Shown here one piece after another: positions 1 through 34,461 of a stretch of DNA of 34,461 nucleotides. The translations under genes were made by a program, and so were the position numbers. Each line of letters opens with the position of its first letter. Position 1 is the first letter of the stretch. The DNA comes from Phycicoccus avicenniae. Lineage in GTDB: Bacteria > Actinomycetota > Actinomycetes > Actinomycetales > Dermatophilaceae. The DNA lies in contig NZ_JAGSNF010000026.1 in assembly GCF_018139485.1 (NCBI RefSeq), positions 1 to 34,461 on the forward strand, written 5' to 3'. Under the pieces are notes generated by a model. It did no database searches and was not told where the DNA came from. It saw only the letters and a program-made list of their open reading frames with translations.

Positions 1-9
1 GACGCGGCA

Positions 10-38
10 CGGCCCGGCGGGAGGTCCCCACCGGGCCG
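10..38 (-). terminator. Terminator hairpin after the polyol transporter operon
   Basis: An 8-bp perfect inverted repeat (10-17 with 31-38) lies just beyond the stop of the last permease on the minus strand. It has no T-tract, as is usual in GC-rich actinobacteria. It suggests that the transporter operon ends here and that no ATPase gene follows within the same transcript. Confidence 0.55.
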
Positions 39-43
39 GTCCG

Positions 44-859
44 TCACTTGATGGCGCCCATCGACAGCCCGCGGACGAGCTGCTTCTGCGCGACCCAGCC
101 GGCGATGATGACCGGCAGCGCGGCGATCGTCGCCGCCGCGGACAGCACGGCGAGGAACTGGCCGCGGCCGTCGACGAAGCTGCCGAGGAACGGCGGCGTC
201 GTCCGGGCGGCCGAGCTGGTGAGGTTGAGCGCGAGGAAGTACTCGTTCCAGGCGAAGATGAAGCTGATGAGCGCCGCTGCGGCGACGCCGGGCAGGACGA
301 GCGGCAGGACGATCCCGACGATCTCGCGCCACAGCCCCGCTCCGTCGACCCGCGCCGCCTCGACGATCTCGAACGGCACCTCGAGGAAGAACGAGCGCAT
401 CATCCACACCGTGACCGGCAGGTTCATCGCCGCGTAGACCAGCGACAGGACGTAGATGTTGTCGAGCAGGTTGAGCTCGTTGAGGATGAGGAAGAGCGGC
501 AGGACGATCGCCGCGAGCGGCATGAACCGGGTGGAGATGAAGAACGTCAGGGTGCCCTCGACGTTCTTGACCCGCCGGATCGAGAGGGCGTAGGCCGCCG
601 GGATCGCGAGCACGACCGCGATGACCGTCGACGTCGTCGCGGCGGTGAGGGAGTTGAGCAGGTAGCCCTGCATGCCCCGGTCGAACGCGGCCGTGAAGCC
701 CTCGGTCACCGGCTCGAAGAACAGCGAGGGGTTCACCGAGGAGGCGACCGACTCGCGCTTGAACCCGTTGAGGACCATCCAGAAGATGGGGAAGAAGAAG
801 ATGAGGACGAGCGCCCACGTGAGGGTCGTGAGCAGCGTGCCCTTGGTCCGGGCGTTCAT
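44..859 (-). CDS. Carbohydrate ABC transporter permease, MalG/SmoG type (polyol uptake)
   Basis: This 271-residue inner-membrane permease is the second of a pair that forms the translocation channel of a CUT1-family sugar ABC importer. It shows about six hydrophobic segments, starting with one near residues 8-28 that ends in the family-typical FFPIFWMVLNGFK. The cytoplasmic EAA loop (EAARVDGAG, followed by LPLVLPG) that docks on the ATPase is intact. The ATG at 857-859 overlaps the stop of the upstream permease as ATGA, so translation is coupled. That start was preferred over the much longer open frame, whose extra N-terminal sequence is only a shadow of the upstream permease gene. Neighbours (SmoE-like binding protein, mannitol dehydrogenase) point to sorbitol or mannitol as substrate. 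Substrate identity is inference; family membership is firm. Confidence 0.93.
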   Translation of the reverse strand: MNARTKGTLLTTLTWALVLIFFFPIFWMVLNGFKRESVASSVNPSLFFEPVTEGFTAAFDRGMQGYLLNSLTAATTSTVIAVVLAIPAAYALSIRRVKNVEGTLTFFISTRFMPLAAIVLPLFLILNELNLLDNIYVLSLVYAAMNLPVTVWMMRSFFLEVPFEIVEAARVDGAGLWREIVGIVLPLVLPGVAAAALISFIFAWNEYFLALNLTSSAARTTPPFLGSFVDGRGQFLAVLSAAATIAALPVIIAGWVAQKQLVRGLSMGAIK

Positions 860-1788
860 CGGCTGCCTCCTGCCATGAAGACCTTGAAGAGGGTGCGGAG
901 CGCGATCGTGGCGACGATCAGCGTGAGGACGACCGTGACGACGCCGTAGGCCGCGGCCTGGCCGATGTCGAGGCCGATGAACGCCCGCTCGTAGAGCAGG
1001 TATGCGAGGGTCTTCGTCCCGCCGGTCCCTCTCGTGAGGATGGCGATGGGGTCGAAGACCTGGATGATGATGACCGAGCCGAGCAGGACGCCGATCTCGA
1101 CGTACATCCGCATGTGCGGCAGCGTGATCCACGTGAAGGTGCGCCACGGGCCGGCGCCGTCGACCTGTGCGGCCTCGAGGACGCCCTTGTCCTGCCCCTG
1201 CAGCCCCGCGAGGAGGATGAGCATCATGAACGGGGTGAACTGCCAGGTCAGGACGATGATGACGGTGGCCAGCGGGTGGTTGGTCCCCCAGGAGACGATC
1301 GGCAGCCCGAGCGAGCGGCTGATCCAGTTGAGGATGCCGATGTTCGTGTCGAACATCGAGTACTTCCAGATGAGCGCGGCCGCGGCCGGCATGACGAGGA
1401 ACGGCGTGATCATCAGCGTGCGGGCCACCGCCCGTCCGGGGAACGCCCGGTCGAGCAGGAGCGCGAACACCATCCCGAAGACGACCGAGAGGACGACCGA
1501 GGAGGCCGTGATGACGACCGTCGCGACGATCGAGGGACCGAGGTCGCCCGAGCTGAGCGCCGAGATGTAGTTGTCCAGCCCGGTGAAGCCCCGGTCGTTC
1601 GGGCGGAGCAGGTTGTAGTTGATCGTCGAGACGATGATCGTCACGAGGAACGGGATCTGCGTCAGCAGGATGAGCAGGATGATCGCCGGCGCGGCGAGCC
1701 CCCTGGCGGTCCTCAGCTCGCTCTTGTTCACGCGCCGGGGCTCGGTGGCGGTCTTCGCCTCCACCGTGTCGACGTCGGTCATGGACAT
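856..1788 (-). CDS. Carbohydrate ABC transporter permease, MalF/SmoF type
   Basis: This 310-residue permease partners the MalG-type protein encoded immediately downstream. It has a polar N-terminus of about 30 residues, then about six membrane segments beginning with LAAPAIILLILLTQIPFLV. The EAA loop (EAAQVDGAGPW, then ITLPHMR) is present. The start at 1788 is supported by AAGGGAG at 1796-1802, seven bases upstream; an in-frame ATG at 1782 is the alternative. It is separated from the binding-protein gene by 120 bp holding two strong hairpins, a common arrangement that keeps binding-protein transcripts more abundant than permease transcripts. The protein acts in the cytoplasmic membrane. The sorbitol/mannitol assignment comes from gene context and the binding protein, not from residues in this permease. 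Confidence 0.93.
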   Translation of the reverse strand: MSMTDVDTVEAKTATEPRRVNKSELRTARGLAAPAIILLILLTQIPFLVTIIVSTINYNLLRPNDRGFTGLDNYISALSSGDLGPSIVATVVITASSVVLSVVFGMVFALLLDRAFPGRAVARTLMITPFLVMPAAAALIWKYSMFDTNIGILNWISRSLGLPIVSWGTNHPLATVIIVLTWQFTPFMMLILLAGLQGQDKGVLEAAQVDGAGPWRTFTWITLPHMRMYVEIGVLLGSVIIIQVFDPIAILTRGTGGTKTLAYLLYERAFIGLDIGQAAAYGVVTVVLTLIVATIALRTLFKVFMAGGSR

Positions 1789-1826
1789 CTGGGCACTCCC
1801 TTGTGCATGGGATCTGGGCGATGGGG

Positions 1827-1855
1827 CCGGGGCGGGCGATGCGGACCCGCCCCGG
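1827..1855 (-). terminator. Intercistronic hairpin II (attenuator or processing stem)
   Basis: A 10-bp perfect stem (1827-1836 with 1846-1855) encloses a 9-nt loop. It is the second of two hairpins between the binding-protein stop and the permease start. It may limit read-through or protect the 3' end of the binding-protein transcript. The role is inferred. Confidence 0.5.
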
Positions 1856-1865
1856 CACCGGATGG

Positions 1866-1903
1866 GCCCCGGGGGCTCAGCCGCGCGGCCGGGCCCCCGG
1901 GGC
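1866..1903 (-). terminator. Intercistronic hairpin I directly after the binding-protein gene
   Basis: An 11-bp perfect GC-only stem (1866-1876 with 1893-1903) encloses a 16-nt loop and lies 5 bp past the binding-protein stop. Such stems between solute-binding and permease genes usually give partial termination and mRNA stabilisation. Confidence 0.55.
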
Positions 1904-1908
1904 GCCGG

Positions 1909-3267
1909 TCACTGCTGCGCCTCGCCGGCGGGCTGAGCCAGCCCCTGGCACTCGGCCAGGGCGTCGTCGACCGACGTGCGGTTCGCGATGTAGTCGGCGA
2001 TGAGCTGCGCGCACTGGTTGCCGACGTCCTGGAACTCCGGGATCGACACGTACTGGATGCCGACCCACGGCTGCGGGTTCACACCCGGCTGCTCGGGGTT
2101 GACCGAGCTCATGACGTCCAGGGTGATCGGGGCGTAGGCGGCCGCGGCCTCCTCGTACTCCGGGATCTCGTACGTCGACTGGCGGGCACCCGGCGGGACG
2201 TTCGACCAGCCGATCTCCTCACCGACGAGCTGGTGGTACTCCTTCGACGTCGCCCACTTCACGAAGTCGATCGCCTGCTCCTGGTTCTGCGTCGTCGAGG
2301 GGACGGCGAGGTTCCAGCTCCACAGCCAGCCGGACTCCTGGGTCTCGACGGTCGGCATGTGGGCGTAGCCCATCTTGCCCTTGACCGGCGAGTCGTCGGC
2401 CTCGAGGAGGGACGCCGCGACGGAGGCGTCGGCCCACATCGCCGCCTGCTCCTCCTTGAGCGCGGTGAGGCACTCGTTGAAGGAGTAGGACACCGGGTCG
2501 GCCTGGCCGGACTCGTCGAGCATCGTCTTGTAGAACTCGACGGCCTCCTTCCACTCCGGGGAGTCGACGGTGGCGTTCCAGTCGGCGTCGTACCAGTTGC
2601 CGCCGAAGGTCTGGACCACGGTCGTCAGCGGGGCGAAGAGGTCGCCCCAGCCCGGCTTGCCGCGCATGCAGATGCCGGCCATGCCGTCCGTCTTGACCTC
2701 GGCGGCCGCGTCGGCGACCTCCTGCCACGTCGGGTTGTCCGACAGGGTGACCCCGGCCTCGTCGAGGATCTCCTTGTTGTACATGAGGATCGAGGACTCG
2801 CCGTAGAACGGGACGGCGTACTGCTTGCCGTCGTTCGAGATCGCGACGCGGACCGGCTCGAGGAGGTCCTCGACGTCGTAGTCGGGGTCCGACGCGAGCG
2901 GCTCGGTGAGGTCGACGAGCCAGCCGTTGGCACCCCACTGCGGGGTCTCGTAGGCCCCGATCGTCACGATGTCGTACTGGCCGGCGCCGCTCGCGACGTC
3001 CGCGGTGACCGCGGCGCGCAGGTCGGCCTCCTCCATGACCTGGAAGTTCACGGTCACGCCCGGGTTCGCACTCTCGTACTCCCCCTTGAGCTGCTCCATG
3101 TCCTTCATCTGGCCGTTGTTGACGGTCGCGAGGTTGAGGGTGACGTTCTCGCCGTCGCCGGCGCCGTCGCCCCCCGACGAGACGTTCCCGGACGAGCAGG
3201 CCGCGAGCGCCATGGCCGTCGCCATCGCCCCTGCGCCCAGCGTCAGGGTGCGCTTCTTCGAGAGCAT
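1909..3267 (-). CDS. Extracellular solute-binding lipoprotein, sorbitol/mannitol (SmoE-like)
   Basis: This 452-residue family 1 solute-binding protein captures substrate outside the membrane and delivers it to the two permeases. The N-terminus is a lipoprotein signal: MLSKKR, a hydrophobic run, then LAAC with the lipidated Cys24. A Ser/Gly/Asp-rich linker follows. Blocks such as GAYETPQWGANGWLVDL and VPFYGESSILMYNKEIL resemble polyol-binding SmoE-type proteins, and the mannitol dehydrogenase nearby agrees. The start at 3267 is chosen because AAGGAG sits six bases upstream and the lipobox falls at the right distance; the open frame extends upstream to 3369 but adds only non-signal sequence. 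The gene is first in the operon. A candidate promoter and AraC-type direct repeats lie in the divergent region. Family is certain; the exact polyol is inferred. Confidence 0.93.
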   Translation of the reverse strand: MLSKKRTLTLGAGAMATAMALAACSSGNVSSGGDGAGDGENVTLNLATVNNGQMKDMEQLKGEYESANPGVTVNFQVMEEADLRAAVTADVASGAGQYDIVTIGAYETPQWGANGWLVDLTEPLASDPDYDVEDLLEPVRVAISNDGKQYAVPFYGESSILMYNKEILDEAGVTLSDNPTWQEVADAAAEVKTDGMAGICMRGKPGWGDLFAPLTTVVQTFGGNWYDADWNATVDSPEWKEAVEFYKTMLDESGQADPVSYSFNECLTALKEEQAAMWADASVAASLLEADDSPVKGKMGYAHMPTVETQESGWLWSWNLAVPSTTQNQEQAIDFVKWATSKEYHQLVGEEIGWSNVPPGARQSTYEIPEYEEAAAAYAPITLDVMSSVNPEQPGVNPQPWVGIQYVSIPEFQDVGNQCAQLIADYIANRTSVDDALAECQGLAQPAGEAQQ

Positions 3268-3373
3268 TCCTAACTCCTTCGGTAGGTGTGCCCCCGCTCC
3301 CGGCGGCGGGAGTGGGGAGTGACCCGGGCCCCCGGGTCGGTCGGTGGAACGGTGCTGCGCCACGGACACCGGA

Positions 3374-3403
3374 AATGTAAGGAGCGGCCCGTCGGGGCGA
3401 CAA
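3374..3403 (-). promoter_or_regulatory. Candidate sigma-70-type promoter for the polyol transporter operon
   Basis: On the minus strand TTGTCG (3398-3403) is followed after 18 bp by TACATT (3374-3379). Transcription from here would give a leader of about 100 nt before the binding-protein ATG. The -35 match is only partial. Confidence 0.35.
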
Positions 3404-3441
3404 GGACCACGAGCCTCGTCCTTTCGGTACTATCTTGCGAG

Positions 3442-3476
3442 CGCTCATGTGAGCGTGCGGCGACTCGCCTGAGCGT
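3442..3476. promoter_or_regulatory. Candidate AraC-type operator in the divergent region
   Basis: TGAGCGT occurs at 3450-3456 and again at 3470-3476, exactly 20 bp apart, on one face of the helix as expected for the two HTH motifs of AraC-family proteins. The first copy is also half of a perfect inverted repeat, CGCTCA-TG-TGAGCG (3442-3455). The site lies upstream of both the regulator and the transporter operon. Binding is inferred. Confidence 0.35.
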
Positions 3477-3530
3477 CCAGGGAGAGCGGGCCGCCATGGC
3501 GACCTGCACGGGTCACGACGTGGACGAGGA

Positions 3531-4559
3531 GTGGTGACGATTTCGTATCAGTCGACCGGGACCCCCAGGGCCCGCCTCGCCGGCTTCCCCTCCCTCGACG
3601 TCGAGGGGGCCGGCGAGGCGGCCCCGGCCATCCGGGCCCCGCACCGTCCACCCCCGCGCCGCGAGGTCATCCCCCCGCACCCACAGCACGCCATCCGGGC
3701 CCTCACCCACGACTTCCCGAGCGAGATCTGCGGCTGGGGTGCCCACCCCGAGTACGAGATCCACCTCATCACCAAGAGCCACGGCAGCTTCATCGCCGGC
3801 GACCACGTCGGGACCTTCGCCCCCGGCCACGTGAGCATCATGGGGCCGAACCTGCCGCACGACTGGGTGAGCGACCTGCCGCCGGGCGAGGTCGCGGTCG
3901 ACCGGGACGCCGTCATCCAGTTCACCGACGAGTGGATCCGCGGCTGCACCGACCTCATCCCCGAGCTGCTCGAGGTCGAGGACGTCCTGCGCGAGTCGAG
4001 CCGGGGGCTGGTGTTCTCCGGCCAGACGGCGTGGCGGGCCGCCGAGGTCATCCTCGACGTCACCCGCACGCACGGCGCGGAGCAGGTCTCGCACTTCTTC
4101 CGGCTCCTCACCCTCTTCGCCCGCTCCCCCCGGGAGGAACGCGAGGTCGTCGCCAGCGAGTGGCTGGGGCGCCCGACCGACTCCAACTCGCTCAACGCCG
4201 TCGAGGCGGGGCTGGCGTACATCTTCGAGAACCTCACCGGGGACATCCGGCTCGCGACGGCCGCCCGGCTGGCGTACATGTCCGAGCCGACGTTCTCGAA
4301 GTACTTCAAGAGCGCGACGGGCACGACGTTCAGCGCGATGGTCAAGAAGCTGCGGATCGCCCACGCCCGGCGCCTGCTCGACTCGACCGACCACGCCATC
4401 GCGCAGGTCGCGGCCATGTCGGGGTACCACAACATGGCGAACTTCAACCGGCAGTTCCTCGCCGAGGTCGGGACGACGCCGACGACCTACCGCAAGCTGG
4501 AGTCGTCGCAGAAGCCGCCGCCGGAGGTCTTCAGCCTCGGGCTGCGAGCCCGCTCCTGA
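3531..4559 (+). CDS. AraC-family transcriptional regulator of the polyol locus
   Basis: This 342-residue regulator has an N-terminal cupin-like sensing domain (about 60-160; HPEYEIHLITKSHGSFIAGDH, GHVSIMGPNLPHDW) and a C-terminal double helix-turn-helix (about 228-328; LATAARLAYMSEPTFSKYFK and IAQVAAMSGYHNMANFNRQF). It is divergent from the SmoEFG-like transporter and convergent with mannitol dehydrogenase, so it most likely senses a polyol and activates these genes, as AraC-type MtlR regulators do. The start is uncertain: GTG at 3531 or 3534 follows GAGGAG (3526-3531) at very short distance, and the first 40 residues are low-complexity Pro/Arg/Ala sequence. Family is firm; ligand and targets are inferred. 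Confidence 0.88.
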   Translation: MVTISYQSTGTPRARLAGFPSLDVEGAGEAAPAIRAPHRPPPRREVIPPHPQHAIRALTHDFPSEICGWGAHPEYEIHLITKSHGSFIAGDHVGTFAPGHVSIMGPNLPHDWVSDLPPGEVAVDRDAVIQFTDEWIRGCTDLIPELLEVEDVLRESSRGLVFSGQTAWRAAEVILDVTRTHGAEQVSHFFRLLTLFARSPREEREVVASEWLGRPTDSNSLNAVEAGLAYIFENLTGDIRLATAARLAYMSEPTFSKYFKSATGTTFSAMVKKLRIAHARRLLDSTDHAIAQVAAMSGYHNMANFNRQFLAEVGTTPTTYRKLESSQKPPPEVFSLGLRARS

Positions 4560-4561
4560 CG

Positions 4562-4581
4562 CCGCCGCGCGCCCGCGGCGG
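4562..4581. terminator. Bidirectional terminator between convergent regulator and dehydrogenase
   Basis: An 8-bp perfect stem (4562-4569 with 4574-4581) with a 4-nt loop fills the 25-bp gap between two convergent stop codons. It can serve both transcripts. Confidence 0.6.
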
Positions 4582-4584
4582 TCC

Positions 4585-6051
4585 TCAGCCGAGGACGGCG
4601 TCGAGCGCGGCGTGCATGCCCCGCTCGGCGACGACCCGCCGCCAGCCGAGGTACTCCGTCCGGAAGGTCTCGTCGCGGCCGAGCGAGCCGAAGATCGCCT
4701 CGACCTCGACGAACGCCGCCGGGTCCTCCGCCGCCGCGGCCTCCCGCATCGTGTCGGCGTGCACGTCCGGCGGCACCTGGTCGCCGGCGATGTCGCCCGA
4801 CGCGACGAGGCGCCAGTACTCGGCCCAGGCGGCGACCATGAACGCCCCGAGCCGGATCTGCCGGCCCGCCGCGAGGTTGTCCCGGACCGCCGGCAGGGTG
4901 AACGTCGCCATCCGGTTGGCGCCGTCCGTCGCGAGGCGCACGAGGGTGTCCCGGATGCCCGGGTTGCCGTACCGCTCGACGAGGGTGCGCATGTACGCCG
5001 GCAGGTCGATGCCGGGCAGCTCGCCGAGGGTCGGCGCCCCCTCCTGCTCCATGTACGCCTCGAGGTAGCGCCGGACCCGGTCGTCCTCCATCGCCAGGTG
5101 GACCAGGCGGTACCCCAGCGGGGCCCCGGTGTAGGCGAGCGCCTGGTGCGTCGCGTTGAGCAGCCGCAGCTTCATCAGCTCGTAGGGGGTGACGTCGTCG
5201 ACGAACTGCACGTCGACGCGCTCCAGCTCCGGGCGGCCGAGGGGGAAGTCGTCCTCGACGATCCACTGGGTGAACGGCTCGGCCGGCACCGGCCAGCGGT
5301 CCTCGATCCCGAACTCGTCCGCGACGACGGCCCGGTCGTCGTCCGTCGTCGCCGGGGTGATGCGGTCGACCATGCAGTTGGGGAAGGAGACCTCGGACGC
5401 GATCCAGTCGGCGAGGTCGGCGTCGACCTCGCGGGCCAGCCCGACGACCGTCGAGCGGCACACGTCCCCGTTGCCCTGGAGGTTGTCGCAGGACAGCACG
5501 GTGAACGGCGGCAGGCCGGCCTCCCGGCGGCGACGCAGCCCCTCGACGACGAAGGCGAACGCGGTCCGCGGGGCGTCGAGGTGCGCGACGTCGTGCGCGA
5601 CGGCCGGGTCGGAGGCGTCGAACTCGCCGGTGCCGGCGTTGCGGATGTACCCGCCCTCGGTCACCGTGAGGCTGACGATGCGCACCTGTGGGTCGAGCAG
5701 CCGGGCGTACACCGCGTCGGCGTCCTCCGGCCCGAAGAGGTACTCGAGGACGGAACCGACGACCCTGGGCTCGAGCGAGCCGTCCGGGTGGCGCACGACC
5801 AGCGTGTAGAGCCCGTCCTGGGCGCGCATCACGTCCCGCATCGCCGCGTCCTGCGGCAGCACACCCACCCCGCAGATCCCCCAGTCGAGACCGGAGCCGG
5901 CCTCCATGAGCCGGTCGAGGTACATCGCCTGGTGCGACCGGTGGAAGTTGCCGACGCCGAAGTGGACGATGCCCACCGACGCCGCGGTGCGGTCGTACCC
6001 CGGGTGGGACACGCTGGTGCCGGACAGATCCTCGCTGACCTGGACGCTCAC
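4585..6051 (-). CDS. Mannitol dehydrogenase family protein (long-chain polyol 2-dehydrogenase)
   Basis: This 488-residue cytoplasmic enzyme matches the usual size of NAD-dependent long-chain mannitol dehydrogenases, which oxidise mannitol to fructose or related sugar acids and polyols. The N-terminal nucleotide-binding segment reads VHFGVGNFHRSHQAMYLDRL. The catalytic signature KLRLLNATH gives Lys294, Asn299 and His302, the K-x4-N-x2-H pattern of the family. The GTG at 6051 is chosen because AGAGGAA lies just upstream and a promoter-like pair ends near 6089, overlapping the alternative ATG at 6090. A much longer open frame exists upstream but is antisense to the penicillin-binding protein gene and shows no family similarity. 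Context supports mannitol, sorbitol or arabitol as substrate; which one is not visible. Confidence 0.92.
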   Translation of the reverse strand: MSVQVSEDLSGTSVSHPGYDRTAASVGIVHFGVGNFHRSHQAMYLDRLMEAGSGLDWGICGVGVLPQDAAMRDVMRAQDGLYTLVVRHPDGSLEPRVVGSVLEYLFGPEDADAVYARLLDPQVRIVSLTVTEGGYIRNAGTGEFDASDPAVAHDVAHLDAPRTAFAFVVEGLRRRREAGLPPFTVLSCDNLQGNGDVCRSTVVGLAREVDADLADWIASEVSFPNCMVDRITPATTDDDRAVVADEFGIEDRWPVPAEPFTQWIVEDDFPLGRPELERVDVQFVDDVTPYELMKLRLLNATHQALAYTGAPLGYRLVHLAMEDDRVRRYLEAYMEQEGAPTLGELPGIDLPAYMRTLVERYGNPGIRDTLVRLATDGANRMATFTLPAVRDNLAAGRQIRLGAFMVAAWAEYWRLVASGDIAGDQVPPDVHADTMREAAAAEDPAAFVEVEAIFGSLGRDETFRTEYLGWRRVVAERGMHAALDAVLG

Positions 6052-6088
6052 GGCTCTTCCTCTCACGGGTGGGCAGTCCTTCCGGCGC

Positions 6089-6118
6089 ATTGTCACCACC
6101 CCTGCTCCGCGAAGTGAA
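6089..6118 (-). promoter_or_regulatory. Candidate promoter of the mannitol dehydrogenase gene
   Basis: On the minus strand TTCACT (6113-6118) and GACAAT (6089-6094) are separated by 18 bp. Each matches four of six consensus positions. Transcription would begin near 6082, about 30 nt before the GTG start, which argues against the upstream ATG at 6090. Confidence 0.4.
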
Positions 6119-6243
6119 CCCCCCGGGGACCCGCCGCGCGGAAAAGGATCGACAGCGGATCGGATGGCATCGACCGGCGTGACCTGCCGCGTCCCGGCCC
6201 CCGCATCGGTTTGGATGGTGGTCATGACGGGACGGGTGCACGG

Positions 6244-8124
6244 GTGAGCCGGCGGACGTGGGCGATGGTCGCCGCGGCCGCCCTGGTCGTCGTCGCCGGG
6301 CTCGCCGGGTCGGTGTGGTGGCTGCGGTCCGAGGCGGAGCGGGACGCCGCCGCCGACGCCGCGCTCGGGGCCTACGTCGCCGGCTGGCAGGCACGCGACC
6401 TGTCGGGCGTGCCGTTCACCGAGGGCGGCGCCGCCGACGACTTCGCCGCCGCGTTCGACGGCCTCGGCGAGGTCGCGGTCACCGCGAGCGCCTCCCCGCT
6501 TCGGCGGGACGGCGGCGTCGCCACGGCCGAGCTCGGCGTCGAGTGGTCGCTGCCGGGCGAGGCGCGATGGGACTACGCGACGCCCGTCCGCCTCGTCGAG
6601 CAGGACGGCGCCTGGCTCGTCTCCGGCCCCGGCGACGGCTCGCCGTGGCACCCGGACCTCGCGGTCGGCGAGACCGTGTCCCTCGAACGGACCGCGGCCC
6701 AGCGAGGTGACCTCCTCGGCCGCGACGACGAGCCGCTCATGCCGCAGGGCACGGTGTACCAGGTGGCACTCGACCCCGTGCAGGCCGACCGCGCCGGCGC
6801 CCGGGCCCTCCAGGACGTCACGGGGGTCGACGGGATCGTCGAGGACCTCGACGAGCGAACCCGGACCGGCTCGCAGGCCCCGATCCCCGTCATCACCTAC
6901 CGCGAGCGCGACTACCAGGAGCGCGCCGAGCGTCTCGAGGCCATCGACGGGGTCATCGCCCCCACGGCGACGCAGCCGCTCGGGCCGACCCGCACCTTCG
7001 GCCAGCCGCTCCTCGGGACGGTCGGGGAGGTCACCGCCGAGATGGTCGAGGAGAGCGGGGGCCGGCTGTCCGGGGGCGACCGCGCGGGGCGCAGCGGCCT
7101 GCAGCGGCAGTACGACGAGACCCTCGCGGGGACCGCCGGGTCGTCCGTCGTGACGAGCGAGGACGAGACGCTCTTCACCGCCGACGCCGTCGCCGGTGCC
7201 GACGTCGTGACGACGCTCGACCCCGTCGTGCAGCGGGCGGCCGAGGCCGCGCTGGACGGCGCCGACCTCGACGTCCCGGGCGCGCTCGTCGCCGTCGACG
7301 TCCCGAGCGGGGAGGTCGTGGCGGTCGCGAACACCCCGACGAGCGGCTTCGACCGCGCCGTCACCGGGCGCTACCCACCGGGCTCGACGTTCAAGGTCGC
7401 GACGACGTACGCCTACCTCACCGAGGACATCACCACCCCCTCGACGCCGGTGCCCTGCCCCGAGGTGGCGACGGTCGACGGCCGTCGCTTCACGAACTAC
7501 GCCGGCGAGTCCATCGGCGGGGAGCCGGTCTTCGCGGAGGACTTCGCGGCCTCGTGCAACACCGCGTTCGTCTCGCTGTCCACCGAGCTCGCGCCCGACG
7601 ACCTCACGACGGCCGCGGGCGCCCTGGGCATCGGGGCGGGCTGGGCGGACGGCCTCGGCGTCGCCGGCGCCTTCGACGGCAGCGTGCCGGCCACCGAGGG
7701 CGGGACCGACAGCGCGGCAGCGGCGATCGGCCAGGGGCGGGTCGAGGTGTCACCGGTCGCCCTGGCCGTGATGTCCGCCAGCGTCGGGCGGGGCACGTGG
7801 GTGCCGCCGCGGATCGTCGTCGAGGACGGGGGCTGGCCGCGGCCGACCCCGCTCGACGGGCGGGCCGTCGGGCAGATCCGCTCGATGATGGCCGACGTCG
7901 TCGCGACCGGGACGGCGACGGTCATGCGGGGCACCCCCGGCGGGACCGTCCGGGGCAAGACGGGCACGGCGGAGTACGGCGACGACACGGCCGACCCGTA
8001 CGTGTGGTTCACCGGCTACCAGGGGGACCTGGCCTTCGCGGTGCTCGTCGAGGGAGGGCGCAGCGGCGGCTCGGTCTCGGCGCCGATCGCCAAGGAGTTC
8101 CTCACCGACCTCGCGACGCGCTGA
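6244..8124 (+). CDS. Penicillin-binding transpeptidase, membrane-anchored, MecA_N/PBP-dimer/transpeptidase layout
   Basis: This 626-residue D,D-transpeptidase cross-links peptidoglycan outside the membrane. It has a short basic N-terminus (SRRTW), one membrane anchor (about 7-28), an NTF2-like MecA_N-type domain (about 35-145), a dimerisation region (about 150-310), and a C-terminal transpeptidase domain. Active-site motifs are complete: STFK with nucleophile Ser381, SCN at 437-439, and KTG at 572-574. The layout resembles the mycobacterial penicillin-binding lipoprotein, but no lipobox cysteine is present, so this copy is held by a transmembrane helix. The GTG at 6244 is preferred because it places basic residues directly before the anchor. 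The ribosome site is weak, and a seven-codon ATG reading frame (6224-6247) overlaps this start. It is a stand-alone gene ending at a strong hairpin. Confidence 0.92.
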   Translation: MSRRTWAMVAAAALVVVAGLAGSVWWLRSEAERDAAADAALGAYVAGWQARDLSGVPFTEGGAADDFAAAFDGLGEVAVTASASPLRRDGGVATAELGVEWSLPGEARWDYATPVRLVEQDGAWLVSGPGDGSPWHPDLAVGETVSLERTAAQRGDLLGRDDEPLMPQGTVYQVALDPVQADRAGARALQDVTGVDGIVEDLDERTRTGSQAPIPVITYRERDYQERAERLEAIDGVIAPTATQPLGPTRTFGQPLLGTVGEVTAEMVEESGGRLSGGDRAGRSGLQRQYDETLAGTAGSSVVTSEDETLFTADAVAGADVVTTLDPVVQRAAEAALDGADLDVPGALVAVDVPSGEVVAVANTPTSGFDRAVTGRYPPGSTFKVATTYAYLTEDITTPSTPVPCPEVATVDGRRFTNYAGESIGGEPVFAEDFAASCNTAFVSLSTELAPDDLTTAAGALGIGAGWADGLGVAGAFDGSVPATEGGTDSAAAAIGQGRVEVSPVALAVMSASVGRGTWVPPRIVVEDGGWPRPTPLDGRAVGQIRSMMADVVATGTATVMRGTPGGTVRGKTGTAEYGDDTADPYVWFTGYQGDLAFAVLVEGGRSGGSVSAPIAKEFLTDLATR

Positions 8125-8181
8125 GCCACCGCCGCCGCATCGGGACGCGGACGGCCCGGGACGAGGGCGAGCCGGGACGCG

Positions 8182-8218
8182 GACGACCCCCGCCCGGCAG
8201 TGCCGGACGGGGGTCGTC
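8182..8218. terminator. Strong bidirectional terminator between PBP and cold-shock genes
   Basis: An 11-bp perfect stem (8182-8192 with 8208-8218) continues, after one C/A mismatch, into a 5-bp stem (8194-8198 with 8202-8206) closed by a 3-nt loop. It lies between two convergent stop codons. Confidence 0.75.
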
Positions 8219-8240
8219 GGTGGGACTCGGGAGACCCGGG

Positions 8241-8444
8241 TCAGACGGGGCGGACCTGGTCGGCCTGCGGACCCTTCGGACCCTGGGTGACCTCGAACTC
8301 GACCCGCTGCGCCTCGTCCAGGCTGCGGTAGCCCTGGACGTCGATCGCGGAGTAGTGGACGAACACGTCCGGGCCGCCGCCGTCCTGGGCGATGAAACCA
8401 AAGCCCTTCTCGGCGTTGAACCACTTCACGGTGCCCTGTGCCAT
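8241..8444 (-). CDS. Cold-shock domain protein (CspA family)
   Basis: This 67-residue protein is a single OB-fold cold-shock domain that binds single-stranded RNA or DNA and acts as an RNA chaperone. Both nucleic-acid-binding motifs are intact: GFGFI (RNP1 region, residues 14-18) and VFVHYSAI (RNP2 region). Length equals the family norm. The start at 8444 is preceded by AAGGAAG about ten bases upstream. The gene is monocistronic and convergent with the penicillin-binding protein gene. The promoter-like TAGCGT at 8575-8580 would give an unusually long leader of about 124 nt containing a perfect hairpin, as expected of cold-regulated csp transcripts. Confidence 0.96.
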
Positions 8445-8475
8445 ATGGGGAGAACTTCCTTCGCTTCGTAGCACT

Positions 8476-8580
8476 CGACCGGGACCCTTCGCCCCGGTCG
8501 TGGATGCGACTCCAGCCCCCTGTGGCGTTCGGATCGGGCCTTTCGAGGTACTGCTGATGCTGCAACCGCCAACGACGCTA
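8476..8580 (-). promoter_or_regulatory. Candidate cold-shock leader: -10 element plus hairpin
   Basis: Minus-strand TAGCGT at 8575-8580 is a plausible -10 element. The leader contains an 8-bp perfect hairpin (8476-8483 with 8493-8500, 9-nt loop) about 30 nt before the start codon. Structured leaders of this length are typical of csp genes; thermosensing is not shown. No clear -35 element is visible. Confidence 0.35.
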
Positions 8581-8706
8581 GCACGGACACCTGCCGCGTC
8601 GCGCTCCGAGGAGAGGGTGGTCCGCCGACCGGGAAGAAGCCCGGGGCGGAGCGATGCGCGCCCGTGTCGTCCCCGTCTCGTCGAGCAGCCCGACGACGCG
8701 TTCCGG

Positions 8707-9828
8707 TCAGCCCCAGCAGACCCCGCGGGCGGCCTCGCTGTCGAGGCTCGTGACGTCCGCGACGGGGTCGTCGGTGACGAGCGCGACGCCGGTGTCGTGG
8801 AAGTCGAGCCCGTCCGAGGTCCGCGGCCGCTCGCCGCCGGAGACGACCTCGACGACCGCCCGCAGCCCGAGGTCGACCATCCGGACGGGGTACTGCTGCG
8901 CGGTCGCCGAGAGCCGGCCGTCCTCCACGGCGTCGACGGCCTCGCAGCCGCCGTCGACCGAGACGACGAGGACGTCGTCGAGGCCGACCTCGGTGAGGAC
9001 CTCCCGGGCCCCGAGGGCGGCCGGGTCGGCGGCGGCGTAGACGACCGTCGGGGTCGGGCCCTCCTGCTCGAGGCAGGCACGCATCGCGTCCGCGCCCCCC
9101 TCGGCGGTGCCGAGCGAGGGCCGGGAGCACACGATGCTGTAGGTCCCCTCGTCCTCGCCGTAGGTGCCGGAGCGTGCCTCGTCGCCCGTGCGCCGCGGGT
9201 CGCCCACGGGCACGGCCATCCCCGCGAGGAAACCGTCGTGCCGGGCGACGTCGACCGAGACGCTGTCGTCGCCGACGAGGTCGAGCATGGCGACGCGTGC
9301 GACGTCGCCCCCGAGCCGGGCGGCCACCCACTGCCCGAGCAGCGTCCCGGCCTGCCTGTTGTCCGTCGCGAAGGTGATGTCGGCGCCGCGCGTCGCCGAC
9401 GACGTGGGGTTGTCGAGCGCGACGACGTAGACCCCCGCCTCCCGGGCGGCGGTGATGGCGTCCTCGACCTGCCCGGAGACGGGCGTGATGAGGATGCCGT
9501 CGTCGCCCCGGAGCACCGCCTCCTCGACCGAGCGGACCTGGCCCTCGACGTCCGTCGGACCCTCCCCCGGGTCGACGGTGAGGGCGACGCCGAGCCGGCC
9601 CGCGCCGTCACGTGCCGCCTGCTCCATCGCACGGAAGAACGGGCTCGACCCGTCCTGGGTGACGAGCGTGACGGAGACCTCGTCGCTCCCCGGGTCGATG
9701 GTCCCGCCCCCGGGGCCGCCGCAGGCGGCGAGCACCAGGGCGACACCGGTGCCGACGGCGACCCCCACGGACCGATGCGCGGGCCGCCGACGGCCGGACG
9801 CGCGCTCGCGGACCCGTCGGACGTCCAT
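8707..9828 (-). CDS. Sugar ABC transporter substrate-binding lipoprotein (FrcB/RbsB-like, orphan)
   Basis: This 373-residue type I periplasmic-binding-fold lipoprotein has an Arg-rich N-terminus, a hydrophobic segment and LAAC with the lipidated Cys36. The mature part shows two sugar-binding lobes: [18 protein letters not shown] near the start, [19 protein letters not shown], and a C-terminal [13 protein letters not shown]...CWG block typical of fructose/ribose-type CUT2 binding proteins. The ATG at 9828 is supported by GAGGAG seven bases upstream. No permease or ATPase accompanies it; the divergent neighbour is a LacI regulator. It may feed a transporter encoded elsewhere or act as a sensor. 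Intergenic 8581-8706 holds only a weak 5-bp hairpin (8629-8644). Family is firm, ligand unknown. Confidence 0.88.
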
Positions 9829-9901
9829 CGTCAGCTCCTCGCGGCGCGGGACCGGGGCCTCCTCGCCCTCGGTGGACACCGGACGGGTGCCGTCGCTCGT
9901 T

Positions 9902-9914
9902 TGTAACCGTTCCC
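9902..9914. promoter_or_regulatory. Candidate LacI-family operator
   Basis: TGTAACCGTTCCC lies in the 124-bp divergent region between the binding-protein and LacI genes. Its core AAC-C-GTT is symmetric around one base, like many LacI/GalR-family operators. The outer half-site on the right is degenerate. Binding is inferred from position and shape. Confidence 0.4.
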
Positions 9915-9952
9915 GTGCGCGGGGGTCAAGCGAGGGGTGCACACTCGGGGAC

Positions 9953-10996
9953 ATGCCCGGCCCCTCCTCCCTGTCCTCCACCGGCGACCGGGCGACGATG
10001 CGGGACGTCGCGACGCTCGCGGGGGTGAGCCTGAAGACCGTCTCCCGGGTCGTCAACGACGAGCGGGGCGTCTCGCCCGAGGTCCGCCAGCGGGTCTCGG
10101 CGGCCGTCGTCACGCTCGGCTACCGGCCGAACCACGCGGCGAGCACCCTGCGTCGACGCGGGGCGCGCACCGGACTCGTCGGTGCACTGCTGCAGGACCT
10201 GTCCAACTCCTTCTCCGGGGCCCTGCTGCGAGCCATCGAGGACGTCGCGCGGGAGAACCGGACGGCCGTCCTCACCGCGAGCATCGACGAGGAGGTCGAC
10301 CGGGAGCGCGACCTCGTCCGCGACCTTCTCGGGCGTCAGGTCGACGGGCTCGTCCTCATGCCCACCGGCCGCGACCACGCCTACCTCGGCGAGGAGCTGC
10401 GCGCAGGCCCTCCCGTCGTGTTCGTCGACCGACCGCCGCGTGGGCTCGAGGCCGACGCGGTGACCGTCGACAACGTCCTCGGCGCGCGGCGCGGCACCGA
10501 GCACCTGCTCGCCCAGGGGCACCGCCGGGTCGCGGGGCTCTTCCACCTGCCGGGGGTGCTCACCGCGCAGGACCGGGTCACCGGGTTCACCGCGGCGCAC
10601 GCCGACCGCGGGATGCAGCCCGATCCCCGCCTCGTCGTCACCGGCGTGCCCTCCTCGGTCGAGGCCGCCCGCGTCGTCGGCGAGATGCTCGCGCTCGACG
10701 ACCCGCCGACGGCGATCTTCGCCGGGCGCAACAACCTCTCGACCGGGGCGATCCGGGCGCTGGCGGAGCGGGGGGTGCAGCACCGGGTCGCCCTCGTCGG
10801 CTTCGACGACTATCCCCTCGCCGACCTCGTCGACCCGCCGCTCACCGTCGTGAAACAGAACGTCCCCCGGATCGGACGAGCCGTCGGCGAGCTGCTCTTC
10901 GCCCGGGTCGCGGGGGACCCGTCGCCGCCGCGGCACCTCGTCGTCGAGCCCACCCTCGTCCCGCGGGGGTCCGGGGAGATCCCTCCGCCGGGCTGA
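9953..10996 (+). CDS. LacI-family transcriptional regulator
   Basis: This 347-residue regulator has an N-terminal LacI helix-turn-helix (about 15-62; MRDVATLAGVSLKTVSRVVN) with the hinge sequence RPNHAASTLR, then a type I periplasmic-binding-like sensor domain (RTGLVGALLQDLSNSFSGA through VALVGFDDYPLADLVDPPLT). Length is standard. The ATG at 9953 puts the HTH about 15 residues from the N-terminus, as usual, and a purine-rich GGGG lies close upstream. It is divergent from an FrcB-like sugar-binding lipoprotein and probably represses it, and perhaps itself, through the symmetric site at 9902-9914. The effector is likely a sugar or sugar phosphate; its identity is not visible. Confidence 0.93.
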   Translation: MPGPSSLSSTGDRATMRDVATLAGVSLKTVSRVVNDERGVSPEVRQRVSAAVVTLGYRPNHAASTLRRRGARTGLVGALLQDLSNSFSGALLRAIEDVARENRTAVLTASIDEEVDRERDLVRDLLGRQVDGLVLMPTGRDHAYLGEELRAGPPVVFVDRPPRGLEADAVTVDNVLGARRGTEHLLAQGHRRVAGLFHLPGVLTAQDRVTGFTAAHADRGMQPDPRLVVTGVPSSVEAARVVGEMLALDDPPTAIFAGRNNLSTGAIRALAERGVQHRVALVGFDDYPLADLVDPPLTVVKQNVPRIGRAVGELLFARVAGDPSPPRHLVVEPTLVPRGSGEIPPPG

Positions 10997-11059
10997 CCGT
11001 CACGGGTCGGGCCGTGGTGGCACCTGCGTGGGGTCGGTCCGGTGGGCCGGTCCTGGCTC

Positions 11060-11446
11060 TCAGGCGTGCGGCGGGGGCGCGGCGTCGACGTTGACGGTGG
11101 GGATGCCGACGCCGGCCCGCGCAATGACGGCGAGCGAGGGCTCGCGGCCGGGGTTGGACTCGCGGTGGACGGTGAACGCCGGCACGTGGACGTAGCTCCC
11201 GGCGACGGCGTCCACGTGGCCCTCGACGCCCTCGCACTCCAGCCGCAGGACCCCCCGCACGACGTAGAGCGAGCTGACGTTGGAGTCGTGGTGGTGCCAG
11301 CCGGACACCCCACCCGGCTCCGTGACGACCTGGCCGGACCACAGTCCCGGGACCTCGAACGCGCGTCGCCGCAGCATCCCGGACGTCGGGTCGGCCTCGA
11401 GCAGGTCCTCGTCGCGCACGACCCGTACCGGCTCCCTGGCGTCCAT
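11060..11446 (-). CDS. Small cupin-domain protein
   Basis: This 128-residue single-domain cupin has motif 1 around GGVSGWHHHDSNVSSLYVVRG, with three consecutive histidines that can bind metal, and motif 2 around AGSYVHVPAFTVHRESN. Such proteins are small dioxygenases, isomerases or metal-bound sensors; nothing here fixes a reaction. No signal peptide is visible. The start at 11446 has no ribosome-binding site, but TACGGT ends six bases before the ATG, the arrangement expected of a leaderless mRNA. It is convergent with the LacI gene with 63 bp between stops and no strong terminator. Confidence 0.85.
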   Translation of the reverse strand: MDAREPVRVVRDEDLLEADPTSGMLRRRAFEVPGLWSGQVVTEPGGVSGWHHHDSNVSSLYVVRGVLRLECEGVEGHVDAVAGSYVHVPAFTVHRESNPGREPSLAVIARAGVGIPTVNVDAAPPPHA

Positions 11447-11452
11447 CGACCC

Positions 11453-11458
11453 ACCGTA
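11453..11458 (-). promoter_or_regulatory. Candidate -10 element for leaderless cupin mRNA
   Basis: Minus-strand TACGGT lies exactly six bases before the ATG at 11446, so transcription would start at or next to the start codon. Confidence 0.4.
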
Positions 11459-11517
11459 GCCGCGCGGGTTCCGACCCGCGGGCCCCGTCCGCGCCTCGGG
11501 TGAGAGTGCAGCGCCGC

Positions 11518-11647
11518 CGCAGGCTCGCGCGCCTCGCGCGGCGGGTGTGGGACTCCGACCCTCACGCGTTCGGGGCTCCCCGTCATCACCTCACCCGCCT
11601 CGCGCACGCGCTCGCAGGCTCGCGCGCCTCGCGCGGCGGGTGTGGGA
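11518..11647. repeat. 35-bp direct repeat including the tRNA-Ser 3' end
   Basis: Positions 11518-11552 and 11613-11647 are identical over 35 bp, offset by 95 bp. The right copy holds the discriminator, the 3' acceptor strand and the start of the T arm of tRNA-Ser plus 21 bp beyond the gene. The left copy continues into a decayed T arm and a variable-arm-like stem. Confidence 0.8.
11519..11582 (-). pseudogene. Decayed 3' half of a tRNA-Ser
   Basis: Read on the minus strand, this stretch has a variable-arm-like GGGGAGCCCC, a degenerate T arm and an intact 3' acceptor strand ACCCGCC, in the same order as in the tRNA-Ser 95 bp away. It lacks the anticodon half and cannot fold as a tRNA. It is best read as a partial duplication. 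Outer limits are approximate. Confidence 0.55.
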
Positions 11648-11718
11648 TTCGAACCCACGAGGGGTCTCCCCCTGGTCGCTTTCAAGGCGACTGCACTCGG
11701 CCACTATGCGAACCCGCC
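11634..11718 (-). tRNA. tRNA-Ser(TGA)
   Basis: This 85-nt class II tRNA has a 7-bp acceptor stem (GGCGGGT with ACCCGCC) and discriminator G. The anticodon stem GTCGC/GCGAC encloses CTTGAAA, so the anticodon is TGA. The long variable arm GGGGG-AGA-CCCCC is characteristic of Ser. The T arm is GTGGG-TTCGAAT-CCCAC. CCA is not encoded. Confidence 0.96.
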
Positions 11719-11807
11719 CGAGGTCGCCCAGTCTGGCAGACCGCGATCGGCGCTCGACACGGGCGAGCCGCCTGTGGGTAGGGTCGACGACGACGAAAGG
11801 AGCCCCC

Positions 11808-12149
11808 ATGGGCAAGCTGACCTTCATCGCGGGACTCGCCGCGGGCTACGTCCTCGGGGCCAAGGCCGGGACCGGACGCTACGAGCAGATCCGCCGCACC
11901 TCGGGGAAGGTGTGGAACTCCGAGCCGGTGCAGAAGCAGGTCGGGGTGGCCAAGGAGGCCGCCCGGACCAAGGCCGCGCCGGTCATCGCCGACCTCGTCT
12001 CCGACGCCGCGAAGGCGACCGGCGAGCGGCTGCGGCAGGGGCGCACCATCGCCTCCGAGGCCGTGCCCGGCGACGACGGCCCGACGACCACCCCGGAGGA
12101 CCAGCGCAACGCCTGGTCGGCCGCCACCCGCCCGACGACCACGGGCTGA
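11808..12149 (+). CDS. Small YtxH-like protein
   Basis: This 113-residue protein begins with a Gly/Ala-rich hydrophobic segment (KLTFIAGLAAGYVLGAKAGTGRYEQI) typical of YtxH-like and related actinobacterial small proteins. A basic, probably helical middle and a polar Thr/Pro/Asp-rich tail follow. The N-terminal segment could insert in or lie on the membrane. The ATG at 11808 is firmly supported by AAAGGAG six bases upstream. A promoter-like TAGGGT (11779-11784) lies about 23 bp further up. The gene is alone and followed by two tandem terminator hairpins. Function is unknown; a stress or envelope link is only suggested by the family. Confidence 0.85.
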   Translation: MGKLTFIAGLAAGYVLGAKAGTGRYEQIRRTSGKVWNSEPVQKQVGVAKEAARTKAAPVIADLVSDAAKATGERLRQGRTIASEAVPGDDGPTTTPEDQRNAWSAATRPTTTG

Positions 12150-12171
12150 CGACCGCGGGACGGGCGGCCCG

Positions 12172-12230
12172 GTGGCGGCCGTCGTCCCCCGACGGCCGCC
12201 ACATCGCCACCGACCGCCGACGGCGGTCGG
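12172..12230 (+). terminator. Tandem terminator after the YtxH-like gene
   Basis: Two perfect hairpins sit side by side. The first has a 13-bp stem (12172-12184 with 12190-12202) and a 5-nt loop; the second has a 9-bp stem (12210-12218 with 12222-12230) and a 3-nt loop. The first begins 22 bp after the stop codon. Confidence 0.75.
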
Positions 12231-12666
12231 GCCCGTTCGGCTCCGGCCACCGGCCACGCCGGTCGGGTGCCCCTGCACACCCGCCGAGGCGCCCTCTGAC
12301 ACCGCCTCGTCCGACGTGGCCGGTGCCCCCGTTCCACGGGGGTTCCCGGAGGTCCGGTCCCGCCCGGAGCCCGGGACCGGCGCCCCGTGCGACCCGCCCG
12401 GTCCACTCCGCCCCTGCTCGGCGACGACCCGGCGGCCCGACGGGGCCCACACGGCGAAAGAGGGGCGACCGGCCGACCTGATACACCCCCGTCGCGGAAA
12501 TTCCACGGACCTGCGCCGGGGCCCGACGCGGGGCCGGGACGACGGTCGTGCGCGCGGGGACGTATCACCGCTCCCGCTCGGGAGTCCTGGTCCCCGACAG
12601 CCACGATCACTACGCTGACCGGCACGCGGCGCCCGCCGCGGACGGCCCGGTCGCCGAGGAGCCAGG
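12231..12666. other. Hairpin-rich non-coding stretch upstream of the CHAT operon
   Basis: I see no convincing gene in this interval of roughly 0.43 kb; open frames here lack start signals and family features. It contains a 7-bp perfect hairpin (12326-12332 with 12336-12342) and a -10-like TACGCT (12611-12616) that would give the operon a leader of about 44 nt. No good -35 element is visible. It probably holds the operon promoter and its regulatory sites, and possibly an unannotated small RNA. Confidence 0.5.
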
Positions 12667-14301
12667 ATGGACGGACAGACCGCCGGGAGCCCACCGGACG
12701 GACCGCGGGACGGTCGCCCGGACCGCGGCGGACCGGTCCCCCCGGGGCCGAACCCGCCCGTCTTCGGGGTGCCCGCGACGGCGATGCGCCGGTTCGGGGC
12801 GACCGTCCTCGACCCCTCGACCGCCGAGCGCTCCGGTGAGGACCGCCCGCGCCCACGTCCCGTGGCCTACGTCCCCGACCGCCTGTTCGTCCCCGGCCTG
12901 CCCGGCGGCTCGTTCGAGGACTCCCGCTCGCTCCTGGAGCGCATCGGTCGCGAGATGGGCTTCTCGGTGCGGGTCGTCGACGGCGGCTTCGGCGCGGTCG
13001 CCGAGCAGCTCGAGGTCTTCGACCGCCTCGACGCCGTCGCGCACACGCCCGTCGACCTCGTCCCCGACACCACGGCCGCACGGCCCGCGATCGACGCCTG
13101 GACGGTCATCGCCCGAGCCCGGGCCGAGGCCGGCGAGGACGCCGTCCGGGGCTGGAGCCTCAACCACGTCCTCATGTCCGCCGGCGGCTACTGGGGTGGC
13201 GTCGGTGGGTACTGGGGCGGCGTCGGCGGCTACTGGGGTGGCGTCGGTGGGTACTGGGGCGGCGTCGGCGGCTACTGGGGTGGCGTCGGCGGCTACTGGG
13301 GCGGCGTGAACGCCCCGGGCACCGCGGTCGGTCGCGGCCCGCTCGTCCTCGCCCTCGACGCCCCGGCCCCCACGGCGACGCACCACCCCTGCGTCGCCGT
13401 CCTCGACACCGGGCTCGGGGCGCACCCGTGGTTCGACGGCTCGCCGCTCGTCACGCCCGACCCGACCGTCGCCGGGCAGCCCGTCGGCCTCGAATTCCCC
13501 CCGGACGAGGACCCCGAGAACACCGGGGTGACGATCGACCGCCTCAACGGGATGCTCGACCCGATGGCCGGCCACGGCACCTTCGTCAGCGGCGTCGTGC
13601 GCCAGCACTCGCCCGACGCCCACCTCGTCGCCGTCCCCGTCATGTACGGCGACGGCGCCGCGGACGAGCGCGACGTCCTCGAGGCGCTCAAGCGGCTCGC
13701 CGCGTGGCACCTCGCCGAGCGCGGGGCGAAGCGGCGCGGCGTCGAGGTCGTCAACCTCTCCCTCGGCTACTACCACGAGGACGTCGACCCCGACGTCACG
13801 TCGGCGGCGGTGCTCTCCCTCCTCCACGCCCTCGCCGCGGACGGGGTCGCCGTCGTCGCCGCCGCCGGCAACGGGGCGACGACCGAGGAGTTCTGGCCGG
13901 CCGCGCTCTCGCGGCACACGGCCGACGGCGCCGTCCCGGTGACGAGCGTCGGGGCCCTGGACCACTGCGGCACCGACGTCGCGACCTTCTCCAACACCGG
14001 ACCGTGGGTCACGGACTACCGGCGCGGGATGGCGGTGGTGAGCACGATGCCGACGACCCTCGACGGCTCGGTCAACGCCGCCGTCCACTCCCGGCCGCCG
14101 CACGACCCGGCCCGCGACAGCGGCGACCCGGAGCGGTACGCGTGCGGGTTCGGCGTGTGGAGCGGGACGTCGTTCGCTGCCCCCGCCGCCGCCGGTCTGG
14201 TCGCCGCCGCCCTCGCCGACGTCGACCTGCCCCACGAGGGACCGGAGCGGGCGAAGGTCGTCGCCGAGGTCGTGGCGAAGGCCCTGGGCGGGAGGCCGTG
14301 A
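12667..14301 (+). CDS. S8 (subtilisin-like) serine peptidase with GGYWGGV repeats, first gene of the CHAT operon
   Basis: This 544-residue subtilase has an intact triad: Asp247 in VAVLDTGLG, His303 in GHGTFVSGVV and Ser502 in SGTSFAAP; AAAGNGATT supplies the oxyanion Asn. The N-terminus (MDGQTAGSPPD) has no signal peptide or membrane segment, so the enzyme is probably cytoplasmic, unusual for the family. Residues about 65-172 form a folded pre-domain (VAYVPDRLFVPGLPGG onward), perhaps an inhibitory propeptide. Six GGYWGGV repeats (173-214) link it to the catalytic domain. GAGGAG five bases before the ATG supports the start. The stop overlaps the next start by one base. With the sigma factor and CHAT protease it looks like part of a regulated signalling or stress module. 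The catalytic assignment is firm; the role is inferred. Confidence 0.9.
   Translation: MDGQTAGSPPDGPRDGRPDRGGPVPPGPNPPVFGVPATAMRRFGATVLDPSTAERSGEDRPRPRPVAYVPDRLFVPGLPGGSFEDSRSLLERIGREMGFSVRVVDGGFGAVAEQLEVFDRLDAVAHTPVDLVPDTTAARPAIDAWTVIARARAEAGEDAVRGWSLNHVLMSAGGYWGGVGGYWGGVGGYWGGVGGYWGGVGGYWGGVGGYWGGVNAPGTAVGRGPLVLALDAPAPTATHHPCVAVLDTGLGAHPWFDGSPLVTPDPTVAGQPVGLEFPPDEDPENTGVTIDRLNGMLDPMAGHGTFVSGVVRQHSPDAHLVAVPVMYGDGAADERDVLEALKRLAAWHLAERGAKRRGVEVVNLSLGYYHEDVDPDVTSAAVLSLLHALAADGVAVVAAAGNGATTEEFWPAALSRHTADGAVPVTSVGALDHCGTDVATFSNTGPWVTDYRRGMAVVSTMPTTLDGSVNAAVHSRPPHDPARDSGDPERYACGFGVWSGTSFAAPAAAGLVAAALADVDLPHEGPERAKVVAEVVAKALGGRP
13183..13308 (+). repeat. Six 21-bp tandem repeats encoding GGYWGGV inside the subtilase
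   Basis: Six units run without gaps. Silent third-base differences alternate: units 1, 3 and 5 are identical, units 2 and 4 are identical, and unit 6 differs slightly. The array therefore grew by copying a 42-bp pair. Length changes by whole units would keep the frame. Confidence 0.95.
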
Positions 14302-14900
14302 TGCAGACCGACCCACAGACCCCGAACCTCGCGACCCGGGCCGCCACCGCGTTCCGCGCCTACCGCGACGGGGACCCGTCCGGGATGTCCCGCCTCGTCG
14401 ACGAGGTCTCGCCGCTGCTGTGGTCCGTCGTCCGCCAGCAGGGCGTCTCCCGCACGACCGCCGAGGACGTCGTCCAGACCACCTGGCTCAAGCTCGTCGA
14501 GCACTCCTCCTCGATCGCGGACCCGCAGTCCGTGCTCAAGTGGCTCATCACGACGGCCAAGCGGGACGCGTGGACGTCCGCGCACCGCTCCCGCCGCGAG
14601 GAGCCGGGCGCCGCCGAGGACGTCCGGGACCGCGAGCCGGACGCCACGAGCCCCTCGCCCGAGGGGGCGGTGCTCGCGGCGGACGAGGGGTCGCTCCTGT
14701 GGACCCACTTCCAGGAGCTGCCGGAGCGCTGCCGCACCCTGCTGCGCACCATCGCCTTCGCCGACCGTCCGGACTACGCGCACGTCGCCGAGGCCCTCGG
14801 CATGCCCGTGGGGTCGATCGGCCCGACCCGGGGGCGCTGCCTCGCCAAGCTCCGCACCGCACTGACGACCGATCCACGCTGGGGGGACACGACCCGATGA
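14301..14900 (+). CDS. RNA polymerase sigma factor, sigma-70/ECF-like
   Basis: This 199-residue sigma factor has region 2 (about 18-98; AEDVVQTTWLKLVE and WLITTAKRDAWTSAHR for core binding and -10 recognition), a charged linker rich in Glu, Asp, Pro and Arg (about 98-128), and region 4 (about 135-190; LPERCRTLLRTI, YAHVAEALGMPVGSIGPTRGRCLAKLR) for -35 recognition. No region 1 or 3 is seen. The ATG at 14301 overlaps the subtilase TGA by one base and has GGGAGG upstream; its own stop overlaps the next gene as ATGA. It sits between a subtilase and a TPR-CHAT protease, so its activity is plausibly released or limited by proteolysis. Fold is firm; target promoters are unknown. Confidence 0.93.
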   Translation: MQTDPQTPNLATRAATAFRAYRDGDPSGMSRLVDEVSPLLWSVVRQQGVSRTTAEDVVQTTWLKLVEHSSSIADPQSVLKWLITTAKRDAWTSAHRSRREEPGAAEDVRDREPDATSPSPEGAVLAADEGSLLWTHFQELPERCRTLLRTIAFADRPDYAHVAEALGMPVGSIGPTRGRCLAKLRTALTTDPRWGDTTR

Positions 14901-15397
14901 CACCGACACCCGAGTACGAGTCGCGACTGGCCGCAGAGCCCCTCGACGACCTCGACGCCGCCGTCCTCGACGAGGTCCGCGACCTGCACGCCCATCTCGA
15001 CCCGATGCCCGGCGACCTGCTCGACCGGATCAAGTTCGCGATGAGCGTGGCCTCCCTCGAGGCGCAGGTCGCGCAGATCGTCTCCGAGCAGACCCTCGCC
15101 TCGGTCCGCGGCACCGACTACGACCGTGCCGACACCGTCACCTTCGCCCGCGACGGCCTGAGCGTCATGGTGACGATCGAGCCCGACACCGCGACCCGCG
15201 TCGACGTCGTCGGCTGGGCGAGCGAGGGCGACATCGAGGTCGAGCTGCGGGAGCGGGGTCGGACCCGGACGACGACGACGGACGACGACGGCCGCTTCAC
15301 GATCGCCGGCGTCGAACGGGGCCTCGTCGGCTTCGTCTTCCGTCGCCGCGGCCAGCCGGACGCCCCGCCGATCATCACCCCGGCGATCGAGCTGTAG
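14897..15397 (+). CDS. Small soluble partner protein with carboxypeptidase-regulatory-like C-terminus (possible anti-sigma)
   Basis: This 166-residue protein is not recognised with certainty. Residues about 15-70 look helical (LDEVRDLHAHLDPMPGDLLD, RIKFAMSVASLEAQVAQIVSE). Residues about 85-160 look like a small beta sandwich (VSVMVTIE-type strand, DVVGWASEGDIEVELRERG, DDDGRFTIAGVERGLVGFVF), resembling carboxypeptidase-regulatory/Ig-like folds. There is no membrane segment, no signal peptide and no zinc-binding HxxxCxxC motif. Its ATG overlaps the sigma stop as ATGA, the coupling usual for sigma/anti-sigma pairs. It could hold the sigma factor inactive and be the target of one of the operon's proteases. 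That role is inference; the reading frame is well supported. Confidence 0.8.
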   Translation: MTPTPEYESRLAAEPLDDLDAAVLDEVRDLHAHLDPMPGDLLDRIKFAMSVASLEAQVAQIVSEQTLASVRGTDYDRADTVTFARDGLSVMVTIEPDTATRVDVVGWASEGDIEVELRERGRTRTTTTDDDGRFTIAGVERGLVGFVFRRRGQPDAPPIITPAIEL

Positions 15398-15470
15398 AGG
15401 AGCGGCCATCGAGCAGGGCGTCCGCACCCGGGTCGAGGAGCTCCTCGCGGCGGCCCGGCGGGAGAACGAG

Positions 15471-18017
15471 GTGGGTGGCTACGACGCCGCGGCCGCCGCG
15501 CTCGACGCCGCCGTGGCGACGCTGGACGCCGTCCTCGAGGGTGCGGACGCGGACCACGAGGCGCGGTCGCTGCGGGCCCGGGTGCTCGTGACGCGCGCCT
15601 GGGCGGAGCTCGAGCTGCACGGCACCGCGGCCGCCCTCGACGTCCTCGCGACCGCACGGGCGGAGGCGGAGGAGCTCGGCGACGCCCTCGTCCTCGCGCT
15701 CACCTGGATCCAGGAGGGCCTCGTGCACGGGCGGGTCTGGGACTACCCGGCCTCCCTCGCCGCGCTGGACCGGGTCTCCGACGAGGAGGCGCTCGCCCCG
15801 GCGCAGCGCTGGGCCCTGCACCTCAACCGGGGCCAGGTGCTGCTCGGGCTCGGCCGGACCGACGAGGGCGTCGTCGCGACCCGGACGGCGCTCGACATCG
15901 CCGTGGACCACGGGCTCGTCGACCAGGAGTTCAAGGCCCGCCACAACCTCGCCCGGCTCGCGTGGGTCCTCGGCGACCTCCCGAGGGCGCTCGTCCTGCT
16001 CCGGGAGGTCGACGCGATGGACACGACGGTCTCGCGCGACCGCGCCCGGCTCGACTACGCCGAGGTCCTCACCGACGCCGGGCTCGTCGACGCCGCCCGC
16101 CGGGTCCTCGCCGACGCGCTCGTCGGGGCACGGGCCGACGGGCACCGGCTCGAGGAGGGGGAGATCAGCCTGCGCCTCGCGCGGTGCCACCTCATGCTCG
16201 GCGACCTCGACGCCGCCCGGTCCGACATCGACGACGCGGCCGAGGCCTACCGCTCCCGGCAGGCCGGTGGCCTCGTGCGGGACGCCGACCTGCTCCGTCT
16301 CACCGTCGACGTCGCCGCCGGCCGGGACCTCGCCGCCGCCGCCGAGGCGCTGGACCGGCTGCGGACGTCACACTCCGAGAACGCGCCCGCCCGTCGGGAC
16401 GCGGCCCGGCTCGAGGCCGAGGCGCGCGCCGTCCTCGGAGACCTCGACCGCGCCGAGGCCGTGCTCGACGGCGTGCCCGCCGTGGACGGGGAGCCGCTTT
16501 CGGCGCGCCTGCACGAGACGCTCGTCCGGGCCCGGGTCGACGACGGGCGACACCGCCCGGGAGCGGCCGCCGCCCGGCTCGCCCTCGGCAGCCGGCTGCT
16601 CGCCGGCCGGCAGTTCCAGACCTCGAGCCTCGAGGTGCGGGCGGCGCTGGCCCTGCACGCCCGCCGGCTCACCGCCTTCGACCTGGAGCGGGCCGTCCGG
16701 GGCGGCGACCCGTCGGACCTCCTCACGACCGTGGAGCGCTGGCGCGCGATCTCGCACCGGGTCGACCCGGTGACCGCCGCCGCGGACGCCGGCCTCACCG
16801 ACCTCACCCGCGAGCTGCGGCGGCTCCGACGGGTCGCCGAGGACGGCGGGCCCGACGCCGACGACGCGCCCGCCCGGACCGCCGCGCTGGAGGCGCGGAT
16901 CGCGGAACGGGAGTGGAGCCTGGAGGCCCGGCGCTCGGACGAGCCCGGCGCCGCACCCCTCGGGGAGGACGAGGCCCGCGACGTCGTCGCCGCGCGGGAC
17001 GTCACGGTGCTCGAGCTCGTCGAGGTCGGCGCCGAGGTCCTCGCCGTCGTCGTGACGGCGACCTCGGTCGCGACCCGCGGGGTGGGCCCCCTCGCCGACG
17101 TCCTGGCCCTCACGACCCGTCTGCGGCGGGACCTGCGCGCCCGGGCGGGTGTCGTACCGACCTCGCCGATGCGCGCGGTCCTCGACCGGGCGACGGCGTC
17201 GTCGCTGCGCGCCGTCGAGCAGGCCGTGGGGCCGTTGCCCGGGACGGGAAGGGTGGTCGTCGTCCCGTCGCGGTCGCTGTCCGCCGTGCCGTGGAACCTG
17301 CTCCCGGGGTGGCGCGGCCGCCCCGTGACCGTCTCCCCGAGCCTCACCCGGTGGGTGCGGGGCCCCGCCCGAGAGCTCACCAGGCCGGCGGACCCGGCTC
17401 CGGGGGTGCCCCCGCGGACGGCGCGGACGCGGGACGGGCGGGCGCGGAAGGCGCGGACGCTGACGGCGCTGCACGGACCGGGCCTGGCGCACACCCTCCC
17501 GGAGATCCGTGAGGTCCGTCGGGCGTGGGGGGCCGACGAGGCGACGGGCCCGGCGGGCCCGGCGGCGCCGGAGGACCCGGCGACGAGCGACGACGTCGTC
17601 GCCGCGCTCGCCTCGTCCCGCGTCGTCCACCTCGCGGCGCACGGGGTCCACGAACGGGACAACCCCCTCTTCTCGTCGGTGCGGATGGCGGACGGCCCGG
17701 TCTTCGCCCGCGAGTTCCCCCACCCGGTGACGGCGGAGCACGTCGCCCTCGCGGCCTGTGACGTCGGCCAGTTCTCGACCCGACCCGGGGACGAGCCCCT
17801 GGGTCTCGCGACGGCGTTGCTGGCGCTCGGGTCGACGAGCGTGCTCGCCGCGGTGGCACCCGTCGCCGACGACCGGGCGGCGGCCGGGATGGCGGACTAC
17901 CACCGGGCGCTCGCGGCCGGGGTCGACGCGGCCGAGGCGCTCGCCACGACGGTCGAGGCCCACCCGGAGACCGGAGCGTTCTGCCTCTACGGCTCGGACT
18001 GGTCCGCCGCGCGCTGA
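15471..18017 (+). CDS. TPR-CHAT protein (caspase-like protease), last gene of the operon
   Basis: This protein of at least 848 residues has an N-terminal all-helical array of tetratricopeptide-like repeats (about 1-400; for example LHLNRGQVLLGLGRTDEGVV and KARHNLARLAWVLGDLPRAL), a helical connector, and a C-terminal CHAT domain (about 540-848). The caspase-like dyad is complete: His724 in LAAHGVH and Cys763 in LAACDVGQ. CHAT proteases are cysteine peptidases switched on through their TPR arms. No signal peptide or membrane segment is visible, so it acts in the cytoplasm. GTG at 15471 has GGGAG six bases upstream. However, AGAGGAG (15396-15402) lies five bases before an in-frame ATC at 15408, and the 21 codons between encode a good first helix, so an ATC start is possible. 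No other in-frame ATG, GTG or TTG exists upstream. Confidence 0.9.
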   Translation: MGGYDAAAAALDAAVATLDAVLEGADADHEARSLRARVLVTRAWAELELHGTAAALDVLATARAEAEELGDALVLALTWIQEGLVHGRVWDYPASLAALDRVSDEEALAPAQRWALHLNRGQVLLGLGRTDEGVVATRTALDIAVDHGLVDQEFKARHNLARLAWVLGDLPRALVLLREVDAMDTTVSRDRARLDYAEVLTDAGLVDAARRVLADALVGARADGHRLEEGEISLRLARCHLMLGDLDAARSDIDDAAEAYRSRQAGGLVRDADLLRLTVDVAAGRDLAAAAEALDRLRTSHSENAPARRDAARLEAEARAVLGDLDRAEAVLDGVPAVDGEPLSARLHETLVRARVDDGRHRPGAAAARLALGSRLLAGRQFQTSSLEVRAALALHARRLTAFDLERAVRGGDPSDLLTTVERWRAISHRVDPVTAAADAGLTDLTRELRRLRRVAEDGGPDADDAPARTAALEARIAEREWSLEARRSDEPGAAPLGEDEARDVVAARDVTVLELVEVGAEVLAVVVTATSVATRGVGPLADVLALTTRLRRDLRARAGVVPTSPMRAVLDRATASSLRAVEQAVGPLPGTGRVVVVPSRSLSAVPWNLLPGWRGRPVTVSPSLTRWVRGPARELTRPADPAPGVPPRTARTRDGRARKARTLTALHGPGLAHTLPEIREVRRAWGADEATGPAGPAAPEDPATSDDVVAALASSRVVHLAAHGVHERDNPLFSSVRMADGPVFAREFPHPVTAEHVALAACDVGQFSTRPGDEPLGLATALLALGSTSVLAAVAPVADDRAAAGMADYHRALAAGVDAAEALATTVEAHPETGAFCLYGSDWSAAR

Positions 18018-18066
18018 CACCGGACGGAGGACGTTCCCCCACGGATGACCGCCCCCGGACACGCCG

Positions 18067-18102
18067 GAGGCGGCCGCCCCGGGGTCCGGGGGCGGCCGCC
18101 TC
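18067..18102. terminator. Bidirectional terminator between CHAT operon and cysE
   Basis: A 14-bp perfect stem (18067-18080 with 18089-18102) with an 8-nt loop lies between the convergent stop codons of the CHAT and cysE genes. Confidence 0.75.
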
Positions 18103-18110
18103 TCGCGGCG

Positions 18111-18707
18111 TCAGATGAAGATCGCCGGTTCTGAGTAGAGCGCGTCGTACGGGTCCTCACCGGGCAGGTCGGGGAAGCGCACGGTCGCCGGGATGCCGGT
18201 GGCGACGGCACCCGCCGGGACGCCCTTGACGACGACCGAGTTGGCGCCGATCTGGGCGTTCGCGCCGATCTCGATGTCCCCGAGGACCCGGGCGCCGGCG
18301 CCGACGACCACCCCGTCGTGCAGTGTCGGGTGCCGCTTGACACCCCGCTGCATCGACCGGCCACCGAGGGTGACCGCGTGGTAGAGCATGACGTCGTCGC
18401 CGACGACCGCGGTGGCGCCGATGACGACGCCCATCCCGTGGTCGATGAAGAACCGTCGGCCGATGCGTGCGCCCGGGTGGATCTCCACCCCGGTCGCGGC
18501 CCGGGCCGCCGTCGACAGCAGCCGCGCCGCGGGGCGGGTCAGCGGACCCTTCTTCCACAGCCGGTGCGCCGCCCGGTGGGCCCAGATCGCGTGCAGCCCC
18601 GGGGAGTTGAGGAGGACGTCGACCCGCGACTCGGCCGCGGGGTCACGCCCCATCGCGGCGTCGAGGTCCTCACGGACGGTCCTCCGCGCGCGCTCGATGA
18701 ACGACAT
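18111..18707 (-). CDS. cysE: Serine O-acetyltransferase
   Basis: This 198-residue enzyme transfers acetyl from acetyl-CoA to L-serine, giving O-acetylserine for cysteine synthesis. The N-terminal helical part ([19 protein letters not shown]) is followed by a left-handed beta helix of hexapeptide repeats ([55 protein letters not shown]). The active-site [12 protein letters not shown] and HAVTLGG segments are intact. It is the short form common in Gram-positive bacteria. The ATG at 18707 lies only two bases after the cysK stop, so both enzymes come from one transcript. Serine acetyltransferase and cysteine synthase often assemble in one complex, and the C-terminal Ile (AIFI) fits the tail that docks in the CysK active site. 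Confidence 0.95.
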
Positions 18708-18709
18708 GG

Positions 18710-19639
18710 TCAGTCGACGAGGCCCTCGAAGAGGATCGTCGACAGGTAGCGCTCACCGAAGCTCGGGATGATGACGACGATCGTCTTGCCGGCGTTCTCC
18801 GGACGGGACGCGACCTGGTTCGCGGCGGCGAGCGCCGACCCGGAGGAGATGCCGACGAGCAGGCCCTCCTGGGTCGCGGCCTTGCGGGCCCACTCGACCG
18901 AGGTGGCGGCGTCGACGTCGATGACCTCGTCGTAGACCTCGGTGTTGAGGATGTCCGGGACGAAGTTGGCGCCGATGCCCTGGATCTTGTGCGGGCCGGG
19001 CTGGCCGCCGTTGAGGATCGGGGACTCCTCGGGCTCGACGGCGACGATCTTCACCTCGGGCTTGCGCTCCTTGAGGACCTCGCCGACGCCGGTGATCGTG
19101 CCGCCGGTGCCGATGCCCGCGACGACGATGTCGACCTGGCCGTCGGTGTCCTTCCAGATCTCCTCGGCCGTCGTCCGCCGGTGGACCTCCGGGTTCGCGG
19201 CGTTGGCGAACTGGCGGGCGAGGACGGCGCCCTCGCGCTCGCCGACGATCTCGTCGGCCTTGGCGACCGCGCCCTTCATGCCCTGCGACGGGTCGGTGAG
19301 GACGAGCTCGGCGCCGTAGGCCCGCAGCAGGGCGCGGCGCTCCTTGCTCATCGACTCGGGCATCGCGAGGACGACGTCGTAGCCGCGGGCGGCGCCGACC
19401 ATCGCGAGCGCGATGCCGGTGTTCCCGGAGGTGGCCTCGACGATCGTGCCGCCGGGCTTCAGCTCGCCGGAGGCCTCGGCGGCGTCGATGATCGCGACGC
19501 CGATGCGGTCCTTCACCGAGCTGGCGGGGTTGTAGAACTCGAGCTTGGCCGCCACGGTGGCGTCGCCGCCGATGATCCGGTTGAGCCGCACGAGCGGGGT
19601 GTTGCCGACGGCCTGCGTCACGTCGTCGAGGATGGGCAT
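18710..19639 (-). CDS. cysK: Cysteine synthase A (O-acetylserine sulfhydrylase)
   Basis: This 309-residue PLP enzyme combines O-acetylserine with sulfide to give cysteine. The PLP lysine is Lys43 in [11 protein letters not shown]. The SGNTG loop that binds substrate (in [13 protein letters not shown]), the [10 protein letters not shown] phosphate cradle and the PLP-pyridine serine region ([10 protein letters not shown]) are all present. Length is standard. The ATG at 19639 has AAAGG about ten bases upstream. It leads a two-gene operon with cysE. Two CGTTAT repeats 22 bp apart (19729-19756) lie about 90-120 bp upstream and may be a regulator site. Confidence 0.97.
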
Positions 19640-19728
19640 CCTGGTCGCCTTTCGGTCGGGGTGCACCGGCCACCCGGGCGGGGCGACGGCGCGCTGCATC
19701 GGTGGTGCTGCCGGGGGAACCCCGGACG

Positions 19729-19756
19729 CGTTATGGCTATTCCAACAGACCGTTAT
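19729..19756 (-). promoter_or_regulatory. Paired ATAACG motifs upstream of cysK (candidate operator)
   Basis: Minus-strand ATAACG occurs at 19729-19734 and 19751-19756, exactly 22 bp apart, flanking TTGGAATAG. This AT-richer patch in an otherwise GC-rich region probably contains the cysK promoter. The binding factor is unknown. Confidence 0.35.
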
Positions 19757-19786
19757 CCGCGCGACAACGGCGTCTCGCACCCCGGC

Positions 19787-19900
19787 GACGTCGCTGGGTC
19801 GTCGCGACGTCGCCGGGTCGGCGCGATGACGCCGGGTCGTCGCGGCGTCGCCGGGTCGGCGCGATGTCGCCGGCTCGGTGCGACCCCGTCCGCTCGGTGG
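19787..19900. repeat. Five to six imperfect 19-bp tandem repeats between cysK and the Fe-S oxidoreductase
   Basis: Units of 19 bp start at 19787, 19806, 19825, 19844 and 19863, with consensus close to GRYGTCGCCGGGTCGKCGC. A sixth degenerate unit starts at 19882. The array sits in the divergent intergenic region (19640-20047), otherwise empty of genes. It is not CRISPR-like because there are no spacers. Confidence 0.85.
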
Positions 19901-20034
19901 GCCATGGGGCACCGACCGGGTGGTGACGTGGCGAGCAGGCGAGCGGGCACCGAGATAGCGAGGTCGCACCGAGTCCGCGGGACGGCCCGGTGCGAATGCG
20001 GTCACAGCACCGGTGAGCGCTTGCTTACCGCGGG

Positions 20035-20040
20035 TACGCT
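20035..20040 (+). promoter_or_regulatory. Candidate -10 element for a leaderless Fe-S oxidoreductase mRNA
   Basis: TACGCT ends seven bases before the ATG at 20048 and there is no ribosome-binding site. Transcription would begin at or one base before the start codon. Confidence 0.4.
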
Positions 20041-20047
20041 GGCGCGC

Positions 20048-23000
20048 ATGCTCGGCTCCTCCGCACTGCCCCTGGCCAGCGACATCCCGTTCTCCGACTT
20101 CGGGGGCACGACGCCGCTCCAGGTCGTCGCGACCACTGTGTCGCTCCTCGTCATGGTCGTCGCCGTCGCCCTCTTCGCGCGACAGATCGCCCGCTTCGTC
20201 GCCCAGTACCGGCTGGGGCAGCCGGACGCCGGCCGCACGAACGACCCGGGCTCGCGCACCTGGGTGCTCGCGAAGGAGTTCCTCGGCCACACCCGGATGA
20301 GCCGGCTGCCGGTCGTCGCCGTCGCGCACTGGGTGACGGCGCTCGCCTTCATCATCCTGTTCTCGACGCTCGTCACGGCCTTCCTCCAGCTCTTCCGCCC
20401 CGACGCGGTGCTCCCGGTCATCGGCGGCTTCCCGCCGTTCGAGTGGCTCGTCGAGCTCTTCGCCTGGGCCGGTCTCGTCGGGATCGTCGTCCTCATGGCG
20501 ATCCGCCAGAAGGAGCACCCGCGACGCTCCCGTGGCGAGGGCGGGCGGTTCTCACGGTTCTACGGGTCGACGTTCTGGCAGGCGTACTACGTCGAGCTGA
20601 CGATCCTCGGCGTGACGGTCTGCATCCTCCTGCTCCGCGGGCTCGAGGCGGCGATGGCGCAGCGGGCCGAGCCCGGCGAGTCGCTCGCCGTGCACTTCCC
20701 GCTCACCGGCTTCATGGCCGGCTGGTGGGAGGGTGCGTCCCTGCCGACCATCGCGTCGGTCGTCTACCTCGTCGCGACGGTGAAGATCCTCATCTCGTTC
20801 GCCTGGATGATCACGATCTCCCTCCAGCCGACGATGGGCGTCGCGTGGCACCGCTTCCTCGCCTTCCCCAACATATGGTTCAAGCGCGAGGCCGACGGGC
20901 GCACCGCCCTCGGCGCGGCCAAGCCGATGACGGTCGGCGGCAAGCCGTTCGACCTCGACGCGATGGAGGACATGGAGGAGGGCGACTCGCTCGGCGTAGG
21001 GCAGGTCGAGGACTTCACGTGGAAGGGCCTCCTCGACTTCTCGACGTGCACCGAGTGCGGCCGTTGCCAGAGCCAGTGCCCGGCGTGGAACACCGAGAAG
21101 CCGCTGTCGCCGAAGCTGCTCATGCTCGCCCTGCGCGACCACGCCGACGCGAAGGCGCCGTACCTGCGTGCCCTGCAGGACGAGGGCGGCGACCCCGAGA
21201 AGGCGATGGCGTCGGTCACCTCGGCCGCGCAGACCGTCCCCACCGACGGCGTGGAGCCCGCCGCCGCGGTCGACGTCGTCGACTGGTCGCAGATGGCGCT
21301 CGTCGGCGACACCGGCTACGACCCGGCCGCCCCCCTCACCGCCTACAACCCGCACGGCCCGGACGCCGTCATCGACAAGGACGTCCTGTGGTCGTGCACG
21401 ACGTGCGGCGCGTGCGTCGAGCAGTGCCCCGTCGACATCGAGCACGTCGACCACATCGTCGACATGCGCCGGTACGCCACGCTCATCGAGTCGGCCTTCC
21501 CGAACGAGCTCGGCGGACTGTTCAAGAACATGGAGTCCAAGGGCAACCCGTGGGGCATGGGCGCCCGGGCCCGGCTCGACTGGGCGAAGGACCTGCCGTT
21601 CGACGTCAAGGTGCTCGGCCAGGACGTCCAGCAGGCCTCGGACGTCGAGTGGCTCTTCTGGGTCGGCTGCGCCGGCGCCTACGAGGACCGGGCGAAGAAG
21701 ACGACCCGCGCCGTCGCGGAGCTGCTCGACGCCGCCGGGGTGTCCTTCGCGGTCCTCGGCGACGGCGAGACGTGCACCGGCGACTCGGCGCGACGTGCGG
21801 GGAACGAGCTGCTCTTCCAGACTCTCGCGCAGCAGAACGTCGAGACCTTCGGGGAGTTCGGCGTCACCCGCATCGTCGTCACGTGCGCGCACTGCTTCAA
21901 CACGATCAAGAACGAGTACCCGCAGCTCGGCGGGCAGTACGAGGTCGTCCACCACACCCAGCTGCTCAACCGGCTCGTCCGGGAGAAGAAGCTGACGCCC
22001 GTGGCGCTGCCGGCCGACGTCCCGGGACCGTCGTCGGCGAAGAACGTCGCCTCGACCGGTCCGTCGGTGACCTACCACGACCCGTGCTACCTCGGCCGGC
22101 ACAACGGGGTGTACGCCCCGCCGCGCGAGCTCATCGGCGCCCTGCCCGGGGTCGAGATGCGCGAGATGCCGCGCTCGAAGGAGACCTCGTTCTGCTGCGG
22201 CGCCGGCGGCGCCCGCATGTGGATGGAGGAGAAACTCGGGACCCGGATCAACACGAACCGCACCGACGAGGCGATCGCGACGGGGGCCGAGCGGATCGCC
22301 ATCGGCTGCCCGTTCTGCCGCGTCATGATGTCCGACGGTCTCACCGCGAAGCAGGGCGAGGGCGTCGCCGAGGAGGTCGAGGTCGTCGACGTCGCGCAGA
22401 TGCTCCTCGCCGCCGTCCGTCGCTCCGACGACGGCGACGAGGCCCCGGCCGGAAGTGCTCCGGCCGCTCCCGCAGAGCCGTCGGACGAGCGGCCCGAGGA
22501 GACCGCCGGCGCGAAGGCTGCCGCGGCCGACGCCACCGCGACGACCGCCGCCCCCGAGCGCACGGAGGAGGCGCCCACGGAGGAGTCACCCGCCGACGAG
22601 TCGCCGGCCGACGAGGCTCCGGCCGACGAGGCTGCCGGCTCGGACATCTCGGACGACGGCGACGACGCCGACCCGTGGGACGAGCCGACAAGCGCCGCGA
22701 CCACCCCGGCAGCCCCCGCGACGACCGAGCCCACCGCGCCGGGCGACGCGAGCGACGACCCGTGGGACGAGCCGAGCACCGCCACCACGACGACGGACCC
22801 GCGCGAGGTGGAGGAGGAGCCGTCCGGCGACGACCCCGACCCCTGGGACGAGCCCGCCGCGACGGCGGACCCCGAGCCCGGCCGTTCGCAGGGCGAGCCC
22901 GGCCCGGAGAAGGCCAGGGAGGACGCCGCGGCGGCGACCGACGACGTCGACCCCTGGGACGAGCCCACCGACGCCGCGGCACCGGTCGCCGACCCGGAGC

Positions 23001-24097
23001 CCGCGACCGAGCCGACGGACGACGGGCCCACCGACGCCACGTCCGCAGCCGCGGAGGCCGAGGACGACGAGCCGTCCGCGACGGCGACGCCCACACCCGC
23101 AGCCGACGACGACGTCGACCCGTGGGACGAGCCCACCGGGTCCGCAGCCCCCGCGGACCCGGAGCCTGCGACCGAGCCGACGGACGACGGGCCCACCGAC
23201 ACCACGTCCGCAGCCGCGGAGGCCGAGGACGACGAGCCGTCCGCGACGGCGACGCCCACACCCGCAGCCGACGACGACGTCGACCCGTGGGACGAGCCCA
23301 CCGGGTCCGCAGCCGCGTCGAGCACCGGTCCGGCGTCGAGCGCCGACGAGGAGCCGGTCACGGACGCCGCCCCCGAGCCCACCGCGTCCGGTGACACGTC
23401 ACTGCTCGACGAGCCGGACCCGTGGGACGAGCCTGCCGACGCCTCTGCTCCCTCCACGACGGAGGCCACGTCGACCGAGGAGGCACCCACGCCTGAGGCC
23501 GATGTCGAGCAGGCCCCCAGCCAGGAAGCCGCCACGACCGAGCAGGAGACGACCGAGCAGGAGGCGGCCGAACCCGCTGCGGCCGAGGTGGGCGTACAGG
23601 AGCCGGCCGCCGAGACCTCGACACCGGCCCCTGCAGCGACCTCGGCCGACGGGTTCGGCGGCGACGCGTCGCTCGTCGACGAGCCCGACCCCTGGGACGA
23701 GCCGGCCGACGCCGCGTCGGCGACGAGCGCCAATGCCTCGGAGCCCTCGGCACCGGAGTCCTCCGCGGACGACACCACCGACGACGCGCCGGTCGACGCC
23801 GCCTCGGGAGCGGACGACGCCGGCGACGGCGCATCCCGCTCCGACGACGCGGAGGGCACCGCGCCCTCCACCGTCGAGGCCGGCGGGACCACGGACGCCA
23901 TCGACACCGAGACGGAGTCGGAGCCCGAGCCCACCGAGCCAGAGCCCACCGAGCCAGAGCTCGCCGAGCCCGAGCCCGCCGAGCCCGAGCCCACCGAGGC
24001 CGGGACGAAGAAGGACCGACCCACGGCGGCTCCGACCGCGTCGGACGAGTTCGGTGGCGACGCGTCGCTCATCGACGAGCCGGACCCCTGGGACTGA
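20048..24097 (+). CDS. etfD: Membrane (Fe-S) oxidoreductase, EtfD-like, with long acidic DPWDEP-repeat tail
   Basis: This 1349-residue protein has five membrane helices (about 24-44, 89-113, 134-151, 179-197, 235-258; NarI-like, with histidines that could bind haem b). Two 4Fe-4S motifs follow (Cys334/337/340/344 in [12 protein letters not shown]; Cys450/453/456/460 in [12 protein letters not shown]). Two cysteine-rich CCG domains come next ([10 protein letters not shown]...[16 protein letters not shown]...FCCGAGG). The core (1 to about 793) resembles mycobacterial EtfD, which takes electrons from electron-transfer flavoprotein during fatty-acid oxidation and passes them to quinone. Residues about 794-1349 are an additional acidic Ala/Glu/Asp/Thr/Pro-rich, probably disordered tail with nine DPWD(EP) motifs, the last at the C-terminus. 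Motif copies use different synonymous codons, so the tail is genuinely coding. The ATG at 20048 fits a leaderless start. The core assignment is good; tail function is unknown. Confidence 0.88.
22991..23314 (+). repeat. Recent 165-bp tandem duplication inside the acidic tail
   Basis: Positions 22991-23149 and 23156-23314 (159 bp, offset 165 bp or 55 codons) differ at only two bases that I can find. Each copy carries one DVDPWDEP motif. The frame is preserved. Confidence 0.9.
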
Positions 24098-24264
24098 CCG
24101 ACCCGACGACCTCCACGGGAGCATCCACCCCGCTCCGACGTGGTCGATCCTCCCCGGGACGGCGCCGATGCACTGCGCGACCCGCGGGGCGGCGAACCGG
24201 TGCCATGACTCCGGTTCGGCGCCCCGAGGACGGCTCGTCACCTCGGCCCCGTTCGAGGCAAGGG
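24098..24264. other. Non-coding gap between two convergent genes
   Basis: Nothing recognisable lies here apart from the short distance to the terminator at 24265-24311. From that terminator to the next stop (24388) there is also no gene. Confidence 0.5.
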
Positions 24265-24311
24265 AAAGGGCGGCCACACACGACATCGGATGTCTTGTGT
24301 GGCCGCCCTTT
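24265..24311. terminator. Strong bidirectional intrinsic terminator
   Basis: A 16-bp perfect stem (24265-24280 with 24296-24311) is followed by one mismatch and a 5-bp inner stem (24282-24286 with 24290-24294) with a CGG loop. The plus side ends in TTTT and the minus side also has a short T-run, so it can stop both the oxidoreductase and the osmoprotectant transporter transcripts. Confidence 0.85.
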
Positions 24312-24387
24312 TCGGGGTCACCCCGAAATGTGGAGGCCGGTGGGGCCGGTGGGACGAGCGGGTCGCCCCGCGCCGGCCCCGCCCGGG

Positions 24388-25308
24388 TCAGCTGCCGCTC
24401 AGCCCGTTCTCGTCGAGGAAGTCCTGCGCGACGGTCCGCGGGTCCTCCTTGTCGATGTCGGTCCGCTTGAGCATGTCCGCGATCGCCTCGGTCGTCAGCA
24501 GGCCGGACACCTCGTTCAGCGTCTCCTGGACCTCCTCGGCGCGGTCGGACCGCACGAGCGGCACGATGTTCTGCGAGCCGAACAGCTTCTCGTCGTCCTC
24601 GAGCGTCACGAACCCGTTCTCCGAGATCGACGGGTCGGTCGAGAAGATGTTCGCGACGTCGGCCTGCCCGTTCGCGAGCGCCTGGACGATGGACTGCCCG
24701 GTGAGCGGCCGGAACGACCCGAACGTCACGCCGTAGGTGTCCTCCAGACCCGGCACGCCCTGCGGCCGCTCCTGGAACTCCGGCGGCGCGGCGAGGGTCA
24801 GGTCGCCGGCGACCGACTCGAGGTCGGAGATCGTCGACAGCCCGTACTCGTCCGCGGTCTCCTGCGTGACGTTGAGCGAGTCGTTGTCCTCGGCGTCGGA
24901 CGGCTCGAGGACGGTGAACTCCTCCGGGATGACCTCCTGGACGTGCTCGTAGACCTCGTCCGGCTCGGTGCCGTCGTAGTCCTCGTCGTAGTACAGGGCG
25001 AGGGCGCCGGTGTACTCCGGGAAGACCTGGATCGAGTTGTCCTGGAGCGCCCGGAGGTAGACCTCGCGGGAGCCGATGTTCGTCTGGGTGCTGGCGTCGA
25101 CCCCGGCACCGGTGAGGGCACCGGCGTAGATCTCGGCGAGCAGGGTCGACTCGGAGAAGTTGGCCCCGCCGACGACGATCGAGCCGCCGCCCCCGGAGCT
25201 GCCGGAGTCGGTGGTCTCCTCGGCGAGGGGGTCCTCGGAGGCGCCGCACGCGGACAGCCCGAGGGCTGCGGCCGCGGCGACGGCGGTCATGACGGTCCTG
25301 CGCTTCAT
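24388..25308 (-). CDS. Glycine betaine/choline-type (OpuCC/ProX) substrate-binding lipoprotein
   Basis: This 306-residue protein binds an osmoprotectant outside the cell. MKRRTVMTAV, a hydrophobic run and LSAC form a lipoprotein signal with lipidated Cys21; a Gly/Ser linker follows. The mature part shows OpuAC-type features: IVVGGANFSESTLLAEIYAG, the TNIGSREVYLRALQDNSIQVFPEYTG block, and ADVANIFSTDPSI near the second lobe. The ATG at 25308 has GAAGGGAA about nine bases upstream. It is the last gene of a four-gene operon (ATPase, permease, permease, binding protein), separated from the permeases by 158 bp with tandem repeats. Ligand (betaine, choline, carnitine or proline betaine) cannot be read from the sequence. 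Confidence 0.93.
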   Translation of the reverse strand: MKRRTVMTAVAAAAALGLSACGASEDPLAEETTDSGSSGGGGSIVVGGANFSESTLLAEIYAGALTGAGVDASTQTNIGSREVYLRALQDNSIQVFPEYTGALALYYDEDYDGTEPDEVYEHVQEVIPEEFTVLEPSDAEDNDSLNVTQETADEYGLSTISDLESVAGDLTLAAPPEFQERPQGVPGLEDTYGVTFGSFRPLTGQSIVQALANGQADVANIFSTDPSISENGFVTLEDDEKLFGSQNIVPLVRSDRAEEVQETLNEVSGLLTTEAIADMLKRTDIDKEDPRTVAQDFLDENGLSGS

Positions 25309-25339
25309 CTGACGGTTCCCTTCGTGGGGTGACGGCTGG

Positions 25340-25412
25340 GTCGGGATCTGCGGTGGAGCTCTGCTGTCGGGGTCTGCGGTCGAGGTCTGCTGTCGGGATC
25401 GGTCGGGGTCAC
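25340..25412. repeat. 26-bp tandem repeat (about 2.5 copies) in the transporter intergenic region
   Basis: Units at 25340-25365 and 25366-25391 differ at few positions, and a partial third unit starts at 25392. The consensus begins GTCGGGRTCTGCGGT. The array lies between the second permease stop and the binding-protein start. Confidence 0.8.
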
Positions 25413-25466
25413 GCGCCGGTCGACGCGGTACGAGGTCGGACGGCGTGCGCGTCCGACGCGGTGCTC

Positions 25467-26222
25467 TCAGCCACGGACGTCAACAGGCGCGTCGGCGGGT
25501 GCTTCCGCCTGCGGCGCATCGTCACCGTCCTGTGACCCGCGGGCGGTCCGGCCGGTGAGCCCGGGCGAGACGACGCGGCGCTGCAGCAGCGACAGCACGC
25601 CCTCGAGCACGATGGCGAGGAGCCCGACGAGCAGCGCACCGCCGGCGGCCTCGCCGATGTCGCTCACGGCGAGCCCGTCGATGAGGTAGCGCCCGAGCCC
25701 GCCGAGCCCGAGGTAGGCGGCGATCGTCGCGGTCGCGACGACCTGGAGCATCGCGGACTTCACCCCTGACAGCAGGAGCGGCAGCGCGTTGGGCAGCTCC
25801 ACCTGCCAGAGCACCTGGCGGCCGCGCATGCCGACGCCCTTGGCGGCGTCCCGGGCCGAGGGGTCGACGGCGTCGATGCCGGCGTACGTCCCCGCGAGGA
25901 TCGGAGGGATGGCGAGCAGGACGAGGACGGCGATGCTCGGCGCCGTGAACGCGAGGTCGCCGGGGATGTAGGGACCGACGACGAGGGAGACCGCGAAGAG
26001 CAGGCCGAGCGTCGGGACGGCCCGCAGCGAGTTCGCGACCGACACCAGCCACCGGGCCCGGCCGGTGTGCCCGACCCACAGGCCGAGCGGGACGGCGATC
26101 GCGGCCGCGATGACGACGGTGACGACCGTGTACCAGAGGTGCTCCAGGAGCCGGGTGGGCACGCCACCCGGCCCGGACCACGTCATCGGGTCACGGAACC
26201 ACTCGAGGATCGAGGGGATCAC
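25467..26222 (-). CDS. Osmoprotectant ABC transporter permease (OpuCD/ProW type)
   Basis: This 251-residue membrane permease has an initial amphipathic stretch (IPSILEWFRDPMTW), then about six hydrophobic segments starting at about residue 28 (LLEHLWYTVVTVVIAAAIAV). The EAA-type loop ARDAAKGVGMRGRQVLWQVELPNALP that contacts the ATPase is clear. The C-terminal 30 residues are hydrophilic and rich in Asp, Ala and Pro. The GTG at 26222 overlaps the preceding permease stop as GTGA and follows a G-rich GGGGGTGG stretch, so it is preferred over an upstream in-frame start whose 30 extra residues are antisense-like Arg-rich sequence. It pairs with the permease encoded just before. Confidence 0.92.
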   Translation of the reverse strand: MIPSILEWFRDPMTWSGPGGVPTRLLEHLWYTVVTVVIAAAIAVPLGLWVGHTGRARWLVSVANSLRAVPTLGLLFAVSLVVGPYIPGDLAFTAPSIAVLVLLAIPPILAGTYAGIDAVDPSARDAAKGVGMRGRQVLWQVELPNALPLLLSGVKSAMLQVVATATIAAYLGLGGLGRYLIDGLAVSDIGEAAGGALLVGLLAIVLEGVLSLLQRRVVSPGLTGRTARGSQDGDDAPQAEAPADAPVDVRG

Positions 26223-26866
26223 GCGGCACCACCCCCGGCCGTCTGCCACGGCGTGAGCAGCCGCGCGCCGAGGACGATGAGCCGGTCGAGCGCGAGGGCC
26301 AGCACGACGCACGCGAGGATGCCCGTGAGCAGCTCGCCGTAGATGACGCGCTGGTACCCGTCGATGAGCAGGTCACCGAGCTGGGACACCCCGATGAGGG
26401 AGGCGACGGACACGATGCTCACGTTGCTCACCGACGCGACCCGCAGCCCGGAGGCGATGACCGGGACGGCCAGCGGCAGCTGCACCCCGAAGAGCCGCCG
26501 CAGCCCGCCGTAGCCCATCGCCGTCGCCGCCTGCTCGACGTGGTCGGGCACGGCGGACAGCCCGTCCGCGACGGTGCGCACGAGCAGCGCGAGCGTGTAG
26601 ACGGTCATCGCCGCGAGGACGTTGAACGGGTCGAGGATGCGAGTGCCGAGGATGAGCGGCATCACGATGAACAGGGCGAGCGAGGGGATCGTGTAGAGCA
26701 GCCCGCTCGAGGTGATGATCGCCGGGTAGCTCGCCCGCCAGCGCACCGCCGCCCACCCGAGGGGCACGGACAGGACGAGCCCGACGACGAGCGGGACCCC
26801 CGAGAGGTAGAGGTGCGACCCCGCGAGGTCGATCACCCGTGGCCAGTTCGCGAGGAACCAGTCCAT
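26219..26866 (-). CDS. Osmoprotectant ABC transporter permease (OpuCB/ProW type)
   Basis: This 215-residue membrane permease has about five to six hydrophobic segments beginning near residue 15 (HLYLSGVPLVVGLVLSVPLG). Family landmarks are SSGLLYTIPSLALFIVMPLILG and the ATPase-contact loop EQAATAMGYGGLRRLFGVQLPLAVP. The ATG at 26866 lies one base after the ATPase stop, and its own stop overlaps the next permease start, so the three genes are translationally linked. Length is normal for OpuCB/OpuCD. It forms the channel half that pairs with the downstream permease. Confidence 0.93.
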   Translation of the reverse strand: MDWFLANWPRVIDLAGSHLYLSGVPLVVGLVLSVPLGWAAVRWRASYPAIITSSGLLYTIPSLALFIVMPLILGTRILDPFNVLAAMTVYTLALLVRTVADGLSAVPDHVEQAATAMGYGGLRRLFGVQLPLAVPVIASGLRVASVSNVSIVSVASLIGVSQLGDLLIDGYQRVIYGELLTGILACVVLALALDRLIVLGARLLTPWQTAGGGAA

Positions 26867-26867
26867 G

Positions 26868-28007
26868 TCAGCCGCGCTCCCCGCTGACGTCCATCGCCCC
26901 GCCGTGGACCGGGTCGTCCTCGTCCCGCTCCGGGCGCTCGGTCTCCTCGATCGCGGTGAGGACCTCGTGCGCGCGGACCGTCCCGACGAGGACGCCGTCG
27001 TTATCGACGAGGACCCCGCGACGGGCGGGTGACGACAGGGCGGCGTCGAGCGCGCCGCGCAGCGACCCGGACGCCCGGGCGACGGTGCCGCCGCGGTGCA
27101 GGTCCTCCGACGCGACGGGGCGGTCGCCGACGCGCGCCGGCTCGACCCACCCGAGGGGGGTCCGGTCGTCGTCGACGACGAGGAGCCAGGACGCCCGGCT
27201 CGACGGGGTCTCCCCGACGACGACGGACGGCTCGGAGTGCAGGGTGAGCCGCGGCGCGTGCTCGAACTGCAGCGCCCGGTACCCGCGGTCCTTGCCGACG
27301 AAGTCCGCGACGAAGTCGTCGGCCGGGTGAGCGAGGAGGTACTGCGGCTCCGCGACCTGGGCGAGCGTCCCGCCGACCCGCAGCACCGCCACCTGGTCGC
27401 CGAGCTTGATGGCCTCGTCGATGTCGTGCGTCACGAAGACGATCGTCTTGCCGAGCTCGTCCTGGAGCCGGAGGAACTCGTCCTGCAGCTGGTCGCGCAC
27501 GATGGGATCGACCGCCGAGAACGGCTCGTCCATGAGCATGACCGGCGGGTCGGCGGCGAGCGCCCGGGCCACCCCGACGCGCTGCTGCTGGCCCCCGGAG
27601 AGCTGGGTCGGGTAGCGGTTCCCGAGCTTCGGGTCGAGACCGACGACCTCGAGCAGCTCGCGGGAGCGGTCCTTCACCTTCTTCTTGTCCCAGCCGAGCA
27701 GCCGCGGCACGGTCCCGATGTTGTCGAGCACCGTGCGGTGGGGGAAGAGCCCGGCGTGCTGGATGACGTAGCCGATGCCGCGGCGCAGCTCGGCGGCGTC
27801 CATCCGGCCGGTGTCCTGCCCGTCGAGGGAGATGCCCCCTCGCGTCGGCTCGATCATCCGGTTGACCATGCGCAGGCTCGTCGTCTTGCCGCAGCCGGAC
27901 GGGCCGACGAGGACGGTGATCTTGCCCGTCGGCGCCGTGAGGCTGAGGTCGTCGACCGCAGTGGTCCCGTCCGGGAACTGCTTCGTCACTCCGTCGAAGC
28001 GGATCAT
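26868..28007 (-). CDS. Osmoprotectant ABC transporter ATPase with CBS domains (OpuCA/ProV type)
   Basis: This 379-residue ATPase energises osmoprotectant import. Walker A GPSGCGKT (35-42, Lys41), the Q-loop, the signature LSGGQQQR, Walker B VMLMDEP and the switch His in FVTHD are all present. The C-terminal third (about 250-365) contains CBS-like repeats ([40 protein letters not shown]), which in OpuA/OpuC systems sense ionic strength or nucleotides and gate transport. ATG at 28007 is chosen over GTG at 28010 because TAGGGT (28014-28019) ends six bases before it, matching a leaderless start. It heads a four-gene operon. It is divergent from an MFS gene, with no terminator needed between. Confidence 0.94.
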
Positions 28008-28013
28008 CACTCG

Positions 28014-28019
28014 ACCCTA
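28014..28019 (-). promoter_or_regulatory. Candidate -10 element for a leaderless osmoprotectant operon
   Basis: Minus-strand TAGGGT lies six bases before the ATPase ATG at 28007, so the transcript would begin at or next to the start codon. Confidence 0.4.
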
Positions 28020-28149
28020 GTGGGCATCACCGCAGGTCGCGCCACCGCGCCCGGGCCAGGTTCGACGACCGTCACCCGATCGAGACCGTCCGGCGCTCGG
28101 GGACCGGACGGGGGAATGCCCGGGCCGGTGCCCGCGGTTGCCCACCGGT

Positions 28150-29490
28150 GTGACGCAGGACGCCAGACGCACCCCCCTCCTCCTCGGGATCCTCTTCGGT
28201 CTCGCGGGGATGGGCTCGTCGTCGGCGTCGGTGGTCCTCCCCGACATGGCCGAGGGGCTCGGCATCGACGTCGGAGTCGCCGCCTGGTCGATCAGCCTCT
28301 ACGTCCTCATGCTCGCCGTGACGACGGCCGTCTACGGCCGGGTCGCCGACCTCGTGGGCGTCCGGCTGCCGTTGCTCGTCGGGCTCTCGCTCATGGCGGC
28401 CGGCTCGCTCGTGTCCGCGCTCGCCCCGACGTTCTCCGTCGAGCTCGTGGCGCGGATGGCCCAGGGTGCCGGCGCCGCCGCCGTCCCCGTCCTCGGCGTC
28501 ACCGTCCTCAACCAGCGCTTCGTCGGCGAGGTCCGCGGCTACGCGCTGAGCCGGCTCGCGGCCGTCGCCGCCGCCGTCGTGTGCGCCGGGCCGTTCATCG
28601 GCGGCGTCGTCGACGAGGTGCTCGGCTGGCGGGCCGTCATGGCGCTGCCGGTGCTCGGCCTCGTCGTCGTGCCGGCGCTGTGGGGCTCGCTGACCCGGGA
28701 GGGGTCCGGGGAGCGGCTCGACGTGTTCGGCGCGGTGCTCGTCGCGGCGACCGCCGGGGGCCTGGTCCTCCTCGTCCAGTCGCCGACGACCGGCCTCACC
28801 GTCGCCGTGGCGGGCGTCGTCCTCCTGGCGGTCGGCGGCCCGGCCGTCGCCGCGTGGGTGCGCCGCCGTCCCGACGGGTTCCTCCCGATGGAGCTGGTCC
28901 GCAACACGACCGTCGTGCGCAGCGCCCTCGCCGCGGCCGCCATCCCGGCGGCCTGGTTCAGCCAGCTCGTGGTCGTCCCGGTGATCCTCCAGGACGAGGG
29001 CTGGTCGACGTGGCAGGTCGGGGCGCTGCTCCTGCCGTCCATCGGCGTCGCCGCCCTCATCCCGCGCGTCGGCGGGGCCCTCATCGCGCGACTCGGGCCG
29101 GCCCGCGCCCTCGGCCTCGCCGGGGTCCTCGCCTCGGTCTCGCTGACGCTCGCGGCCCTCGGCGCGGCGTTCACCGCGCCGGTGCTCTTCGGCCTCGGCC
29201 TGCTCTTCGTCACGGCCGCGTTCGGGCTCGGCCAGCCGACGCTCAGCGCGGCGGTCGACGACGCCGTCGACCAGCGCGTGCGAGGCGTCGCGCTCGGCAT
29301 CGCGACGCTGCTCTTCCTCGTCGGCGGCAGCGTCGGGTCCGCAGCGGTCGTCGGGCTCGGGCTCCTGCTCGGGACGACCGGGGCGCTGGCGGTCCTCGTC
29401 GCGCTGCCGCTGCTCGGCCTGCTCGCCCTGCGGCCGCTCGTCGTCGACCCGCCGGACCGCGCCGACGCGTCCGTCCCCGACGCGGCCTGA
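28150..29490 (+). CDS. MFS transporter (drug:H+ antiporter-like)
   Basis: This 446-residue membrane transporter has about 12 or more hydrophobic helices. Motif A is visible in VYGRVADLVGVRLPLL after the second helix; the first helix contains GMGSSSASVVLPDMAEGLG, and the W-x2-S-x3-Y signature typical of drug antiporters follows (AWSISLYVLMLAV). Helix 4 to 5 shows RMAQGAGAAAVPVLGVTVL and GPFIGGVVDEVLGWR, the antiporter motif C region. The start is uncertain: GTG at 28150 or TTG at 28138, and neither has a good ribosome site. It is divergent from the osmoprotectant operon. Substrate is unknown; an export role is inferred from family motifs. Confidence 0.87.
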   Translation: MTQDARRTPLLLGILFGLAGMGSSSASVVLPDMAEGLGIDVGVAAWSISLYVLMLAVTTAVYGRVADLVGVRLPLLVGLSLMAAGSLVSALAPTFSVELVARMAQGAGAAAVPVLGVTVLNQRFVGEVRGYALSRLAAVAAAVVCAGPFIGGVVDEVLGWRAVMALPVLGLVVVPALWGSLTREGSGERLDVFGAVLVAATAGGLVLLVQSPTTGLTVAVAGVVLLAVGGPAVAAWVRRRPDGFLPMELVRNTTVVRSALAAAAIPAAWFSQLVVVPVILQDEGWSTWQVGALLLPSIGVAALIPRVGGALIARLGPARALGLAGVLASVSLTLAALGAAFTAPVLFGLGLLFVTAAFGLGQPTLSAAVDDAVDQRVRGVALGIATLLFLVGGSVGSAAVVGLGLLLGTTGALAVLVALPLLGLLALRPLVVDPPDRADASVPDAA

Positions 29491-29508
29491 CGAGGGGCCG
29501 TCGTGACG

Positions 29509-30177
29509 TCAGCCGTCGCCGCTCCCCCGGGTCCCACCGTCCGGGCTCCCGGCGTCGGAGCCGTCGCCGTCGCGCCCGCCGCCCCGGCGTCCGCCGTCGG
29601 GACCCTCGTCGGGCGAGAGCATCGCGTCCGGCACGTCCTCACCGCCGCGCACCCCGGCGAGCGCCGACCGCTCGAGCCGGTGGTCCGAGCGCAGGACGCT
29701 CACGTGGCCGCGCGTCTCGAGCACGACGACACCCACGTCCGCCCGGTGACCGATGCCGTGCTGGCGCAGGACGCCCCACAGCGCGGCCTCGGTGAGCCCG
29801 GCGCGGTGCAGCTCGTCGTGGTGGATCCGCGCCCCGACCATGAGGACGACGGGGTCGCGCCCCCGGCGGCCGCGACGGGTGCGTCGCAGCCCCCGTACGG
29901 CCGAGGACCAGCGGCCGAACGCCCTCTCGAGGACGAGGATCGTGCCGATGGCGACGAGGCCGCCGGCGAGGGTCGGCCACTCCCCGAGCGTCGCCCGCGC
30001 CGCGATCGAGCCGACGAGGGTGAGCAGCGCGATCGTCCCGGTCGAGGCGCTCGCCGAGGCGCGCCGGCCCCAGACGCGGAGCACGACGGCCACCGCGACG
30101 TAGAGGACGGTCGCCGACAGGGCGACGCCGAGGGCCCCGAAGGCCGAGATGCCGAGGTGCGCGACGAGTGCGTCCAT
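29509..30177 (-). CDS. DUF421 (YetF-like) membrane protein
   Basis: This 222-residue protein has three N-terminal hydrophobic helices (about 12-33, 45-62, 68-85) and a small cytoplasmic domain (DPVVLMVGARIHHDELHRAG, LTEAALWGVLRQHGIGHRAD, VGVVVLETRGHVSVL) typical of the DUF421/YetF family, of unknown function. The usual loop after helix 1 (LR-x2-GRR) reads VLRVWGRRASASASTGTIAL here, so the acidic residue often found after it is missing. The last 50 residues are Gly/Asp/Arg-rich and probably disordered. The start at 30177 lies 26 bp from the divergent MFS start. CATGAT ends six bases before the ATG, a near match to the leaderless pattern. Confidence 0.82.
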   Translation of the reverse strand: MDALVAHLGISAFGALGVALSATVLYVAVAVVLRVWGRRASASASTGTIALLTLVGSIAARATLGEWPTLAGGLVAIGTILVLERAFGRWSSAVRGLRRTRRGRRGRDPVVLMVGARIHHDELHRAGLTEAALWGVLRQHGIGHRADVGVVVLETRGHVSVLRSDHRLERSALAGVRGGEDVPDAMLSPDEGPDGGRRGGGRDGDGSDAGSPDGGTRGSGDG

Positions 30178-30203
30178 CCCCCGATCATGCCGCGCGGTCC
30201 CCG

Positions 30204-31703
30204 ATGAGCGACGCCGCCGCCGGGGCCGCCGCCGCGAGCGAGCCGCCCCGCCACACCGACGAGCCGCCCGGGTGCCCGGAGCGGCACGAGCAGCTCGACC
30301 GGCGCTCGCCCCGCGGCCGGCTCGTCCTCGCCGGGCTCACCCTCGGGACGGGGACGGCCATCCTCGACGGGTCGGTCGTCAACGTCGCCCTCCGCACCCT
30401 CGGCGCCGACCTGGGCGCCTCGCTCGCCCAGCTGCAGTGGGTGGTCAACGGCTACCTCCTCGCCCTCGCCTCGCTCGTCCTCGTCGGGGGCGCCCTCGGG
30501 GACCGGTACGGCCGGCTGCGGGTCTACCTCGTCGGCGTCGTGTGGTTCGGGGTCGCGTCGGCCCTGTGCGCGGTCGCGGCGACGCCGGGACAGCTCGTCG
30601 CGCTCCGGGTGCTCCAGGGCGTCGGTGCCGCGCTGCTCACCCCGGGCGCGCTGTCGGTCATCCGCACCGCGTTCCGGGCCGAGGACCGCGCCGCGGCGGT
30701 CGGCACGTGGGCCGGCGCGTCGGGGGTCGCGGCGGCCGCGGGGCCGCTCGTCGGCGGGTGGCTCGTCGACCACGCCAGCTGGCGCTGGGTGTTCGCGATC
30801 AACATCCCGCTGTGCCTCGCCGTCCTCGCGCTCACCGCCCGCACGACGCCGGAGAGCAGCGACCCCGACGCCCGCCGGAGGCCCTTCGACCTCGTCGGGG
30901 CGGGCCTCGGGGCGCTCGCGCTCGGCGCGATGACGTACGTGCTCACCGCCGCGTCCGCGCTCTCCCCGGTCGCGACGCTCGTCGGGTGGGTCGTCGTCCT
31001 GGGCGCCGGGGCGGGGTTCGTCCTCGTGGAGCGGCGCAGCAGTCACCCGCTCGTCCCCCTCGAGATGTTCACCGACCGGGTCTTCTCCGCGGCCAACGCC
31101 ATGACGGTGCTCGTCTACGGGGCGCTCGGCGCGGTGACGCTGTTCGTCGTCCTCCAGCTGCAGGCGGCGGGGTGGAGCGCGCTCGCGGCCGGGGCGTCGA
31201 GCCTGCCGGTCACGGTCGCCCTGCTCCTGCTGTCCTCACGCGCCGCCCGCCTCGCCGACCGGGTCGGTCCGCGGGTGCCGATGACCCTCGGTCCGCTCGT
31301 CTGTGCCGCCGGCACGCTGCTGCTCCTGCGGGTGGACGTCGACGCCGGGTGGCTCGACGTCCTGCCGGGGATGGTCGTGTTCGCCGTCGGGCTCGCCACG
31401 CTCGTCTCCCCGCTGACCGCCGCCGTGCTGGCGGCCGCACCGGACCGGCACGCCGGTGTGGCGAGCGGGGTGAACAACGCGGTCGCGCGGGCGGGGTCGC
31501 TGCTCGCGGTGGCGGCGCTGCCGGCGCTCGTCGGCCTGGCGGGCGAGGACTACCTCGACCCGAGCGCGATGACCGCCGGCTACCGGGCGGCGCTGCTCTG
31601 GTGCACGGGGCTGCTCGTCGCCGGAGCCGTGACGAGCTGGGTGGGGCTGCGGGGGTCCCGCGACCGACGCGTCGGTCCTCGGCGTCGGCTCGGGTCGCGG
31701 TGA
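30204..31703 (+). CDS. MFS transporter, DHA2/EmrB-QacA type (14 helices)
   Basis: This 499-residue exporter has a hydrophilic N-terminus of about 45 residues and about 14 hydrophobic segments. Helix 1 carries the DHA2 motif LDGSVVNVALRTLG; LQWVVNGYLLALASLVLVGG and motif A GDRYGRLRVYL follow; motif C lies in GVAAAAGPLVGGWLVDHASWRW. These identify a proton-driven multidrug or antiseptic exporter of the QacA/EmrB type. The ATG at 30204 is chosen because it follows directly after the divergent DUF421 start region; the upstream GTG-like start at 30168 would overlap that gene. Its ribosome site is weak. Substrate is not predictable. It ends just before a 15-bp tandem-repeat array. Confidence 0.9.
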   Translation: MSDAAAGAAAASEPPRHTDEPPGCPERHEQLDRRSPRGRLVLAGLTLGTGTAILDGSVVNVALRTLGADLGASLAQLQWVVNGYLLALASLVLVGGALGDRYGRLRVYLVGVVWFGVASALCAVAATPGQLVALRVLQGVGAALLTPGALSVIRTAFRAEDRAAAVGTWAGASGVAAAAGPLVGGWLVDHASWRWVFAINIPLCLAVLALTARTTPESSDPDARRRPFDLVGAGLGALALGAMTYVLTAASALSPVATLVGWVVVLGAGAGFVLVERRSSHPLVPLEMFTDRVFSAANAMTVLVYGALGAVTLFVVLQLQAAGWSALAAGASSLPVTVALLLLSSRAARLADRVGPRVPMTLGPLVCAAGTLLLLRVDVDAGWLDVLPGMVVFAVGLATLVSPLTAAVLAAAPDRHAGVASGVNNAVARAGSLLAVAALPALVGLAGEDYLDPSAMTAGYRAALLWCTGLLVAGAVTSWVGLRGSRDRRVGPRRRLGSR

Positions 31704-31708
31704 CGAAC

Positions 31709-31768
31709 CGTCGGTCGGCGTCCCGTCGGTCGGCGTCTCGCCGGTCGGAGTCCCGTCAGTCGGCGTCG
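31709..31768. repeat. Four 15-bp tandem repeats spanning the hydrolase stop codon
   Basis: Units of 15 bp start at 31709, 31724, 31739 and 31754, close to CGTCGGTCGGCGTCC. The last unit contains the hydrolase stop codon (31756-31758, minus strand) and its last codons. The array fills the gap between convergent genes. Confidence 0.85.
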
Positions 31769-32508
31769 TCGCCCGGCCCGAAGAGGGCGCCGCGGACGAA
31801 CTCCGCGACGGCCCGGTGCCAGTAGCGCGCCTGGTGCAGCATCGCGTGCTTCTCGTCCCGGACCCGGACGTGCCGGACGTCGGCCCCTTCCTCGGTCCAC
31901 CGGCGGGCGAGGACGGCGGTACGGCGTGGGTCGGTGATCCGGTCGTCGGCGCCGTGCATGAGCAGCACCTCGGTGCCCTGCCGCGGCCGGCGCAGCGACC
32001 CCTCGACCCACGGGGCGAGGGCGGCGACGGCGACGACGCCCGGCTCGTTCGCGAGGGTGAGGGCGACGCGGCCGCCCATCGAGTGGCCGACGAGGACGAC
32101 CGGGGTGTCGGGCAGGACCCGGCGGATCCGGTCGAGCGCCCAGCAGGCGTCCATGACGGGGTCGGCGTGGTGGTCGTTCCAGCCGCGGACCCGGTACTTC
32201 AGACGCAGGACGGCGGCCCGGTCCTCGGTCGCGGAACGGACGGCGGCGGCGAAGGGGACCATCCGCAGCACGGGCAGACGCCACCACGAGACGGGCATGC
32301 GGCTCGTGCTCGTCCCGCCGTGCAGGACGAGCACGACGGCCTCGGGGTCCTCGGGGACGGACCCGCGCAGCTGCGCGCCGTCGCCGCCCTCGGGGTCGAG
32401 CAGGGCGTGCTCGAGGTCCTCCGGACGGGAGGTCGGGTCGCCGGTGGAGGGGCGGGCCGTCCCGGGGGACGGCTCACCGGTCCGGCGGTCGTTGCGCTGG
32501 TCGTGCAT
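31756..32508 (-). CDS. Alpha/beta-fold hydrolase
   Basis: This 250-residue probable cytoplasmic hydrolase has a polar N-terminus of about 50 residues. The oxyanion strand follows as VVLVLHGGTSTSR, with the nucleophile elbow GHSMGG (Ser143), the acid in LLMHGADDRITD, and the catalytic His in RDEKHAMLHQ. These place it in the esterase/lipase-like alpha/beta-hydrolase fold; the reaction is unknown. The ATG at 32508 overlaps the cutA stop as ATGA, so it is the third gene of a dcd-cutA-hydrolase operon. A longer open frame starting at 32766 is antisense-like to cutA and not used. The 3' end overlaps a tandem-repeat unit. Confidence 0.87.
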   Translation of the reverse strand: MHDQRNDRRTGEPSPGTARPSTGDPTSRPEDLEHALLDPEGGDGAQLRGSVPEDPEAVVLVLHGGTSTSRMPVSWWRLPVLRMVPFAAAVRSATEDRAAVLRLKYRVRGWNDHHADPVMDACWALDRIRRVLPDTPVVLVGHSMGGRVALTLANEPGVVAVAALAPWVEGSLRRPRQGTEVLLMHGADDRITDPRRTAVLARRWTEEGADVRHVRVRDEKHAMLHQARYWHRAVAEFVRGALFGPGDDAD

Positions 32509-32867
32509 CACGCGTCCTTCGCGGCCACGTCCCGGCGGTCGGTGCGGACGGTCTCGCGCAGCCATACGGCGTAGCGCGGGTCGCAGTCCGCCACGGCGAC
32601 GGCCAGGACCTCGGGGGTGTCGTAGGGGTGTTCGGCGTGCACGAGCTCCCGGATGGGCCCCACGAGGTCGGCGGTCGACTTCACGAGCAGCAGCTGCTCC
32701 TCGTCCTCCTCGACCGCCCCGTCCCACACGAACACCGAGGTCACCCCGGGGACGACCTGCACGCACGCCGCGAGCGACCGGTCGACGAGCAGCCGCGCGA
32801 GCCGCATCGCGACGTCCCGGTCGGGCGTCGTGACGTGGACCTCGACGAGGTCGTCGTGCTCGGGCAT
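32508..32867 (-). CDS. cutA: Divalent-cation tolerance protein CutA
   Basis: This 119-residue protein forms trimers in characterised family members and is linked to copper and divalent-metal tolerance, although its biochemical role remains unclear. Family blocks are complete: ARLLVDRSLAACVQVVPGVTSVFVW, EEDEEQLLLVKS and HPYDTPEVLAV. The ATG at 32867 lies four bases after the dcd stop and follows GAGG inside the end of dcd; upstream in-frame codons to 32924 belong to the dcd overlap and do not fit the family N-terminus. The hydrolase gene overlaps its stop. Confidence 0.94.
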   Translation of the reverse strand: MPEHDDLVEVHVTTPDRDVAMRLARLLVDRSLAACVQVVPGVTSVFVWDGAVEEDEEQLLLVKSTADLVGPIRELVHAEHPYDTPEVLAVAVADCDPRYAVWLRETVRTDRRDVAAKDA

Positions 32868-32871
32868 CGCC

Positions 32872-33447
32872 TCAGAGGTCGGCGCGGTGGAAGTTCTGGA
32901 AGCTGCGGCTGGCCGTCGGACCACGCTGCCCCTGGTAGTGCGAGCCGTAGGCGGCCGATCCGTAGGGGTTCTCGCTCGGGCTGGAGAGACGGAAGAAGGC
33001 GAGCTGACCGATCTTCATCCCCGGCCACAGCATGATCGGCAAGGTCGCGACGTTCGACAGCTCGAGCGTCACGTGGCCGCTGAAACCGGGGTCGACGAAG
33101 CCGGCCGTCGCGTGGGTCAGCAGGCCCAGCCGGCCGAGGCTGGACTTGCCCTCGACCCGGGCCGCGAGGTCGTCGGGGAGGGTGATCTGCTCGAGCGTCG
33201 AGCCGAGGACGAACTCGCCCGGGTGCAGGACGAACCCCTCCATCGGGTCGACCTCGACGAAGCGGGTGAGGTCGGGCTGGTCCGCGGCCGGGTCGATGAC
33301 CTGGTACTTGTGGTTGTCGAAGAGCCGGAAGTACTTGTCGAGCCGGACGTCGACGCTGCTCGGCTGGATCATCGCCGGGTCCCACGGGTCGAGGCGGACC
33401 CGTCCCGCCTCGGTCTCGGCCCGGATGTCGCGGTCGGAGAGGAGCAC
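32872..33447 (-). CDS. dcd: dCTP deaminase (possibly bifunctional, dUMP-forming)
   Basis: This 191-residue enzyme deaminates dCTP to dUTP, supplying dUMP for thymidylate. Signature segments are [11 protein letters not shown] at the N-terminus, [11 protein letters not shown], the active-site [10 protein letters not shown], and [16 protein letters not shown] with the catalytic Glu. The closest characterised actinobacterial enzyme (Mycobacterium) both deaminates and dephosphorylates to dUMP; whether this one does cannot be decided by eye. The start is GTG at 33447 with no ribosome site; TAGCCT (33454-33459) ends six bases before it, so the mRNA is likely leaderless. It leads the dcd-cutA-hydrolase operon. 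Confidence 0.96.
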
Positions 33448-33453
33448 GGCGAC

Positions 33454-33459
33454 AGGCTA
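33454..33459 (-). promoter_or_regulatory. Candidate -10 element for leaderless dcd mRNA
   Basis: Minus-strand TAGCCT lies six bases before the GTG start at 33447, and no Shine-Dalgarno sequence is present. Confidence 0.45.
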
Positions 33460-33554
33460 CCCGCGGGGTCGCTCCGGCGCGGGGAGGCCCGTGCGGGTGG
33501 ACACCGGTGGTGGGCTAGACTCACCGGCGCCGGGAGGGACATCTCGACCGGCAC

Positions 33555-33625
33555 GCCGGTGTAGCTCAATGGTAGAGCGCCAGCTTCCCAAGCTGGACAC
33601 GCGAGTTCGATTCTCGTCACCGGCT
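33555..33625 (+). tRNA. tRNA-Gly(CCC)
   Basis: This 71-nt tRNA has acceptor GCCGGTG/CACCGGC and discriminator T. The D arm is GCTC-AATGGTA-GAGC. The anticodon stem CCAGC/GCTGG encloses TTCCCAA, giving anticodon CCC. The T arm is GCGAG-TTCGATT-CTCGT. CCA follows directly and is encoded (33626-33628). Confidence 0.97.
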
Positions 33626-33635
33626 CCATCGCACC

Positions 33636-33661
33636 AGCCCCCGACGTCCGCGCCGGGGGCT
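33636..33661 (+). terminator. Terminator after tRNA-Gly
   Basis: An 8-bp perfect stem (33636-33643 with 33654-33661) and a 10-nt loop begin eight bases after the CCA end of the tRNA. From there to 33797 I see no gene. Confidence 0.55.
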
Positions 33662-33797
33662 TCGTCGTCGGGCAGGCCTGGCGGCGCCGGTCGAGTCGCG
33701 GGCCGGGACGTCGGCTCGTCGGCGACGACGCAGAGCACGTCATCGCGTCTCGACGGGCGTCGACACCGCGGTCGGGACCGTTGTCGGTGGTCGTCCG

Positions 33798-33803
33798 TAG
33801 AGT
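33798..33803 (+). promoter_or_regulatory. Candidate -10 element for a leaderless DUF222 mRNA
   Basis: TAGAGT lies six bases before the ATG at 33810, with no ribosome-binding site between them. Confidence 0.4.
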
Positions 33804-33809
33804 GGGTTC

Positions 33810-34461
33810 ATGGCAGGGGGACCAGGGATCGAGGGGCACCGCGAGGTGATCGCGGCGGCCACGTCGGCGCTGCGTGCGCTCCCTGGCGACCTGTGGCAGG
33901 CGGGGGGTCCCGGGCTCGGGGAGCTGGCCGGTGAGATCGGCGCGCTGCACCAGGCGTGCGAGGCCGCGACCGTCGCCGTCGTCCGTGAGGCCGTCGAGCG
34001 GGGAGAGCCCGGGAACGGCCCTCGTGCGCGGACGGCCGCGCACTGGCTGCGCAGCCACGCACCGACGTGGCGGACCGGGGGCGCCGGGCAGGTCGTCGCC
34101 GTCGCCGAGGCCTTCGCCGTCCCGGGCAACGCCCCCGTCAAGACCGCCGTCGAGTCCGGGCGGCTGCCCGTGACCTCCGCCGCGACCGTCGCCCGGCAGG
34201 TCGACCTGCTCCGTCCGCTGCTCGCCGACGGCGTCGAGGAGAGCGTCATCACCGGGATGGTCGACGTCGCCGCCGCCCACGGACCCGCCGCCTGCCGCCA
34301 GCTCCGCGCCGGGATCCTCGCCCGCCACGGCCGAGACGGGGTCCTCCAGGCCGAGCAGGACGCCGCCGCCCGCTTCGTCTCCCTCTCCCACCCCTCGGTC
34401 GACGCCACCGGCATCGCCGACTACCGCCTCACCCTCGACCCGGTCGGGCACGCCGCCCTCG
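33810..34461 (+). CDS. DUF222 (13E12 repeat) family protein, 3' end cut by window edge
   Basis: The reading frame stays open for 217 codons to the end of the window. Helical N-terminal sequence (IEGHREVIAAATSALRALPG, LGELAGEIGALHQACEAATV) is followed by RTAAHWLRSHAP, AVESGRLPVTSAATVARQVD and IADYRLTLDPVGHAAL, the usual order in DUF222 proteins of actinobacteria (13E12 repeat family of mycobacteria). Most relatives end in an HNH endonuclease domain, which would lie beyond this window and is not seen. These genes are multi-copy and behave like selfish or mobile elements. The ATG at 33810 fits a leaderless start. It lies about 180 bp downstream of tRNA-Gly. Confidence 0.85.
   Translation, partial: MAGGPGIEGHREVIAAATSALRALPGDLWQAGGPGLGELAGEIGALHQACEAATVAVVREAVERGEPGNGPRARTAAHWLRSHAPTWRTGGAGQVVAVAEAFAVPGNAPVKTAVESGRLPVTSAATVARQVDLLRPLLADGVEESVITGMVDVAAAHGPAACRQLRAGILARHGRDGVLQAEQDAAARFVSLSHPSVDATGIADYRLTLDPVGHAAL

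Follow-up and report, generated by a model that had tools for sequence, protein, structure and literature searches.

The neighbourhood described here, and the idea that proteolysis controls it, are already known from the ECF54 group of sigma factors, as far as the passages on ECF54 in a 2022 review go (PMC8999054). That review, which summarises Huang 2015 and Casas-Pastor 2021 for this group and gives SFT86700.1 of Geodermatophilus amargosae as its model, lists ECF54 with conserved carboxypeptidase, subtilase and CHAT neighbours, and because of those neighbours proteolytic control without an anti-sigma factor has been proposed; in the same passages the group is so far described from gene context only, without a mechanism. 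Another point of reference is the type III-E CASP system, for which cleavage of a small protein is proposed, in the parts of the source that concern it, to relieve the inhibition of a sigma factor (PMC10028731). What is new here is a peptide array, a promoter element with its candidate regulon, and a core formed by the sigma factor and a small partner protein, called SM below.

The locus belongs to a window of 34,461 nucleotides (the whole stretch of DNA that was analysed) from Phycicoccus avicenniae, and the genome around it measures 3.54 Mb in 26 contigs. Four genes on the + strand overlap or almost adjoin one another:

12667 to 14301, + strand: pro-subtilase (S8), 544 residues; Pfam PF00082 Peptidase_S8, E 9.3e-19
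14301 to 14900, + strand: ECF sigma factor, 199 residues, group ECF54 by gene context; TIGR02937, E 8.6e-17, and a conserved region-4 block
14897 to 15397, + strand: SM, the 166-residue sigma partner, which follows sigma in 80/80 loci; AF2 mean pLDDT 89.4
15408 to 18017, + strand: TPR-CHAT protease, 869 residues from an ATC codon (848 from GTG 15471); PF12770, E 6.4e-25

An earlier note on this DNA had read these genes as a unit locked by overlaps, with a sigma factor and two catalytically intact proteases, and this reading held up. The coordinates agree and the overlapping codons can be located: the TGA of S8 (14299-14301) shares a base with the ATG of sigma (14301-14303), and the TGA of sigma (14898-14900) overlaps the ATG of SM (14897-14899). 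Sigma matches Sigma70_r2 in Pfam (E 4.4e-8) and clears the TIGR02937 (ECF) cutoff with 61.2 bits against 42.9. As for its membership in ECF54, this rests on gene context: the subtilase, the CHAT protease and a carboxypeptidase(-regulatory-like) neighbour are all present, the last being SM, whose CarboxypepD_reg match falls below the Pfam cutoff. The catalytic triad and the oxyanion Asn of S8 (Asp/His/Asn/Ser) are kept in all 27 aligned proteins, from the window and 26 other loci, and the His/Cys dyad of the CHAT protease in all 26 that can be read, the 27th being cut by a contig end. The codons of this dyad are 17640-17642 and 17757-17759; the numbers His724 and Cys763 given previously count from GTG 15471. 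The TPRs of the same protein appear as weak, sub-cutoff Pfam matches.

Where does the TPR-CHAT gene begin? Its open frame and its conserved N-terminus begin before GTG 15471, reaching back to about 15408, the place of a candidate start signal of an uncommon kind:

15396 to 15410, + strand: Shine-Dalgarno-like AGAGGAG followed by the candidate ATC start of the TPR-CHAT gene

This rare ATC behind a Shine-Dalgarno match may be the start, with GTG 15471 as the other candidate. The relatives allow a comparison, for which the conserved start of the window was placed by hand at the ATC. A canonical start codon is present in 35 of 64 TPR-CHAT loci, and the other 29 have no ATG, GTG or TTG up to and including codon +5, counted on the conserved N-terminus; these 29 comprise ten with ATC (window included), seven with ACG, three with CTG and a Shine-Dalgarno match, and nine with neither. 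Listed beside the window for the candidate ATC start are L060, L063, L065, L066, L067, L107, L108, L130 and L135.

The earlier note had made conserved co-occurrence of the four genes one touchstone of its proposal, and they do travel together. The best named matches to sigma come from Phycicoccus and related genera. SM is present in 12/12 genomes of the genus, the window's own included, and in 26/58 genomes of the whole sample, and the gene set occurs in all 11 other genus genomes searched, with CHAT cut by a contig end in L043. Among 28 further loci fetched for holding SM, 26 also carry sigma, S8 and CHAT, so that their co-occurrence is not due to chance; the remaining two (L052, L053) have sigma and SM alone. 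When named genomes were scanned with the sigma alignment, at least 564 relatives were confirmed, and in the best 80, which were examined, SM was found 80 times, S8 and CHAT 74 times each (undetected in six loci apiece) and all four genes 71 times. SM comes directly after sigma in every one of these 80. The order is S8-sigma-SM-CHAT in 61, sigma-SM-S8-CHAT in eight, duplicated in two and partial in nine. Contig ends lie near the gap in L075, L098 and L103 and a run of N follows SM in L111; L109 and L131 have room enough, yet neither protease was found there.

Relatives that are mostly more distant extend this picture. A set of 27 loci was put together from 20 hand-picked among 89 SM-positive genomes (of 394 in the class) and the seven weakest of the first sample; as they were chosen by the presence of SM, the counts of sigma, S8 and CHAT are the informative part. 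Sigma stands beside SM in 27/27; in 19/27 both S8 and CHAT lie nearby, frequently with a changed strand or gene order. The linkage thus outlives rearrangement, which favours function rather than inherited order. All these counts are to be read with the partial overlap of the 28-, 80- and distant locus sets in mind (L031/L059 and L221/L100, for example, are the same contigs, and L052-L058 are in both the 28 and the 27). Two side observations concern the surroundings: in L105 (9801-9983, Ornithinimicrobium pekingense), where S8 was undetected, the sigma gene overlaps at its start with a 60-residue Gly-rich frame, and in L126 and L075 the frames adjoining the operon look like what we take to be ribosomal proteins of the L1/L10 type.

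As judged from gene context, sigma and SM are an inseparable pair. The position of SM after sigma is the one expected for a sigma regulator, and an anti-sigma role would fit it. Its AF2 model has three N-terminal helices, a linker and a C-terminal beta sandwich; the fold search with this model gave weak matches only, with none at E <= 0.001 and no anti-sigma name among the 50 matches listed. In Pfam, SM matches only CarboxypepD_reg, below the cutoff (E 6.2e-5), and in NCBIfam and PADLOC it has no match. The CarboxypepD_reg match, weak as it is, would explain the "carboxypeptidase" in the neighbour list of ECF54.

Another part of the locus lies upstream of the first gene:

12562 to 12588, + strand: promoter-like GTATCA-N16-GTCCT, a one-base variant of the shared GTATC-N17-CTCCT, upstream of the window's operon
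12607 to 12618, + strand: TCACTACGCTGA, a second recurrent element downstream of the promoter; TCCTG-N18-CACTA in 15/73 upstream regions

The shared pair, GTATC-N17-CTCCT, is exact in 44 of 73 operon upstream regions (the window counts among the 73 and not among the 44), and the best pair after a single shuffle of the regions, the only control, reached 6/73. The element at 12607 to 12618 is possibly a TANNNT -10 element. GTATCA-N16-CTCCT is matched 51 times across the 12 genus genomes and the reversed control pattern once; 16 of the 51 lie, by position, at the operons themselves. The window's own genome has three sites against one in the control under a slightly looser pattern, a count that proves nothing alone. 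Away from the forward operon promoters, 36 sites were compared, namely 35 dispersed ones and the reverse-facing operon site of G008 (five other reverse-facing operon sites were left out): at 23 of them the frame downstream has a homologue behind a site in another genome, and at 13 it has none, in a comparison of open frames that include shadow frames and form ten groups, one of which (L189/L215) rests on a 24-residue match. The two dispersed sites in the window's own genome are both matched elsewhere (L218/L198 and L219/L205).

Since one promoter element both precedes the operon and recurs at scattered sites, autoregulation of sigma is likely. The sigma factor is therefore probably autoregulated and probably drives a regulon, as outlined by motif matches. 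Which genes would respond? In 20 proteins downstream of the sites, Pfam finds vWA/integrin-beta-like domains (in two proteins, narrowly below the cutoff in one), patatin with DUF3376, PKD, T6SS_Hcp, DUF1508, DUF427, STAS, AMIN-like and a sub-cutoff CarboxypepD_reg, and ten of the 20 have no Pfam match at E 0.01; some of the gene calls behind the sites are wrong frames. This list does not point to an evident physiological output. A few regulon candidates can be singled out: L193 (387-995) combines a T6SS_Hcp domain with a twin-arginine-like signal, judged by eye, and a small protein recurs in four genomes (L207, L214, L184, L199), with the motif ALNPQPLPP in two of the four. A reverse-facing copy of the promoter, directed away from the operon, lies upstream in L059, L060, L062-L068 and others; in the Phycicoccus-like loci no clear gene follows it, and the frames there look, by eye, antisense to a YtxH-like gene.

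The most unusual part of the locus is inside the subtilase, where a perfect repeat of six times seven residues, absent from the earlier note, separates two domains:

12775 to 13179, + strand: N-terminal domain of S8, residues about 37-171, propeptide-like by the AF2 order of strands and helices and by Foldseek
13183 to 13308, + strand: tandem array GGYWGGV x6, residues 173-214, between the N-domain and the catalytic domain

The AF2 model of S8 has a mean pLDDT of 83.6, with values below 50 at residues 176-220, and places the array, at very low confidence, right after the last strand of the N-domain. Its best Foldseek matches include unprocessed pro-subtilisins: the alignments to 3afg and 3whi span 475-516 columns against roughly 280-330 for most mature subtilisins, these being lengths and not aligned ranges. 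A Pfam search of the protein at E 0.1 gave no family besides Peptidase_S8. Subtilisins are matured at the junction of propeptide and catalytic domain, and by the model the array would sit at that place.

As compared across relatives, the unit of the array differs between species and is near-identical within each array. At the equivalent position, S8 proteins carry GYMGGV, GYTSGV, GYGSGV, GETHGV, GHGDGI, PYTTGH, PFTSGG, PYWDPV, NPFHST, PYLAGV, PYTDPH and more. In 56 arrays with at least three perfect copies, out of at most 77 S8 proteins, adjacent copies show 561 synonymous and 78 nonsynonymous differences; nonsynonymous changes are thus 78/639, far below the neutral share, given that 74% of sites are nonsynonymous, and this holds for arrays found by perfect runs, a search biased against nonsynonymous differences, with edge units at least 50% alike restored before counting. 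So many synonymous differences mean that the copies are not merely recent duplicates. A perfect array is missing from 12 of 76 S8 entries in the best-80 set, some of them contig-cut or with degenerate repeats, and arrays of at least three perfect copies occur in only 5/19 S8-bearing loci of the distant set, which means that the core switch does not require the array. For comparison, 35 of 4822 other open frames have at least three perfect copies, a control that includes shadow frames of the arrays and from which no rate was drawn. Two loci, L077 and L079, have two S8-CHAT pairs each, with a distinct unit in each S8 (PFTSGG occurs in both loci, alongside HPMYDG in one and HPLYDG in the other).

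Does the unit occur anywhere else? In the window's genome, the DNA pattern of its GYWGG core has six matches, all inside the array, and in the regulon regions of the 11 genomes with a known unit nothing turned up beyond Gly runs and a single GGVGG match. Within the related loci, one protein besides S8 was found to carry the exact unit: in L086 (Knoellia sinensis) a divergent trypsin-like protease (about 6513-8091), sitting behind a reverse promoter copy, has four GWGDGI repeats in its tail, and GWGDGI is the unit of that genome's S8 array. L126 (Cellulomonas humilata), with S8 undetected, encodes a divergent trypsin-like protease with a long tail of PFTE repeats and AFGAN spacers. The thought that the unit is a general shared tag finds no support, since it is absent from the K. 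locipacati ortholog of the K. sinensis trypsin and from six other trypsin tails beside such operons (five in Knoellia/Janibacter, one in Serinicoccus).

If the unit changes from species to species, one may ask whether any partner changes with it. Distances between units were set against distances between proteins in segments of 70 residues, with the other proteins controlled and permutation over all segments, in 50 loci and in redundancy-reduced sets of n=38 and n=29; these sets exclude L077 and L079, which carry two S8 genes apiece, and three of 53 loci that lack one or more of the four proteins. Two segments emerged:

15933 to 16142, + strand: TPR segment of the CHAT protease covarying with the S8 array unit, residues 176-245 from the ATC; family-wise p 0.001-0.023 in four settings
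13612 to 13821, + strand: S8 residues 316-385, covarying with the array unit under the BLOSUM metric only; p 0.001 at n=38 and at n=29

For the TPR segment the family-wise p is 0.023 (identity) and 0.022 (BLOSUM) at n=38, and 0.001 (identity) and 0.003 (BLOSUM) at n=29. The S8 segment is not significant under the identity metric, where r is 0.17 for n=38 and, for n=29, 0.21 with p 0.12. SM residues 106-166 are significant in one of the four settings (p 0.02), and no segment of sigma or of the S8 N-domain is. The best single column among 375 in S8 (BLOSUM, n=38) is M326, which aligns opposite the Leu of KVLGADGSGQY in subtilisin BPN'; we take this Leu to be Leu96, which lines the S2/S4 pockets. 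The array unit appears to evolve with the TPR segment of CHAT and also, though on less robust evidence, with the substrate cleft of S8; because partial Mantel tests tend to be liberal, this is a strong lead and not proof.

Taken together, these observations suggest a protease-gated transcription switch of the ECF54 type with a species-specific array, in which SM restrains sigma; we put its probability at roughly 0.4. In such a switch, the array peptides, acting as pseudo-substrates or as substrates of their own enzyme, would fill the cleft of the subtilase, and their docking by the TPR arm of TPR-CHAT would couple the two proteases. Upon a trigger signal, one protease would remove SM, which otherwise would restrain sigma, and the freed sigma would switch on its own operon and regulon. 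The earlier note had pictured a protease-controlled sigma switch, and parts of this stand: the gene set is conserved, autoregulation is likely from the shared promoter, and SM keeps its place after sigma. The fold of SM lends it no anti-sigma match, and the idea itself was in print for ECF54.

What, then, is the array for? A bolder form of the switch, which we think rather improbable, treats it as an intracellular peptide code: the unit, maintained by selection, would be both the substrate of its own pro-subtilase and the matched ligand of TPR-CHAT, a password private to a lineage or a pair that licenses the release of sigma and can appear on a neighbouring protease, as in the trypsin tail of K. 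sinensis or, as a different array, on the trypsin of C. humilata. It is similarly unlikely that the array works as a relay in which the subtilase cuts it and frees hexa- or heptapeptides that bind and activate TPR-CHAT, an intracellular cousin of the TPR peptide receptors of RRNPPA-like signalling. The relay would account for copies that stay near-identical despite many synonymous differences, for the covariation of the unit with the TPR segment and, under one metric, with the subtilase cleft, and for the duplicated S8-CHAT pairs whose two S8 proteins have different units, (nearly) the same in both species; these data would also fit an array that serves for docking or as a substrate without ever being released. 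A plainer explanation is that the array merely links the domains flexibly or offers redundant sites for maturation, that its sequence drifts between species, and that the covariation with CHAT comes from shared ancestry. The disordered, low-confidence model, the frequent Gly-rich units and the position at the site of subtilisin maturation, judged from the N-domain, all agree with it, but nonsynonymous differences are far fewer than the neutral share, in a count biased by the choice of perfect runs, and the N-domain and sigma share the same ancestry yet show no significant covariation. We hold this explanation to be doubtful.

The role of SM can be disputed as well. It might be no anti-sigma factor at all, sigma itself being kept low by proteolysis, as proposed in print for ECF54, and SM acting as an adaptor or co-activator. 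We are inclined against this, as SM is the most faithfully retained partner, and it is kept where neither protease is found near (L109, L131; L052, L053, L227, L228, L231-L234, some of them contig-cut). A phage-defence or cell-death module like type III-E CASP (Csx29-Csx30-CASP-sigma), finally, has the matching part types in its favour, TPR-CHAT, a small protein and an ECF sigma, as far as that system is set out in the source cited above. Against it, the Csx29 model gives E 0.03, and the gene set occurs throughout the genus genomes searched, unlike a patchy defence island; PADLOC on the four window proteins returns only subtilase/IetS matches, to the S8 protein, for which reason a defence island was set aside. 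Such a module is very improbable. Phage defence, which the earlier note had named as a possible output, thus finds no positive evidence here, and of the likeness to CASP that it saw, the part types remain and the similarity to Csx29 is negligible.

How does the protease-gated switch compare with what has been described? The TPR-CHAT protease, small protein and ECF sigma of CASP correspond to Csx29, Csx30 and CASP-sigma in the parts of that work concerned with them (PMC10028731). The window's CHAT protein, in contrast, reaches 13.2 bits with the Csx29 model NF041237, whose cutoff is 300, and the window has a pro-subtilase in addition and an SM without NCBIfam or PADLOC match. The EACC2/caspase systems, in the portions of Kaur et al. 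2021 that treat them (PMC8195603), have a caspase-superfamily protease gene beside an ECF sigma, a TPR protein and a proposed transcriptional output; their core domains differ, and no subtilase array is described in those portions. With the pro-subtilisins (Tk-SP, subtilisin E), CylA and the intracellular subtilisins, S8 has the catalytic triad and probably a propeptide-like N-domain in common, CylA being its best PDB sequence match (E 1.5e-15); it differs from all of these in the tandem, species-specific array at the junction and in being encoded beside sigma and CHAT. Full-text searches of an open-licence library yielded no description of a matched protease-protease recognition of the array type (Huang 2015 and Casas-Pastor 2021 lie outside this scope), and if the array were indeed a matched code, it would be a form of such recognition not found described there.

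The nearest system is still ECF54, which shares with the window an ECF sigma, conserved subtilase, CHAT and carboxypeptidase neighbours and a proposal of proteolytic control; the arrays, the promoter with its regulon and SM as a constant partner are present here and are not mentioned in the passages of the review devoted to the group (PMC8999054). Together with the constant sigma-SM pair, the arrays, the promoter element and its candidate regulon give ECF54 contacts that can be named and tested, namely the protease that reads the array and whatever sets sigma free.
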